Below, piece after piece: positions 1 through 64,000 of a stretch of 64,000 nucleotides of DNA. Origin of the DNA: Arenimonas caeni. GTDB lineage: Bacteria; Pseudomonadota; Gammaproteobacteria; Xanthomonadales; Xanthomonadaceae. The notes under the pieces are model-generated. The model was given only the letters and a program-made list of their open reading frames with translations, was not told where the DNA came from and ran no database searches. Position numbers and translations under genes: made by a program. Positions within the stretch are counted from its first letter, which is position 1; the number at the start of each line of letters is the position of its first letter. The DNA lies in contig NZ_KZ679085.1 of NCBI RefSeq assembly GCF_003024235.1, positions 186,001-250,000 of the forward strand, read 5' to 3'.

Positions 1-1460
1 GGCGCCCGGCTTTCGGGTAACGCCCTGGTCCCGCTGGTTTCGGCTTTGTGCTTCAGGTGATCAAGGATCTGCTTGATCACTATAGGGTCTTCAATGCAGG
101 CGATGACTTTCATGGCGCCGCCGCAGCCGCTGCAGGTCTCGATGTCGATATTGAAAACACGCTTGAGCCGTTGCGCCCATGTCATCGACGCTCGCCGTTG
201 TGCTGGTGTTGCCGGTTCATCAGCCACCCTGACCTTGTTGCCCCTGCCCCGTTTTGCCGGCGTGACCAACGCCCGGTGCCGACTGTTGGGTGCGAACACC
301 CCGTGGAAGCGGGTTAGGTTGACTCTGGGCTTCGGTACCAGGGCGGCCAGCCTTGCAATGAAATCCAATGGTTCGAAAATGACGTGCGTGGTGCCGTCCC
401 GGTACGGCGTCTTGAGCTGGTAGCGCACGTTGCCGCCTCGTGTTAACGACAGCCGCTTCTCGGATACCGCCGGGCGGCTGATGTACCGGCACAGCCGTTC
501 GAGCTTCTTGCGTTCATCGGCCCTGGCCGCCACGCCGGCGTGCAGGCTGGACCCGGCTACCTTGCCAATCCCGTCACCGAACGGATCACCACTGGTCGGC
601 AGAGTTTGCAAAGTGAACACCTTTCGCCCCGCCTGTGAACCGACAGCGATACGGTAAGTGATCGAGTGCCCCAGCAGGGGTGTCATCGGGTCGTCATCCA
701 CCGCATCCGAGGCCAGATAGCTGTTTTCGACATCCCGTTCCAGCAGGCCTTGCCGTTCCAGATAGCGACCCACCCGGTGGGCGATGGTGTGCGTCAGCTG
801 GGTGAGCTCTGGGCTGGTCGGCGCCTTGACCCAGCGGAAACGCGCTGAGCCGTGGGATTGCTCGACATACACACCGTCGAGAAACAGCATGTGGAAGTGA
901 ACATTCAGATTGAGCGCCGATCCAAAACGCTGGATCAGGGTGACCGCGCCCGTCTTGGCCACTTGGTGGGTATGGCCCGCTTTCTTGACCAGGTGCGTGG
1001 CAATGACGCGGTAAACGATGCCCAGCACCCACCCCATGATCTCGGGCCGGCTGGCAAACAGGAAACGCAGCTGAAACGGGAAGCTCAACACCCACTGACG
1101 CATGGGTTGTTCAGGCAGTACTTCATCAACCAGCAAGGCGGCACTTTCGGCCATCCGCCGCGCCCCACAGCTCGGGCAGAAACCGCGACGCTTACAGCTG
1201 AAAGCGACCAGGTGCTCGGCGTGGCAAGACTCGCAGCGAACCCGTAGAAAGCCATGCTCCAGCCGCCCGCATTGGAGAAATTCTTCAAATTCCCGTTGCA
1301 CATAGCCCGGCAATTCCTTTCCCTGCTCTGCCATAAGCGCAGCGAATGCCGGGTAATACTCGTCAACGATCTGATAGAGAAGGGTTTGCTCGGGTCGGTG
1401 GCTCTGGTAACGACCAGTATCCCGATCCCGGCTGGCCGTCCTGGCCGCCACATGAGGCAT
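1..1460 (-). CDS. IS91-family transposase, C-terminus cut by window edge
   Basis: One uninterrupted reading frame runs from an ATG at 1460 off the left edge (about 486 codons, no stop reached), so it is partial only because of the window. It starts MPHVAARTASRDRD. A zinc-finger-like N-terminal region has CESC and CPSC pairs (about residues 85-112). The HUH nuclease motif reads HFH within NLNVHFHMLFLDG. A second zinc pair, CSGCGG, lies near the C-terminus. These are hallmarks of IS91/ISCR rolling-circle (HUH) transposases, which cut one strand and move by rolling-circle replication. AAGGA, about 10 nt upstream, is a good ribosome site. In the candidate tyrosine helix (LERLCRYISRP) I see one tyrosine rather than the spaced pair of classical IS91, so it may be Y1-like as in ISCR. 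Base composition is visibly less GC-rich than the flanking chromosome, which suggests transfer. Confidence 0.9.
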   Translation of the reverse strand, partial: MPHVAARTASRDRDTGRYQSHRPEQTLLYQIVDEYYPAFAALMAEQGKELPGYVQREFEEFLQCGRLEHGFLRVRCESCHAEHLVAFSCKRRGFCPSCGARRMAESAALLVDEVLPEQPMRQWVLSFPFQLRFLFASRPEIMGWVLGIVYRVIATHLVKKAGHTHQVAKTGAVTLIQRFGSALNLNVHFHMLFLDGVYVEQSHGSARFRWVKAPTSPELTQLTHTIAHRVGRYLERQGLLERDVENSYLASDAVDDDPMTPLLGHSITYRIAVGSQAGRKVFTLQTLPTSGDPFGDGIGKVAGSSLHAGVAARADERKKLERLCRYISRPAVSEKRLSLTRGGNVRYQLKTPYRDGTTHVIFEPLDFIARLAALVPKPRVNLTRFHGVFAPNSRHRALVTPAKRGRGNKVRVADEPATPAQRRASMTWAQRLKRVFNIDIETCSGCGGAMKVIACIEDPIVIKQILDHLKHKAETSGTRALPESRA

Positions 1461-1477
1461 GTTCCGCGTCCTTGCAA

Positions 1478-1497
1478 TACTGTGTTTACATACAGTC
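1478..1497 (-). promoter_or_regulatory. SOS (LexA) box-like operator before the transposase
   Basis: On the minus strand this reads GACTGTATGTAAACACAGTA. It has the CTGT-N8-ACAG core of the gammaproteobacterial LexA operator and matches the E. coli 20-mer consensus at 16 positions by my count. It ends 17 nt before the transposase ATG, where LexA would block transcription. No strong -35/-10 pair is obvious around it. LexA control is inferred from the sequence match only. Confidence 0.6.
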
Positions 1498-1571
1498 TAT
1501 CGCTTAGCGGAAAGTTCTTTTACCCTCAGCCGAAATGCCTGCCGTTGCTAGACATTGCCAGCCAGTGCCCG

Positions 1572-3140
<1,569 letters not shown>

Positions 3141-3148
3141 GGCGTGGC

Positions 3149-5977
<2,829 letters not shown>

Positions 5978-5981
<4 letters not shown>

Positions 5982-6469
5982 GCCCCGCCCTCCCCGGGCT
6001 CGGACGGATCGGCCAGGGCCGAGAGCACGAAGCGCAGGGCCATCAGCCCGAAACCGGCCGGCAGCGCCAGCATCGGCACCCAGCTCGGGACGCCGGCGAC
6101 GAAGGGCACCGGTGCCTCGCGCTCGAGCGCCACCAGGCCGACGCCGAGCCAGGCGAGGTAGCCGCAGCAGGCCGCGGCGGCCAGCTGGGCGATGAACCAG
6201 GCCACGCGCCGCGCCGGCGGCGGCAGCACCCGCGGCAGCGCGTCGATGGCGATGTGGCGCTGGCCGCGGGTGGCGCCCAGGGCGCCGAGCAGGGCCAGCC
6301 AGAGCACGCCGGCGCGCGAGAGCGGCTCGGCCCAGGCCAGGCCGGTGTCGAAGAACATCCGCAGGCCGATCTGGGCCAGCGAAAGCAGCAGCAGCCCGCC
6401 CAACAGGGCCGCCAGCAGCCCGTCCTCGGCGCGGTGCAGGCGCTGCAGCCAGCGGCGCGCGGCCGCCAC
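5978..6469 (-). CDS. dctQ: TRAP transporter small permease subunit
   Basis: A 163-residue membrane protein with four hydrophobic segments (about residues 17-37, 51-66, 87-110 and 128-150), the topology of DctQ subunits, which partner DctM. It includes the family-type stretch RGQRHIAIDALPR between helices 2 and 3. It starts at a GTG (6469) immediately after the dctP stop and overlaps dctM by 4 nt, so translation of the three genes is probably coupled. Confidence 0.88.
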
Positions 6470-7456
6470 TCAGTCGGCCTTCGGCGCCGCCAGCGCCTCG
6501 CGCACCGCGGCCAGCAGCGCCGGCGAAATCTCGCCGCTGGCGGCCATGCGCGAGATCACCTGCTCGCCGGCGGCGCGCCAGCGCGCGGCTTCTTCCGGCT
6601 CGAGCGAGCCCACCGAGAGCCCCTGCTTCTTCATCGCCTCGAGCGCCGCCTCGTTGTCGCGCTGCACGTTGGCGTCCATGCGCCGGGCGGCGGCATCGAA
6701 GGCGCGGGCCAGCACGGCCTGGTCGGCCGCCGAAAGCTTCTTCCAGGCTTTTTCGTCGAGCACCAGGTAGCCGACCACGAAGGTCAGCGGCAGGTCCACC
6801 ATGTGCCGCATCCGGCCGTGCCACTGCAGGGCGACCGCGCCGCTGGGCGTGTTGGCGACGGTGTCGACCATGCCGGTCTGCAGGCTGGTGAACACGTCGC
6901 CGATCGGCAGCGGGATCGCGCTGACCCCGGCGGCCTCGAAGGTGCGGATGGCGATGGTGTCGTTGTGCGGCACCCAGAGCTTGATGCCGGCGATGTCGGC
7001 GCGGCTGTGCAGCGGCTTGGCGCCCATCAGGTAGGCGAAGCCGACGCCCGAGACGCCGAGCATGCGCAGGCCGCGCTCCTCGAAGCCTTTGGCCAGCATC
7101 GGGTCGGCGACGGCGCGGGCGCGCGCCACTTCGTCCCAGGAATCGAACAGGAACGGCAGGCTGTAGAGCGGCGCGTCCGGATAGACCTGCGACAGCTCGC
7201 TGGCCGTGAGCACGCCGCCCTGCAGCTGGCCCAGGCGCATCTTGCGCAGCACCACCGCGTCGTTGCCCATCACGCCGCCCGGGTAGAACTTCACGTCGAC
7301 CCGGCCCTCGGTGCCCTGCCTGACCTCGGCGGCGGCGGCACGCAGCTCGCGCATCCAGGCCGAACCGTCCGGGGCCAGGGTGGCGATCTTGATCGTCTGC
7401 GCGCCGGCCGGCAGGGCCAGCAGGGCGAGGAGCAGCAGGGTCAGCAGGCGGGGCAT
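6470..7456 (-). CDS. dctP: TRAP transporter periplasmic substrate-binding protein
   Basis: A 328-residue periplasmic receptor of the DctP family. A signal peptide (about residues 1-19, MPRLLTLLLLALLALPAGA) precedes IKIATLAPDGSAWM. Typical DctP features follow, including FYPGGVMGNDAVVLRKMRLGQ and the late TLVVGYLVLDEK-like strand. It lies between the tatT lipoprotein gene and the two permease genes, an arrangement known from TatT-associated TRAP (TPAT) systems, where the receptor binds the trimeric T-component. Confidence 0.92.
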   Translation of the reverse strand: MPRLLTLLLLALLALPAGAQTIKIATLAPDGSAWMRELRAAAAEVRQGTEGRVDVKFYPGGVMGNDAVVLRKMRLGQLQGGVLTASELSQVYPDAPLYSLPFLFDSWDEVARARAVADPMLAKGFEERGLRMLGVSGVGFAYLMGAKPLHSRADIAGIKLWVPHNDTIAIRTFEAAGVSAIPLPIGDVFTSLQTGMVDTVANTPSGAVALQWHGRMRHMVDLPLTFVVGYLVLDEKAWKKLSAADQAVLARAFDAAARRMDANVQRDNEAALEAMKKQGLSVGSLEPEEAARWRAAGEQVISRMAASGEISPALLAAVREALAAPKAD

Positions 7457-7466
7457 GGGTTCTCCG

Positions 7467-8351
7467 TCAGAAGTAGTCGCGGCCGCTTTCCACGAGCGCC
7501 TTGGCGCGATCCTGGGCCAGCACGTTCATCAAGGTAAAGCCCGGTTCGCGCGGGTCGGCGTCCAGCACCTCGGCGAGCAGGCGGTCGTGCAGCGCCTGGT
7601 CGAACACCAGGCGGGCGTAGCTTTCGGCCATCAGGGTCTTGGCGTACAGGTTGCGGCCGCCGCTCAGGGCGATGGCCGCCTCGAAGTGGGCGCGCCCGCG
7701 TTCGGGCTGGCCGCCGACCGATTCGGGCCGCAGCGAATCGAGCACGCCGAGGTAGACCCGGGCCATGCCGCGGTCGTGCGCCGGGTCGATGGCGACCACG
7801 CGCTCGAGCAGGGCCTGCACCTTGGGCAGGTCGGCGATGGCGCCCCAGTCCTCGCTGTTGGCCTGGATGCGGGTGGCCCAGGCCGAGCCGAGCGCGTACA
7901 GGCCATCGACCTGCGCCGCCGGCGCCCGCGCCACGGCGGCCTGGAAGGGCTCGACCGGGCCGTCGATCGCGGCGCACAGCGCGGCGTCCTGCAGGCAGGT
8001 GCCGCGCCGCGCGTAGTCCATGGCCTTGTCGGCCAGCCGGCGGGCGCGTTCGGCGTCGCCTTCGGTGAAGCTGCCGGCATAGGCGCCGTTGAGGCCGGCG
8101 GCGGCGAACAGCAGCGGCGCATTGCGGGCCTTGCCCGGCGACTGGCCCTGGACCATCGCATCGACCAGCAGCAGGTAGGCCGGCAGGCCGTCGCGCACCG
8201 TGGCCGGGTCGTTGCTGTCGTAGACGGCGGCGCCGAGCTGGTCGGCGAAGCGGTCGCCGGCGCGGCCGATCACCGCCGCGCAGCCGGCCAGCAGGCAGGC
8301 CACCAGCAGAGCGGCGAGGAGGCGTGGAGCGTTGGCGGTTCGGTTCGGCAT
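7467..8351 (-). CDS. TatT-type TPR lipoprotein of a TRAP transporter
   Basis: A 294-residue lipoprotein. The leader ends in the lipobox LAGC (Cys24), followed by TPR-like helical repeats with alternating A/L-rich helices to the C-terminus. It matches the TRAP T-component family (TatT, as in Treponema pallidum Tp0956), which trimerises and holds the P-component receptors and may present hydrophobic ligands. I chose the ATG at 8351 because it gives the lipoprotein leader. The open frame continues upstream without signal-peptide character. It is first in a tatT-dctPQM operon. Confidence 0.8.
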   Translation of the reverse strand: MPNRTANAPRLLAALLVACLLAGCAAVIGRAGDRFADQLGAAVYDSNDPATVRDGLPAYLLLVDAMVQGQSPGKARNAPLLFAAAGLNGAYAGSFTEGDAERARRLADKAMDYARRGTCLQDAALCAAIDGPVEPFQAAVARAPAAQVDGLYALGSAWATRIQANSEDWGAIADLPKVQALLERVVAIDPAHDRGMARVYLGVLDSLRPESVGGQPERGRAHFEAAIALSGGRNLYAKTLMAESYARLVFDQALHDRLLAEVLDADPREPGFTLMNVLAQDRAKALVESGRDYF

Positions 8352-8374
8352 GGCGCGTGCTCCCGTGTGCCGGC

Positions 8375-9250
8375 TCAGCGTGATGCCGGTGCCGCGTCCA
8401 GGGCCTCGGCGGCCTCGAGCGTGTTCTGCATCAGCGTGGCCACCGTCATCGGCCCCACCCCGCCGGGCACCGGCGTGATCCACGAAGCCCGCTGCGCCGC
8501 CGCCTCGAAGCCGACGTCGCCCACCAGGCGCCCGTCCTCGAGCCGGTTGATGCCCACGTCGATCACCACGGCACCGGGCTTGACCCACTCGCCCGGCACG
8601 ATGCCCGGCCGGCCGACGGCGACGACCAGGATGTCGGCCTCGCGCACGTGGCGCTCGAGCGTTTCGCGCGGGGTGAACTTGTGGCAGCAGGTGGTGGTGC
8701 AGCCGGCGATCAGCAACTCCAGCGCCATCGGCCGGCCGACGTGGTTGCTGACGCCGACGATGGTGGCGCTCTGGCCGCGCACAGGCCGATCGGTATAGGC
8801 CAGCAGCGTGGTGATGCCGCGCGGCGTGCAGGGGCGCAGGCCGAACTGGCGCAGCGCCAGGTGGCCGACGTTTTCCGGGTGGAAGCCGTCGACGTCCTTG
8901 CGCGGCTCGATGCGGTGGATCAGCTGGCTGCCGTCGCGGCCGCCGGGCAGCGGCAGCTGCACGAGGATGCCGTGGATGGCCGGGTCGGCGTTGAGCCGGT
9001 CGATCAGCGCGTGCAGTTCCTCGTCCGGCGTATCGGCCGGCAGGTCGAAGTCGATCGCGCGGATGCCGACCTTCCTGGCGGCGCGGCGCTTGTTGCGCAC
9101 GTACACGGCCGACGCCGGGTCGTCGCCGACCAGCACCACCGCCAGGCCCGGGGCCGCCTTGCCGGCGGCCAGCCGCGCCTTGACCCGTTGGGCCAGGTCG
9201 TCGAGGAGGGTGTCGGCAATGCCCTTGCCGTCGAGGATGCGCGCGCTCAT
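8375..9250 (-). CDS. folD: Bifunctional methylene-THF dehydrogenase/cyclohydrolase
   Basis: It interconverts 5,10-methylene-, methenyl- and 10-formyl-tetrahydrofolate in the cytoplasm, supplying one-carbon units for purines. The 291 residues are standard. Tyr and Lys of the active site lie in YVRNKRRA, the folate site in ILVQLPLP and [10 protein letters not shown], and the dinucleotide motif in [12 protein letters not shown]. The signature PGGVGPMT is near the end. The ATG at 9250 gives the usual MSARILDGK-like N-terminus. Confidence 0.97.
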
Positions 9251-9289
9251 GGCACGATTATCCCCGAAGCCCAACCTGCCCCGCCACCA

Positions 9290-9592
9290 ATGCCTGCAAC
9301 CGACACCAACGCCCTCGAGGCCGCCGCCTTCCGCCGCCTGCTCGCCCACCTGCGCGAGCGCAGCGACGTGCAGAACATCGACCTGATGGTCCTCGCGGGT
9401 TTTTGCCGCAACTGCCTGGCCGACTGGCTGCAGCAAGCCGCCTCGGAGGCCGGCCTCGCCATGGACCGCGACCAGGCCCGCGAACACGTCTACGGCATGC
9501 CTTTCGCCGACTGGAAGGCCCGCCACCAGCGCGAGGCGACGCCGGAGCAGTTGGCCGCCTTCGAAGCCAGCCGGCGCCGCCACGGGCCATAA
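9290..9592 (+). CDS. DUF1244 family protein
   Basis: A 100-residue soluble protein. The core ([20 protein letters not shown], then [13 protein letters not shown] with a CxxC) is the DUF1244 signature, and [12 protein letters not shown] closes the domain. The family is widespread in proteobacteria and its function is not established. The CxxC and small helical fold suggest metal binding, but that is inference. It is divergent from folD with 39 bp between starts. Confidence 0.85.
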
Positions 9593-9620
9593 AAAACGCC
9601 CCGGCCGAGGGGCCGGGGCG
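9591..9620 (-). terminator. Rho-independent terminator (minus strand)
   Basis: A 10-bp stem, CGCCCCGGCC/GGCCGGGGCG (9597-9606 and 9611-9620), with a GAGG loop. On the minus strand it is followed by six T residues (9596-9591), so it ends the phasin-like gene. It sits right at the stop codon of the convergent DUF1244 gene. Confidence 0.85.
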
Positions 9621-9655
9621 TGCAATTCCCAACTGACGGGAAGGAGAGAGACGGA

Positions 9656-10000
9656 TCAGGCGCGCTTGCGGACGGCCCGGCCGGTGGCCGGCCGGGCGGC
9701 GCGGCGCGGCTTGCGGGCGGCCGGCCTGGCCTGGATGAAGCGGGACTCGAACTCGGCCTGGGCGCGCTCGGCGATGGCCTCGGCCTGCTCGCGCAGGCGG
9801 GCGACCTGGCGGCCGGCCTCGTTGGCCACCGTGTCGGCGCGGCCACGCAGGGCGGCGGCGCGATCGGCGGCGGAGCGGATGCGGCGAACCGCCTCGCGGC
9901 GGGTCAGCGCGAAGGCACCGAGGCCGGCGAGCAGCACGGTGCGCGGGGTGACCGGGGTGGCGGTGGCGGTGCGACGACGAGGGGTGGACTTGCGGGTCAT
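9656..10000 (-). CDS. Phasin-like / PHA-granule-associated small protein
   Basis: 114 residues: a basic, Ser/Thr/Pro-rich N-terminus (MTRKSTPRRRT), a short LLAGLGAFALTRRE segment, a long amphipathic Ala/Arg/Glu helix (about residues 35-90), and a basic Ala/Lys/Arg/Pro tail resembling histone H1. The LAGLGA-then-long-helix layout is that of poly(hydroxyalkanoate) granule-associated proteins of the PhaF/PhaI type. PhaF has the same basic DNA-binding tail. No PHA synthase lies in the window, so the granule role is uncertain and a nucleoid role is possible. A GAGAGG site precedes the ATG. Confidence 0.55.
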   Translation of the reverse strand: MTRKSTPRRRTATATPVTPRTVLLAGLGAFALTRREAVRRIRSAADRAAALRGRADTVANEAGRQVARLREQAEAIAERAQAEFESRFIQARPAARKPRRAARPATGRAVRKRA

Positions 10001-10139
10001 GGCAGGCCTCTCTGGCGGGGCCGGACGGCCCTTTTCGCCTTGCAGTCTCGGCGGCGCGGCCAGAGTTTTCACACTACTCACGGCTTGCGGGCCGCGCGTG
10101 GCCGGGCGATGCTGCCCGGGTCCCCCAAGGAGCCTGACG

Positions 10140-10997
10140 ATGGCCGCGAAGAAGTCCGCCTGGGCCAAGTTTCCGCATTCCGCCAAGGCCTTCGACTACC
10201 CCGGCGACAAGCTCGCCAAGGCCTGGGCCGCGCTGCATGCCGGCGATGCCGAGCCCTTCCCCGACGACAAGCGCGCCGCGGCGCTGATCAAGGCCGCCGG
10301 CAAGGCCGCGCCCAAGGGCCTGGATGCCGCCGCCCTGGCCGAAGCCCTGCAGGACGCCTGGCGCGATTTCCATCGCGGCGATTTCCAGCAGGCCTTCGAG
10401 GCCGGCCAGGCCCTGGGCCCGGTGGGCGCGTCGGTGGCCTGCAAGGCGCTGGCGATCCACGCCTCCTACCTCGTGGACGACGAGGACGAGCAGCTCAAGC
10501 GCTACGAACAGGCCGGCAAGCTGGCCGAGGCGGCCATCGCCGCCCTGCCCGGCGAGGCCAACAGCCACTACCGTTTCGCCCACGCGATGGGGCGCTACAG
10601 CCAGGGCATCTCGATCGCCAAGGCGCTCAAGATGGGCCTGGCCACCAAGGTGCGCAAGGCGCTCGAGCAGGCCCTGGAACTGGCGCCCAGGCACGCCGAG
10701 GCGCACACGGCGCTGGGCCTGTACCACGCCGAGATCATCGACAAGGTCGGTGCCATGATCGGCGGCCTGACCTACGGCGCCAAGGCCGCCGAAGCCGACA
10801 AGCACATCGCCACGGCGCTCAAGCTCACGCCCGCCTCGCCGATCGCCCACGCCGAACACGCCAACCTGCTCCTGCTGCTGCATGGCGACAAGCGCGAGGA
10901 CGATGCCGCCGCCGCGTTCGAGAAGGCCGCCAGGCTCAAGCCGCGCGACGCCATGGAAGCCCTGGACGCCGAATTCGCCCGTGCCCAGATCGAGTGA
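10140..10997 (+). CDS. TPR-containing protein, RMD-like
   Basis: A 285-residue soluble protein preceded by a strong AAGGAG site. The N-terminal part (AWAKFPHSAKAFDY..) is unusual. From about residue 85 on it shows TPR-like helix pairs, including a region with IIDKVGAMIGGLTYGAKAAEADKH that resembles the RMDN family of TPR proteins. It has no signal peptide or membrane segment. Its last 17 nt overlap the P-type ATPase gene, so the two are probably translated together. Function unknown. Confidence 0.7.
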   Translation: MAAKKSAWAKFPHSAKAFDYPGDKLAKAWAALHAGDAEPFPDDKRAAALIKAAGKAAPKGLDAAALAEALQDAWRDFHRGDFQQAFEAGQALGPVGASVACKALAIHASYLVDDEDEQLKRYEQAGKLAEAAIAALPGEANSHYRFAHAMGRYSQGISIAKALKMGLATKVRKALEQALELAPRHAEAHTALGLYHAEIIDKVGAMIGGLTYGAKAAEADKHIATALKLTPASPIAHAEHANLLLLLHGDKREDDAAAAFEKAARLKPRDAMEALDAEFARAQIE

Positions 10998-13476
10998 ACT
11001 GCGCGGCCTGAGCGAGGCCGAGGCGGCGCGCCGCCTGGCGGAATCGGGCCCGAACGAACTGCCGGCACCGCCGCGACGCGGCCTGGGCCGCATCGCCGCG
11101 CAGGTGATGACCGAGCCCATGTTCCTGCTGCTGGCGCTCGCCGCCGGTGCCTACCTGGTGCTGGGCGAACCGGCCGAGGGCGCGCTGCTGGCCAGCTTCG
11201 CCTTCATCACCATCGGCCTGGTGGTGGTGCAGGAACGGCGCAGCGAGCGCGCGCTCGAGGCGCTGCGGGCGCTGGGCGCGCCGCTCGCCGTGGTGCTGCG
11301 CGAAGGCCAGGCGCGGCGCATCCCGGCCGCCGGCGTGGTGCCCGGCGACCTGCTGGTGCTCGAGGAAGGCGCACGCGTACCGGCCGACGGACGCCTGCTC
11401 TCGGCGCGTTCGCTGGCGGTGGACGAATCCCTGCTCACCGGCGAAAGCGTGCCGGTCGACAAGCAGGCTGGCGCCGGCGACGAAGCCGGCGAGGCTTTCG
11501 CGGGCACCCTGGTGGTCGGCGGCACCGGCCTGGCCGAGGTCACCCGCACCGGCATCGCCACCCGCAGCGGCCAGATCGGGCAGGCCCTGGCCGGCATCGA
11601 CATCGAGTCCACGCGCCTGCAGCGCAATACCGCCCGCCTGGTGCGCCTGTTCGGCGTGCTGGCCCTGTGCGTGAGCCTGTTGCTGCTGCTGGTGCATGGG
11701 GCGATCCGCGGCGAATGGGTGCAGGGCCTGCTGTCGGCGATCGCCGTGGCGATGGCGATGCTGCCCGAAGAGTTCCCGCTGGCGCTGGCGGTGTTCCTGG
11801 CCCTGGGCGCCTGGCGCATGGCGCGGGTGGGCGTGCTGGTGCGGCGCGCCGCCGTGGTGGAAACCCTGGGCGCCGCGACGGTGCTGTGCGTGGACAAGAC
11901 CGGCACGCTCACCGAGAACCGCATGCGCGTGGCCTGGCTCGACGACGGCCGCATGCCGGCCCGTTTCGACGCCGCCACCACCCTGCTGCCGGCCCTGCAG
12001 CCGGTGCTGGAAGCCGCCATCCTCGCCAGCCGCGCCCACTCGATGGACCCGATGGACCGCGCCCTGCAGTCGCTGGCGCCGGGCGCGCTGGCGCAGGCCG
12101 AGGCCGGCCATCTGCCGCTTTCGCCGGAGCTGCCGGCGATGAGCGTGGCGCATGCCCTGCCCGGCGGCGGACTGCGGGTGGCCACCAAGGGTGCCCCCGA
12201 AGTGGTGGCGGCGCTGTGCGGACTGTCCGGCGAGGCCCTGGACGCCGTGCACGCGCGTGCCGCCGACGCGGCGGCGAACGGGCTGCGCGTGCTCGGCGTG
12301 GCCGAGGCGCGGATCGATGGTGCGCTTCCCGGGGACCAGCGGGCGTTGCCCCTGCGCTGGCTCGGCCTGGTCGGCTTCGAGGACCCGCTGCGCGAGTCCG
12401 TGCCGGCCGCCGTCGCCGAGGCCAGGAGCGCCGGCATCCGCGTGGTGATGATGACCGGCGACTTCGCCCCCACCGCCCGCGCCATCGCCGCCCAAGCCGG
12501 GCTGGAAGCGCCCGGGGAAGTGATGCTGGGCCAGGACCTCACCGAGCTCGACGATGCCGCGCTGGCCGCGACGGCGGGGCGGACCTCGGTGTTCGCGCGC
12601 ATGCGCCCGGAACAGAAGCTGCGCCTGGTCGAGACGCTCAAGGCGCGCGGCGAAGTGGTGGCGATGACCGGCGACGGGGTCAACGACGCGCCCGCGCTCA
12701 AGTCAGCGCACATCGGCATCGCGATGGGCCAGCGCGGCACCGACGTGGCGCGCGAGGCGGCGCCGCTGGTGCTGGTGCAGGAGGATTTCGGCCTGATCGT
12801 GGCCGCCGTGCGCCAGGGCCGGCGCATCTTCGACAACCTGCGCAAGGTGATGCTCTACATCGTCGCCATCCACGTGCCGATCGCCGGCCTGGCCATAGTG
12901 CCCCTGCTGCTGGGCCTGCCGCCGCTGCTGCTGCCGGCGCACGTGGTGCTCATCGAGATGGTGATCGACCCGATGTGTTCGATCGCCTTCGAAAGCCAGC
13001 CTGCCGAACCCGACCTCATGCAGCAGCCGCCGCGGCCGCTGGACGAGGGACTGGTGGGTCCCGGCCAGCTGCTGCTCGGCGTACTGGTCGGTGGCGTGCT
13101 GCTGGCGGCCTGCCTGTGGCTCTACCTGCGCGGCCTCGACAGCGGCATGGCGGTGGCCGAGGCGCGCAGCCTGTCGCTGCTGGCGATCACCGGCGGCAAC
13201 CTGGCGCTGGTGGCCAGCCTCTCGCACCGGCGCGGCGCCTGGACCCAGGGCACCGGCCGCGCCTACGTGCTGATCTCGCTGGGGGCCGCCGCCGTGCTGG
13301 CGGCCTGCCTGGGCCTACCGGCGCTGCGGGATCTGTTCGACTTCGCCCTGCCCTCGCCGCGCGACGGCGCGCTGGCCGTGGCCCTGAGCGCCGCCGCGGG
13401 CCTGGTGCTGGAACTGGCCAAGCCGCTGCCCCGGGTGCAGCGCCTGCTGGGGCGCCAGGACCGTTCCCCGGCCTGA
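10981..13476 (+). CDS. P-type cation-transporting ATPase (P2-like)
   Basis: 831 residues from a GTG at 10981. The in-frame upstream extension is the out-of-frame TPR gene. Visible in order: a cation-ATPase N-terminal domain (SEAEAARRLAESGPNELP), the actuator LLTGESVPVD, phosphorylation motif DKTGTLTENRM (Asp305), ATP-binding KGAPE, and hinge MTGDGVNDAPALK. The C-terminal six-helix domain follows. The membrane motif is MLPEEFPLAL rather than the PEGLP of SERCA-like pumps, so the ion is uncertain (Ca2+, Mg2+ or other). It is an inner-membrane exporter or importer driven by ATP. Confidence 0.93.
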   Translation: MPRSSELRGLSEAEAARRLAESGPNELPAPPRRGLGRIAAQVMTEPMFLLLALAAGAYLVLGEPAEGALLASFAFITIGLVVVQERRSERALEALRALGAPLAVVLREGQARRIPAAGVVPGDLLVLEEGARVPADGRLLSARSLAVDESLLTGESVPVDKQAGAGDEAGEAFAGTLVVGGTGLAEVTRTGIATRSGQIGQALAGIDIESTRLQRNTARLVRLFGVLALCVSLLLLLVHGAIRGEWVQGLLSAIAVAMAMLPEEFPLALAVFLALGAWRMARVGVLVRRAAVVETLGAATVLCVDKTGTLTENRMRVAWLDDGRMPARFDAATTLLPALQPVLEAAILASRAHSMDPMDRALQSLAPGALAQAEAGHLPLSPELPAMSVAHALPGGGLRVATKGAPEVVAALCGLSGEALDAVHARAADAAANGLRVLGVAEARIDGALPGDQRALPLRWLGLVGFEDPLRESVPAAVAEARSAGIRVVMMTGDFAPTARAIAAQAGLEAPGEVMLGQDLTELDDAALAATAGRTSVFARMRPEQKLRLVETLKARGEVVAMTGDGVNDAPALKSAHIGIAMGQRGTDVAREAAPLVLVQEDFGLIVAAVRQGRRIFDNLRKVMLYIVAIHVPIAGLAIVPLLLGLPPLLLPAHVVLIEMVIDPMCSIAFESQPAEPDLMQQPPRPLDEGLVGPGQLLLGVLVGGVLLAACLWLYLRGLDSGMAVAEARSLSLLAITGGNLALVASLSHRRGAWTQGTGRAYVLISLGAAAVLAACLGLPALRDLFDFALPSPRDGALAVALSAAAGLVLELAKPLPRVQRLLGRQDRSPA

Positions 13477-13490
13477 GCCGGGGCAAAAAG

Positions 13491-13515
13491 AAAGGCCCGG
13501 CATGGCCGGGCCTTT
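13491..13515 (+). terminator. Rho-independent terminator after the P-type ATPase
   Basis: A 10-bp stem AAAGGCCCGG/CCGGGCCTTT with a 5-nt loop, 14 nt after the stop. The A- and T-runs lie in the stem ends, so it can work in both directions and also bounds the convergent tRNA-Val. Confidence 0.75.
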
Positions 13516-13524
13516 CTCGGGGTC

Positions 13525-13599
13525 TGGTGGGCGGTACAGGATTTGAACCTGTGACCCCTGCCGTGTGAAAGCAGTGCTCTACCGCTGAGCTAACCGCCC
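13525..13599 (-). tRNA. tRNA-Val (CAC)
   Basis: 75 nt including an encoded CCA. The acceptor is GGGCGGT/ACCGCCC. The D-arm is GCTCAGCGGTAGAGC and the anticodon stem CTGCT/GGCAG encloses loop TTCACAC with anticodon CAC, reading GTG. The T-arm GGTTCAAATCC is normal. Confidence 0.95.
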
Positions 13600-13652
13600 G
13601 AAGAGCCGCGAATCTTACGCGGCGGCCCGGAAGTGGTCAAGGCTGCGCCGGC

Positions 13653-15281
13653 TCAGCGCAGCTTGCTGGCCATCATGGCCGCCGCCTCGGGCGGGGCGCC
13701 GAAACTGTCGGGGCGGGCCTTGTCCCAGAAGACCTGGAACACGGCGTGGTCGGGCACGCCCTCGAGCAGGCGCCCCTGCGGCACGAACCGGTGCAGCGTG
13801 GCCAGCGAGCGCACCTCGGTGGACGACACGCGCCGCACGATGTGTTCCGGGCCCAGCTGGCTCGGGTGCGTGAGCCCCGCCGCCGCCAGCAGCTCCTTGA
13901 GCGCCACCACCGTGTTGCGGTGGAAGTTGTACACCCGCGTGGCCTTGTCGGCCGGGTCGAGCGCGGCCTGGCGGCTGCGGTCCTGGGTGGCGATGCCGGT
14001 CGGGCAGCGGTCGGTGTGGCAGCTCTGCGACTGGATGCAGCCGAGCGCGAACATGAAGCCGCGGGCGGCGTTGCACCAGTCGGCGCCCAGGGCCATGGCC
14101 CGGGCGATGTCGAAGGCGGTGACGATCTTGCCGGCGGCGGCCACCTTCACCCGCGAGCGCAGGTCGAGCCCGACCAGCGTGTTGTGCACCAGCATCAGCG
14201 CCTCGCGCATCGGCGCGCCGACGTGGTCAGTGAACTCCAGCGGCGCCGCGCCGGTGCCGCCCTCGGCGCCGTCGACGACGATGAAGTCGGGGGTGATGCC
14301 GGTTTCGCGCATGGCCTTGGCGATGGCGAACCATTCCCAGGGGTGGCCGACGGCCAGCTTGAAGCCGGTGGGCTTGCCACCCGAGAGCGTGCGCAGTTCG
14401 TCGATGAACGCCAGCAGCCCGATCGGCGTGGAGAACGCGCCGTGCGCCGCCGGCGAATGGCACTCCACGCCGACCGGCACGCCGCGCGCCTCGGCGATCT
14501 CCGGGCTGACCTTGGCCGCCGGCAGGATGCCGCCCTGCCCCGGCTTGGCGCCCTGGCTGAGCTTGAGCTCGATCATCTTCACCTGCGGGTCGCCGGCGTT
14601 GCGGCGGAAGGCCTCGCGGTCGAAGTTGCCCTCGCCGTCGCGGCAGCCGAAATAGCCCGAACCGATCTCCCAGACCAGGTCGCCGCCGTTCTCGCGGTGG
14701 TAGCGCGAGATCGAGCCCTCGCCGGTGTCGTGGTAGAAGCCGCCGCGCTTCGCGCCGGCATTTAGCGCCCGCACCGCGTTGGCCGAGAGCGAGCCGAAGC
14801 TCATCGCCGAGATGTTGAACACGCTGGCGGCGTAGGGCTGGGCCCGCCCCTCGCCCACGGCGATGCGGAAATCGTGCGATTCGATCTTCGCCGGCTGCAG
14901 CGAGTGGTTGATCCACTCGTAGTCGTCGCCGTACACATCGCGCTGGGTGCCGAAGGGGCGCTTGTCGAGAACGTCCTTGGCGCGCTGGTAGACGATGGCG
15001 CGCTGCTGGCGCGAGAACGGGGTCTCGAGCGTGTCGGGCTCGATGAAGTACTGGCGGATCTCGGGGCCGATCGACTCGAGCCCGTAGCGGAAATGCGAGC
15101 TCAGCGGGTAGTTGCGGCGCAGCGCCTGCCGGCGCTGGGCCAGGTCCCAGATCCCTACCAGGGAGAGCGCGCCGAACACCCCCAGCCCCCACCAGGCGAG
15201 CGGCGTGAACGGGACGGCGGCGCCCGCCGCGACGGTGAGCAGCAGGCAGGTGGCGAAAGGCCAGTAACGGGACGGCAGCAT
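13653..15281 (-). CDS. Membrane-anchored FMN-binding glutamate synthase-like protein
   Basis: 542 residues. Two hydrophobic segments near the N-terminus (about 10-28 and 30-45) are followed by the FMN/Fe-S TIM-barrel domain of the glutamate synthase large subunit. SAMSFGSLS, GGDLVWEIGSGYFG, the barrel run FIVVDGAEGGTGAAP and the Fe-S cysteines in GCIQSQSCHTDRCPTG are all present. It lacks the amidotransferase and C-terminal gltB domains, so it belongs to the stand-alone family whose reaction is unproven. The ATG at 15281 follows GAGGAG by 6 nt and lies only 15 nt after tRNA-Leu. The frame's extension through the tRNAs is not coding. Confidence 0.88.
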   Translation of the reverse strand: MLPSRYWPFATCLLLTVAAGAAVPFTPLAWWGLGVFGALSLVGIWDLAQRRQALRRNYPLSSHFRYGLESIGPEIRQYFIEPDTLETPFSRQQRAIVYQRAKDVLDKRPFGTQRDVYGDDYEWINHSLQPAKIESHDFRIAVGEGRAQPYAASVFNISAMSFGSLSANAVRALNAGAKRGGFYHDTGEGSISRYHRENGGDLVWEIGSGYFGCRDGEGNFDREAFRRNAGDPQVKMIELKLSQGAKPGQGGILPAAKVSPEIAEARGVPVGVECHSPAAHGAFSTPIGLLAFIDELRTLSGGKPTGFKLAVGHPWEWFAIAKAMRETGITPDFIVVDGAEGGTGAAPLEFTDHVGAPMREALMLVHNTLVGLDLRSRVKVAAAGKIVTAFDIARAMALGADWCNAARGFMFALGCIQSQSCHTDRCPTGIATQDRSRQAALDPADKATRVYNFHRNTVVALKELLAAAGLTHPSQLGPEHIVRRVSSTEVRSLATLHRFVPQGRLLEGVPDHAVFQVFWDKARPDSFGAPPEAAAMMASKLR

Positions 15282-15296
15282 GCAGGGCTCCTCAGC

Positions 15297-15383
15297 TGGT
15301 GCCCGGGGCGGGAGTCGAACCCGCATGGCCTTGCGGCCGGAGGATTTTAAGTCCCATGCGTCTACCAGTTTCGCCACCCGGGC
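15297..15383 (-). tRNA. tRNA-Leu (TAA)
   Basis: 87 nt with encoded CCA and the long variable arm of type II tRNAs. The acceptor GCCCGGG pairs with CCCGGGC, and the anticodon loop CTTAAAA gives TAA. It is the last tRNA of the Gly-Cys-Leu group and is followed after 15 nt by a protein start codon, with no terminator between. Confidence 0.95.
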
Positions 15384-15423
15384 ATCAGGCCATGGTGCCG
15401 CAAAGCGCCGGGCGCTGGCCACA

Positions 15424-15454
15424 AACAAAAAGCCCCGCCGTTGGGCGGGGCTTT
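15424..15454 (-). terminator. Rho-independent terminator between tRNA-Cys and tRNA-Leu
   Basis: An 11-bp stem AAAGCCCCGCC/GGCGGGGCTTT with a GTTG loop. On the minus strand it is followed by a T-rich run (TTTTTGTTTG overlapping the stem end). It lies 6 nt downstream of the tRNA-Cys 3' end. Confidence 0.85.
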
Positions 15455-15459
15455 CGAAC

Positions 15460-15533
15460 TGGAGGCCGAGGTCGGAATTGAACCGGCGTACGCGGATTTG
15501 CAGTCCGCTGCATAACCACTCTGCCACCCGGCC
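15460..15533 (-). tRNA. tRNA-Cys (GCA)
   Basis: 74 nt with encoded CCA. The acceptor GGCCGGG pairs with CTCGGCC (one G-T pair). The anticodon loop CTGCAAA gives GCA, and the T-arm carries GGTTCAATTCC. Confidence 0.95.
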
Positions 15534-15570
15534 GGGAAGCGTTCGCGAGGCCAAGCTTAGCGCGAGGGAC

Positions 15571-15605
15571 CCGGAAAAAACAAAACCCCGGTGAACGGGG
15601 TTTTG
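15571..15605 (-). terminator. Rho-independent terminator between tRNA-Gly and tRNA-Cys
   Basis: A 10-bp stem CAAAACCCCG/CGGGGTTTTG (15581-15590 and 15596-15605) with a 5-nt loop, followed on the minus strand by TTTTTTCCGG. It lies 8 nt after the tRNA-Gly 3' end. Confidence 0.85.
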
Positions 15606-15613
15606 TCGAAAAC

Positions 15614-15689
<76 letters not shown>

Positions 15690-15753
15690 AAGAGACGCAT
15701 ATTTTGGGGATGCGCCGGCGACCTGTCAATACCCTTCGCGCACCAAATCTGCA

Positions 15754-16314
15754 TCAGCCCTTCCGACGCATCGTCGGCCAGGCCGCGCGCAGGTAGTCCC
15801 AGCCCGACCAGAGCGTCAGCGCCGCGGCCACGGCCAGCAGCCATTCGCCGAGGCGGAACACCGGCAGGCCCAGCAGATCTTCCTCGAACAGCAGGCAGCT
15901 GATGGCCACCATCTGCACGATGGTCTTGAGCTTGCCCAGCGCCGCGACCTTCACCAGGCCGTGCGCGCCCATCTGTGCCATCCACTCGCGCAGCGCCGAA
16001 ATGGTGATTTCGCGGCCGATGATGACCGCCGCCAGCATCGCCATCACCGGCGTGTCGTGGCGCTCGACCACCAGCAGCAGCGCGAAGGCCACCGTCAGCT
16101 TGTCGGCCACCGGGTCGAGGAAGGCGCCGAAGGCCGAGTACATGCCGTAGCGCCGGGCGATCCAGCCGTCGGCCCAGTCGGTGACGGCACCGAGGATGAA
16201 GATGCCGGCGGCCGCGATGTTGGTCCAGCCGTAAGGCAGGTAGAACACGGCGACCATCACCGGGATCAGCACGATCCGGAAAAGGGTCAGCAGGGTCGGG
16301 ATGGTCAGGGTCAT
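15754..16314 (-). CDS. pgsA: CDP-diacylglycerol-glycerol-3-phosphate phosphatidyltransferase
   Basis: An inner-membrane enzyme that makes phosphatidylglycerol phosphate, the first step to PG and cardiolipin. It has 186 residues, several hydrophobic helices and the complete CDP-alcohol phosphotransferase motif, starting DWADGWIARR and ending FLDPVADK. The ATG at 16314 overlaps the last base region of uvrC, giving the uvrC-pgsA-tRNA order also found in E. coli. Confidence 0.96.
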   Translation of the reverse strand: MTLTIPTLLTLFRIVLIPVMVAVFYLPYGWTNIAAAGIFILGAVTDWADGWIARRYGMYSAFGAFLDPVADKLTVAFALLLVVERHDTPVMAMLAAVIIGREITISALREWMAQMGAHGLVKVAALGKLKTIVQMVAISCLLFEEDLLGLPVFRLGEWLLAVAAALTLWSGWDYLRAAWPTMRRKG

Positions 16315-18176
16315 CAGGCGTCCGGGGGTTCGCTACCAGGGGATTGTGGCCCAAGTCCGTGCAGCGCGGCATGGATCCGCTGCGCCAGGGCGCTGCTGAC
16401 GCCCTCGACCCGGGCGATTTCCTCGGCACCGGCGTCGCGCAGGCCGGCCAGGCCGCCGAAATGCTTGAGCAGGGCGGCGCGCCGGCGCGGGCCGATGCCC
16501 GGGATGTCCTCGAGCCGGCTGGTTTCACGCGCCTTCTGGCGCTTGCCGCGGTGGCCGGTGAGGGCGAAGCGGTGCGCCTCGTCGCGCACCTGCTGCACCA
16601 GCTGCAGGCCGGGCGAGGCGGCGCCGGGGCGCAGCTCGCGTCCGTCGGGCAGCACCAGGGCCTCGTGGCCGGCACGGCGGGCCTCGCCCTTGGCCACGCC
16701 CACCATCGCCACGCCGGTCACGCCCAGCTCGGCCAGCACTTCGCGCGCCTGCGCCAGCTGGCCGGTGCCGCCGTCGATCAGCAGCAGGTCGGGCAGCACG
16801 CCTTCGTCCATGCCGCGCCGGAAGCGGCGCTCGAGCGCCTGGCGCATGGCCGCGTAGTCGTCGCCCGGCTCGATGCCGGCGATGTTGAAGCGCCGGTACT
16901 GGCCGCGCACCGGCCCTTCGGCGTCGAAGACCACGCAGGAGGCCACGGTGGCTTCGCCCATGGTGTGGCTGATGTCGAAGCACTCGATGCGCGCCGGCGC
17001 CGACTCCAGGCCCAGCAGCTCCTGCAGCGAGGCGAGCCGGGCGCGCTGGCTGGCGCTGGAGGCGAGCTCCGTGGCCAGGGCCAGCTCCGCATTCTGCTGT
17101 GCCAGCTCCAGGTAACGCGCGCGCTCGCCGCGCACCGCGCTCTTGAGCTCGACCTTGCGCCCCGCCTGCGCCGTGAACACGTCCTGCAGCAGCTGCTGGT
17201 CGGGGATGGCATGGCTGAGCACGATCTCGCGCGGCGGCCGCTGCTCGAGGTAGTGCTGGGCCACGAAGGCGCCAAGCACTTCCTCGGGGCTTTCGGCGCC
17301 GTTGGTGCGCGGGAAGTGGCTGCGGGTGCCCTGGTTGAAGCCGTTGCGGAACGACAGCAGCAGCACGCAGGCGGCGCCCTGCCGGACCACGCAGGCCAGC
17401 ACGTCCATCTCGACCTGCTCGCCCTCGACGTACTGCCGGGCCTGGATGCGACGGATGGCGGCGATCTGGTCGCGCAACTGCGCCGCCTGCTCGAACTCCA
17501 GCCGCGCGCTGGCGGCCTCCATGGCCTTGCCCAGCTCGTCCACCAGTTCGCCGCTGCGGCCCTCGAGGAACAGGGCCGCGCGGCGCACGGTGGCGTCGTA
17601 CTCGCGGGTGGCCACCAGGCCGACGCAGGGGGCGCTGCAGCGACCGATCTGGTGCTGCAGGCAGGGCCGGCTGCGGTTGCGGAAGACGCTGTCCTCGCAG
17701 GTGCGCAGCTTGAACAGCTTGGCCATCAGGTCCAGCGTCTCGCGCACCGCCGCCGAGCTGGTGTAGGGCCCGAAGTAGCGCCCGGGCACGGAGCGCGGGC
17801 CCCGGTGCCAGGCCAGCCGCGGCCAGGTTTCGTCGGTGAGCAGGATGTGCGGGTAGCTCTTGTCGTCGCGCAGCAGCACGTTGTAGCGCGGCCGCAGCGA
17901 CTTGATCAGCTGGTTCTCGAGGATCAGCGCCTCGCTCTCGGTGCGCGTCACCGTCACCTCGATGCCGGCGATCTGCGCCACCATCAGGGCAATGCGGCGC
18001 GAGGGCTGTTCCTTGAGGAAGTAGCTCGCCACGCGCTTGCGCAGCGACGCCGCCTTGCCGACGTAGAGCACGCTGCCGTCGGCGGCGAGCATGCGGTAGA
18101 CGCCGGGCGCCGGCGTCAGCTGGCGAACGAAGGCCTTGCCGTCGAAGGGCGGGCCGTCGGTGCCGCCGCCGGTCAT
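16314..18176 (-). CDS. uvrC: Excinuclease ABC subunit C
   Basis: It makes the 3' and 5' incisions in nucleotide excision repair, with UvrA and UvrB. The protein has 620 residues. The GIY-YIG nuclease (PGVYRMLAADGSVLYVGKA, from about residue 24) is followed by the UVR helix pair (LEFEQAAQLRDQIAAI). Next comes the RNase H-like second nuclease, with Asp in IECFDISHTMG. The C-terminal helix-hairpin-helix pair is IPGIGPRRRAALL and VEGVSSALAQRI. The ATG at 18176 overlaps the preceding stop. Confidence 0.97.
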   Translation of the reverse strand: MTGGGTDGPPFDGKAFVRQLTPAPGVYRMLAADGSVLYVGKAASLRKRVASYFLKEQPSRRIALMVAQIAGIEVTVTRTESEALILENQLIKSLRPRYNVLLRDDKSYPHILLTDETWPRLAWHRGPRSVPGRYFGPYTSSAAVRETLDLMAKLFKLRTCEDSVFRNRSRPCLQHQIGRCSAPCVGLVATREYDATVRRAALFLEGRSGELVDELGKAMEAASARLEFEQAAQLRDQIAAIRRIQARQYVEGEQVEMDVLACVVRQGAACVLLLSFRNGFNQGTRSHFPRTNGAESPEEVLGAFVAQHYLEQRPPREIVLSHAIPDQQLLQDVFTAQAGRKVELKSAVRGERARYLELAQQNAELALATELASSASQRARLASLQELLGLESAPARIECFDISHTMGEATVASCVVFDAEGPVRGQYRRFNIAGIEPGDDYAAMRQALERRFRRGMDEGVLPDLLLIDGGTGQLAQAREVLAELGVTGVAMVGVAKGEARRAGHEALVLPDGRELRPGAASPGLQLVQQVRDEAHRFALTGHRGKRQKARETSRLEDIPGIGPRRRAALLKHFGGLAGLRDAGAEEIARVEGVSSALAQRIHAALHGLGPQSPGSEPPDA

Positions 18177-19594
18177 TCGCCGATCGGCAGGCGGCTGAGC
18201 TTGCCGTTGCCCAGGTCGTAGCGCAGCACTTCGTGCGCGCCCGAGTTGGCGATCCACAGCGAGCCGGGACCGGCGGCCAGGGCTGCGGGCTGCTCCAGCG
18301 CCTGCGGCAGCGGATGGGTGCTGACGTCGCCACCGCCCAGGCGCAGCCGGCGCAGGCAACCGTTGTAGCCATCGGCGATCCAGAGCACCGGGCTGGCGGG
18401 GTCGAGGGCGATCGCCAGCGGGTACTGCAGGCGCGCCTCGCGCCGCTGCCCGTCCTGCTCGCCGAACTCGTACAGGCCCTGCCCCACCAGGGTCTGCACC
18501 TGGCCCTGGCTGAGTTGGATCGAGCGGACGGCCGAACTGGCGGCGTCGGCCACGTAGAGCGTCTGCTGCACCAGGGCCAGGGCCGCGGGCTGGGCGAACA
18601 TGGCGCTGCGCGACGGGCCGTCGGCGATGCCCAGCTCGCCCGAACCGGCGCAGAGCTTCAGGCGCGACTGGCCCAGTTCGTACTCCCAGACCTGGTTCGA
18701 GCCGGCCATCGCCAGGTAGAGCCGTTCGAGCGTTCCGGCCAGGGCCCAGGGCTGGTTCAGCGGCAGCTCGGCGGCCTGGCCGACGCCTTCGCGCGGCGCA
18801 CCGGCGCGGCCGTTGCCCAGCAGGGTCTCGACCACGCCGTCGAGCAGGCGGATCCGGCGCAGGGCGTGGTTGCCGGTGTCGGCCACGTACAGCGATTCGC
18901 GCACCAGGCACAGGCCGCGCGGCGAGCGGAAGGCGGCATCCTCCGGCGCGCCGTCGACCAGGTCGCCGTGGCCGGTGCCGAATTCGCGCAGCACGCGCCC
19001 CGAATGCGTGCACTCGAGGATGCGGTGGTGGCCGGTGTCGGCCACGTAGAGGTGGTTCTCGCCCACGGCCAGGCCGGAGGGAAAGGCCAGGGGCAGGCGC
19101 GGTTCGGCGCCGAGGCGGCGCGCGGGGCCGGCCTGCTGCACGGCGCCGCCGACTTCGTCGATCAGCCGCTGGACGGAGGCTTCCAGGCGCGAGGCCTGGT
19201 CGTCGCCGGTGAACACGTCGCGCAGGCGGCCGCGGGTGTCCACCAGCGCCACCGAGGGCCAGGCATTGATGCCGTAGTGCTGCCAGGTGGTCCAGCCCGG
19301 GTCGTTGGCCACCGGGAACGACAGGCCAAGGCGGTTGGCGACCTTGAGCACCACGCGGCCATCAAGTTCGGCATCGAACTTGGGCTGGTGGATGCCCAGC
19401 ATCGACAGCCCGACCGGATAGCGGGCCTGCAGCCGCTGCAGTTCCTCGAGCAGGGTGTGGCAGTAGGCCGAGGCGGCGTTCCAGAACACCAGCGCCAGCA
19501 CGCGGCCGCGGTGGGCCTCGATGCGCTGGGGGTCGGCATTGAGCCAGTGCAGGTTCGCCTGCAGTTCCGGGGCGGCGGCGTGGGCGCTGTTCAT
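18173..19594 (-). CDS. Thioredoxin-like / NHL-repeat protein (NHLRC2-like)
   Basis: 473 residues: an N-terminal thioredoxin-like domain (about 1-150) followed by an NHL beta-propeller (about 165-473) with repeats such as GLAVGENHLYVADTGHHRI, ESLYVADTGNHALRRI and QTLYVADAASSAVRSI. This architecture matches NHLRC2 and its bacterial relatives. The active-site region reads FWNAASAYCHTLL. Relatives have two or more cysteines (WTYCCINC), but here only the second of the CxxC survives, so classical disulfide exchange looks lost. No signal peptide is seen. Partner and role unknown. It is coupled to uvrC by a 4-nt overlap. Confidence 0.8.
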   Translation of the reverse strand: MNSAHAAAPELQANLHWLNADPQRIEAHRGRVLALVFWNAASAYCHTLLEELQRLQARYPVGLSMLGIHQPKFDAELDGRVVLKVANRLGLSFPVANDPGWTTWQHYGINAWPSVALVDTRGRLRDVFTGDDQASRLEASVQRLIDEVGGAVQQAGPARRLGAEPRLPLAFPSGLAVGENHLYVADTGHHRILECTHSGRVLREFGTGHGDLVDGAPEDAAFRSPRGLCLVRESLYVADTGNHALRRIRLLDGVVETLLGNGRAGAPREGVGQAAELPLNQPWALAGTLERLYLAMAGSNQVWEYELGQSRLKLCAGSGELGIADGPSRSAMFAQPAALALVQQTLYVADAASSAVRSIQLSQGQVQTLVGQGLYEFGEQDGQRREARLQYPLAIALDPASPVLWIADGYNGCLRRLRLGGGDVSTHPLPQALEQPAALAAGPGSLWIANSGAHEVLRYDLGNGKLSRLPIGE

Positions 19595-19621
19595 TCGTCG
19601 GTTCCGCGGGGTCCGGTTCGA

Positions 19622-20083
19622 TTATGCCTGCGTTGCCAGACGCCGCAGCAGCCCGTCGGCGGCCTCGCGTGCCAGGCTGCACACCCGTTCGAAATCGCGC
19701 GGGCCGCCATGGTAGGGGTCGGGCAGCTCGCCGTTGCGCTTGACCCCGCACCAGTCGAGCACCAGCGCGATGCGGCCACGCGCCGCACCGGGCGCCAGCA
19801 TGCGCAGTTCGGCGAGGTTGGCGCGGTCGGCGCAGAGCACCAGGTCGAAGCGCTGGAAGTCGGCGAACTGGACCTGCCGGGCGCGCTGGCCGCTGATGTC
19901 GATGCCGGCCTGGCGCGCCACTTCGATCGCGCGGGGATCCGGCGGCAGGCCGGCATGCCAGCCGCCGGTGCCGGCGGAGTCGACCTGGTAGGGCACGGCG
20001 GAGTCGGCGCGCCGGTGTGCCGCCCACCCTTCCAGCAGCGGCGAGCGGCAGATGTTTCCCATGCAAACAAACAATATATTCAA
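19622..20083 (-). CDS. Low-molecular-weight protein-tyrosine phosphatase
   Basis: 153 residues. The P-loop CMGNICRSP (C-x5-R-S, Cys7) and the general-acid loop DPYHGG (about 121-126) are the complete catalytic set of the family. The frame opens at a TTG (20083); the next ATG lies inside the P-loop, so TTG is the only sensible start. The region just upstream is unusually AT-rich, and no strong ribosome site is visible. It follows kdsB in the LPS gene run. In proteobacteria such enzymes often act on envelope polysaccharide kinases. Confidence 0.88.
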   Translation of the reverse strand: MNILFVCMGNICRSPLLEGWAAHRRADSAVPYQVDSAGTGGWHAGLPPDPRAIEVARQAGIDISGQRARQVQFADFQRFDLVLCADRANLAELRMLAPGAARGRIALVLDWCGVKRNGELPDPYHGGPRDFERVCSLAREAADGLLRRLATQA

Positions 20084-20106
20084 TGATTTAACCGGTATTC
20101 TTGAAG

Positions 20107-20874
20107 TTAATTATCTTGCTCGGCGCGTACATTCGCCCGGGCCAGGTCGGCCTCGGTGTCCACGCCCGGCGGGAACGGCACCGGCGTCAGGCCCACGGCG
20201 ATGCGATGGCCGGCCTCGAGCACGCGCAGCTGCTCGAGCGCTTCCCACTGTTCCAACTGCCCCGGTGGCAGCCGCGTGAACTCGCGCAGGAAGCCGGCAC
20301 GGTAGGCATAGATGCCGATGTGCCGCAGCGCCTGCCCCGCCACCGGCCCGGTGCGGTCGCGGGCGAAACGGTCGCGCTGCCAGGGTATCGGCGCGCGGCT
20401 GAAATACAGGGCCAGGCCGGTGGCGTCGCGCACCAGCTTGACCACGTTCGGGTCGAACAGCGCCTCGGCATCCTCGACCGGCGTCGCCAGGGTGGCCATG
20501 GCGGCGCGGCCGTCGGCCAGCAGCGCGGCCACGGCGCGGATGCCCTCGGGCGGCGCGAAGGGCTCGTCGCCCTGCAGGTTCACCACGATCGCATCGTCGG
20601 CCCAGCCAAGCTGGTCGGCGCATTCGGCCAGGCGGTCGGTGCCGGAGGCGTGGTCGGCGCGGGTCAGGCAGACGCGCAGCGGCTGGCCGGCCAGGGCGTC
20701 GGCAATGCGCACGTCGTCGGTGGCCACCACCACTTCGCGGGCGCCGGCGGCCAGGGCGCGCCGCGCCACGTGCACGACCATGGGCTCGCCGGCGATCAGG
20801 CGAAGCGGCTTGCCCGGCAGGCGCGAGGCGCCGTAGCGGGCGGGAATGGCGACGATGAACTCGGGCGCGGTCAT
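20107..20874 (-). CDS. kdsB: CMP-Kdo synthetase
   Basis: It activates Kdo with CTP to give CMP-Kdo for LPS inner-core synthesis. The 255 residues include the nucleotide-binding [29 protein letters not shown], metal-site NLQGDEPF and YFSRAPIPW. The ATG at 20874 overlaps the lpxK stop by 4 nt. No Trm112-like gene sits between lpxK and kdsB as it does in many proteobacteria. Confidence 0.96.
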
Positions 20875-21860
20875 GGCGTGGGGGTCCCTTGGCGAAGGCG
20901 GTCGGCGACGGCGTCGAAGAAGGCGTCGGGCAGTCCGGCCCGCACCGGCACCTCCCAGGCATCGGCCAGGTCGAAGCCGGTGCATTTGACGGCGTCCTTG
21001 CTGGTCATCAGCCGGGGCAGCGGCGGCGTGAACCCGAGCTCGGCCGGGCTGAAACCATGGTGGTCCGGAAACGGATGTTCGTGCACCTGCAGCCCGGCGG
21101 CGCGCAGCGTGTCGAAGAACCGGCCCGGGTTGCCGATGCCGGCGATGGCATGCACCGGGCCGGGCGCAAAAGCGCCGAGCGGGCGCGGCGCGCCCGGGCC
21201 CAGCGGCACGGCGTCGCCGGGCACCAGCCGCATCGGCCATTCGCCCTCGCCGGCCTGGCCGCCGTTGACTACGCGGAAATCGACCGTCCGCGTGGCCGGC
21301 TCGCGCATCGGCCCGGCCGGCAGAAGCCGGCCGTTGCCGTGGCGGCGCTCGCCGTCGAGCACTTCAAGCTCGAGGTCGCGGTGCAGGCGCCGGTGCTGCA
21401 GGCCGTCGTCGGCGATCACCAGGTCGCAGCCGCGGGCCACCAGGGCTTCGGCGGCGGCGGCCCGGTCGCGGGCCACGCGCACCGGCAGGCGGGTCTGGCG
21501 GGCGATCAGCAACGGTTCGTCGCCGCATTGCCCGCACGGGGTGTCCGGCGATACGTCCAGGTCGTCGCGCGAGGCCCGGCCGTAGCCGCGGCTGACGATG
21601 CCGGGCTTCCAGCCGCGGCGCGCCAGCTCGGTGGCCAGGGCGATCACCAGCGGCGTCTTGCCGGTGCCGCCGGCCACCAGGTTGCCCACCACCAGCACGG
21701 GCGCGCCCACCCTCCGCGGGCGGCACAGGCCCAACCGCCACGGCAGCCCGTGCACGGCGCGCAGGCCGCGGTAGAGCAGCGACAGCGCACGCAGGCCGGG
21801 GCCCGGCGCCACGCCGCCGTACCAGCGCCGCAGCAGCCAGGCTTCCAGCGCGGCCTTCAC
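20871..21860 (-). CDS. lpxK: Tetraacyldisaccharide 4'-kinase
   Basis: It phosphorylates the 4' position of the lipid A disaccharide at the inner membrane. It has 329 residues from a GTG start that overlaps the msbA stop. The N-terminal amphipathic helix and basic segment (LLRRWYG) are followed by Walker [14 protein letters not shown], the SRGYGR motif, the acidic DDGLQHRRL with catalytic Asp, and DHHGFS near the end. Confidence 0.95.
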
Positions 21861-23611
21861 CCGGCCTCCGGCTCGCGGAACTGCATGCGGTGCAGGTGCG
21901 CGTACAGGCCGCCCCGCGCCAGCAGCTGGGCATGGGTGCCCTGCTCCACCAGCCGGCCGTTGTCGAGCACCAGCACCTGGTCGGCGTGCTCGACGGTGGA
22001 CAGGCGGTGGGCGATCACCAGGGTGGTGCGGTCGGGGATCAGCCGCTCGAGCGCGTCCTGCACCAGCCGTTCGGATTCGGTATCGAGCGCGGCGGTGGCT
22101 TCGTCGAGGATCAGGATCGGTGCGTCCTTGAGGATGGCGCGGGCGATCGCCAGGCGCTGGCGCTGGCCACCCGAGAGCAGGCCGCCGTTCTCGCCGATGC
22201 GCGCCTGCATGCCGCCGGGAAGGCGCTCGATGAACTCCAGCGCGTTGGCGGCGGCCGCGGCGGCGCGCACCCTCGCCGGGTCGGCGCCGGCCTGGGTGCC
22301 GTAGGCGATGTTGGCCTCGACCGTGTCGTCGAACAGCATCACCCGCTGGCCAACCATGGCCACCTGCTGGCGCAGGTCCGCCAGCCGGTAGTCGCCCACC
22401 GGGTGGCCGTCGAGCAGCACCTGGCCGGCGCTGGCTTCGTAGAAGCGCGGCAGCAGGCGGATGAGCGTGGACTTGCCGCTGCCGGAGCGGCCGACGATGG
22501 CGGTGACGGTGCCCGGTGCGGCGGTGAAGCTGATGCCCTCGAGCGCCGCGCGCTCCTGCCCCGGGTAGGTGACCGAGACGTCGCGGAAGCCGATCTCGCC
22601 CCGGGCCCGCTGCAGCGGCCGCGTGCCGGTGTCGGCTTCGTCGGGCTCGTCGAGGATGGCGAACAGGCGGTCGGCCGCGGCCACGCCGCGCTGCACCAGG
22701 CTCTGCACGTTGGTGATGCGCTTGAGCGAAGGCAGCATGGCCATCATCGCGGTGAGCAGGGCCACGAAACTGCCGGCGGTCATGCGGCCCTGCGCGGCTT
22801 CGTGGCCGGCCACCAGCAGGATCACCGCCAGGCCCGTCGCCGCCAGCACCTGCACCACCGACGAAGCCAGCGCGCGGGTGGCCTCGACCTTCACGCCCAG
22901 GCCGAGGTTGCGGTCGATCAGCGAGCGGTAGCGCGCCTGCTCCGAGTCCTGCGCGCCGTAGATCTTCACTTCCTGCTGGGCCGACAGCGCCTGCTCGGCG
23001 ACCTGGGCCATCGAGGCCACGCCGTCCTGGATGCCGCGGTTGATGCGGCGGTAGCGCCGCCCCACCACCGTGGAAATGCCGGCGATCAGCGGCGCCAGCA
23101 CCAGCATCACCAGGGTCACGCGCGGGCTGTACCAGAGCATCACGCCCAGCAGCGCGATGATCGTCAGCGTGTCGGTGAGGATGACCTTGAGCGCGTCCGA
23201 GCTGGCCTGGGTGACCTGCTCGGTGTCGTAGTTCAGGCGCGAAACCATCGCCGGCACGGCCTCGCGGTCGAAGCGCGCGCTCGGCAGGCGCAGGTACTTG
23301 GACAGGATGTCCTGGCGCAGGTCGCGCACGACGCTGCGGCCGGTGCGGGCCATGCCGAAGTCGGTGGCGAACGTGGCCACGCCGCGCAGCACGAACAGCG
23401 CGATGATCGCCAGCGGGATGGACAGGCGCATGTCGGCGTTCTGGGCGACGAAGGTCTCGTCGACCATCGGCTTCATCATCCAGGTGAAGGCCGCCGCCGC
23501 CCCGGCCTCGAAGACCATGCCCAGGGCGGCCGCCGTGAGCAGCACCCAGTAGCGCCGGGCACGCGCCAGCAGCCGCCGGTAGACGGTCCAGGCCGCGGTT
23601 TCGGTGCTCAA
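21857..23611 (-). CDS. msbA: Lipid A export ABC transporter
   Basis: An inner-membrane flippase for core-lipid A. The 584 residues form an ABC half-transporter with a six-helix domain (about 20-320). The ATPase has Walker A GRSGSGKST, signature LSGGQRQRLAIARA, Walker B ILILDEATAALD and the H-loop IAHRLST. The start is a TTG (23611) forming TTGA with the exbD stop, and no earlier ATG fits. Its neighbours exbD, lpxK and kdsB support the LPS assignment over a generic exporter. Confidence 0.93.
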   Translation of the reverse strand: MSTETAAWTVYRRLLARARRYWVLLTAAALGMVFEAGAAAAFTWMMKPMVDETFVAQNADMRLSIPLAIIALFVLRGVATFATDFGMARTGRSVVRDLRQDILSKYLRLPSARFDREAVPAMVSRLNYDTEQVTQASSDALKVILTDTLTIIALLGVMLWYSPRVTLVMLVLAPLIAGISTVVGRRYRRINRGIQDGVASMAQVAEQALSAQQEVKIYGAQDSEQARYRSLIDRNLGLGVKVEATRALASSVVQVLAATGLAVILLVAGHEAAQGRMTAGSFVALLTAMMAMLPSLKRITNVQSLVQRGVAAADRLFAILDEPDEADTGTRPLQRARGEIGFRDVSVTYPGQERAALEGISFTAAPGTVTAIVGRSGSGKSTLIRLLPRFYEASAGQVLLDGHPVGDYRLADLRQQVAMVGQRVMLFDDTVEANIAYGTQAGADPARVRAAAAAANALEFIERLPGGMQARIGENGGLLSGGQRQRLAIARAILKDAPILILDEATAALDTESERLVQDALERLIPDRTTLVIAHRLSTVEHADQVLVLDNGRLVEQGTHAQLLARGGLYAHLHRMQFREPEAG

Positions 23612-24030
23612 GGCCTGGCCTCGGGCGCGGTGGCGAGGTGGATGCGGGTGAAGCCGAGCTGGCCCAGGGAGTCCATCACCGTCACCAGGCTCTGGGTGCG
23701 CGAACGGGCGTCGGCCCGCACCACCACCTGGCGCTCGCGGTTGCCGCCGGCCGCCTGGGAAAGGGCCGCGCGCAGCGAGGCCGGGTCGGTCTTGAGCACT
23801 TCGTTCTCGCCGATGTAGACGCGGCCGTCGGCGTCGATCAGCACCGTCATCGGCTGCTCGAGCTGGACCTCGGCGCGGCTGTCGGTGGCCGGCAGCACGA
23901 TGCGCAGCGCCGATCGGTGCTCGAAGGTGGTGGTGACGACCAGGAAGATGATCAGGCAGAACACCACGTCGATCAGCGAGACGAGGCTGATCTCCGGCTC
24001 GTCCGGCACCCGACCCGAACTCAGCCTCAC
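23608..24030 (-). CDS. exbD: ExbD/TolR family biopolymer transport protein
   Basis: 140 residues: a short cytoplasmic N-terminus, one transmembrane helix carrying the conserved proton-path Asp (SLIDVVFCLIIFLVV, about residues 17-31) and a periplasmic domain. It partners ExbB to use the proton-motive force. GTG at 24030 overlaps the exbB stop as GTGA; longer in-frame extension reads through exbB and is rejected. Its place between exbB and msbA suggests a role linked to LPS or envelope traffic, by context only. Confidence 0.9.
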   Translation of the reverse strand: MRLSSGRVPDEPEISLVSLIDVVFCLIIFLVVTTTFEHRSALRIVLPATDSRAEVQLEQPMTVLIDADGRVYIGENEVLKTDPASLRAALSQAAGGNRERQVVVRADARSRTQSLVTVMDSLGQLGFTRIHLATAPEARP

Positions 24031-24680
24031 GTGGCGCTCCGCTTGGTGGCGCGCGGCGGCTTGCCCGGCGTCGCCGAAGGCGCCTCGTCGAGCGCGTCGA
24101 GCAGGGCGATGGCCTGCTTTTCCATGTCCACCACGTACTCGGTGACGCGGCCGCGCAGGTAGCGATGGAACATCACCGCCGGGATCGCCACGCACAGGCC
24201 GGCCGCCGTGGTGATCAGGGCCTGGCCGATGCCGCCGGCCAGCCGGTTGGCATCGCCGACGCCGACGGTGAGGATGTCGAGGAACATTTCGATCATGCCG
24301 AACACGGTGCCGAGCAGGCCCAGCAGCGGCGCCACCGCGGCGATCGTGCCCAGGGTGTTGAGGAAGCGCTCGAGCCGGTGGGCCACGTGCCGGCCGATGT
24401 CCTCGATGCGCTCCTTGATGATCTCTCGCGGGCGGTGCCGCACGTCCAGGCCGGCGGCCAGCAGCTCGCCCAGCGGGGAGTTCTGGCGCAGGATGTCGAT
24501 GTGCTTGGGGTCGAGTTCGCGGCCGCGGGCCCAGTCACGGACCTCCTCGCCCAGGCCCGGCGGCAGCACTTCCTTGCGCCGCAGGCTCCAGAACCGCTCC
24601 AGGATGATGGCCAGCGCCAGGATCGCCAGCGCCACGATCGGCGCCATCACCCAGCCGCCTGCCTTGATCAGTTCCAGCAC
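24027..24680 (-). CDS. exbB: MotA/TolQ/ExbB family proton channel protein
   Basis: 217 residues with three membrane helices: about 11-29, 110-135 (NTLGTIAAVAPLLGLLGTVFGMI) and 147-170 (AGGIGQALITTAAGLCVAIPAV). These are the family's signature segments. With ExbD it forms a proton-driven motor that energises an unidentified partner; no tonB is in the window. A GAAGG site precedes its ATG. The end of comEC overlaps its first 146 nt in another frame. Confidence 0.92.
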   Translation of the reverse strand: MLELIKAGGWVMAPIVALAILALAIILERFWSLRRKEVLPPGLGEEVRDWARGRELDPKHIDILRQNSPLGELLAAGLDVRHRPREIIKERIEDIGRHVAHRLERFLNTLGTIAAVAPLLGLLGTVFGMIEMFLDILTVGVGDANRLAGGIGQALITTAAGLCVAIPAVMFHRYLRGRVTEYVVDMEKQAIALLDALDEAPSATPGKPPRATKRSAT

Positions 24681-27045
24681 GCATCACCTTCGTCGTCGGG
24701 GGACCGCCGATAGCATAGCCTGTGACGCCCACGGGGGCATGGCGCCAGTAGCGCGGGCGGTCCGGGCGCAGGCGCTCGAGCACCTGCACGCCGCCGGCGC
24801 CCAGGCGCAGCCGGATGGCGCCGCTGCCGGCGCTGTCGAGCACCGGCGCGCCGTAGCGTTCGTAGCGCGCCAGCACGATCGGCCGGGGCAGCCCGAAGCG
24901 GTTGTCGTGCCCGACCGGCAGCAGGGCCAGGCGCGGCCGCACGGCGGCCAGGAAGTCCAGGCTCGAGGACGTGTCGGAGCCGTGGTGCGGCACCACCAGC
25001 AGTTCGCTGCGCAGCTGCGCCGCGGGCAACTTCGCCAGCCGCGCCTCGACGTGGCGGCCGATGTCGCCGGGCAGCAGCGCGCTGGCGCCGCCGGCCTCGA
25101 TGCGCAGTACGCAGCTGCTGTCGTTGCGCAGGTAGGGAAAGAACGGCGTCGGGTGCAGCCAGGTGAAGCGCACACCGTCCCACTGCCAGCCCTGCCCGGC
25201 TTCGCACGCGCGCCAGCCTGGCGGTGCCCAGCCGCGCGGACCCCAGCGCTCGCCGGCCGGCAGCGCCGCCAGCACGGCGGGCACGCCGCCGGCGTGGTCG
25301 TTGTCACCGTGGCTGGCGACCAGCCCGTCCAGGCGCGCCACGCCCAGCGCACGCAGGGCCGGCAGCACGGCCGCCTCGCCGAAATCCATGCCGCGCGGCG
25401 GCGCCGGCCCGGCGTCGAACAGCAGGGCGTGGTTCTCGGTGAGCACCAGCATCGACAGGCCCTGGCCGACGTCCAGCAGCCACAGTTCCGCCTCGCCCTG
25501 GGCCGGGCGTCGCCCGACCGGCCAGAGCAGCGGCAGCAGCAACAGGCAGGCCAGCGCCTTGCCCGCGACGGCGCGGGGCAGCAGCAGCCAGAACACGCCC
25601 GCCAGGGCCAGCGCCACCGCCGGCAGCGTCGGTTCGGGCAGCCAGGCCAGCGAGCCTGGCCACGCCGCCACCGCCTCCAGGCCGCGCCAGAGCCAGTCCA
25701 TCAGCGTCGCCGCGGCGCGCCAGGCCAGGGCCGCCGCCTCCGGCCAGGCCGGATGCAGGCCCAGCCCGAGCAGGGCCAGCGGCACCACGCCCAGGCTGAT
25801 CCACGGGATGCCCACCAGGTTCACCAGCGGCCCGGGCAGCGAAACCTGGGCGAAGAACCAGGCGCCGATCGGCAGCAGCCCCAGCATGGCCACGCCCTGG
25901 GCGCCCAGGTAGGGCCGCAGCCAGCCCTGCCCCGGGCCGGCGGGCAGGCACCACAGCAGCCAGGCCACGCCCAGGTAACTGAGCCAGAAGCCCGGCGCCA
26001 GCACCGACAGTGGATCGACCAGCAGCACGGCGATCGTGGCCAGGGCCAGGGACGTGGCCGTGCCCTGCGGGCGGCGCAGCAGCCGGGCCAGCGCCACCGC
26101 GCCGATCATCAGCGCGGTGCGCACCGTGGGCAGCGCGAACCCGGCCAGCGCGGTATAGGCCAGCGCCGCCAGCAGGGCCATGGCGGCCACGCCCAGCGGC
26201 CGGGGCCAGCGCCGGCCCAGCCCGGGCAGCACCCGCCAGGCCAGCCGGGCGAGCAGCGTGCCGAAGCCGGCCACCAGGCCGACATGGAAGCCCGAGATGG
26301 CGATCAGGTGGGTCAGGCCGGTGGCGCGCAGGATCTCCCAGTCGCGGTCGTCGAGCCCGCGGGTGTCGCCCAGGGCCAGGGCCTGCACGAAGCGCGCGCC
26401 CGGCCCGGGCACGGCCGCCCCGATCGCATCCGACAGGCGCCCGCGGAGCGCATCCAGGCCGGCGGCGCCCGCCAGCGCCCGGGCGCCGGCCGGGTCGGCG
26501 ACGTGGCCGGTGGCGGCGAGGCGGCGCTCCAGCGCACGGCGTTCGAAGTCGAAGCCGCCGGGATTCACCACGCCCCGGGGCGGGCGCAGTTTCACCGGCA
26601 GGCGCCAGCGGCTGCCGGGCGCGAGGTCGGGTGCCGCCTGCCCGGGCGTATCGAACCAGGCCAGCTGCAGGCGCCGGCCGGCAAGGACAGCGGCCGGACC
26701 CTCGCCGCGCTCGACGCGGAACTCGAAACGCTGGCGGTCCTCCGTGCGCACCGGCAGGCCGGACACACGGCCCTCGACGAGCAGCACGCTGCCGGAAAGC
26801 GCCGGCGGCAGCTGCCGCGAGAGCGAGTACGCGCCATGCCCGCAGGCCAGCGCCAGCCCGAGAAGGAAGGCGCCCAGCGGGCGCCATGCCGTCGCCGGCC
26901 ACCACAGTGCGAGGCCGGCGAGCCACCAGCCCAGCCAGGCCGACGGCCCGGGCAGGCTGGCCAGCCCCTGCGCCCACAGGCAGCCGGCCAGCAGCGAGGC
27001 GGCCACCGCGGGACCGAAGGGGTCCGGCGCCGGCCGGCGCGGCAC
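24535..27045 (-). CDS. comEC: DNA internalisation-related competence protein ComEC/Rec2
   Basis: It forms the inner-membrane channel for DNA uptake during natural transformation. 836 residues: N-terminal helices and OB-like region, the Competence membrane domain (TGLTHLIAISGFHVGL at about 250-265), then a metallo-beta-lactamase-like domain with LLDVGQGLSMLV, SHGDNDHAGG and VVPHHGSD. GTG at 27045 directly follows the lolD stop. Homology-like sequence seems to stop around YWRHAP; the last 60 or so residues run into exbB and look non-native, so the true end may be disturbed. Confidence 0.9.
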   Translation of the reverse strand: MPRRPAPDPFGPAVAASLLAGCLWAQGLASLPGPSAWLGWWLAGLALWWPATAWRPLGAFLLGLALACGHGAYSLSRQLPPALSGSVLLVEGRVSGLPVRTEDRQRFEFRVERGEGPAAVLAGRRLQLAWFDTPGQAAPDLAPGSRWRLPVKLRPPRGVVNPGGFDFERRALERRLAATGHVADPAGARALAGAAGLDALRGRLSDAIGAAVPGPGARFVQALALGDTRGLDDRDWEILRATGLTHLIAISGFHVGLVAGFGTLLARLAWRVLPGLGRRWPRPLGVAAMALLAALAYTALAGFALPTVRTALMIGAVALARLLRRPQGTATSLALATIAVLLVDPLSVLAPGFWLSYLGVAWLLWCLPAGPGQGWLRPYLGAQGVAMLGLLPIGAWFFAQVSLPGPLVNLVGIPWISLGVVPLALLGLGLHPAWPEAAALAWRAAATLMDWLWRGLEAVAAWPGSLAWLPEPTLPAVALALAGVFWLLLPRAVAGKALACLLLLPLLWPVGRRPAQGEAELWLLDVGQGLSMLVLTENHALLFDAGPAPPRGMDFGEAAVLPALRALGVARLDGLVASHGDNDHAGGVPAVLAALPAGERWGPRGWAPPGWRACEAGQGWQWDGVRFTWLHPTPFFPYLRNDSSCVLRIEAGGASALLPGDIGRHVEARLAKLPAAQLRSELLVVPHHGSDTSSSLDFLAAVRPRLALLPVGHDNRFGLPRPIVLARYERYGAPVLDSAGSGAIRLRLGAGGVQVLERLRPDRPRYWRHAPVGVTGYAIGGPPTTKVMRAGTDQGRRLGDGADRGAGDPGAGHHPGAVLEPAAQGSAAAGPGRGGP

Positions 27046-27750
27046 TCAGTCCCCGGTAAGCGGCCGGAGTTGTCCCTGCGTCAGTTCCAGGGTCCGATCC
27101 AGTCGCCGCGCCAGGCGGCGATCGTGGGTCACCATCACCAGCGCGGTACCGAGGCTGCGGTTGAGCTCGAGCAGCAGGTCGAAGACGCTGGCGGCGGTCT
27201 TTTCATCGAGGTTGCCGGTCGGTTCGTCGCCCAGCACGCAGGCCGGGCGCGTCACCAGCGCCCTTGCCACCGCCGCGCGCTGGCGCTCGCCGCCGGACAG
27301 TTCGCCGGGCTTGTGGCCCAGGCGATGGCCCAGGCCCACGCGCTCGAGCAGCTCGCGCGCGGGCACCGCCGCCGCCGCCGGGCGCTCGCCGCGCACCAGC
27401 AGCGGCATCATCACGTTCTCGAGCGCGGTGAACTCGGGCAGCAGGTGGTGGAACTGATAGACGAAGCCCAGGGCCCGGTTGCGCAGCTCGCCCCGGGCGC
27501 GCTCGCCCAGCGCCGACAGCCGCTGCCCCGCGACCTCCACTTCGCCGTGGGTGGCGTGGTCGAGGCCGCCGAGCAGGTGCAGCAGCGTGCTCTTGCCGGT
27601 GCCCGAGGCACCGACGATGGCCACGGTCTCGCCGCGCCGCACGGCCAGTTGCAGGCCGTCGAACACCGGCGTGCGCAGCTTGCCCTCGACATAGGTCTTG
27701 CCCAGGTCGGTGCAGCGGATGACGACGTCGTCTTGCATGGGCTCACTCAT
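27046..27750 (-). CDS. lolD: Lipoprotein-releasing system ATP-binding protein
   Basis: The ATPase of the LolCDE extractor that frees lipoproteins from the inner membrane for LolA. It has 234 residues with Walker [11 protein letters not shown]-loop [10 protein letters not shown], signature [15 protein letters not shown], Walker [15 protein letters not shown] and H-loop VTHDRRLA. The LolD motif region matches the MacB/LolD subfamily. It overlaps the permease gene stop by 8 nt. Confidence 0.95.
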
Positions 27751-28987
27751 AGCGCAGCGCCGTGGCGGGATCGACGCGCGAGGCGCGCCAGGCCGGGTAG
27801 AGGGTGGCCAGCAGGCACATCACGAAGGCCACCGCGGCCACCATGGCCACGTCGGACGGGTCCACCAGGGTTGGCACGCCCGAGATGTAATAGACGTCGG
27901 CCGGCATGAGTTCGGCGCCGGCCAGGCGCTCGATGAAGTGCACGACATGGGACAGGTTGGCGGCCAGCGGCACGCCGACGCCCACGCCCACCGCGATGCC
28001 GACCACGCCGATCACCAGGCCCTGCACCACGAACACCCGCATCACGGCGCCGGGCGACATGCCCAGGGTGCGCAGCACCGCGATGTCCGACTGCTTGTCC
28101 TGCACCAGCATCACCAGCGAGGACACCAGGCCGAAGGCGGCGATGGCGATCACCAGCGAGAGCAGGATGAACATCACCGTCTTTTCCATCTTCAGCGCGC
28201 GGAAGAAGTTGGCGTTGTCGCGCATCCAGTCGCGCACGCGGTAGCCGCCGCCGAGCTGGTCGGACAGGTCGCGGGCCACCGGGTAGGCCTCCCAGAGATC
28301 CTCGAGCTTCAGGCGCACGCCGGTGACGCCGTCGCCCATGCGCCCCAGGCGCTGGGCGTCCTCCAGGTGCACCAGGGCCATGCCCAGGTCGTATTCCTGG
28401 GCGCCGGCCTCGAAGATGCCGACCACCTCGAAGCGCCGCGCGCGCGGCATCGCCCCGAGCGGGGTGACCGAGGATTCGGAGATGTAGACGTTGACCGAGT
28501 CGCCCACGCCGGAGCCGAGCACCAGCGAGAGCTCGCGCCCGAGGATGATCCGGTACTCGCCGGCCTGCAGGTCGTCGAGCGAGCCCTGCACCATCTTGTC
28601 GGCGAGCTCCGACACCCGGGGCTCGAGCGCCGGCAGCACGCCGCGCACGATGGCGCCGCGGCGGGCGCGGCCCTGCAGCAGCGACTCGGTCTCGGTATAG
28701 GGCGCGGCGCCGAGTACGCGCGGGTCGGCGTCGGCCGCGGCCACCGCCGTCGGCCAGTCGCGCAGCGGACCGCCGATGCCCGAGACGGTGGCGTGCGCCA
28801 CCATGCCCAGGATGCGCTCGCGCAGCTCGTGCTGGAAACCACTCATGACCGAGATGGTGGTGATGAGCACCAGCACGCCCAGCGAAATGCCCAGGATTGA
28901 GGCCAGCGAGAGGAAGGAGATGAAGCCGTTGCGGCGCTTTGCGCGCAGGTAGCGCAGGCCGATGGCGATGGGAAGGTTGGCGAGCAT
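27743..28987 (-). CDS. Lipoprotein-releasing ABC transporter permease (LolC/LolE)
   Basis: 414 residues with one N-terminal helix (about 25-48), a large periplasmic domain and three C-terminal FtsX-type helices (about 270-400). The N-terminal [23 protein letters not shown] is typical of LolC/LolE. Only one permease gene is present here, so it may act as a homodimer (LolF-like) or pair with a second permease elsewhere. I therefore give no lolC or lolE symbol. Confidence 0.9.
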
Positions 28988-28993
28988 GGGCCC

Positions 28994-29449
28994 CTAGGCT
29001 GCCATGGAAGGAAGGTGGATGGCCGAACGCGGGCTGACGGCGGAACGCAGGCGCAGCTGGCGGCGAAGCGGACGCGGCAGGGTATCGGGCCACCATGCCG
29101 CACGCCAGTGGCGGCCGGCGGCGTCGCGACCGGAAAGGACCAGCAGCGGGCCCTGCTCGCGCAACAGCGGGCGGGCCACGTGCCGCACCCTGCCCTGCCC
29201 GTCGGCCAGCCACAGGCCGTCGTGCGCCCAGGCCAGCTGCAGCGGCGGCCGGCGCCACTCGCGCCAGGCCTGGGTCAGCCCCGCCAGCAGGGCGACCGCG
29301 GCCAGCAGCAGGCGCCAGCCCGCGGGCAGGCCGCTGGCCATCACCGAGCCGGCCGCCAGCGGCGCCAGCGCACACAGCGCGGCGAGCTGCCAGCGAGAGG
29401 GACGCCAGTCAAACCGGCAGGTCGAGGATGACGCGGACGATCGAGGCAA
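28994..29449 (-). CDS. ygfX: YgfX/CptA family membrane protein
   Basis: 151 residues from a TTG at 29449, the only plausible start in a frame overlapping the sdhE end by about 40 nt. [10 protein letters not shown], then two adjacent membrane helices (about 20-60) and a soluble tail with [13 protein letters not shown], are typical of YgfX. The family sits next to sdhE in many gammaproteobacteria. It has been described as a toxin partner of SdhE (CptAB) acting on MreB/FtsZ, a role that is debated. The start is uncertain. Confidence 0.75.
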
Positions 29450-29657
29450 GGTCGCTGTCCTCCGGGCGCTCGTGGCCCATGAACCAGCGCCAGAGCTTAT
29501 CGTCCTCGGTGTCGAGCAGCCTTAGGAATTGTGCGCGTTCGGCCTCGTCCGCCGCCGGCCAGCGGCCGTCGAGATAACGCAGCATCAGCTGGTCCAACTC
29601 GCGCATGCCGCGCCGGCAGCGCCAGCGCAGCCGCTTGACTTCGGCGTCGTCGCTCAC
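29409..29657 (-). CDS. sdhE: FAD assembly factor SdhE
   Basis: 82 residues with the family motif [11 protein letters not shown], used to insert FAD covalently into SdhA (and FrdA). The rest, [18 protein letters not shown], is typical. Two GTG codons in tandem could start it; I chose 29657, whose GTGA overlaps the stop of the MAPEG gene. Its place four genes after sdhA fits its job as a complex II flavinylation factor. Confidence 0.93.
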
Positions 29658-30070
29658 CACAGGCCCGCCAGCAGCACGCCCCAGAGAACCCACAGCACCA
29701 GCGCGCCCAGCAGGTAAACCAGGAAGCGGTGCCGGACCTTGTTGTAGCCGCAGTGGATGGCGCTGTGCAGCACGCGCAGGACGACGAAGGCCCAGGCCAG
29801 GCCCACGGTCAGCGCGCCCGCCTGGTCGGTGAGCACGCCCACCACCAGCGCCATGTAGAACAGCACCGGCAGCTCGAACAGGTTACGGAAATTGTCGGCC
29901 GCGCGGGTGTCCTTCACCTGCGCGGCCATCTGCGCCGAGGTGGCCACCGCCTGCGGATGGATGCGCCCGCGCGCCAGCTGGCCCAGCCGCTCGAAGCCCA
30001 TGCGCAGCATGACCACGAGGGTCAGCGCCGCCATCGCGAAGGCCGGCAGCAGCAGGTCGCGGGCGCCCAT
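29654..30070 (-). CDS. MAPEG family membrane protein
   Basis: 138 residues with four hydrophobic segments (about 5-25, 68-84, 88-106 and 118-136). [19 protein letters not shown] and [16 protein letters not shown] are the MAPEG-type signatures. The family includes glutathione- and eicosanoid-related enzymes, but most bacterial members have no assigned reaction. Its position between sdhB (2-nt gap) and sdhE (4-nt overlap) ties it to the complex II transcript. The functional link is unknown. Confidence 0.85.
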
Positions 30071-30072
30071 GC

Positions 30073-30855
30073 TCAGGCGCCGCGACGCTGCAGCATCAGC
30101 TTCTTGATCTCGCCGATCGCCCGCGCCGGGTTCAGGCCCTTCGGGCAGGTGCGGGCGCAGTTCATGATGGTGTGGCAGCGGTAGAGCTTGAACGGATCCT
30201 CGAGGTCGTCCAGGCGCGCACCGGTGTCCTCGTCGCGGCTGTCGATGATCCAGCGATAGGCCTGCAGCAGGATCGCGGGGCCCAGGTAGCGGTCGCCGTT
30301 CCACCAGTAGCTCGGGCAGGAAGTCGAGCAGCAGGCGCACAGGATGCACTCGTACAGGCCATCGAGCTTGGCGCGGTCTTCCTTGGACTGCAGGCGCTCC
30401 TTGGCCGGGGCCGCGCTCTGGGTGCGCAGCCAGGGCTTGATCGAGGCGTACTGGGCGTAGAAGTGCGTCAGGTCCGGCACCAGGTCCTTGATGACCGGCA
30501 TGTGCGGCAGCGGATAGATCGGCACTTCCTTCTTGCCGCAGTCCTCGATGGCCTTGGTGCAGGCCAGCGTGTTGGTGCCGTCGATGTTCATCGCGCACGA
30601 ACCGCAGATGCCCTCGCGGCAGGAGCGGCGGAAGGTGAGCGTCGGGTCGATCTCGTTCTTGATCTTGATGAGCGCGTCGAGAACCATCGGCCCGCACGCA
30701 TCCATGTCCACCTCGTAGGTGTCGGTGCGGGGGTTGGCGCTGTCGTCCGGGTTCCAGCGGTAGACCTTGAAGACGCGCACGTTCTTCGCGCCCGGGGCTG
30801 CGAAGTGCTTGCCCTTGGTGACCTTGGAATTCTTCGGGAGGGTGAACTCAGCCAT
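30073..30855 (-). CDS. sdhB: Succinate dehydrogenase iron-sulfur subunit
   Basis: The complex II electron-transfer subunit on the cytoplasmic face. 260 residues with a plant-type 2Fe-2S domain ([15 protein letters not shown]) and two ferredoxin clusters ([13 protein letters not shown] and [17 protein letters not shown]). The N-terminal extension (residues 1-22) is slightly longer than in E. coli. Confidence 0.97.
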
Positions 30856-30873
30856 TGTTCTGGGTTCCAGGGT

Positions 30874-32664
30874 TCAGTAGGTGCGGGCCTTGGGCGGGAC
30901 GACTTCGACGTCGTTGCTCAGCGTGTACATGTGGACCGGGCGATAGTCGATGCGGGTGTTGCCCTGCTCGTCCACCCAGCACAGGGTGTGCTTGTGCCAG
31001 TTCACGTCGTCGCGCTCGGCGTAGTCCTCGCGGGCATGGGCGCCGCGCGACTCCTTGCGGTTCTCGGCCGAGACCATGGTGGCCACGGCCTGGCCGAGCA
31101 GGTTCTGCAGCTCGAGCGTCTCGATCAGGTCGGAGTTCCAGACCAGCGAACGGTCGGACACGCGCACGTCGGCGAAGCTCTTGTGCACTTCGGTGATCTT
31201 GCCCACGCCCTCGAGCAGGGTCTCGCCGGTGCGGAAGACCGCGGCGTTGTTCTGCATCACCAGCTGCATGTTCTCGCGGATCTGGGCCGTCGGCGTGCCG
31301 CCGCTGGCATGGCGGAGCTTGTCGAGGTTGGCCAGCGACTTGTCGCAGACCGAGGCCGGCAGCGACTTGTGCGGCGCGCCCGGCTTGATGGTCTCGGCGC
31401 AGCGGTTGGCCACGGCGCGGCCGAACACCACCAGGTCGAGCAGCGAGTTCGAGCCCAGGCGGTTGGCGCCGTGCACCGACACGCAGGCCGCCTCGCCGAT
31501 GGCGTACAGGCCCGGCACCACGGTGTCGGGGTTGCCGTTCCTGAGCGTGACCACTTCGCCGTGGTAGTTGGTCTGCAGGCCGCCCATGTTGTAGTGCACG
31601 GTCGGCAGCACCGGGATCGGCTGCTTGGTGACGTCGACGCCGGCGAAGATCTTGGCGGACTCGGCGATGCCCGGCAGCTTCTCGTGGATGTCGGCCGGGT
31701 TGAGGTGGGTCAGGTCGAGGTGGATGTGGTCGCCCTTCGGGCCCACGCCGCGGCCTTCGCGGATCTCGATGGTCATCGAGCGCGACACCACGTCGCGCGA
31801 GGCCAGGTCCTTGGCGTTCGGGGCATAGCGCTCCATGAAGCGCTCGCCCTTGGAGTTGCGCAGGATGCCGCCTTCGCCGCGCACGCCCTCGGTGATCAGG
31901 CAGCCGGCGCCGTAGATGCCGGTCGGGTGGAACTGCACGAACTCCATGTCCTGCAGCGGCAGGCCGGCACGCAGCGCCATGCCGCCGCCGTCGCCGGTGC
32001 AGGTGTGGGCCGAGGTGGCGGAGAAGTAGGCGCGGCCGTAGCCGCCGGTGGCCAGCACGGTGCCCTGGGCGCGGAACAGGTGCAGCTCGCCGCTGGCCAT
32101 GTCGAGCGCGAGCACGCCACGGCAGGCGCCCTCTTCGTCCATGATCAGGTCGAGCGCGAAGTACTCGATGAAGAACTCGGCCGAGTGCGCCAGCGACTGC
32201 TGGTAGAGCGTGTGCAGGATGGCGTGGCCGGTGCGGTCGGCGGCGGCGCAGGTGCGCTGCGCGGTGCCCTTGCCGTAGTGCGTGGTCATGCCGCCGAAGG
32301 GACGCTGGTAGATCTTGCCGTCTTCGGTGCGCGAGAACGGCACGCCTTGGTGCTCGAGCTCGATGATGGCCGGGATGGCCTCGCGGCACATGTATTCGAT
32401 GGCGTCCTGGTCGCCCAGCCAGTCCGAGCCCTTGATGGTGTCGTAGAAGTGGAAGCGCCAGTCGTCCTCGCCCATGTTGCCCAGCGCGGCCGAGATGCCG
32501 CCCTGCGCCGCAACGGTGTGACTGCGGGTCGGGAAGACCTTGCTGATGCAGGCGGTGCGCAGGCCCTTCTGGGCCAGGCCGAAGGTGGCGCGCAGGCCGG
32601 CGCCGCCGGCGCCGACGACGACCATGTCGTACTTGTGCTCGTGGATCTTGTAGGCGGACGTCAT
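30874..32664 (-). CDS. sdhA: Succinate dehydrogenase flavoprotein subunit
   Basis: 596 residues that oxidise succinate to fumarate. FAD-binding GAGGAGLRA and the SHTVAAQGG loop with the His that binds FAD covalently (about residue 47) are present. So are active-site FHPTGIYG, the HLDLTHL region and [15 protein letters not shown]. The ATG at 32664 gives the usual [13 protein letters not shown] start. It is central in sdhCDAB, and both SdhE and an SDHAF4-like factor are encoded in the same run. Confidence 0.97.
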
Positions 32665-32671
32665 GGCGTTC

Positions 32672-33049
32672 TCAGGCAAGGAAGAAGAGCCGGCCGATGG
32701 CCAGCAGGGAGGCGATGGCGGCCAGGGCGTAGGCGAACTTGACGATGACCTGCATCAGCAGCTCGGTGCCGCCATGCAGATAGTCCTCGATGACCACCTG
32801 CAGGCCCAGGCGGGCGTGCCAGAACAGCGACAGCACGAAGGCGGTCATCAGGATGGCGGTGAGCGGCTGCGACAGCGTCGCGCGCACGGTGGCCAGGTCG
32901 TCGCCGATCAGGCCCACCATCAGGATCACGAACCAGGGCGTCAGCAGCAGCAGCGCGATGGCGCTCAGGCGCTGGTGCCACCAGTGCGTGGTGCCGTCCT
33001 TGGCCGAGCCCAGGCCCTTGGCGCGGGCGAGCGGATTGCGCAGGCTCAT
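32672..33049 (-). CDS. sdhD: Succinate dehydrogenase membrane anchor subunit
   Basis: 125 residues with three transmembrane helices (about 27-50, 62-82 and 101-122). [12 protein letters not shown] and [15 protein letters not shown] supply the family's quinone- and heme-site residues, including the [13 protein letters not shown] histidine typical of heme b ligands. It overlaps the sdhC stop. Confidence 0.92.
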
Positions 33050-33447
33050 GCCGCACCTCCGGCGGTCAGGCCGACGTACCAGAGCACGGCGGTGAAGATG
33101 ATCGCCAGCGTGATGACGGCATAGCCGCTGGCATAGGCCTTGGGGATCTCGTAGCCGTGGCCGGCGTCCCAGACCAGATGGCGGATGCCGTTGAGCAGGT
33201 GGTAGACCAGACAGGCCGAGAAGCCGAACAGCGCCACCTTGCCCGGCAGCGAAGCCAACGCGGCGCTGTAGGCCGCGAAGGCCGCCTCGCCCGAGGCCGC
33301 GGCCACCAGCCAGCCGGCGAACACCAGCGAACCGATGGCCAGCGCGACGCCGGTGGCGCGATGCAGCAGGGAGCCGAAGCTGGTGAGCTGGATGCGGTAG
33401 TAGCTTCCCAGCATGAAGGGGGACAGCGGTCGTTTTGGCGTCGCCAT
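33046..33447 (-). CDS. sdhC: Succinate dehydrogenase cytochrome b556 subunit
   Basis: 133 residues with three membrane helices. RPLSPFMLGSYYRIQLTSFGSLLHRATGVAL is replaced here by describing its key parts: RPLSPF at residues 6-11 and SLLHRATG at about 26-33. The heme-ligand motif CLVYHLLNGIRHLVWD sits in helix 2. The ATG at 33447 gives the conserved KRPLSPF N-terminus; longer extension is low-complexity. Confidence 0.94.
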   Translation of the reverse strand: MATPKRPLSPFMLGSYYRIQLTSFGSLLHRATGVALAIGSLVFAGWLVAAASGEAAFAAYSAALASLPGKVALFGFSACLVYHLLNGIRHLVWDAGHGYEIPKAYASGYAVITLAIIFTAVLWYVGLTAGGAA

Positions 33448-33505
33448 GAGCTGCGCTCGTCTCGATGTGGTTGGGAGGATGCCGGGAGTGGTGTCGGCGG
33501 AATGT

Positions 33506-33676
33506 TCAGAAGTCGATGCAGCGGCCGTTCTTTTCCCAGTCGCCGTAGCGCGTGGGGTCGGGGCCATCGCGGCCACCGATTTCCGCCGGCGCTTCCGGCG
33601 GGGCCGTCGCCGGCTCGCCGGGCGGCGCTTCGGGGGAAGCCGTGGGTTGGCCTATCATTCGAGGCTCGCTAGCCAT
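33506..33676 (-). CDS. SDHAF4-like (DUF1674) complex II assembly factor
   Basis: A 56-codon gene, easily missed for its size. The first half is a Pro/Ala/Glu-rich linker. The C-terminal half reads EIGGRDGPDPTRYGDWEKNG and ends RCIDF, the diagnostic DUF1674/SDHAF4 signature (GP-PTRYGDWEKNGR-DF). In eukaryotes SDHAF4 binds flavinylated SdhA and promotes its joining to SdhB. The gene is first in the sdh run, 58 nt before sdhC. The ATG at 33676 leaves only 25 bp to the divergent ygfZ. A second ATG at codon 7 is possible. Confidence 0.9.
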   Translation of the reverse strand: MASEPRMIGQPTASPEAPPGEPATAPPEAPAEIGGRDGPDPTRYGDWEKNGRCIDF

Positions 33677-33701
33677 CAGGCAATGTTAAGTCCCGCAGCC
33701 A

Positions 33702-34586
33702 ATGTCGTTCAAGCCGAACCGCGTGAATGCCCCTTGCCCTGCCCTGCCCGGCGTGGGCCTGCTTGCCGTCGAAGGCCGCGACGCGGCGGCATTCCTGCAG
33801 TCGCAATCGATGAACGACGTCGCCGCGCTCGACGATGGCCGATGGCACTGGAATGGCCTGCTGACGCCGAAAGGACGCGTGATCTTCCTGTTCGCACTGC
33901 TTCGCACCGGGCCGGAATCATTCCTGCTCGTGTCGCCCGACGCGGACGCCGCGGAGGTGAAGGCGCACCTGCAACGATTCTTGTTCCGCAGCAAGCTCGT
34001 GCTGCGCGATGACGCCGGCCTGGCCGCCGCCGCTGGCCCGTTTGCGCAAACCGATGATGTCTCGCGCATCATCCGCGCCGACGACGGCGCGCTGGCGCTC
34101 GACGTTTCCGGCGAAGGCGGCCAGCGCACGCTCTGGCTGCTGCCGGCCGGCCATCCGTCGCTGGCCGCAGCCGACCCGGCCACCACGGCCGCCTGGCGCC
34201 TGGCCGACCTTGCCCACGGCTTGCCCCGGCTTTCGCCCGGCCAGCGCGAGGCCTGGACGCCGCAGATGCTTTCGCTCGAACGCCTGGGCGCCTTCAGCCT
34301 GAAGAAGGGCTGCTACCCCGGCCAGGAGATCGTGGCGCGCACCCATTACCTGGGCCAGGCCAAGCGCACGCTGCAGCGCCTGGCCGGCACCGGAACGCTG
34401 GCGGAGTCCACCCCGGTGCTGGGCGACGGCGGGCGCGAGCTCGGCCGCTTGGTCTGCGTCGCCGACGCGGGCGATGGCCGCGTGGAGGCGCTGGCAGTGC
34501 TGCCCGCCGAACTGCCGGCGGAAGAGACGCTGGTGGCCTCCACGCCCCTGTCCCGGCTACCCCTGCTCGGCGGCCTGGCGCGCTGA
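33702..34586 (+). CDS. ygfZ: Folate-binding protein YgfZ (Fe-S cluster repair/assembly)
   Basis: 294 residues of the GcvT-like COG0354 family that uses tetrahydrofolate to support certain Fe-S enzymes. The signature KGCYPGQEIVART (about 204-216), with its invariant Cys, is present; RWHWNGLLTPKGR near residue 50 is also typical. It is divergent from the sdh run, a common neighbourhood for ygfZ, and SdhB is an Fe-S client type. Confidence 0.95.
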   Translation: MSFKPNRVNAPCPALPGVGLLAVEGRDAAAFLQSQSMNDVAALDDGRWHWNGLLTPKGRVIFLFALLRTGPESFLLVSPDADAAEVKAHLQRFLFRSKLVLRDDAGLAAAAGPFAQTDDVSRIIRADDGALALDVSGEGGQRTLWLLPAGHPSLAAADPATTAAWRLADLAHGLPRLSPGQREAWTPQMLSLERLGAFSLKKGCYPGQEIVARTHYLGQAKRTLQRLAGTGTLAESTPVLGDGGRELGRLVCVADAGDGRVEALAVLPAELPAEETLVASTPLSRLPLLGGLAR

Positions 34587-37028
34587 TCAGTCCGCGGCGC
34601 AGGCGGTCCACGCCGCCTGGCACTCCAGCAGACACATCGCCCTGGCCACCACCGCCGGGTCCGTGCCACCCCCCGGCGGCTGGCGGTCGAGCTCGCCCAG
34701 CTCCTGCATGAGCCGGGCGTGGCCGGCGCAGCTGCAGTCGCACTGGCCGCCCCCTGTCGAGGCACCGGCGGCCGCCTCGCCCGGGCTCCCGGCGCCGCCC
34801 GGCTGCGGGCCGGCGCGAAGCGGGCCGGGCATCCGGTCCGAGATGGCCATCGCCACATCGTCGGCCTCCGGCGCGACGGCGGTGTAGCGGTCGTCGCCCG
34901 CCCAGGGCTGGCCCACCAGGAAGCGCCCCTCGACCTTCCCGACCACCGGCAGCCGGGGCCGGTCCTCGCTATGGGCATTGGGCAGCGGCAGCTGCACCAG
35001 CTCTCCCTCGAAACGCCCGCGGAATACGAGGGCATCGTATTGCTCCACGTGCACCCGGCCGCTGGCGGGGAAATAGGCCAGCCGGCCGGACTCGACGTCG
35101 TGCGGGCCGCGGCTCACCGCCTCGCTGCCCTCGCCGGCCACGCTGATCAGCACGTTCTCGACCGTGCCCGTAAAACCATGCTCGAGCTGCGGCATGCGGA
35201 TCCGGACCGCCTGCTCGTCGAGGCTGCGCAGGGCGTCGGTGGCGCGGGAGGCGACGAAGGATTCCAGGCGGCCGGCCTGCTCCGCCGGCGCCTCGGACAG
35301 GCCGGGAGCCTGGTGGGCCAGCCAGCGCGGCAGGCGGCGCAGCACCAGGCTCATCACCGGCCCGCATTGGGTACGGGCATCGGCGTGCGGCCAGCGACAG
35401 CCGGCGTCCACGCCGGGGTCGGTCTCGCGGACCAGCTGCGCCGTCCCGGGGCCGTGCGTGACGGCTTCGCTGTCCTCGCCACCCGGCGCCGGCAGGGGGC
35501 GCCGGCGCGCCGGGGCCGGCATGCCGGCCGGCTGCGGCACGGGGCCGGTCCACTGCCAGCCCGGCACCGAGACATGGATCGTGGGCTTCGAGCGCCCCGA
35601 CTGCGAGGGCGTCCGGGCGACGTTGGCGATGACCACTTCCCGGCTTTGCCCGGGCTCGAGCAGGACCACCCAGCTGGCCACCGAGTGGCTGGGATGGTCG
35701 TGCACCGTGGCCGCCACCGCGCTGGTCTGGCCGACCTCGCCCAGCCAGAGCGCGCGGGCCTGCGCGGCACTCACCTCGGCACGCAGGTCCACCGCCAGCA
35801 CGCCGGCCAGGCTGTCGTCGCGGTGCAGGCGCAGGCACCGGGCGCTGATTTCGGGCAGGTCCAGCGCCACCTTCACGTCCACGCCCAGCGCCGCCGCCAG
35901 GCTGACGTCGGGACAGTCCTGGAACAGCACCTTCAGCACGTTCTCGTGCCTCTGCGGGATCGGCAGCACCCCGTCGACGCGATGCCGGCCGAACTCGGCG
36001 ATCACGGTCACCAGGTCGGCGTAGACACGATCGAAACGGGTGGCCAGCCGCGGATCGGCGCGCAGCCAGCCGTCGATCCAATCGAGCGTCTGCCCGCCGT
36101 CCCGGAGCCGTGGCGCCTGGGAAAACATGCGCACCAGATAGCCGTAGTCGAAGGCATCCCTCCGGACCACGCGCCCGGGCCCGGGCCGCGGCGGCGGACT
36201 GGCGGGCGACTGCATGGCCCGCTCGAGCTCCGCCAGGTAACGCCAGAACGAACTGCTTCCGTAGCCCAGCCGCGTCCTCGTCTCCGCCTTGGCGTCCGGG
36301 CCGGTGTGGAAGGCCTCGTGGTAGGCGCGCAGACCCCACCGATTGAACGGATCGTGGTGCGTACGCACGCGCCTGAGGCGCCAGGCCATGTCGTGGCCGA
36401 TCGCCTCGGCAGTGCCCTCGTACAGCCACATCGGGGGCTCGCAGTTGGCCTCGAAGTAGGCCGTCCCGCGCTGCACGGCATGGAACAACTCGTGCGCCAG
36501 GTCCGCATAGCCCTTGTCGGTGAGCTGGTCGAGCATGCCCGGCGAGTTGCCGGTGGCGATGGCCAGGCGGTTGCGCAGACCTCTCGGCCCCTCGGTCCGG
36601 GCGTTCAAATGCATTTCCCGGCGCCCGCCCTCACCCTGGCAGCGGTAGCCCATGATCGCCACGTCCTCGGGGTTTCGCCCGGAGTGCCCAGGATCCCCGA
36701 AGGCATACCAGTGGACCCGGTAGGCGCGGCTGCCGTCCGCACGGGTGACGATGGGCTCGAGCGCGGGGGGCGGGAAGCCCATGCGCTGGTACTCGGTGGC
36801 GACTTCGGTGAGGTAGGCGTCCATCTCGGCTTTGAGCTGCGGAGACAGCGGCTCGAGGCCGCGGCCGGCGAGCCGGGCCAGGTCCGCGGCCGCGTCGGGC
36901 ACGGCGCTGCCGCTGCCTTCGTGGACCTCGAACGCCAGGGTCGGCCACCGCGGGGCGGCCGCCAGTGCCGACGCCGTCGTGGCCACCGCCAGGCTGATCG
37001 CCAGCCCCGCCCCTGCCAAAAGCCTCAT
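34587..37028 (-). CDS. Large secreted putative zinc metallopeptidase with Cys-rich tail
   Basis: 813 residues, family not recognised. A signal peptide (about 1-24) is followed by a globular region with HELFHAVQ (H179, E180, H183). WLYEGTAEA has a Glu at 204, twenty residues after the second His. HExxH with a downstream EGxAE is the gluzincin-type zinc site. The middle (about 350-560) carries beta-rich, Pro-rich segments. Two related stretches, GEDSEAVTHGPG and GEGSEAVSRGPH, hint at a duplicated unit. The tail, QCDCSC then C-x3-C-x6-C at the very end, should form disulfides or bind metal. The ATG at 37028 follows AGGGGG. It stands alone between ygfZ (convergent) and a divergent binding-protein gene. 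Substrate unknown. Confidence 0.7.
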   Translation of the reverse strand: MRLLAGAGLAISLAVATTASALAAAPRWPTLAFEVHEGSGSAVPDAAADLARLAGRGLEPLSPQLKAEMDAYLTEVATEYQRMGFPPPALEPIVTRADGSRAYRVHWYAFGDPGHSGRNPEDVAIMGYRCQGEGGRREMHLNARTEGPRGLRNRLAIATGNSPGMLDQLTDKGYADLAHELFHAVQRGTAYFEANCEPPMWLYEGTAEAIGHDMAWRLRRVRTHHDPFNRWGLRAYHEAFHTGPDAKAETRTRLGYGSSSFWRYLAELERAMQSPASPPPRPGPGRVVRRDAFDYGYLVRMFSQAPRLRDGGQTLDWIDGWLRADPRLATRFDRVYADLVTVIAEFGRHRVDGVLPIPQRHENVLKVLFQDCPDVSLAAALGVDVKVALDLPEISARCLRLHRDDSLAGVLAVDLRAEVSAAQARALWLGEVGQTSAVAATVHDHPSHSVASWVVLLEPGQSREVVIANVARTPSQSGRSKPTIHVSVPGWQWTGPVPQPAGMPAPARRRPLPAPGGEDSEAVTHGPGTAQLVRETDPGVDAGCRWPHADARTQCGPVMSLVLRRLPRWLAHQAPGLSEAPAEQAGRLESFVASRATDALRSLDEQAVRIRMPQLEHGFTGTVENVLISVAGEGSEAVSRGPHDVESGRLAYFPASGRVHVEQYDALVFRGRFEGELVQLPLPNAHSEDRPRLPVVGKVEGRFLVGQPWAGDDRYTAVAPEADDVAMAISDRMPGPLRAGPQPGGAGSPGEAAAGASTGGGQCDCSCAGHARLMQELGELDRQPPGGGTDPAVVARAMCLLECQAAWTACAAD

Positions 37029-37086
37029 CCGCACCCCCTGGTTGATTCCGGATCCACGCAGGATCGCGGAACTGCCCGCCACGTCC

Positions 37087-37115
37087 TTGGCCGCCGGCCC
37101 GTTGTCTGTTATACC
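37087..37115 (+). promoter_or_regulatory. Candidate sigma-70 promoter for the PhnD-like gene
   Basis: TTGGCC (37087-37092) and TATACC (37110-37115) are separated by 17 nt, each matching four of six consensus bases. The predicted start lies roughly 15-20 nt before the ATG at 37139, leaving a short leader with a GGGAGG ribosome site. Confidence 0.45.
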
Positions 37116-37138
37116 CGCGACACAGGGAGGAACACCGA

Positions 37139-38032
37139 ATGAAGCTCAAGACAGGCCTGATGGCATTGGCGCTGGCGATGGCGGGGACCACCGCCTCGGC
37201 AGCCGACTACACGCTCGTGGTGGAACCAAACTACCGACCCGCGCAGGCGCAGCAGATCTACCAGCCCCTGCTCGACTACCTCTCGGCCGCCACCGGCCAC
37301 AACTTCAAGCTCAAGACCTCGGCCAACTACCACGTGTACTGGCGCGACCTGCGCGCCGGCATGAAGGTGGACTTCGCCTTCGAGGAGGAGCACTTCACCG
37401 GCTACCGCATGGGCCGCCTGGGCTTCACCCCGCTGGTGCGAACCGCCGAGCCGACGCGCTATTCCCTGCTCGCCGACGCCATGATCGCCGAGGAAGGCGT
37501 CCCGGGCCTGATCGGCCGTCCGGTGGTGAGCATGCCGGCGCCGAGCATGGGCAACCTGCTGCTGGGCGAGCTCTACCGCAACCCGATCGCCTCGCCGGAT
37601 ATCAAGTCGGTGGCCTCGGGCTGGCGCGACGGCGTGGAGATGATCTTCTCGCAGGAGACCGATGCGGCGATGGTGCCCAACTACATCGCGCAGCTGTACC
37701 CGAACCTGGTGGTGGTGTCCGAATCGCGCGAGTTCACCGGCCGCACCCTGAGCGCCGCCGGCACCGTGCCCTCCGACGTCCGCGAGGCCGTCGCCGAAGC
37801 CATGCTCAAGCTGCACGAGGACCAGGCCACCTACGAGGTGCTGGTCGAGCTGGGCACGGCGCAGTTCGTCCCGGCCAACGCCGCCGACTATGCCGAGAGC
37901 GAGAAGCTGCTGTCCGGCGTGTTCGGCTACAAGCCGCGCCCGTCGCAGGCCGCGCCCGAGGAGCTCGAGCAGGCCACCATCGACCTGGACGACGAGAACT
38001 TGGGCGGCATCGAGGTCACGGCCGGGGACTGA
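37139..38032 (+). CDS. PhnD-like periplasmic substrate-binding protein (orphan)
   Basis: 297 residues. A signal peptide (about 1-21, cleaved after ASA) precedes a PhnD/phosphonate-binding-like fold: YTLVVEPNYRPAQAQQIYQPLLDYLSA is the family's opening, seen here across residues 23-49. FAFEEEHFTGYRM is the strand-2 region and APSMGNLLLGELY the second-domain entry. No ABC permease or ATPase gene is adjacent, unlike true PhnCDE. An acidic C-terminal tail (about 265-297) is unusual. It may serve as a sensor or envelope protein instead of a transporter receptor. Ligand unknown. Confidence 0.75.
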   Translation: MKLKTGLMALALAMAGTTASAADYTLVVEPNYRPAQAQQIYQPLLDYLSAATGHNFKLKTSANYHVYWRDLRAGMKVDFAFEEEHFTGYRMGRLGFTPLVRTAEPTRYSLLADAMIAEEGVPGLIGRPVVSMPAPSMGNLLLGELYRNPIASPDIKSVASGWRDGVEMIFSQETDAAMVPNYIAQLYPNLVVVSESREFTGRTLSAAGTVPSDVREAVAEAMLKLHEDQATYEVLVELGTAQFVPANAADYAESEKLLSGVFGYKPRPSQAAPEELEQATIDLDDENLGGIEVTAGD

Positions 38033-38047
38033 GCCCGGCCGCCGGCC

Positions 38048-38956
38048 TCAGCCGGCCTCGAAGTGGATGATGTCGCCGGTGTTGACGCCGAAGCTCTGGC
38101 CCAGGCTGATCGTGCCCGACTTGCGCAGGTGCAGTTCGTCGCGATGGAGCTTGAGCTCGTCGTCCTCGCCGATGCGCACGTAGGTGCCGTTGGTCGAGCG
38201 GTCGGTGATCATGAAGTGGCCGCGCTTGTACTCGACCATGGCGTGCGTGCGGCTCACCCAGTCGGCCTCCACCACGAGATGGTTGCCGTGCTCGCGACCC
38301 ATCAGGAAGGGTTCGGAATCGGGCCGCAGTTCCACCACTTCGCCGCGGTGGCGCAGGCGCAGCACGCCCGGTGCCGCGGCATCGTCGATGCCGGCGCCTG
38401 CGCGGGTGGAGCTCTGCACCAGGGTCATGCCCGAGGTGTCCTCCTGCCAGACCAGGTCGACGATGGCGATCGGCAGCAGCTTGCCGCTGACCCGCGCCTT
38501 GCCCAGGCTGCGCGCCTCCGGAACCTTGCCCGACAGCCCGTCGTAGGTGGCCGCGGTGGTGACCACCTGCTCGCGCTTGGCCAGCGATGCCATGCGCGCG
38601 GCGGTGTTGACGGCGTCGCCGTAGACGTCGCCGTCGCCCTCCTCGAGCGCATCGCCATGGTGCAGGCCGATGCGCACCGCCAGGCTTTCGCGCACGAAAT
38701 TGATGTCGCGGGCCATGCGCCGCTGCATGTCGCAGGCGGCCAGCACGCCGTTGATCGCCTTCGGGAAGGTGCACATCACCTCGTCGCCGATGGTCTTGAT
38801 GACCCGGCCGCCATGCTGGCGGCAAACTTCCGACAGCGCATCGAGGACCAGGGCGATCAGGCGCCGGGCCTCGACGTCGCCCCTCGTCTCGAACAGACGC
38901 GTGCTGCCGCTGACGTCGGCGAACAGGATCGTCTGGGGCCGGGACAGGGCGGTCAT
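38048..38956 (-). CDS. Class III adenylate/guanylate cyclase with FHA domain
   Basis: 302 residues. The N-terminal cyclase domain (about 10-175) has both metal aspartates (ILFADVSGS and TIGDEVM), the Lys of VIKTIGD, and DVYGDAVNTAAR with the transition-state Asn and Arg. The site therefore looks catalytically complete. The C-terminal FHA domain (about 205-300) keeps the phosphothreonine-binding core: GREHGNH, SRTHAMVEY and STNGTYV. It is cytosolic with no membrane segment. A phosphorylated partner would recruit it; no Ser/Thr kinase gene is in the window. An ATG is used at 38956; a GTG nine bases upstream is the alternative. Confidence 0.9.
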   Translation of the reverse strand: MTALSRPQTILFADVSGSTRLFETRGDVEARRLIALVLDALSEVCRQHGGRVIKTIGDEVMCTFPKAINGVLAACDMQRRMARDINFVRESLAVRIGLHHGDALEEGDGDVYGDAVNTAARMASLAKREQVVTTAATYDGLSGKVPEARSLGKARVSGKLLPIAIVDLVWQEDTSGMTLVQSSTRAGAGIDDAAAPGVLRLRHRGEVVELRPDSEPFLMGREHGNHLVVEADWVSRTHAMVEYKRGHFMITDRSTNGTYVRIGEDDELKLHRDELHLRKSGTISLGQSFGVNTGDIIHFEAG

Positions 38957-38972
38957 GTTGGGCACAACGAGT

Positions 38973-41237
38973 TCAGGCCATGCCCTCGGCCATCGCCACG
39001 ATGTCGTCGTCGGACGGGATGACCAGGAAGGCCGCGCCCGCCAGCGGCGTATAGGTGTCCTCGCCGACCACGCGGCGCAGCGGCTTGGCGCCGTGGCCGG
39101 CCTCGACCACCGCCGTGATCACGCCCTCGCCCACGCCGGCCGAGCGCCGGCCCTCGTCGACCACCAGGATGCGCGCACACTCGCCGGCATGCCGGGCAAT
39201 GGCCTCCGCGTTGAGCGGCTGGAGCCAGCGCAGGTCCACCACGCGCACCTTCCAGCCCTTCGAGGCCTCGATGCGGCGGGCGGCGCGCAGGCTCATCGGC
39301 ACGCCGTTGCCGAAGGTGAAGACGACCAGGTCGGTCGCTTCCGGCGCGTAGACCCGCTCCTGGCCCAGGACCATGGCCTCGTCGGTCGGCGGGTAGCTGG
39401 TGAGCCACTGGCCGTCGCCCGCCTCGTACAGGTCCTTGGTCATGTACAGCGCGATCGGCTCGAGGAAGGCGCAGACGCGGCCATCGACCCTGGCCAGCGC
39501 CATCATCGTGCGCAGCATGGTCGCGGCGTCGTCGCCGCGGCTGGGGCAGCCGACCACCAGGCCCGGGATGTCGCGCAGGGCGGTGATCGAGTTGTCGTTG
39601 TGGAAGTGGCCGCCGAAGCCGCGCTGGTAGCCCAGCGAGGCGATGCGCATCACCATCGGGTTGCGGTACTGGCCATTGGAGAAGAACTGCAGCGAGCAGG
39701 CCTCGCCGCGGATCTGGTCGCAGGCGTTATGGAAGTACGCCAGGTACTGGATCTCCGGCATCGGCAGCATGCCGACGTTGGCATAACCCTGGGCCAGGCC
39801 CAGGATCATGGTCTCGTCGAGCAGCGTGTTGAACACGCGGGCGTTCTTGAACGCCTTGTGCAGGCCCTTGGTGACCGTGTACACGCCACCCTTCTGCGCC
39901 ACGTCCTCGCCGAACAGCAGCGCCTCGGGGTACTTGCAGAACAGGTCGTGCAGGGCCTGGTTGATCTGGATCGCCAGGTGCTTCGGCGGCTGGTTCTCGG
40001 GCAGCTTCGCCTCGCTGCCGAACACCGCCAGGCGCCTGTCGGCGAAGTCGCTTCGCGCGGCCTCGGCGGCCACCTTGTCCGGGGTGTAGGGCGCAAGCGG
40101 CGCGACCACGTCGGCCAGCTCGGTCAGCTTCGGGCGGCGGTCGGCCTCCTCGGCGGCGGCGAAGCAGCGTGCGCGCATGGCCTCGTACTTCGCCAGCAGC
40201 TCGTCCTTCGACATCAGGCCCGAAACCAGGGCGATCTCGGCCGAGCGCAGCAGCGGGTCGGTGGCCTCGACCCCCATCAGCTCCTCGATGCTGCGCCACT
40301 CGATCTCGAAGTCGGTGCCGGCGTGGCCCATGATGCGGGTGGTCTTGAGGTGCAGGAAGGTCGGCCGGCGGGTGCGGCGGCAGTGCTCGACGGCGGCCTG
40401 CACCTGGCCGTAGCCGCCGGCGATGTCCAGGCCGTCGGCGAAGAAGTAGTCCAGGCCCTCGCGGTGGCGGAAGGCATTGCCGATCCAGCCGCCCGGCGTC
40501 TTGACCGAGATGCCGATGCCGTTGTCCTCGCAGACGAACAGCACCGGCGCCGGCAGGCGCTGGTAGGCCGTCCACTGCGCGGTGTTGAAGGCCGTCTGCG
40601 CGGTGGCGTGGTTGCTCGAGGCGTCGCCGAAGCTGCAGATCGTGATCGAGTCATCGGGGATCGGCAGCGCGTGGCCGATCCGGCGGGCCTGCTCGATGGC
40701 AATCGCCGTGCCCAGGGCCTTGGGCAGGTGCGAGGCGATGGTCGAGGTCTGCGGCAGCACCCACAGCGGCTTGCTGCCCCAGACCTTGTGCCGGCCGCCC
40801 GAAGCCGGGTCGTCCTTGCTGGCGGCGAAGCTCAGCGCCGAGTCCATCACCGGGTCCATGCCGGGCAGCTTGCGGAAACGCTCGGCCATGAAGCCACCCG
40901 AGCGGTAGTGCAGGAACGCCGGATCGGTGTGGCGGGTGAGGCGCGCCACCATCGCATTGCCTTCGTGGCCGCTCGAACCGATGGTGTAGAACACCTTCTG
41001 CTGCACGCGCAGCACGCGCGCCATCAGGTCGAGGTGGCGCGAGACCAGCTGCGACTCGAACAGGGCCAGGAAGTCGGCCGCGGTGCAGGCGCTGCCGTCG
41101 AGCACGGGCTCGTTCGGCGCCGGCCGGTGCATCGCCTTGCCGGACCAGCCCTGCACGAACTCGATGAAGTTGTCGTCGCAGACCTTGGCGCGGTTGACGT
41201 CTTTGTGGCGGGCGGGGATGGGTTTGGCGACGGACAT
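38973..41237 (-). CDS. Fused E1 alpha-beta 2-oxoacid dehydrogenase-type enzyme
   Basis: 754 residues carrying both halves of a thiamine-diphosphate E1. The alpha part (about 1-390) has HYRSGGFM and the ThDP motif GDASSNHATAQTAFN (GDG-type). The beta part (about 420-754) has LLFGEDVAQKGGVYTVTKGL and the closing DEGRRSAGVGEGV region. It resembles branched-chain 2-oxoisovalerate dehydrogenase E1 encoded as one polypeptide. No lipoyl E2 or E3 gene lies nearby, so its acyl acceptor is encoded elsewhere or differs. The ATG at 41237 follows a purine-rich stretch; upstream extension is not protein-like. Confidence 0.85.
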   Translation of the reverse strand: MSVAKPIPARHKDVNRAKVCDDNFIEFVQGWSGKAMHRPAPNEPVLDGSACTAADFLALFESQLVSRHLDLMARVLRVQQKVFYTIGSSGHEGNAMVARLTRHTDPAFLHYRSGGFMAERFRKLPGMDPVMDSALSFAASKDDPASGGRHKVWGSKPLWVLPQTSTIASHLPKALGTAIAIEQARRIGHALPIPDDSITICSFGDASSNHATAQTAFNTAQWTAYQRLPAPVLFVCEDNGIGISVKTPGGWIGNAFRHREGLDYFFADGLDIAGGYGQVQAAVEHCRRTRRPTFLHLKTTRIMGHAGTDFEIEWRSIEELMGVEATDPLLRSAEIALVSGLMSKDELLAKYEAMRARCFAAAEEADRRPKLTELADVVAPLAPYTPDKVAAEAARSDFADRRLAVFGSEAKLPENQPPKHLAIQINQALHDLFCKYPEALLFGEDVAQKGGVYTVTKGLHKAFKNARVFNTLLDETMILGLAQGYANVGMLPMPEIQYLAYFHNACDQIRGEACSLQFFSNGQYRNPMVMRIASLGYQRGFGGHFHNDNSITALRDIPGLVVGCPSRGDDAATMLRTMMALARVDGRVCAFLEPIALYMTKDLYEAGDGQWLTSYPPTDEAMVLGQERVYAPEATDLVVFTFGNGVPMSLRAARRIEASKGWKVRVVDLRWLQPLNAEAIARHAGECARILVVDEGRRSAGVGEGVITAVVEAGHGAKPLRRVVGEDTYTPLAGAAFLVIPSDDDIVAMAEGMA

Positions 41238-41257
41238 GATTGGCTCGCTGGAAGGGA

Positions 41258-41812
41258 TCAGGCGCGCAGCGCAAGGCGGTTTTGCCGCCATTGCCCGCGC
41301 GTCTGGCCCCAGAGTTGGGCGGGTTGGTTTTCGTAGGGTGGCGGCAGCCGGCACGGGCCGCGCAGCGTGGCCCCGAGCCGGCGGGCGACCGCCTGGGACG
41401 GAAGGTTGTCGGGCGCGATGGTCTGGATGATTTCGGTCCAGCCCAGGTGGTCGACGGCCCAGTCGATGCAGGCCGCGGCCGCTTCGGTGGCGTATCCCCT
41501 GCCCCAGGCGTCCCGGGCCAGCGAGTAGCCGACCTCGGTGCCGGGCCAGCCCTCGGGCTGCCACGGGCCGGCGCGGCCGACCCAGCGGCCGGTGTCGCGC
41601 TCGAACACCGAGAAGAACGAGAAGCCCTGGACGTGCCAGGCACCGACCACGGTGAGCAGGCCGCGCCAAGCCACGGCGCGCGGCTGCACGCCGCCGAGGT
41701 GGTGCATGGCCACGGGGTCGGCGCTGAACGCCGCCCAGGCCTCGAAGTCCTCGCCCCGCACCGGCCGCAGGCGCAGCCGGTCGGTCAGGAGTTCGAGTCC
41801 GTCGATGGCCAT
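41258..41812 (-). CDS. GNAT family N-acetyltransferase (RimJ/RimL type)
   Basis: 184 residues. LLTDRLRLRPVRGEDFEAW opens the domain as in RimJ-like enzymes, and GYSLARDAWGRGYATEAA is the acetyl-CoA loop (QxxGxA-like). It ends with VARRLGATLRGPCRLPPPYENQP. It probably acetylates a protein N-terminus or a small amine. It is 20 nt upstream of the E1 gene and probably co-transcribed. Confidence 0.88.
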   Translation of the reverse strand: MAIDGLELLTDRLRLRPVRGEDFEAWAAFSADPVAMHHLGGVQPRAVAWRGLLTVVGAWHVQGFSFFSVFERDTGRWVGRAGPWQPEGWPGTEVGYSLARDAWGRGYATEAAAACIDWAVDHLGWTEIIQTIAPDNLPSQAVARRLGATLRGPCRLPPPYENQPAQLWGQTRGQWRQNRLALRA

Positions 41813-41831
41813 GGCGCCGCGGCGGCCCCGG

Positions 41832-42995
41832 TCAGAACGCGTTGATGCCGGTGACTTCGCGGCCGATCACCAGCTGGTGCACGGTCTCGGTACCCTCGTA
41901 GGTGATCACCGACTCGAGGTTGAGCGCGTGCCGGATCGGCGGGTGCTCGGTGGTGATGCCGGCGCCGCCGAGCAGGTCGCGGGCCTCGCGGCAGATGTCG
42001 ATCGCCATGCGGCAGTTGTTCCACTTGGCCAGCGACACCTGGGCCGGCTGCATGGTGCCCGCGTCCTTGAGGCGGCCCAGCTGCAGGCTCAGCAGCTGCG
42101 CCAGGGTGATGCGGCGGGCCATCTCGGCCAGCTTGATCTGGGCCGACTGCGTGGCCGCCACCGGGCGGTTGAACAGGGTGCGCTCCTTGGAATACTCCAG
42201 CGCCGAGGTGTAGGCGGCGATGGCGGCGCCGATCGGGCCCCAGGTGATGCCGTAGCGCGCCTGCGTGAGGCAGCCCAGCGGGCCCTTGAGGCCCTTGACG
42301 TTCGGTAGGCGCTGGCTGTCGGGCACGCGCACCGAGTCGAAATAAAGCGCCGAGGTGACCGAGGCGCGCAGGCTCATCTTCTTGTGCACCTCATGGGCCT
42401 CGAAGCCCTTGGTGCCCTTCTCGACGATGAAGCCCTGGATGCCGTCCTCGGTCTGCGCCCAGACGATGGCGATGTCGGCCAGGTTGCCGTTGGTGATCCA
42501 CATCTTGGCGCCGTTGATCACCCAGTCGCCGCCGTCCTTCTTCGCCACGGTCTTCATGTTGGCCGGGTCGGAGCCGCCGTGCGGCTCGGTCAGGCCGAAG
42601 CAGCCGATGATCTCGCCGCGGGCCATGCCGGGCAGGTACTTGCGGCGCTGCTCCTCGGAGCCGTAGGCGTAGATCGGGTACATGCACAGCGAGCTCTGCA
42701 CCGACACGAAGCTGCGGATGCCGCTGTCGCCGCGCTCGAGCTCCTGGCAGATCAGGCCGTAGCTGACGGCGTTGAGGCCGGCGCAGCCGTACTCCTCGGG
42801 CAGCGAGGAACCGAGCAGGCCCATCGAGGCGATTTCGGGCACCAGCTCCTTCGGGAAGCGCCCCTGGTCGAAGCAGTCGCCGATGATCGGCAGCACCTTC
42901 TCGTCGGTGAAGCGGGCGACGCTGTCCTGGATCATCCGCTCCTCTTCGCTGAGCAGGGAACGGACGTCGAACAGATCGGTCGGATTCAGGGCCAT
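41832..42995 (-). CDS. gcdH: Acyl-CoA dehydrogenase, glutaryl-CoA dehydrogenase type
   Basis: 387 residues. FAD-enzyme features CFGLTEPHGGSDP and MWITNGNLADI are present, as is the catalytic-base region VITYEGTETVHQLVIGREVTG, whose Glu sits at the GcdH position. The N-terminal SLLSEEERMIQDSVARF and overall length fit glutaryl-CoA dehydrogenase (lysine and tryptophan breakdown to crotonyl-CoA) better than straight-chain ACADs. Specificity is inferred. It leads the ACAD-GNAT-E1-cyclase minus-strand group. Confidence 0.88.
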   Translation of the reverse strand: MALNPTDLFDVRSLLSEEERMIQDSVARFTDEKVLPIIGDCFDQGRFPKELVPEIASMGLLGSSLPEEYGCAGLNAVSYGLICQELERGDSGIRSFVSVQSSLCMYPIYAYGSEEQRRKYLPGMARGEIIGCFGLTEPHGGSDPANMKTVAKKDGGDWVINGAKMWITNGNLADIAIVWAQTEDGIQGFIVEKGTKGFEAHEVHKKMSLRASVTSALYFDSVRVPDSQRLPNVKGLKGPLGCLTQARYGITWGPIGAAIAAYTSALEYSKERTLFNRPVAATQSAQIKLAEMARRITLAQLLSLQLGRLKDAGTMQPAQVSLAKWNNCRMAIDICREARDLLGGAGITTEHPPIRHALNLESVITYEGTETVHQLVIGREVTGINAF

Positions 42996-43081
42996 GGCTG
43001 CGGGGATCCACGAGTGGGGAAAGCCGGTGATTCTAGCCGGTTCCCACCCCCGCCGGCAGCGGCGGGGCCCGGCCGGAAAGG

Positions 43082-43108
43082 CGAAGGGCCGGCATGGCCG
43101 GCCCTTCG
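43082..43108. terminator. Hairpin terminator between gcdH-type and glycine-zipper genes
   Basis: A 12-bp perfect stem CGAAGGGCCGGC/GCCGGCCCTTCG with a 3-nt ATG loop, 16 nt after the minus-strand glycine-zipper stop at 43132. No clear T-run follows. Confidence 0.6.
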
Positions 43109-43131
43109 GGGGTGATGCGGGCTGGCGTGGC

Positions 43132-43815
43132 TCAACCCTTCGGCGGCGTATCCTTGCCGGCCACGGCGATCACGCCATCCGCGACCGGCAGCCGGTCGCC
43201 CGGGTCCTCGTCCATCACCAGCTGGCCGGTCTGGCCCTCGTAGCGCCAGGTGACGTCATAGCCGACGATCCGGTCGCGCTCGCCCAGCAGCACCTGCGCG
43301 CCCGGCTTGCGGTCGACGCGCATGCTGCCCAGCTCGCCCTCGCTGCGATAGGTCACGTCGTAACCGACGATTTCTTCGCGCGGCTCGGTCACGGTTTCGC
43401 AGACCTGCTCGACCTCGGTGTACTTCTGGCCGCCCTGGTGGCGACGGTCGATCTCGCGGCCCGCGTAGGCACCGCCGACCGCACCGGCGACGGTGGCCAG
43501 CTTGCGGCCGTCGCCCTTGCCGACCTGGTTGCCGAGCAGTCCGCCGACGACGGCGCCGACGACCATGCCGTCCTTGTCGCCGAAACGTTCGGCCCGGCGC
43601 TTCTCGACTTCGCGCTCCGTGCACACCTGGCGCTCGCCGGTGCGCATTTCGGTGATCGCGTTCGAAGCCACCACGTCGCCGTAGATCGGCTCCTTCTCGG
43701 TGATCGGCGTGGCCGACACCACCTCGGCATAAGGCGTGGAATAAGCCTGGTACGCGGCGATCGCGCCGCCACCAGCCAGCATGCCGGCCAGCACGGCCAG
43801 GATGGTCTTGTTCAT
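43132..43815 (-). CDS. Glycine-zipper 2TM domain envelope protein
   Basis: 227 residues: an N-terminal membrane anchor or signal (about 1-22), a polar segment with a conserved-looking RQVCTEREV Cys, and a glycine zipper (GMVVGAVVGGLLGNQVG, then VAGAVGGAYAGREIDRR, about 83-123). The C-terminal half has two similar strands, IVGYDVTYRSEGELG and IVGYDVTWRYEGQTG, an internal duplication. Glycine-zipper 2TM proteins of this type are envelope proteins, often of the SlyB/17-kDa antigen kind. Exact role unknown. Confidence 0.8.
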   Translation of the reverse strand: MNKTILAVLAGMLAGGGAIAAYQAYSTPYAEVVSATPITEKEPIYGDVVASNAITEMRTGERQVCTEREVEKRRAERFGDKDGMVVGAVVGGLLGNQVGKGDGRKLATVAGAVGGAYAGREIDRRHQGGQKYTEVEQVCETVTEPREEIVGYDVTYRSEGELGSMRVDRKPGAQVLLGERDRIVGYDVTWRYEGQTGQLVMDEDPGDRLPVADGVIAVAGKDTPPKG

Positions 43816-43951
43816 GGTCAGTCCTCCATTCGCGGCGGTGGTCCGCCGTCGCCAGCGCAGACTGTGACAGCCTCCCTGAACGGAGCCCGAAAAACCGGGG
43901 CGGCGCCATCACGGCGTGTTAATTTCCGGGCGTCGAACCCGGGAAACCAAG

Positions 43952-44194
43952 ATGCCCAATCCACTGACCGCGCCGCTGGTGGGTTACGCCTCGAAGCTGC
44001 GCTTCCCCACCCTGCTCAAGATCACCCTGGTGCTGATGCTGCTGAGCTGGCTGTTGCCCGATCCGATCCCGTTCCTGGACGAGATCCTGACGCCCCTGGT
44101 CGCCCTGGTGCTGGCGAGCTGGCGGCGCCGGGAGCCGCCCCCGGGGCCCGACGGCAAGGGCGGCACCCTCGAGGGCCAGGCCCGACGCGAATGA
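43952..44194 (+). CDS. Small membrane protein, DUF6116 type
   Basis: 80 residues: LTAPLVGYASKLRFPTLLK, one or two short membrane segments (about 20-35 and 45-57) around a PDPIPFLDE turn, and a basic WRRR end. The pattern matches small DUF6116 proteins of xanthomonads. Its ATGA stop/start overlap with tatD implies translation coupling. Function unknown. Confidence 0.7.
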   Translation: MPNPLTAPLVGYASKLRFPTLLKITLVLMLLSWLLPDPIPFLDEILTPLVALVLASWRRREPPPGPDGKGGTLEGQARRE

Positions 44195-44952
44195 GCCCGC
44201 TCTACGACAGCCACTGCCACCTGGACGCGGAGGCCTTCGACGCCGACCGCGGGCAGGTGCTGGCCCGCGCCCGTGCCGCCGGCGTCACCCGCCAGCTGGT
44301 GCCGGCCGTGGATCGCGCCAGCTGGGACACCATCGCCGCCCTCTGCGCCGCGGACCCCGGCCTGCGCCCGGCCTGGGGCCTGCATCCGATGTACCTCGCG
44401 CGCCACCAACCCGCGCACCTGGACGAACTGGCCGACTGGCTGGCCAGCCGCCGCCCCGCCGCCGTGGGCGAGTTCGGCCTGGATTACTTCGTCGAAGGCC
44501 TGGACCCGGAAGCGCAGCGACTCTACTTCCGGCGCCAGCTCGAACTGGCCCGGGAATTCGACCTGCCGGTGGTCCTGCACGCCCGGCGGGCCGTGGACGA
44601 GGTGATCGCGGCGCTGCGCCGGGTCGGCGGCCTGCGCGGCGTGGTGCACAGCTGGTCGGGCAGCGAGGAGCAGGCGCGGCAGCTGTTCGCGCTCGGTTTT
44701 TGCCTGGGCATCGGCGGACCGGTCACCTACGAGCGCGCCCGGCGTCTGCGCCGCACCGTGGCGGCGATGCCGGCCGACTGCCTGCTGCTGGAAACCGACG
44801 CTCCCGACCAGCCCGACGCCGGCCGTCGCGGCCAGCGCAACGAACCGGGCTTCCTGCCGACCGTGCTGGAAACGGTCGCGGCCCTGCGCGGCGAGCCGGT
44901 GGAACGTGTGGCCGAAACCACCACCGCCAACGCCCTGCGCCTGTTCGGCTGA
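44191..44952 (+). CDS. tatD: TatD family metal-dependent hydrolase
   Basis: 253 residues with a full set of TatD metal ligands: [34 protein letters not shown] and ETDAPDQPD. TatD enzymes are 3'-5' exonucleases acting in DNA repair and RNA quality control. The sequence is closer to the YjjV-like branch than to E. coli TatD itself (by motif feel only). Confidence 0.92.
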
Positions 44953-44958
44953 GGCGGC

Positions 44959-45747
44959 TCAGGCGGCGGGCCGGGGCTTGAGCAATAGTTCGATGGCCTT
45001 GCCCGCCATCGCGAAGCCAAAGGTTCCCGTGATGTGCGAGGCCGCGCCCAGGCCGGCGCCGCAGTCGAGCTTGAGGGCGGCATCGGCGCCCAGCTTGGGC
45101 CGCACGCCGCAGACGCTGCCGTCGGCCTGCGGGTATTTCACGTTTTCCAGCGAATACACTGCCGGCACGCCGAAGTAGCGGTCGGGGTTGCGCGGGAAAC
45201 CGAAGTCGGCGCGCAGCTTCTTGCGGATCAACGCGAGCATGGCGTCGTGCTCGGTGCGCGAGAGGTCGCGCACGCGCACCAGGGTCGGGTCGGTGCGGCC
45301 GCCGGCCGAGCCGCAGGCGATGATCGGCAGCTTGCGGCGCCGGCACCAGGCGATCATCTCGAGCTTGCTGCGGAAGCTGTCGCAGGCGTCGAGCACCAGG
45401 TCGTGGCCGCGGTCGAGCAGCGCCTCGAGGTTGGAGGGCAGCAGGAACTGCGGCACCACCTCGACCTCGATGCCCGGGTGGATGGCGCGGCAGCGCTCGG
45501 CCAGCACCTCGCCCTTGCCGCGGCCGAACTGGCCCTCGAGCGCGTGCAGCTGGCGGTTGGTGTTCGAGACGCAGACCTCGTCGGCGTCCACCAGCACCAG
45601 GCGCCCGACGCCGCTGCGCGCCAGCGCCTCGACCACCCACGAGCCGACGCCGCCCAGGCCCACCACGCAGACCTGGGCCTGGCCCAGGCGCCGGGCCGCA
45701 CCGCGGCCGTAGAGCCGGTCGATGCCGGCGAATCGGGGATCAGACAT
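44959..45747 (-). CDS. tcdA: tRNA threonylcarbamoyladenosine dehydratase
   Basis: It cyclises t6A37 to ct6A in tRNAs reading ANN codons. 262 residues of the E1/ThiF fold: ATP-binding [17 protein letters not shown], the Asp and Arg in [15 protein letters not shown], and the late cysteine region [11 protein letters not shown]. It is convergent with tatD (6-bp gap). Confidence 0.94.
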
Positions 45748-45834
45748 GGACGTATTCTAGCCGCGGTCGGCACCGGTTCAGGCGGACTTGCCTAGGTTCG
45801 GGCCGTGACCACGATGCCCCGGAAGGAGCCGACC

Positions 45835-46308
45835 ATGAAGACCCGCATCCTTGCGATCGCCACCCTGTCGATCACGCTGGCCGCCTGTGCCAGCAGCCAG
45901 CCGCGCTACGGTTACGACCGCGGCGCGGGTTACGACCCCTACGACCGCGGCTACTCGCAGCGCTGCCAAGACTGCGGGCGGGTCGAACGCATCGAGCCGG
46001 TGTATGGCGCCCGCACCAACAGCCGCGCCGGCGCCGTGCTCGGCGGCCTGGTCGGCGCCGTGGCCGCCCGCGAGCTCGCCGACCACGGCAGCCAGGGCAA
46101 GAAGAACACCGCCACGGTGGCGGGCGCGGTCGCTGGCGCGGTGGCCGGCAACGCCATCGAGAACAAGGTCAACGAACAGACCTACGACGTGCACGTGCGC
46201 ATGGACGACGGCCGCCTGGTCGTGGTCAACCGCAACTCCCTGGGCAGCGGCGTCCGCGAGGGTGCCTACGTCCGCCTCGAGGGCGCACGCATCATCCCGC
46301 TGCGCTGA
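45835..46308 (+). CDS. Glycine-zipper lipoprotein (17-kDa antigen/SlyB-like)
   Basis: 157 residues. The lipobox LAAC (Cys18) ends the leader. A Tyr/Gly/Asp-rich linker contains a CQDC pair, then the glycine zipper GAVLGGLVGAVAARELA and VAGAVAGAVAGNAIEN. The C-terminal YDVHVRMDDGRLVVVNR strand is typical of this outer-membrane lipoprotein family. A GGAAGGAG site precedes the ATG. It contributes to envelope integrity by family analogy. Confidence 0.85.
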   Translation: MKTRILAIATLSITLAACASSQPRYGYDRGAGYDPYDRGYSQRCQDCGRVERIEPVYGARTNSRAGAVLGGLVGAVAARELADHGSQGKKNTATVAGAVAGAVAGNAIENKVNEQTYDVHVRMDDGRLVVVNRNSLGSGVREGAYVRLEGARIIPLR

Positions 46309-46375
46309 GCAGGCCTTCCGGGCCGGACCGCCGTGCTAAATTGCCGGCGGTCCCATCCTGCCCGGAGTTGCCTGC

Positions 46376-46774
46376 ATGCGTTCCCTGATCCTCGTCCTGA
46401 TCGGCCTGTTCGTCGGCGCCGCCTGCACCCTCATCGCCATGAGCGCCCTGCGCCAGGGAACCGCCTACCCCAACGGCGTGATGGCGGTGATGTCGGCCCA
46501 GATGGGCGCGCTCAACGAGAGCGTGAAGCAGAACCGCTGCGCCGCCACCGACCTGACCCCGCGCCTGCAGACCCTGCGCCACCTGGGCAACGACCTCGAA
46601 CCGGCCTTCCTGCCGACCGAGGACGACGAACGCTTCATCGCGCACTCGACCGAGTTCCGCGCCGCGCTCGACGCCGCCCTGGCCACGCCGCCCAGCGATT
46701 GCGCCGCCGCCAACGTGGCCCTGGACCGCATCAAGAACGGCTGCCAGGCCTGCCACCGCGACTTCAAGGGCTGA
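46376..46774 (+). CDS. Small c-type cytochrome (class II-like)
   Basis: 132 residues with an uncleaved-looking N-terminal hydrophobic segment (about 3-22) and a helical body. One heme-binding CQACH lies at the extreme C-terminus (HRDFKG end), the placement seen in cytochrome c'/c556-type four-helix proteins. Two further Cys (about 56 and 104) are unusual. A periplasmic electron-transfer or sensing role is likely. It overlaps the convergent hydrolase gene by 11 nt. Confidence 0.75.
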   Translation: MRSLILVLIGLFVGAACTLIAMSALRQGTAYPNGVMAVMSAQMGALNESVKQNRCAATDLTPRLQTLRHLGNDLEPAFLPTEDDERFIAHSTEFRAALDAALATPPSDCAAANVALDRIKNGCQACHRDFKG

Positions 46775-47606
46775 GCTGGCCCCACCATTCCCCGATCGCC
46801 CCGGCCACGGCGTCGGGCGAACGCATCCAGCGGAAATGATCGGCGCGCGCGCCCAGGCGCGCGTCGTCGAAGCGCTCGATCAACTTCGGCCCGTCGCCCA
46901 GCTTGTCGAGCAGGCCCTGCAGCGACGCTTCCGGCACGAACCAGTCGTGGGCCAGGTGCAGCGCCAGAGCCGGCGCGCGCAGGCGCGCCAGTCGCCCGTC
47001 CAGCGTCTCGCCCTGGCCGTAGGCCTGGTAGCGGCCGCCGAGTACCGTGGCGGCCCAGTCGCGCATCAGGCCACCGGCCTCGCGTCCGGCGAAGCCCAGG
47101 CGCTCGCCCGGGTAGTGCCCGACCAGTCGCGTCAGCGGCGGCAGCGCGCGGGCGAAGGCGCTGATCGCCAGGCGCTTCATGCCGGTGAAGGTGCGCCGGT
47201 CGGGCACCCCGGTGGCCAGCAGCACGAGCCCGGCGCAGCGCGCGGGTGAGAGCGCCGCCGCCATGGCGGCGAACTGGCCGCCGAGACTGTGGCCGCCGTA
47301 GCACCACGGCAGCGAGGAATCGAGCACGGCCTCGCTGGCCGGCAGGTCCTGGCCCAGCAGTTCGGCGTAGCCCCAGTCGTGCGTGCGCGTAGCGCGCAGT
47401 GCGCTCGATCCGATGCCGCGCCATTCGGGCACGGCCACGGCGAAACCGTGGGCGGCCAGCGCCAGCGCAAAGGTGTCGTACTTGCGCGCCGGCACGCCCA
47501 GGGCCGGCAGGAACAGCAGCCCGGCGCGCGGCGCGGGCGGGCGAACCCGGCGCAGGGTGAAGGCATGTCCATCGCGGGCCTGCAGCGGCAATTCTTCGAC
47601 GTGCAT
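46764..47606 (-). CDS. Alpha/beta hydrolase
   Basis: 280 residues. LLFLPALGVPARKYDTFA and VAVPEWRGIGSS form the oxyanion and strand region. Nucleophile Ser is in GGHSLGGQ (about residue 108), Asp in HLAHDWFVP and His in ADHFRWM complete the triad. It resembles the serine aminopeptidase/monoacylglycerol lipase-like group acting on small esters. No signal peptide. Substrate unknown. Confidence 0.85.
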   Translation of the reverse strand: MHVEELPLQARDGHAFTLRRVRPPAPRAGLLFLPALGVPARKYDTFALALAAHGFAVAVPEWRGIGSSALRATRTHDWGYAELLGQDLPASEAVLDSSLPWCYGGHSLGGQFAAMAAALSPARCAGLVLLATGVPDRRTFTGMKRLAISAFARALPPLTRLVGHYPGERLGFAGREAGGLMRDWAATVLGGRYQAYGQGETLDGRLARLRAPALALHLAHDWFVPEASLQGLLDKLGDGPKLIERFDDARLGARADHFRWMRSPDAVAGAIGEWWGQLSP

Positions 47607-47790
47607 CCTGGCGTCCGTCGGGAAGGGCCCTGAAGCATAGCCAGCCCGCTGCGTCGGCGGGAGGCCTCCTCACGCGGCGGCCACGTGTCAGCGACGCGCC
47701 GATGACGCCGCCGCGACCTCGCCCACACGGCCGGCCTGCGAGCCTTCGTAGCGTGCCCGCACCGGGCATTTCCCCACCAAGGAGTCGTCC

Positions 47791-48294
47791 ATGAACCTGC
47801 TTCGCAAGTCCCTGCTCGCGCTCGCCCTCGCCGGCCTGGCCGCCACCCCGGCGCTGGCCGACCACCACAAGGGCGGCAAGGCCGCCGGCACCATCGTCGA
47901 CGTCGCCGCCGCCAACGCCGATTTCGAAACCCTGGTCGCCGCGGTCCAGGCCGCCGGCCTGGTCGAGACCCTGTCGGGCACCGGTCCGTTCACCGTCTTC
48001 GCGCCGACCGACGAGGCCTTCGCCAAGCTGCCGGCCGGCACGCTCGAGTCGCTGCTGCTGCCCGAGAACAAGGACCAGCTGGTCGCGATCCTCACCTACC
48101 ACGTGGTGCCCGGAAAGGTGTATGCGGCCGACGTGGTCAAGCTCGACAGCGCTGCCACGGTCAATGGCCAGGCGGCCGACATCAGCGTCGAGGGCGGTTC
48201 GGTGAAGGTCGACGGCGCCAACGTCATCGCCACCGACGTCAAGGCCAGCAACGGCGTCATCCACGTCATCGACACGGTCATCCTGCCGGACTGA
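47791..48294 (+). CDS. Secreted fasciclin (FAS1) domain protein
   Basis: 167 residues: a signal peptide (about 1-23, cut after ALA), a short His/Lys-rich DHHKGGK, and one FAS1 domain with H1 box [14 protein letters not shown] and the YH motif [15 protein letters not shown]. The end is [13 protein letters not shown]. Such single-FAS1 proteins mediate adhesion or surface interactions. AAGGAG lies 8 nt before the ATG. The 184 bp upstream (47607-47790) shows no other gene or clear motif. Confidence 0.92.
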
Positions 48295-48308
48295 TCCCGC
48301 CGGCAACG

Positions 48309-48370
48309 GGGGTGGCCCGCGGTGTTCCCGGCGCGCGTGCGTGCCGGAGCGCCGGGGGCCACCCCTTCTT
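48309..48370 (+). terminator. Likely terminator after the fasciclin gene
   Basis: Arms GGGGTGGCCC (48309-48318) and GGGCCACCCC (48356-48365) pair perfectly across a GC-rich loop of about 37 nt, followed by TTCTTCGTT. Confidence 0.55.
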
Positions 48371-48388
48371 CGTTGTTATGCTCGGCCG

Positions 48389-48877
48389 ATGGAACTGCAG
48401 ACGCTCTGGTACCTCCTCGCCGCGACGCTGATCATCATCGGCCTGCTGGGCACCATCCTGCCGGTGCTGCCCGGCCTGCCGGTGATGTTCGCCGGCATGT
48501 GGCTGGCGGCCTGGGTCGATGGCTACGAGCACATCACGTTCACGACGCTGGCCGTGCTCGGCCTGCTGGTGCTCGCGTCGATCGGCGTCGACCTGCTTTC
48601 CAGCATCGTCGGCGCCAAGCGCGCCGGGGCGTCGGGCAAGGGCCTGTTCGGAGCCGGGCTGGGCGGCGTGGTGGGCCTGTTCTTCGGCCTGCCCGGACTG
48701 ATCGCCGGCCCGCTGCTGGGCGCCGCCGCCGGCGAAATGGCGCACGGGCGCGACTGGCAGCAGGCCTCGCGGATCGGCGTCGGCACCTGGGTGGGCCTGC
48801 TGCTGGGCGCCATCCTCAAGCTCGCCCTCGCCTTCGCCATGCTCGGCCTCTTCGCCCTCGCCCTCCTCGTCGACTGA
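48389..48877 (+). CDS. DUF456 family membrane protein
   Basis: 162 residues, hydrophobic throughout with glycine-rich helices: LLAATLIIIGLLGTILPVLPG at the N-terminus (positions 8-28), and GLGGVVGLFFGLPGLIAGPLLGA in the middle. This is the DUF456 pattern. These are small inner-membrane proteins of unknown function. The start ATG at 48389 gives the family-like MELQTLWYLL. Confidence 0.85.
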   Translation: MELQTLWYLLAATLIIIGLLGTILPVLPGLPVMFAGMWLAAWVDGYEHITFTTLAVLGLLVLASIGVDLLSSIVGAKRAGASGKGLFGAGLGGVVGLFFGLPGLIAGPLLGAAAGEMAHGRDWQQASRIGVGTWVGLLLGAILKLALAFAMLGLFALALLVD

Positions 48878-48899
48878 CGCCCTTTCTCGCGGCGGGTTC

Positions 48900-51389
48900 C
48901 TAGAGCTCGCGCAGGGTGACGGAGGGCGGCGCGCTGATGATGCGGCGCGTGGCCCAGAGGCCCGCGACCAGGGCGGCGAGCAGTCCGGCCGCCGCGCCGG
49001 TCGCGGCCAGGCCCACGTCCACGCGCCAGGGCAGTTCGAAGACCTGGCTGGCCACCACGCCGGCGAGCACCGAGGCCGCGATGGCCGCGACCACGCCGGA
49101 AAGCAGGCCGATCGCGGCGAACTCGGAGGCCTGGGCCAGCCGCAGCTGCCGGCTCGAGCCGCCGAGCACGCGCATCACGCCGCCCTCGAGCAGGCGCTCG
49201 TCCTGGCTGGCGCTCACCGCCGCCAGCAGCACCAGCACGCCGGCCAGCAGCGAGAAGCCGAACACCGCCTCCACCACCAGCGAGACCTGGTCGACCGTGC
49301 TGCGCACCTGCGCCAGCACCGCGTCGATGTCGACCACCGACAGGTTCGGATAGGCCGAGACCAGCTCGGCGGTGAAGCGCGTGCGCTCCGGCGGCACCTT
49401 GACGGCGGTGATGAAGCTGCCCGAGTAACCCTCCAGCGAACCCGGCGAGCCGAGCACGAAGAAGTTCGGGCGGAAGCTCTCCCAGTCCACCCGGCGCAGG
49501 CTGGTGATGCGGCCGGCGTAGCGCGCGCCGGCGATGTCGAAGGCCACCTCGTCGCCGATCTTCCAGCCCAGCGACTCGGCGAACTCCTCCTCCACCGACA
49601 GCTCCGGCGAAGCCGGCACGCCGGTCCAGAACGTGCCGGCGGTGACCACGTTGTCCTCGCGCAGCGCCGCCATTTCCGAGAGGTTGAACTCGCGCTCGGC
49701 CATGCGCCGGCCGCGGCTGTTCTCCGGGTACATTTCGCCGCTGGCGGGCTGGCCGTTGTACTCGGTCAGGCGCGCCCGGATCATCGGGTAGAGCTCGGGC
49801 TCCGACACGCCCTGCTCCGCCAGGAACCCGCGCACCGAGGCCACCTGGTCGGGCTGTACGTTGATGATGAAGCGGTTGGGCGCATCGGCCGGCATCGCAT
49901 CGCGCCAGCGATCGAGCAGGTCGGTGCGCACGAAGGTGAGCAGCAGCAGCGCCATCAGGCCCAGGCCCAGCGCACTGACCTGGGCGATCGACGCCCCGGC
50001 GCGCCGGCTGACGTTGGCCAGGCCGTAGCGCCACGGCCCGCGCAGGCGGGTGCGCAGGCGGCGCACCAGCACGATCAGCGCCCAGGCCAGCAGCGCCAGC
50101 ACCGCGACCGTGGCCAGGATGCCGACCAGCATCGCCGTGCCGAGCGCGGCCGAACCGGCCTTCCACCACAGCAGCGTCGACAGCCCGGCCAGTCCGGCCA
50201 GGCCCACCACCCAGGCCGCCGGCTCGGTCGGGTCGAGGTCGCGGCGCAGCACCCGCAGCGCCGGCACGCGACGCAGCGCCAGCACCGGCGGCACGCCGAA
50301 GGCCAGCAGGACCGCCAGGCCGACGCCGAGGCCTTCGAGCGCCGGCACCAGGCCCGCCGCCGGCAGGTCGAGCTTGAGCGCAGACGAGAGCCAGTCGGCC
50401 ACGAACCACTGCAGGCCGTAGGCAATGGCGACGCCCATGCCGCTGCCCAGCAGGCCGAGCAGGGCCAGTTCACCCACGTGGATGCCCACCAGGGTGGACT
50501 GGCGGGCGCCGAGGCAGCGCATCACCGCCGCACCCTGCAGGTGGCGGGCACTGTGCCGGCGCGCGGCCATGGCCACCGCCACCGCCGCCAGCACCACCGA
50601 CACCAGCGCGGCCAGGCCGAGGAACCGGTCGGCGCGGTCGAGGGCGCGGCGGATTTCCGGGCGCGCCTCGGCGGCCGTCTCCAGCCGCTGGCCGCGGCCG
50701 AGCTGGTCGCGCGCGGCGGCGGCGAAACGATCGACCGCGGCGGCCTCGCCCGCGATCACCAGCCGGTAGGCGATGCGGCTGCCCGGCTGCACCAGGCCGG
50801 TGGCCGGCACGTCGTCGAGGTTGAGGAAGACCCGCGGCGCGGTGTTGAAGTAGTCGAGCGCGGCATCGGGCTCCTGCACCACCAGCGCGGCCAGCCGCAG
50901 CTGGCTGTTGCCGATGCCGACCAGGTCGCCGACCCGGGCATCGAGCGCGTCGGCGCCGGCGCGGCTGATCCACACCGTGCCTGGCTCGGGCACGCCATCG
51001 GCCACGGTCTCGGGCCCGCCGGCCCGGGTCTGGACGAGGAAGCTGCCGCGCAGCGGGAAGCCCTCGGCCATGGCCTTGAGGTCGCCCAGCCGCAGCGCCT
51101 CGCCCACGCGCACCATGCTCGGGAACGACCAGGTTTCGGTGCGGTCCAGGCCGGGCGCGTCGGCGAGTTCGCGCAGCGTGCCTTCGATCGGTGCATCGGC
51201 GCGCACCACCACGTCGCCGCCGAGCAGGCGGTTGGCCTCCAGCGCCAGCGCGCGCTCGGCGCGGTCGGTGACGAAGCCGACCGAACACACGGCCGTGACC
51301 GCCAGCACCAGCGCGGCCAGCAGGATGCGCACGTCGCCCGAGGCGAGGTCGCGACGAAGCTGGCGCCAGGCCAGCGGCAGCCAGCTCAT
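48900..51389 (-). CDS. ybbP: FtsX-like ABC transporter permease (YbbP type)
   Basis: 829 residues with two FtsX-type modules and about ten membrane helices: an N-terminal helix (about 22-42), helices around 255-400, 415-490 and a C-terminal trio (about 705-815). Large periplasmic domains lie between. The DPTEPAAWVVGLAGLAGL and final SAPPSVTLREL match YbbP/COG3127. It pairs with the ATPase YbbA (4-nt overlap), and together they resemble MacB/LolCDE-like extractors. The divergent tesA is its conserved neighbour. Confidence 0.92.
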   Translation of the reverse strand: MSWLPLAWRQLRRDLASGDVRILLAALVLAVTAVCSVGFVTDRAERALALEANRLLGGDVVVRADAPIEGTLRELADAPGLDRTETWSFPSMVRVGEALRLGDLKAMAEGFPLRGSFLVQTRAGGPETVADGVPEPGTVWISRAGADALDARVGDLVGIGNSQLRLAALVVQEPDAALDYFNTAPRVFLNLDDVPATGLVQPGSRIAYRLVIAGEAAAVDRFAAAARDQLGRGQRLETAAEARPEIRRALDRADRFLGLAALVSVVLAAVAVAMAARRHSARHLQGAAVMRCLGARQSTLVGIHVGELALLGLLGSGMGVAIAYGLQWFVADWLSSALKLDLPAAGLVPALEGLGVGLAVLLAFGVPPVLALRRVPALRVLRRDLDPTEPAAWVVGLAGLAGLSTLLWWKAGSAALGTAMLVGILATVAVLALLAWALIVLVRRLRTRLRGPWRYGLANVSRRAGASIAQVSALGLGLMALLLLTFVRTDLLDRWRDAMPADAPNRFIINVQPDQVASVRGFLAEQGVSEPELYPMIRARLTEYNGQPASGEMYPENSRGRRMAEREFNLSEMAALREDNVVTAGTFWTGVPASPELSVEEEFAESLGWKIGDEVAFDIAGARYAGRITSLRRVDWESFRPNFFVLGSPGSLEGYSGSFITAVKVPPERTRFTAELVSAYPNLSVVDIDAVLAQVRSTVDQVSLVVEAVFGFSLLAGVLVLLAAVSASQDERLLEGGVMRVLGGSSRQLRLAQASEFAAIGLLSGVVAAIAASVLAGVVASQVFELPWRVDVGLAATGAAAGLLAALVAGLWATRRIISAPPSVTLREL

Positions 51390-52084
51390 GCCGACACCAG
51401 GCGGCCGGAATCGAGCCGCAGCACGCGGTTGCAGCGTTCAGCCAAAGCCTCGTCGTGGGTCACCAGCACCAGGGTGGTGCCGGCCTCGCGGTTGAGCCGG
51501 AACAGCAGTTCGATGATGGCCTGGCCGGTGCGGGTGTCGAGGTTGCCGGTCGGCTCGTCGGCGAACAGCACCGCCGGCCGGGTGACGAAGGCGCGGGCCA
51601 GCGCGACGCGCTGCTGCTCGCCGCCCGACAGCTGGCGCGGGTAGTGGCCCAGGCGCCCCGCCAGGCCCACCTGGCCCAGGATCGCGCGGGCCGGGCCCTC
51701 GGCATCGTCGTCGCCGCGCAGTTCCAGCGGCAGCATCACGTTCTCGAGCGCGGTCAGCGAGGGCAGCAGCTGGAAGCTCTGGAAGACGAAGCCGACCTTC
51801 TCGCCGCGCACCCGCGCCCGGCCGTCCTCGTCCAGGCCCGACAGCGGTTCGCCATCGAGCTGCACTTCGCCCTCGCTGGGGATGTCCAGCCCGGCCAGCA
51901 GCGACAGCAGCGTGCTCTTTCCTGAACCGGAGGCGCCGATGATCGCGACCGCTTCACCCCTGGGGATGGTAAAACCAAGGCCTTCGAGAATGGTCAGCTC
52001 GCCCGACGGCAGCGGCACCCGCTTGCCGAGGCGCTCGACGCGGAGCGCATCGCGGGTTTCCGGGAGGTGTCGGGAGTCGGCCAT
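51386..52084 (-). CDS. ybbA: ABC transporter ATP-binding protein (YbbA type)
   Basis: 232 residues with Walker A GASGSGKST, Q-loop FQSFQLLPS, signature LSGGEQQRVALARAF, Walker [16 protein letters not shown] and H-loop VTHDEALA. It is the LolD/MacB-subfamily ATPase partner of YbbP. I used the ATG at 52084; longer extension would overlap the divergent tesA start. Confidence 0.94.
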   Translation of the reverse strand: MADSRHLPETRDALRVERLGKRVPLPSGELTILEGLGFTIPRGEAVAIIGASGSGKSTLLSLLAGLDIPSEGEVQLDGEPLSGLDEDGRARVRGEKVGFVFQSFQLLPSLTALENVMLPLELRGDDDAEGPARAILGQVGLAGRLGHYPRQLSGGEQQRVALARAFVTRPAVLFADEPTGNLDTRTGQAIIELLFRLNREAGTTLVLVTHDEALAERCNRVLRLDSGRLVSA

Positions 52085-52109
52085 GGGATCCTCAGTGGAC
52101 AGGAAAATG

Positions 52110-52769
52110 ATGAAGGCAATCAAAGCAGGATATGGAGCATGGCGCACGCGGGTTCAACGGGGAGTCATGGCCCTGCTGTTGGCACTTGCCGGCCTGCCGG
52201 TGCTTGCGGCAGACACCGGCGAGCGCACCGTGCTGGTGATGGGCGACTCGCTTTCGGCCGCCTACGGCCTCGCCCCGCGCGAGGGCTGGGTGGCGCTGCT
52301 GGCCGAGAAGCTGCGCAGCGAGCGCCCGGGCTGGAGCGTCGCCAATGCAAGCATCAGCGGCGAGACCACCGCCGGCGGCGCCAGCCGCATCGCCAGCGAG
52401 CTGGCCCGGCACTCGCCCGAGGTGGTGGTGATCGAGCTGGGCGCCAACGACGGCCTGCGCGGCCTCGACCTGGCCCAGACCCACGGCAACCTCGAGCGCA
52501 TGATCCGCGCCTCGAACGAGGCCGGCGCGCGCGTGCTGCTGGTGGGCATGCGCCTGCCGCCGAACTACGGCCCGCAGTACACCGAGGGCTTCGAACGCAA
52601 TTTCGTCGAGCTCGCGCAGGCGCACCAGGCCGCCCTGCTGCCCTTCCTGCTCGAGCCGATCGCCCTGGATCGCGACGCCTTCCAGGCCGACAACCTGCAC
52701 CCCGTGGCCGAGGCCCAGCCGAAGCTGCGCGACCATGTCTGGCCGGCCCTGCTGCCGCTGCTGGACTGA
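52110..52769 (+). CDS. tesA: Acyl-CoA thioesterase I / lysophospholipase L1 (GDSL)
   Basis: 219 residues. A signal peptide (about 1-33, ending LPVLAAD) precedes SGNH blocks: VMGDSLSAAYG with the nucleophile Ser, the Gly of ASISGETTAGG, GANDGLRG with Asn, and DNLHP with the Asp/His pair. It is periplasmic and hydrolyses thioesters and lysophospholipids. Two ATGs sit in tandem (52107, 52110); the second is better spaced from AGGA. A GTG at 52095 is also in frame. Confidence 0.93.
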   Translation: MKAIKAGYGAWRTRVQRGVMALLLALAGLPVLAADTGERTVLVMGDSLSAAYGLAPREGWVALLAEKLRSERPGWSVANASISGETTAGGASRIASELARHSPEVVVIELGANDGLRGLDLAQTHGNLERMIRASNEAGARVLLVGMRLPPNYGPQYTEGFERNFVELAQAHQAALLPFLLEPIALDRDAFQADNLHPVAEAQPKLRDHVWPALLPLLD

Positions 52770-52796
52770 CATCGAACCGAACAAGGAACACCCCGC

Positions 52797-53930
52797 ATGA
52801 AGACGCCCTTCGCCCTCGCCCTGATGCTCGCCGTCGGCGCCTGCGCCGCCAGTGGCCCGGACGCCGACGTGCGCAGCTTCCCGAGCGAACACGGGAGCGT
52901 GCAGGTCAGCACCGTCGCCACCGGCCTCGAACACCCGTGGGGCCTGGCGTTCCTGCCCGACGGCCGCATGCTGGTGACCGAACGCCCCGGCCGGCTGCGC
53001 CTGGTGGCCGCTGACGGCACGCTCTCGGCGCCCCTGTCCGGCGTACCCGAGGTCTGGGCGCGTGGCCAGGGTGGCCTGCTCGACGTCGCCCTCGATCCCG
53101 GCTTCGCCGGCAACGGCCTGGTCTACCTGAGCTATGCCGAGCCGGGCGAAGGCGGCGCCGGCACCGCGGTCGCGCGCGGCAAGCTGGTGGGCGAGGCGCT
53201 GGAGGGCGTGAAGGTGATCCTGCGCCAGTCGCCCAAGCTCGAGGCCGGCCAGCACTTCGGCTCGCGCCTGGTGTTCGACCGCGACGGCCTGCTGTACGTG
53301 ACCACCGGCGACCGCGGCAACTGGGACCACCCGCAGGCGCTGGACAAGGGCCAGGGCAAGATCTTCCGCATCCAGGCGGACGGCGGCATCCCGGCCGACA
53401 ACCCGTTCGTGGACCGCGAGGGCGCCGACCCGGCGATCTGGTCCTACGGCCACCGCAACGTGCAGGGCGCCGCGCTGCATCCCGGAACCGGCAAGCTCTG
53501 GCAGACCGAACACGGCGCCCGCGGCGGCGACGAACTCAACATCCCGGAGCCCGGCAAGAACTACGGCTGGCCGGTGATCACCCTGGGCGTGAACTACAGC
53601 GGCGCGCCGATCGGCTCGGGCAAGAAGGAAATGCCGGGCATGGAGCAGCCCATCCACCAGTGGACGCCGTCGATCGCGCCCAGCGGCCTGGCCTTCTACA
53701 CCCACGAGCGTTTCCCGGCCTGGCAGGGCAACCTGTTCGTGGGCGCCCTCGCCTTCCAGCGCGTGGTGCGCCTGGAACTCGAGGGCGACAAGGTGGTGGC
53801 CGAGGAGCCGCTGCTGGTCGACCTGGGCGAGCGCATCCGCGACGTGCGCCAGGGCCCGGACGGCTACCTCTACCTGCTCACCGACGACGCCAAGGGCCGC
53901 ATCCTGCGCGTCGGCCTGCAGGCCGACTGA
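52797..53930 (+). CDS. PQQ-dependent sugar (aldose) dehydrogenase, YliI/Asd-like lipoprotein
   Basis: 377 residues. The leader ends with a lipobox-like VGAC (Cys16). Beta-propeller features include [32 protein letters not shown], the catalytic-site [11 protein letters not shown] with His, [15 protein letters not shown] and [12 protein letters not shown]. It oxidises aldoses in the periplasm with PQQ. No pqq biosynthesis genes are in this window. It lies 27 nt after tesA on the same strand. Confidence 0.9.
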
Positions 53931-53937
53931 GGCGGGC

Positions 53938-54612
53938 TCAGCCCGCCCGGCTCAGTTCGTCGTATTCGTGGATGAAGCGGCCGGCCGGTCCACGGCCGGC
54001 CAGTGAGGCCATCGCCGCGGCCACGGTGTCGGCGCGGATGGCCCGGTAGCGGCGCAGCGGACCGACCAGCAGCGGGTTGGTGAACGGTGCCAGCCGCTGC
54101 CCCCAGCCTTCGGCGCGGCGCCGCTCGCTGCGTTCGCCCAGCAGCAGGCCCGGGCGCAGGCAATCGACCCGCTCGAAGCCCAGGGCCGCGAGGCCCCGTT
54201 CGGCCTCGCCCTTGACCCGCAGGTAGAAATTGCCGGACTGGGCGCTGGCGCCCACCGACGAGACCAGCAGGGCCTGCCGGGCACCAAGCCCGTGCGCGAT
54301 TTCCGCAAGCGCCAGCACCAGGTCGCGATCGACCGCCAGGAAGGCCTCGCGAGAGCCCGCCTGGCGGATCGTCGTGCCGAGGCAGCAGGCATACGCCTCG
54401 AGCGGGACGCCCGCCGCCGCGAGGGCGGATTGCACGGCCGCGGCGTCCCACTGCCCCACCAGGGGTTTCAGGCGCGGATGCGTAATCACCAGTGGGCGCC
54501 GGACCGGGGCGATCACCACCGGCCCGTCCGCGGCGTCGAGCCAGCGCGCAAGCACGCGGCTGCCGACCAGGCCGGTCGCCCCGGCCAGCAGCACGGCGCG
54601 GCGGGCCGTCAC
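53938..54612 (-). CDS. NAD(P)-binding oxidoreductase, HTATIP2-like SDR
   Basis: 224 residues. The Rossmann motif LLAGATGLVGSRVLARWL opens the protein, then a CCLGTTIRQAGS loop and a DLVLALAEIAHG helix. LVSSVGASAQSGNFYLRVKGEAE carries the S...Y-x3-K of atypical SDRs. The end is a C-terminal variable domain. It belongs to the HTATIP2/YbjT-like atypical SDR group; reaction unknown. GTG start at 54612, five bases after the GST gene stop. Confidence 0.85.
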   Translation of the reverse strand: MTARRAVLLAGATGLVGSRVLARWLDAADGPVVIAPVRRPLVITHPRLKPLVGQWDAAAVQSALAAAGVPLEAYACCLGTTIRQAGSREAFLAVDRDLVLALAEIAHGLGARQALLVSSVGASAQSGNFYLRVKGEAERGLAALGFERVDCLRPGLLLGERSERRRAEGWGQRLAPFTNPLLVGPLRRYRAIRADTVAAAMASLAGRGPAGRFIHEYDELSRAG

Positions 54613-54616
54613 CGGT

Positions 54617-55249
54617 TCAGGCCCAATCGCTCAGGCCCTCGCGCTCGTAGAGCACGCGGAAGGACGGGCGCGCCTTCATGCGCTGCGCCAACGCGCCCAG
54701 CTGCGGCCAATCGGTGGCCGGGCGCGGCATGTTGCGCGACCAGCGCATCAGCATCGTCAGCAGGAAATCAGCGGCGCTGACCGAGGGCCCCAGCAGGTAG
54801 GGACCGCGCCTGGCCAGGTGCGCCTCGATCTGGTCCCAGCAGGCCTCGATGCGCTCGCGCGCCCGGGTCCTGGCGGCCTCGGCATGGGCCTCGCCGGCCG
54901 CTTCCTGCGGATAGAACCAGGCACGGAAGGCCGGCTGCAGCGTGTTGGCCAGGTGCAGCACCCACTGGTAGTACTTCGCACGCTCGACGCTGCCCGGTTC
55001 GGGCGCCAGGCCGAAATTCGGATGGGCGTCGGCCAGGTGCAGCAGCAGGCCGGCGGCCTCGGTCACCGGTTCGCCGTGGATCAGGAGCGTCGGCACCAGG
55101 CCGGCCGGGTTGAGCGCCAGGTACTCGGGGCGCTTGTGGTCGCCGGCGGCCAGGTCCAGGCGGCGGAGTTCATGGCGTGCGCCGCTCTCGATCAGCAACC
55201 AGTGCACGACCAGGCTGGCCGCGCCGGGGGAGTAGTACAGGGTGTACAT
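54617..55249 (-). CDS. Glutathione S-transferase
   Basis: 210 residues: an N-terminal thioredoxin-like domain (MYTLYYSPGAASLVVHWLL with the catalytic-site Tyr/Ser region, cis-Pro in LVPTLLIHG, then EAAGLLLHLAD) and an all-helical C-terminal domain (about 88-205). It is closest in look to beta/GstB-type bacterial enzymes. Cytosolic detoxification is the probable role. It leads a two-gene minus-strand unit with the SDR gene. Confidence 0.92.
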   Translation of the reverse strand: MYTLYYSPGAASLVVHWLLIESGARHELRRLDLAAGDHKRPEYLALNPAGLVPTLLIHGEPVTEAAGLLLHLADAHPNFGLAPEPGSVERAKYYQWVLHLANTLQPAFRAWFYPQEAAGEAHAEAARTRARERIEACWDQIEAHLARRGPYLLGPSVSAADFLLTMLMRWSRNMPRPATDWPQLGALAQRMKARPSFRVLYEREGLSDWA

Positions 55250-55299
55250 GCCGGCTTCCGTGCTTGGGGTCGGCCCGAAGCATACGACGGCCGGTGGCA

Positions 55300-55333
55300 C
55301 AAAAGAAAAGCCCCGGGCGTTTCCACCCGGGGC
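55300..55333 (-). terminator. Rho-independent terminator of the first cold-shock gene
   Basis: Stem GCCCCGGG/CCCGGGGC (55310-55317, 55326-55333) with an 8-nt loop, followed on the minus strand by TTTTCTTTTGT. Confidence 0.85.
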
Positions 55334-55358
55334 CTTGCTCAGTCCTTGGGGGACTGGA

Positions 55359-55568
55359 TTACATCGGCTGCACTTCGTCAGCCTGCATGCCCTTCTGGCC
55401 CTTGACGAGCTTGAAGGAGACCTTCTGGCCTTCCTGCAGGGACTTGAAGCCGGTGCCCTGGATGGAACGGAAGTGGACGAACACGTCCTCGCCGTTCTCG
55501 CGGCTGATGAAGCCGAAGCCCTTGGCGTCGTTGAACCACTTAACGGTACCGATCTGACGATCCGACAT
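55359..55568 (-). CDS. Cold-shock protein (CspA family), copy 1
   Basis: 69 residues of a single cold-shock domain with RNP1 KGFGFIS and RNP2 VFVHFRSI. It binds single-stranded RNA or DNA and acts as an RNA chaperone. It differs from the copy at 62734 at only five residues by my count. AAGGAG lies 7 nt before the ATG. The predicted promoter at 55731-55760 would give a leader of about 155 nt, as in cold-regulated cspA mRNAs. Confidence 0.96.
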
Positions 55569-55730
55569 TTGCTAACTCCTTGGAACAAATAAATGGATAT
55601 CGCTGACGGGGACATCCCGCCGCGCGACTGGGGTTGCAAGGAGGAGCGAGGTGAAAAGATGTAGCGGATCGGTGGATCTACCGCATCAGGCCACGATTCA
55701 CAGTGACCCTTCGCAAACACAGTCGGGCGC

Positions 55731-55760
55731 ACCCTACACCTTTCCAGGACGGAAAGCCAA
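55731..55760 (-). promoter_or_regulatory. Core promoter of cold-shock gene 1
   Basis: On the minus strand TTGGCTTTCC (the -35 is TTGGCT, 55760-55755) and TAGGGT (55736-55731) are 18 nt apart. The same -35/-10 arrangement, with the same spacing and the CTTTCC and TAGGGT words, stands before cold-shock copy 2, which supports it. Confidence 0.55.
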
Positions 55761-55769
55761 CGATTTCGG

Positions 55770-55797
55770 CGGTTTGGCCGGCATCGCGGCCAAACCG
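55770..55797 (-). terminator. Hairpin downstream of the fumarase gene
   Basis: A 10-bp perfect stem CGGTTTGGCC/GGCCAAACCG with an 8-nt loop, 26 nt after the fumarase stop. There is no T-run on the minus strand, so it may protect the 3' end or pause polymerase. Confidence 0.5.
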
Positions 55798-55823
55798 GGG
55801 GCAACCCGTTCAGTTTCGGGGGT

Positions 55824-57350
55824 TCAGTCCAGAACGACCGGGATCTTGCCGATCCGCGACTGCCACTCGCGCGGCCCGGTGCGGTGCACGGATTCGCCGG
55901 CCGCATCCACGGCCACCGTCACCGGCATGTCGCTGACCTCGAATTCGTAGATGGCCTCCATGCCCAGGTCGGCGAAGCCCACCACGCGGGCGGACTTGAT
56001 GGCCTTCGACACCAGGTAGGCCGCGCCGCCCACGGCCATCAGGTAGGCCGAGCGGTGCTTGCGGATGGCCTCGATGGCGGCCGGCCCGCGCTCGGCCTTG
56101 CCCACCATGCCCAGCAGGCCGGTCTGCTCGAGCACCTGCTCGGTGAACTTGTCCATGCGGGTGGCGGTGGTCGGGCCGGCCGGGCCGACGACCTCGTCGC
56201 GCACCGGGTCGACCGGGCCGACGTAGTAGATGAAGCGGCCGCGCAGGTCCACCGGCAGCGGCTCGCCCTTGTTGAGCATGTCCACCATGCGCTTGTGCGC
56301 GGCGTCGCGCCCGGTGAGCAGCTTGCCGTTGAGCAGCAGCACTTCGCCGGGCTTCCAGCTGGCGACTTCGTCGCGGGTGAGCGTGTCGAGGTTCACCCGG
56401 CGGCCCTTGGAAGCGTCGTAGGTGAGCTTCGGCCAGTCTTCCAGCGAGGGCGGATCGAGCTGCACCGGGCCGCTGCCGTCGAGCGTGAAATGCGCGTGGC
56501 GGGTGGCGGCGCAGTTGGGGATCATCGCCACCGGTAGGTTGGCGGCGTGGGTCGGGTAGTCCTTGACCTTGATGTCGAGCACCGTGGTCAGGCCGCCCAG
56601 GCCCTGGGCACCGATGCCGAGCGCGTTGACCTTCTCGTACAGCTCCAGCCGCAGCTCCTCGGCGCGGTTGGACGGGCCGCGGGCCTGCAGGTCGGTGATG
56701 TCGATGGGCTCCATCAGCGCTTCCTTGGCCAGCAGCATGGCCTTTTCGGCCGTGCCGCCGATGCCGATGCCCAGCATGCCCGGCGGGCACCAGCCGGCGC
56801 CCATGGTCGGCACGGTCCGGAGCACCCAGTCGACGACCGAGTCGGAGGGGTTGAGCATGGCGAACTTGGACTTGGCCTCGCTGCCGCCACCCTTGGCGGC
56901 GACGATCACGTCCACCTTGCCGCCCGGCACCAGCTTCACGTTGACCACCGCCGGGGTGTTGTCCTTCGTGTTCTGGCGCTTGCCGGCCGGGTCGGCCAGC
57001 ACCGAGGCGCGCAGCTTGTTGTCAGGGTGGTTGTAGGCGCGGCGCACGCCCTCGTTGACCATGTCCTCGACGCCCATGCTGGCGTCGGACCAGCGCACGT
57101 CCATGCCGATCTCGAGGAAGACGGTGACGATGCCGGTGTCCTGGCAGATCGGCCGGTGGCCCTCGGCGCACATGCGCGAGTTGATCAGGATCTGGGCGAT
57201 GGCGTCCTTCGCGGCCGGCGACTGCTCGCGCTCATAGGCGGCGGCGAGGTTCCGGATGTAGTCGACCGGGTGGTAGTACGAGATGTACTGCAGCGCGTCG
57301 GCGACGGACTGGATGAAGTCTTCCTGCTTGATCTGGCTCACGGCGGGCAC
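55824..57350 (-). CDS. Class I (Fe-S) fumarate hydratase
   Basis: It interconverts fumarate and malate in the TCA cycle. 508 residues; the N-terminal alpha domain has the 4Fe-4S cysteines in HRPICQDTG, GWCPPGMLG and PNCAATRH. The C-terminal beta domain (about 335-508) includes VGPAGPTTATRMD. The fused form is the FumA/FumB type, oxygen-sensitive. GTG start at 57350 (another GTG lies three codons in). It stands alone, flanked by cold-shock and lipid/unknown genes. Confidence 0.96.
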   Translation of the reverse strand: MPAVSQIKQEDFIQSVADALQYISYYHPVDYIRNLAAAYEREQSPAAKDAIAQILINSRMCAEGHRPICQDTGIVTVFLEIGMDVRWSDASMGVEDMVNEGVRRAYNHPDNKLRASVLADPAGKRQNTKDNTPAVVNVKLVPGGKVDVIVAAKGGGSEAKSKFAMLNPSDSVVDWVLRTVPTMGAGWCPPGMLGIGIGGTAEKAMLLAKEALMEPIDITDLQARGPSNRAEELRLELYEKVNALGIGAQGLGGLTTVLDIKVKDYPTHAANLPVAMIPNCAATRHAHFTLDGSGPVQLDPPSLEDWPKLTYDASKGRRVNLDTLTRDEVASWKPGEVLLLNGKLLTGRDAAHKRMVDMLNKGEPLPVDLRGRFIYYVGPVDPVRDEVVGPAGPTTATRMDKFTEQVLEQTGLLGMVGKAERGPAAIEAIRKHRSAYLMAVGGAAYLVSKAIKSARVVGFADLGMEAIYEFEVSDMPVTVAVDAAGESVHRTGPREWQSRIGKIPVVLD

Positions 57351-57429
57351 GGGCTGGCGGGGAAACCACCATTTTACCCCGCCAGGGCCGGGCGGGGGCT
57401 GGCGGCGGCCGGGCCGCCGCCAGCAGGTC

Positions 57430-58023
57430 TCACTCGCCGCCGGTCGGGCCGCCCACGGCGCTGTCCCAGTTGCCGCGCAGGTACTCGACGACCAGGCCGG
57501 TCACCCGCTCGAGCATGGCCTTGTCGGCGCCGCCGAAGCTGTAGGCGCCGGCCATGCCGGCGGCGTGCTGGTAGAACTCGGGTTCGGCAACGAGCTCGCC
57601 ACTGGCGGCATCGACCAGCCGCACCCGGAGCAGGACGCGCGACTTGCCGGCGAAGGCGCCGGCGAAAACCCGCTTGCCGCCCGAGATGTAGCGGATGCCG
57701 GCCACGTAGGGCTCGATCCTCAGCACCCGCTCGGGCTCGTTCGCCGCCGGGCGGGCATTGACCTCGGCCAGCCACGGCCCGATGCGCTCGTCGAGGTTCG
57801 CCTGCAGGTTCACCAGGGCAGCCTCGTTGGGCCTCTGGCCGGCCCAGGGCGCGCCCATGGTGATCTTCGCCACCTCGAAGCGGTCGAAGCCGGACAAGGC
57901 CTCGGACGGCGCGGGATTGGTGGCCGACGAAGCCTTGATGTCTTCCTTGGCGACCACGGCGGTCGAAAGGCCGGCAAGGAGGAGTACGGCGCCGAGCTGG
58001 CGCAGGAAACGGGCGTTGAACAT
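57430..58023 (-). CDS. Secreted DUF4410-like protein
   Basis: 197 residues: a signal peptide (about 1-26, cut near VVAKED), then a compact domain with ERVLRIEPYVAGIRYISGG and SRVLLRVRLVDAASGELVAEP, the strand pair typical of DUF4410/DUF3313-like envelope proteins. A C-terminal helix ends RGNWDSAVGGPTGGE. No lipobox is seen. Function unknown. Confidence 0.65.
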   Translation of the reverse strand: MFNARFLRQLGAVLLLAGLSTAVVAKEDIKASSATNPAPSEALSGFDRFEVAKITMGAPWAGQRPNEAALVNLQANLDERIGPWLAEVNARPAANEPERVLRIEPYVAGIRYISGGKRVFAGAFAGKSRVLLRVRLVDAASGELVAEPEFYQHAAGMAGAYSFGGADKAMLERVTGLVVEYLRGNWDSAVGGPTGGE

Positions 58024-58100
58024 GCTTGGATCCCCTGGTGTTGTGTCGGCCGCAACGGTGGCGGCCCCCGGGAAGCTAGCAGAATCGCGCGGGGTCTTGC

Positions 58101-60026
58101 CTATTCGAGCTCGGACCAGCGGGCGTAGGCCTGCTCTAGATCGGCCTGCAGCGCCGACAGCCGGGCATTGGCGGCGGCGACGGCGTCGGGGCCCTGCTGG
58201 TACAGGCCCGGGTCCTGGACCGCGGTGGTGGCTTCGGCGAGCTCGGCCTCCAGCCGCTCGATGCGGACGGGCAACTCGTCGAGCTCGCGCTGGTCCTTGT
58301 AACTGAGCTTGCGCCTGGGCGTGGCAGCCGCGGCCGATGGCGCGGGCGCGGGCGCGGGGGCCGGTTTCGCCACCGCCGCGGGCGTCGTCGCCGGGCGCGC
58401 GGCCGCCCTGCCCGCCTCGGCGGCCTGCGCGGCGGCGATGCGGGCCGACATCGGCCGCTGGCGCAGCCAGTCGCTGTAGCCGCCGACGTAGTCGCCGACC
58501 CGGCCATTGCCTTCCATCACCAGCGAGCTGGTGACCACGTTGTCGATGAACTCGCGGTCGTGCGAGACCAGGATCAGCGTGCCCGGGTAGTCGATCAGCA
58601 GCTCCTCGAGCAGCTCCAGCGTCTCGACGTCGAGGTCGTTGGTCGGTTCGTCCATCACCAGCACGTTCGAAGGCCGCGCGAACAGCTTGGCCAGCAGCAG
58701 CCGGTTGCGCTCGCCGCCGGAGAGCTTGGTGATGGGCGAAAGCGCGCGCTCGGGGCTGAACAGGAAGTCCTGCAGGTAGCCCATCACGTGCTTGCGGGCG
58801 CCGTTGATCTCGATGAACTCGCGGCCCTCGGAGACGTTGTCGAGCGCGTTCCAGTCCTCGCGCAGGGCGCCGCGCAGCTGGTCGAAGAACGCGATCTCGA
58901 GGTTGGTGCCCACGCGGATCTCGCCGGCGGTGGGCTGCAGCTGGCCGAGCAGGAGCTTGAGCAGGGTGGTCTTGCCCGAGCCGTTGGGGCCGATCAGGCC
59001 GACCTTGTCGCCGCGCTGGATGACGGTGTCGAGCCCGCGAACGATCACCTTGTCCCCGAAGGCGAAGTCCACGCCACGGGCCTCGAACACGCGCTTGCCG
59101 GACTTGTCGGCGGCGGCCGCCGCCATGCGCACGTTGCCCTGCTGCTCGCGTCGCTCGGCGCGCTCGCGGCGCATGGCCTTGAGCGCCGTCACCCGGCCCT
59201 CGTTGCGGGTCCGGCGGGCCTTGATGCCCTGGCGGATCCAGACCTCTTCCTGCGCCAGCTTCTTGTCGAACAGCGCATTGGCCTGGGCCTCGGCGTGCAG
59301 CCGTTCCTCGCGCCGGCGCAGGTAGTTGGCGTAGTCGCCGGGCCAGCTGCTCACCTGGCCGCGGTCGATCTCGACGATGCGGGTGGCCAGGTTGCGCAGG
59401 AACTGGCGGTCGTGGGTGACGAAGACCACCGAGCCGGCGAAGTTCTTCAGGAACTCCTCGAGCCAGGCGATCGATTCGATGTCCAGATGGTTGGTGGGTT
59501 CGTCGAGCAGGAGCACGTCGGGCGCCGCGACCAGGGCCTGGGCCAGCAGCACGCGGCGCTTGAGGCCGCCCGAAAGCGCGGCGAAATCGGCGTCCTCGGG
59601 CAGGTCGAGCTTGCTGATCACCTGCTCGACGCGCTGCTCGATCTGCCAGCCGTTGCCGGCGTCGATGCGCGCCTGCACCTCGCCGAGCTCGTCCATGTCG
59701 ATGTCGGCGCCGTCATGCAGCAGGTGGTGGTAGCGCGCCAGGTCGGCGCCCAGCCCGCCCAGCCCCATGGCCACCACGTCGAAGACGGTTCCCGCCACGC
59801 CCTGGGGCACCTCTTGCGCCAGGCCGGCCACGCGGCCATCGCGGCGCAGCACGCCGTCGTCGGGCACGATCTGGCCGGCCAGCAGGCGCAGCAGGGTGGA
59901 TTTTCCGGCGCCGTTGCGGCCGACGATGCAGACGCGCTCGTTCGGCTCGATCGTGAGGTTCACGGCTTCGAGCAGCAGCGGTCCGCCGACGCCGTAGTCG
60001 ACGCCTTGCAGGGTGATCAGGGACAT
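58101..60026 (-). CDS. uup: ABC-F ATPase, Uup type
   Basis: 641 residues with two ABC domains. First: GRNGAGKSTLLR, LSGGLKRRVLLAQAL, LLLDEPTNHLD. Second: GPNGSGKTTLLK, LSGGERNRLLLAKLF, VLVMDEPTNDLD. The linker (about 245-310) is helical and basic. A Pro/Ala-rich hinge leads to a C-terminal coiled coil (about 575-641), which in Uup binds nucleic acid. Uup acts at the ribosome and in limiting transposon precise excision. Confidence 0.93.
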   Translation of the reverse strand: MSLITLQGVDYGVGGPLLLEAVNLTIEPNERVCIVGRNGAGKSTLLRLLAGQIVPDDGVLRRDGRVAGLAQEVPQGVAGTVFDVVAMGLGGLGADLARYHHLLHDGADIDMDELGEVQARIDAGNGWQIEQRVEQVISKLDLPEDADFAALSGGLKRRVLLAQALVAAPDVLLLDEPTNHLDIESIAWLEEFLKNFAGSVVFVTHDRQFLRNLATRIVEIDRGQVSSWPGDYANYLRRREERLHAEAQANALFDKKLAQEEVWIRQGIKARRTRNEGRVTALKAMRRERAERREQQGNVRMAAAAADKSGKRVFEARGVDFAFGDKVIVRGLDTVIQRGDKVGLIGPNGSGKTTLLKLLLGQLQPTAGEIRVGTNLEIAFFDQLRGALREDWNALDNVSEGREFIEINGARKHVMGYLQDFLFSPERALSPITKLSGGERNRLLLAKLFARPSNVLVMDEPTNDLDVETLELLEELLIDYPGTLILVSHDREFIDNVVTSSLVMEGNGRVGDYVGGYSDWLRQRPMSARIAAAQAAEAGRAAARPATTPAAVAKPAPAPAPAPSAAAATPRRKLSYKDQRELDELPVRIERLEAELAEATTAVQDPGLYQQGPDAVAAANARLSALQADLEQAYARWSELE

Positions 60027-60064
60027 GCGGCCATTCTATCGCGGGCGGGGGGCCGCCGGCGGCT

Positions 60065-60463
60065 TCAGGCGCTGCCGTGCTTTAGCCAGTGGTCGGCCAT
60101 CGCCTCGGAAATGAACACCCGCCCGACGGCGCCGCGCTCGCGCGCCAGGATCTCGCCGTGCTCGACGTGGCCCATCAGCTCGACCCGGCCGACCACGAAG
60201 GCCACCTGCAGCTTGTCCAGGCCCAGGGAGAACAGGACGTCGATGGTCATCTCGATGTCGCGCTCGCCCTCGAATTCGCCGAGCTTCTCGACCACCATCA
60301 GCTTGGCGGCCTTGCGGCGCCGGCATTCCGCCGCGACTTCGGACCAGTAGGCGATGGAGATGGCCCGGCTGTCCCGGGGGCCGGTGACCAGCGCATGCAG
60401 GTAACCGGGGCGATCTTCGTAGCGGATGCTGATATCGGGGGGAAGCTGGGACACGGAAGCCAT
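60065..60463 (-). CDS. Hypothetical protein, possible STAS/SpoIIAA-like fold
   Basis: 132 residues: alternating strands and helices (ISIRYEDRPGYLHALVTGP, AYWSEVAAECRRRKAAKLMVV, then LDKLQVAFVVGR) ending SEAMADHWLKHG. The strand-helix order resembles small STAS or SpoIIAA-like regulators, but this is a look-alike judgement, not a family assignment. No signal peptide or membrane segment. The ATG at 60463 is used; an upstream start would add ten residues. Divergent from the hydroxylase gene. Confidence 0.55.
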   Translation of the reverse strand: MASVSQLPPDISIRYEDRPGYLHALVTGPRDSRAISIAYWSEVAAECRRRKAAKLMVVEKLGEFEGERDIEMTIDVLFSLGLDKLQVAFVVGRVELMGHVEHGEILARERGAVGRVFISEAMADHWLKHGSA

Positions 60464-60538
60464 CTGCGCGGGGGGTCGCACATTCTAACCGCTCGGGCCG
60501 GCTTGCGCCGGGGCGGCTCGGGCGCGAAGGTGGCGGCC

Positions 60539-61627
60539 ATGGCCCACGCCCGCTCCTGGACCGCGCACATCTCCGCCCTGCTGGGGCTGTCCTGCCTGGC
60601 AGGCGTGCTGTGTTTCCATTTCCCCGAACTGCTCACCAGCCAGGCCTTCCGGCAGGTTTATACCGAGGGGTTCGCCCGCAGCCTGCTGCTGGGCGGGCTG
60701 GTGTCCGCCTTCGCGCTGGGCACGCTGGCCATCCTGCGGGGGCGCGACCGCCGGGTGGCACTGACCGGCGTCGGCGCCGCCACGCTGGCGGTGCTGCTGG
60801 GAGGCGTGCACATCGAGCTGGGCAGCATCGGCCAGACCCCCTGGTCGCTGGGCCTGGACTGGTTCGTGGTGTCGCTGTTCTTCTCGGCCCTGGTGTTCGT
60901 GCCGATCGAGCGCCTGCTCGGACGCGTGCCGCTTTTGCCGCTGCGGCCCGAGTGGCGCACCGACCTGGCCTACTTCTTCGCCAGCCACGTCGGCGTGCAG
61001 TTCATCCTGCTCATGGTCACGGCCTGGACCAGCGGGGTGGCGGCCCTGGTGGCCTTCCCGGCGCTGTCGGCGGCGATCCAGTCGCTGCCGGCCTGGCTGC
61101 AGTTCCTGCTGGCGGTACTGTGCGCCGACCTCGCCCAGGCGCTCGCGCATCGGACCTACCACCGCCAGGCCTGGCTCTGGCGCGTGCACGCGGTGCACCA
61201 CAGCAGCCGGCACCTGGACTGGCTGGCCGGCTCGCGCATGCACCTGCTCGAGATCCTGCTCACCCGCGGGCTGGTGCTGCTGCCGCTGGTGCTGCTGGGC
61301 TTCTCGCCGGGCGTGGTCAACGCCTACGTGATCCTGGTGGGCCTGCAGGCGGTGCTGGCGCACGCCAACCTCGGCCTGCGCTTCGGCTGGCTCGAGTACG
61401 TGCTGGTGCTGCCGCGCTACCACCACTGGCACCACGCGCGCCGCGCCGACTACACCGACGCCAACTACGCCATCCACCTGCCGCTGGTGGACATGCTGAT
61501 GGGCACCTTCCGGCTGCCCCGCGACGGCAGCTGGCCGGAGGAATACGGCGTGATGGAGGCCGGCTCGGTGCCGGCGGGCTTCTGGCGCCAGCACCTGGCG
61601 CCGTTCCTGCCCCGGCGGGACGGCTGA
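60539..61627 (+). CDS. Sterol desaturase/fatty acid hydroxylase family membrane protein
   Basis: 362 residues with about eight membrane helices. The di-iron histidine boxes are HRTYH, HAVHHSS and HHWHHA, plus a final NYAIH. They fall in the FA_hydroxylase domain (about 195-335). It probably hydroxylates or desaturates a lipid chain in the inner membrane. The N-terminal 120 residues are a separate three-helix unit. Substrate unknown. Confidence 0.88.
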   Translation: MAHARSWTAHISALLGLSCLAGVLCFHFPELLTSQAFRQVYTEGFARSLLLGGLVSAFALGTLAILRGRDRRVALTGVGAATLAVLLGGVHIELGSIGQTPWSLGLDWFVVSLFFSALVFVPIERLLGRVPLLPLRPEWRTDLAYFFASHVGVQFILLMVTAWTSGVAALVAFPALSAAIQSLPAWLQFLLAVLCADLAQALAHRTYHRQAWLWRVHAVHHSSRHLDWLAGSRMHLLEILLTRGLVLLPLVLLGFSPGVVNAYVILVGLQAVLAHANLGLRFGWLEYVLVLPRYHHWHHARRADYTDANYAIHLPLVDMLMGTFRLPRDGSWPEEYGVMEAGSVPAGFWRQHLAPFLPRRDG

Positions 61628-61635
61628 GGCCGGAC

Positions 61636-62082
61636 TCAGTCCAGGCCGAGCAGGCGCTGGTGGTCGACCAGGATGCAGCGGTCCTGCACCACGTCGATGC
61701 CGGCGGCCAGCAGTGCCGCCGCGAAGGCGTCGTCGCGGATGCCCAGCTGCAGCCAGACGGCCGGCGGGCGCTTGGCCAGGATGTCGTCCAGGTGCGGCGC
61801 CAGGTCCTTCGGGCGCCGGAAGACGTTCACCAGGTCGATGTCGCCGGGAATGTCGGCCAGCCGGCGATACACCGGCTGGCCGAGGATGCGCTCGACCTCG
61901 GGGTAGTACACCGGCACCGGCACGATCTCGTAGCCGGCGCGCTCCATGTAGCGCGGCACGTCGATGGACGGCTGGCCGCGCTGGGCCTCGGTTTTGATGC
62001 CGAGCACGGCGATGCGCCGTGCCCGCAGGAGCAGGGCCTTGAGCCCGGCGTCGTCGTCGATGAGCTTGCCGGGCGTGGCCAT
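61636..62082 (-). CDS. CoA-binding protein (YccU type)
   Basis: 148 residues of a single CoA_binding_2 Rossmann domain: RRIAVLGIKTEAQRGQPSIDVPRYMERAGY (described over residues 20-49), PVYRRLADIPGDIDLVNVFR, and VWLQLGIRDD with the end CILVDHQRLLG. It binds CoA in homologues. Function unproven. One base separates it from slyD upstream, so it is probably in the same transcript. Confidence 0.9.
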   Translation of the reverse strand: MATPGKLIDDDAGLKALLLRARRIAVLGIKTEAQRGQPSIDVPRYMERAGYEIVPVPVYYPEVERILGQPVYRRLADIPGDIDLVNVFRRPKDLAPHLDDILAKRPPAVWLQLGIRDDAFAAALLAAGIDVVQDRCILVDHQRLLGLD

Positions 62083-62083
62083 G

Positions 62084-62566
62084 TCAGTGGTGGTGGCCGC
62101 CGGCGCCGTGCACGTGGCCGTGGGCCAGTTCCTCGACGCTGGCGTCGCGCACTTCCACCACCTCGATGGCGAAGTGCAGGTTCTGGCCGGCCAGCGGGTG
62201 GTTGCCGTCGACGGTGACCATGCCGTCCTCGATCTTGGCGATGACCACCGAGATCGCGCCCTGCGGGGTCTGCGCCTGGAAGGCCATGCCCACCTCGAGT
62301 TCGTCCACGCCCTGGAAGGCCTCGCGCGGCACGGTCTGGATCAGCATCTCGTTCGGGGTGCCATAGCCCTCCTCGGGCGAGACGACCACGTCGAACTTGT
62401 CGCCGGCGCTGCGGCCCTCGAGCGCCTTCTCCAGGCCCGGGACGATGTTGCCGGCGCCATGCAGGTAGGCCAGCGGCTGGGCACCGGCGGACGAATCGAT
62501 CACCTTGCCGGCGTCATCGGTGAGGGTGTAGTGGAAGGTCGCGACGGTGCGCTCGGCGATCTGCAT
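62084..62566 (-). CDS. slyD: FKBP-type peptidyl-prolyl isomerase SlyD
   Basis: 160 residues: an FKBP domain with inserted IF chaperone domain. FHYTLTDDAGKVIDSS, the core LHGAGNIVPGLEKALEG and SPEEGYG are present. The tail is HGHVHGAGGHHH, a short His-rich metal-binding end (nickel/zinc) as in SlyD. Cytosolic folding helper; may serve metalloenzyme maturation. Confidence 0.93.
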   Translation of the reverse strand: MQIAERTVATFHYTLTDDAGKVIDSSAGAQPLAYLHGAGNIVPGLEKALEGRSAGDKFDVVVSPEEGYGTPNEMLIQTVPREAFQGVDELEVGMAFQAQTPQGAISVVIAKIEDGMVTVDGNHPLAGQNLHFAIEVVEVRDASVEELAHGHVHGAGGHHH

Positions 62567-62676
62567 TGAGGATCCTTGGGGAACGAGGGGGAGAGCCGGC
62601 CGGGAACCCGGCGGCGGAGAACAATCGGGGGCATAGGCTAGGCCATGGCCCCCGCGGGCGCAAATTTGCCGCCCTC

Positions 62677-62710
62677 AAAAGCGAGGCCCCGGTCGTCGCC
62701 GACCGGGGCC
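62677..62710 (-). terminator. Rho-independent terminator of cold-shock gene 2
   Basis: A 10-bp perfect stem GGCCCCGGTC/GACCGGGGCC with a 6-nt loop. On the minus strand TCGCTTTTGAG follows. Confidence 0.75.
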
Positions 62711-62733
62711 CCGATATGCCGCGGGAAGGCGCC

Positions 62734-62943
62734 TTACAGCGGCTGCACTTCGTCCGCCTGCATGCCCTTCTGGCCCTTGACGAGCTTGAAGGTGACCTTC
62801 TGGCCTTCCTGCAGGGACTTGAAGCCGGTGCCCTGGATGGAACGGAAGTGGACGAACACGTCCTCGCCGTTCTCGGGGGTGATGAAACCAAAGCCCTTGG
62901 CGTCGTTGAACCACTTCACGGTGCCGGTCTGACGGTCAGACAT
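62734..62943 (-). CDS. Cold-shock protein (CspA family), copy 2
   Basis: 69 residues, RNP1 KGFGFIT and RNP2 VFVHFRSI. It differs from the copy at 55359 at about five positions (for example I/T at residue 6, SR/TP after RNP1, final M/L). Its predicted leader is about 65 nt, much shorter than that of copy 1. It shares an upstream region with the divergent fpr. Confidence 0.96.
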
Positions 62944-63015
62944 ATCTCATTCCTTGTAACAATTAAGGTTGGGTACCCACGATCAGCCAGGCTACCCGGC
63001 AACCGCAGTGCGCCC

Positions 63016-63045
63016 ACCCTACCCGCTTACGACGGGGAAAGCGAA
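63016..63045 (-). promoter_or_regulatory. Core promoter of cold-shock gene 2
   Basis: Minus strand TTCGCTTTCC (-35 TTCGCT, 63045-63040) and TAGGGT (63021-63016) at 18-nt spacing, mirroring copy 1. It lies inside the candidate fpr promoter on the other strand. Confidence 0.55.
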
Positions 63046-63056
63046 TGCTTTAGAAT
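63027..63056 (+). promoter_or_regulatory. Candidate promoter of fpr
   Basis: TTACGA (63027-63032) and TAGAAT (63051-63056, five of six to consensus) with 18-nt spacing. The predicted leader is about 50 nt. It interlocks with the cold-shock copy 2 promoter. Confidence 0.45.
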
Positions 63057-63116
63057 AGTGGACTGCCGGATCGCCCGCCGCCGCCCGCCGATCCCCCACT
63101 TCCCCACGGGATTCCG

Positions 63117-63893
63117 ATGTCCGCCTTCGCCACCGAGCGGGTCCTGACCGTACGGCACTGGACCGACGCGTATTTCAGCTTCACCACCACCCGGGACGAC
63201 GGGCTGCGCTTCGACAACGGCCAGTTCGTGATGATCGGCCTGGAGGTCAACGGCCGGCCGCTGATGCGCGCCTATTCGATCGCCAGCGCCAACTGGGAAG
63301 AGCACCTGGAATTCTTCTCGATCAAGGTGCCCGACGGCCCGCTCACCTCGCGCCTGCAGCACATCCAGCCGGGCGACGACCTGCTGGTGAGCCGCAAGCC
63401 CACCGGCACCCTGCTCATCTCCGACCTGCACCCGGGCCGCAACCTCTACCTGCTGGCCACCGGCACGGGCCTGGCGCCCTTCCTGGGCGTGATCAAGGAC
63501 CCGGAGACCTACGAGCGCTTCGACCGGGTCATCCTGACGCACGGCGTGCGCAACGTGGCCGACCTGGCCTACCACGACTACATCACCCGGGAGCTGCCGC
63601 GGCACGAGTACCTGGGCGAGGTGATCAGCCAGAAGCTGCTGTACTACCCGGCCGTCAGCCGCGAGCCCTTCCGCCACCCGGGCCGGCTGACGACCCTGAT
63701 GGAATCGGGCCAGATGATGCGCGACCTCGGCATCGAGCCGCTCGACGGCGAGAAGGACCGCGCCATGATCTGCGGCAGCCCGCAGATGCTGGCCGACTTC
63801 CGCACCCTGCTCGACGCCCGCGGCTTCAACGCCGCGCCGCGCATCGGCACGCCCGGCCAGTACGTCTTCGAGCGCGCCTTCGTCGAGAAGTAA
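63117..63893 (+). CDS. fpr: Ferredoxin/flavodoxin-NADP+ reductase
   Basis: 258 residues. The FAD site RAYSIASANWEEHLEF carries the RxYS motif. The NADP site includes ATGTGLAPFLG, ILTHGVRNVADL and the late MICGSPQML. The end ..YVFERAFVEK is the bacterial type I signature with an aromatic near the C-terminus. It passes electrons between NADPH and ferredoxin or flavodoxin, often in oxidative-stress and Fe-S contexts. Confidence 0.95.
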   Translation: MSAFATERVLTVRHWTDAYFSFTTTRDDGLRFDNGQFVMIGLEVNGRPLMRAYSIASANWEEHLEFFSIKVPDGPLTSRLQHIQPGDDLLVSRKPTGTLLISDLHPGRNLYLLATGTGLAPFLGVIKDPETYERFDRVILTHGVRNVADLAYHDYITRELPRHEYLGEVISQKLLYYPAVSREPFRHPGRLTTLMESGQMMRDLGIEPLDGEKDRAMICGSPQMLADFRTLLDARGFNAAPRIGTPGQYVFERAFVEK

Positions 63894-63897
63894 GGCC

Positions 63898-64000
63898 TTA
63901 CAGCGCCTTTTCGATGTCCTTGCGGATCGACTCGGGCTTGTCCGTCGGCGCGTAGCGCTTGAGCACCTTGCCGTCGCGGCCGACCAGGAACTTGGTGAAG
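63898..64000 (-). CDS. Glutathione peroxidase, C-terminal fragment at window edge
   Basis: The last 34 or so codons only; the start lies off the right edge. They read [20 protein letters not shown], then [13 protein letters not shown] and a TAA stop. NFTKFLVxRDGKVxxRYAPTxxP is the canonical end of glutathione peroxidases (BsaA/BtuE type). It is convergent with fpr, 4 bases apart. Confidence 0.8.

What the first reader, a model, noticed from the sequence alone, without database searches (positions are those of the whole stretch)
34587..37028. Unfamiliar 813-residue secreted HExxH protein with CDCSC tail
Signal peptide, HELFH with a Glu twenty residues later, a repeated GEDSEAV/GEGSEAV unit and a tail of six cysteines (CDCSC then C-x3-C-x6-C) form a combination I cannot assign to a named family. 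It stands alone and may be a new surface or secreted protease, or a wall-acting enzyme.
Basis: partly seen in the sequence, partly recalled or inferred. Interest (0 to 1): 0.65.

Follow-up and report, generated by a model that had tools for sequence, protein, structure and literature searches.

The report
Secreted zinc protease with cysteine tail
This gene of an Arenimonas-type bacterium most likely encodes an exported zinc-dependent protein-cutting enzyme from a rare, unnamed family, and its odd six-cysteine tail is a conserved, movable mini-domain that also turns up on unrelated exported proteins.

Summary
The ORF is real: minus strand 37028-34587, 813 aa, signal peptide, HELFH at 179-183, E204, six-cysteine tail at 763-810. 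The GEDSEAV/GEGSEAV "repeat" is chance-level and not conserved. It belongs to a rare, patchy, uncharacterised family (Gamma-, Beta-, Alphaproteobacteria, Nitrospirota, Acidobacteriota). In aligned members covering the site, HExxH (24 of 24) and the third-ligand Glu (23 of 23) are invariant; an Ala three residues on and a Tyr 76 residues after E180 are also kept. An AlphaFold model places residues 30-433 closest to the M30 gluzincin lugdulysin (Z 15.2); residues 365-489 resemble the PPC/collagen-binding domain of ColG (Z 8.4). The tail, CxCxC-loop-C-x3-C-x6-C, is conserved from Acidobacteriota to Proteobacteria and portable: it sits C-terminally on an unrelated exported neighbour, N-terminally on another exported protein, and once on a separately encoded second half. 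The gene lies between ygfZ and a phnD-like gene, which are direct neighbours in every other Arenimonas genome where both could be seen, so it is a recent gain. No Pfam, NCBIfam or PDB family reaches threshold. I read it as an exported gluzincin endopeptidase; substrate and tail function are unknown.

The parts
34587..37028 (-). whole gene, 813 aa exported HExxH protein
   Evidence: homologues in this frame
37034..37039 (-). Shine-Dalgarno-like AGGGGG, 5 nt before ATG
   Evidence: sequence printed
36957..37028 (-). signal peptide (about residues 1-24, Ala-X-Ala type, no lipobox)
   Evidence: sequence; full-length relatives start with a similar hydrophobic segment
35979..36941 (-). catalytic domain, residues about 30-350, M30/M36/M1-like gluzincin fold
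   Evidence: AlphaFold model; VIA-align (7bb8_A Z 15.2 over model residues 30-433)
36480..36494 (-). HELFH, residues 179-183 (predicted zinc ligands H179 and H183, general base E180)
   Evidence: invariant in 24 of 24 covering rows
36417..36419 (-). E204, predicted third zinc ligand, in W-x-x-E-G-x-A
   Evidence: 23 of 23 covering rows, A207 also 23 of 23
36261..36263 (-). Y256, predicted transition-state Tyr (76 residues after E180; lugdulysin E242/Y315 are 73 apart)
   Evidence: Tyr in 22 of 24 non-gap rows; lugdulysin numbering from the 7bb9 title
35562..35936 (-). PPC / collagen-binding-like beta domain, residues 365-489, with predicted disulfide C372-C398
   Evidence: 1nqj_B Z 8.4 (108 aligned); C372/C398 always together
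34911..35363 (-). second beta domain, residues 556-706, no clear fold match; holds the GEGSEAV copy
34599..34742 (-). six-cysteine module, residues 763-810: C-x-C-x-C-x31-C-x3-C-x6-C, predicted helical hairpin
   Evidence: helices 767-782 and 791-812
33702..34586 (+). left flank: ygfZ-like gene whose stop abuts the stop of the finding
37139..38032 (+). right flank: phnD-like periplasmic binding protein gene, ancestral direct neighbour of ygfZ

Best explanation
An exported zinc metallo-endopeptidase of the gluzincin type, from an undescribed family. The signal peptide sends it across the inner membrane. H179, H183 and E204 hold zinc, E180 activates water, and Y256 stabilises the transition state. 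A PPC/collagen-binding-like domain and a second beta domain hold substrate or surface. The tail folds as a small disulfide-stapled helical hairpin (most likely C765-C803 in the middle, flanked by two further bonds) that acts as a separable binding or docking module. The gene was gained recently as a single gene. Shown: conservation, architecture, portability of the module, and an empty site in sister genomes. Inferred: zinc binding, proteolysis, disulfides, the role of the accessory domains. Unknown: substrate, and whether the protein stays in the periplasm or leaves the cell.
For: Invariant HExxH, E204 and A207, and Tyr at 256 in 22 of 24 rows. E+3 = Ala matches the third zinc ligand and 'basement' Ala described for flagellinolysin (PMC5595980). 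Model residues 30-433 best match lugdulysin (M30), then M36 and M1 peptidases. The family profile's best PDB sequence hit is also lugdulysin, at a non-significant E 0.1. Weak but consistent NCBIfam hits to HExxH families occur in 23 and 19 of 27 members. PPC-like domain by fold. Signal-like N-termini in full-length members. Cys pairs C372/C398, and mostly C130/C196, are present or absent together. Tail conserved and portable. Empty ygfZ-phnD site in sister genomes; the tree places the protein with a betaproteobacterial relative, not with the A. donghaensis homologue.
Against: No family model reaches its cut-off. Foldseek by E-value lists no M30/M36/M1 peptidase in its first 50 rows; the M30 match comes from the second-look aligner. 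Overall model confidence is moderate (pLDDT 75.6, pTM 0.63), with low-confidence linkers. One relative (G583, L026) has lost HExxH but keeps the tail, so catalysis may not be the only function. No biochemical data exist.
Confidence: 0.74

Rival explanations
1. A wall- or envelope-acting metalloenzyme: a gluzincin fold that cleaves peptidoglycan stem peptides or envelope lipoproteins rather than general protein.
For: In G178 the homologue is flanked by genes for exported proteins with PG_binding_1 domains, one of them also with DUF4412.
Against: That neighbourhood is seen in one genome. The window gene has no such neighbours and no wall-binding domain was found in it. Known gluzincins of this fold cut proteins (established knowledge).
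Confidence: 0.12
2. A pseudo-peptidase: an exported binding protein built on the peptidase scaffold, with the beta domains and Cys module doing the work.
For: G583/L026 keeps the tail and downstream domains without HExxH; L049 encodes the beta-plus-tail half as a separate exported protein.
Against: HExxH, E204 and A207 are invariant in the aligned family over very large divergence, which is not expected without selection for catalysis.
Confidence: 0.1
3. A secreted protease whose C-terminal beta-plus-Cys part is cleaved off, or acts as a separate partner or inhibitor of the catalytic part.
For: The two halves are two adjacent genes, each with its own signal peptide, in L049. Long low-confidence linkers at 492-554 and 732-761 separate the parts.
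Against: All other complete members with the tail are single chains. No direct evidence of cleavage.
Confidence: 0.2

Closest known systems
Lugdulysin / hyicolysin, MEROPS family M30 (PDB 7bb8, 7bb9)
   Same: Gluzincin fold (Z 15.2, 276 residues), HExxH, third Glu in a W-L-x-E segment, Tyr 73-76 residues after the catalytic Glu
   Different: 12% identity; no significant sequence match (profile E 0.1); the window protein adds PPC-like and beta domains and a six-Cys module
Flagellinolysin (NF033876) and M9 collagenases
   Same: HExxH plus E-x-x-A third-ligand motif; PPC/collagen-binding-like domain after the catalytic part, as in clostridial collagenases
   Different: 22 bits against a cut-off of 205; no flagellin regions; no Pfam M9 match
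MXAN_6640 family putative metalloprotease (NF045524)
   Same: Best NCBIfam match, hit by 23 of 27 members, covering most of the catalytic domain in several
   Different: 25 bits against a cut-off of 140; no held paper names it, so its function is also unknown
Disulfide-stapled helical hairpins (alpha-hairpinin type), for the tail only
   Same: Two short helices predicted, cysteines placed to face each other
   Different: CxCxC on the first side and C-x3-C-x6-C on the second instead of two CxxxC; no significant sequence match in PDB

Membership tests
Gluzincin, MEROPS clan MA(E) | HExxH zinc-binding motif in a helix | tested here: met
   H179-H183 in predicted helix 171-187, 24 of 24 rows
Gluzincin, MEROPS clan MA(E) | Glu third ligand on a following helix | tested here: met
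   E204 in predicted helix 200-219, 23 of 23 rows
Gluzincin, MEROPS clan MA(E) | Thermolysin-like two-subdomain fold | tested here: met
   Best solved match lugdulysin Z 15.2, then M36 Z 10.7 and M1 Z 10.5; a predicted model only
Gluzincin, MEROPS clan MA(E) | Bound zinc and peptidase activity | not testable with these tools
   needs protein
M30 (hyicolysin/lugdulysin) | Significant sequence similarity to family members | tested here: not met
   Profile of 27 members against lugdulysin E 0.1; no M30 model returned by Pfam for any member at E 0.1
M30 (hyicolysin/lugdulysin) | Fold and active-site spacing | tested here: met
   Z 15.2, 276 aligned; Glu-Tyr spacing 76 against 73
MXAN_6640_HExxH (NF045524) | Score above curated cut-off of 140 bits | tested here: not met
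   25.4 bits
Flagellinolysin (NF033876) | Score above curated cut-off of 205 bits; peptidase inside a flagellin | tested here: not met
   22.1 bits, only residues 177-213 aligned; no flagellin match in Pfam
M9 bacterial collagenase | Pfam/NCBIfam match to M9 catalytic region | tested here: not met
PPC / collagen-binding domain | Jelly-roll-like beta domain after a secreted peptidase | tested here: inconclusive
   Fold match Z 8.4 to ColG s3b, no sequence match
eCIS_core (PF13699) | Score above cut-off of 22 bits | tested here: not met
   12.5 bits over 22 residues around HExxH

The most novel reading that the evidence does not exclude
The CxCxC / C-x3-C-x6-C tail is an undescribed, mobile domain of exported bacterial proteins: a three-disulfide helical hairpin that is shuffled between peptidases, a cysteine-rich exported neighbour and a small exported protein, and serves as a shared docking or binding part of an envelope or secreted protein set.
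Probability: 0.45. Interest if true: 0.5.

Novelty: new variant of a known kind. Interest (0 to 1): 0.42.

Why it matters
It adds an unnamed family to the gluzincin peptidases, with clear active-site predictions that one mutant can test. It also points to a small cysteine module, without a Pfam model found here, that moves between exported proteins of several phyla. A defined domain would let annotators recognise these proteins, and the split-gene and pseudo-enzyme members give natural tests of what the module does.

Tried and rejected
The plus-strand translation of the interval was searched first by mistake; the long plus-strand ORF there (34719-37142) is a shadow ORF of high-GC DNA. Pfam, NCBIfam and PDB sequence searches gave no family. 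The first genome-contig scan with the single protein found nothing; the alignment scan did. Plasmid, phage and viral-contig searches found nothing. Tail searches across class and phylum found only members already seen or weak hits of 18-25 residues, taken as chance. The second model, of the C-terminal part alone, was of modest quality (pLDDT 68) and gave no match above Z 5.2. Conserved gene neighbourhood across loci: none beyond close relatives. The GE(D/G)SEAV repeat was rejected.

Full report
What is there. The ORF runs on the minus strand from ATG at 37028 to the stop at 34587 and encodes 813 residues. It starts with a signal-peptide-like segment and has HELFH at 179-183 and E204. Its 12 cysteines are at 130, 196, 372, 398, 544, 555, 763, 765, 767, 799, 803 and 810. 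The long plus-strand ORF over the same stretch is a shadow ORF. The GEDSEAV/GEGSEAV pair is no better than shuffled sequence gives (40 of 200 shuffles hold an equal or better self-match) and relatives do not share it.

Where it lives. The window is part of contig C2 of a 2.95-Mb genome. Its same-genus neighbour G016 is Arenimonas donghaensis, because the match sits on a contig of the same length and position as L050, so the genome is an Arenimonas (Lysobacteraceae) as the database groups it. In the other genomes of the genus where both genes are seen at this place, ygfZ is followed directly by the phnD-like gene. In the seven loci I compared closely (L059, L060, L061, L063, L067, L068 and the window), the stretch before phnD keeps a TGTCTGNTATACC-like sequence, and in the window that sequence survives to the right of the insert. 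Only the window genome has the 2.44-kb gene in between. Its GC (0.737) and GC3 (0.91) do not stand out strongly from neighbours. I take it as a recent single-gene gain. The tree of catalytic domains puts it with a betaproteobacterial MAG protein (97/91) and then a Lysobacterales MAG protein (95/93), away from the A. donghaensis homologue. Branches are long, so deep forks are unsure.

The family. Relatives are few: 4 of 149 relatives including its own genome, 15 of 397 genomes of the order including its own, 3 of 369 of the class including its own. A pattern scan of the collection of 84,980 species gave 28 loci in Gamma-, Beta- and Alphaproteobacteria, Nitrospirota, Acidobacteriota and, weakly, a myxobacterial MAG. 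None was found in plasmids, phages or viral contigs. The window's own genome has a second member on contig C10, shared only with A. donghaensis among the genus genomes searched (59% identity).

Catalytic part. Over 27 aligned rows HExxH is kept in 24 of 24 that cover it, E204 in 23 of 23, A207 in 23 of 23, and Tyr at 256 in 22 of 24; the two exceptions are a His in L049 and a residue from a broken piece of L037. In flagellinolysin the third ligand Glu262 and the basement Ala265 have the same E-x-x-A spacing (PMC5595980). The AlphaFold model is mostly at pLDDT 85-98 around the active site. Among solved structures it is closest to lugdulysin, Z 15.2 over 276 residues, then M36 and M1 peptidases. 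Lugdulysin's mutated residues E242 and Y315 (entry title) are 73 apart; E180 and Y256 here are 76 apart. A profile of the family also picks lugdulysin first in PDB by sequence, but not significantly (E 0.1). NCBIfam's MXAN_6640 and flagellinolysin models hit 23 and 19 of 27 members; for the window protein both scores lie far below the cut-offs. So it works like a gluzincin, and it is not a member of M30, M9, MXAN_6640 or flagellinolysin as those are defined.

Downstream part. Residues 365-489 resemble the ColG collagen-binding/PPC domain (Z 8.4). C372 and C398 occur together in 22 rows and never singly; C130 and C196 nearly always co-occur. Residues 556-706 are a beta domain without a clear match; that part was tested only with a modest model.

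The tail. CxCxC, a loop of varying length, then C-x3-C-x6-C is found in most members, including Acidobacteriota (L056) and, in variant form, Nitrospirota (L038); the last gap is 7 in L031 and 8 in L039. It is absent from one branch (L044, L045, L046, L047) and from the A. donghaensis/L048 pair. In the C10 paralogue and its A. donghaensis orthologue both middle cysteines are hydrophobic (C to L, and C to L or M) while the outer four remain. This fits a middle-to-middle disulfide C765-C803, but it is one evolutionary event. The predicted structure is a helical hairpin; I could not inspect coordinates. A tail profile found it in two other kinds of exported protein. One is a 462-aa cysteine-rich protein encoded close to the peptidase in G252 (L096); its relatives in G178 and G125 match only up to residue 418-419, so no tail was found there, while its own tail matches the peptidase tails of G178 and G211 at 59 and 56% identity. 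The other is a 239-aa protein in G292 that carries the module at the N-terminus after the signal peptide (L093). In L049 the beta-plus-tail half is a separate gene with its own signal peptide. In G583 a member keeps the tail and has lost HExxH. The tail is therefore a module in its own right and not a plain C-terminal sorting tag, since it may stand at the N-terminus or be followed by a long extension.

Function. I take it as an exported zinc endopeptidase whose PPC-like domain, beta domain and Cys module bind substrate or surface. In G178 the operon-like neighbours are exported proteins with PG_binding_1 and DUF4412 and a relative of the cysteine-rich protein, which hints at the envelope. The window gene has no such company, so this hint is weak. 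Zinc binding, activity, disulfide pattern and substrate all remain to be shown at the bench.

Noticed in passing
own genome contig C10:892-3459 (L098, L028): Second family member, 856 aa, with a four-cysteine tail (both middle cysteines replaced); ortholog in A. donghaensis at 59% identity and in no other genome of the genus searched.
   Followed up: partly
L096:205-1593: 462-aa cysteine-rich exported protein beside the peptidase in G252 with the same C-terminal Cys module; holds HPACRDHDDCLDRC, which recalls a phospholipase A2 active site but has no Pfam match.
   Followed up: partly
L093:1399-2118: 239-aa exported protein with the Cys module at its N-terminus right after the signal peptide.
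   Followed up: partly
L049:5953-8836: Family member split into two adjacent genes (catalytic half, beta-plus-tail half), each with a signal peptide.
   Followed up: partly
L026 minus-strand ORF of 847 aa (G583): Homologue that has lost HExxH but keeps the downstream domains and the Cys tail; a likely pseudo-enzyme.
   Followed up: partly
L100:5099-10514: Operon-like set in G178: PG_binding_1 protein, HExxH protein, DUF4412 plus PG_binding_1 protein, cysteine-rich exported protein.
   Followed up: partly
L045:1828-5688: Next to a tail-less member in Hyphomonas johnsonii: an astacin plus FG-GAP protein and a second exported protein with a VOMI-like match.
   Followed up: no
window 38973-41669 minus: 898-aa ORF that appears to fuse the alpha and beta parts of a 2-oxoacid dehydrogenase E1 (from reading the translation only).
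   Followed up: no
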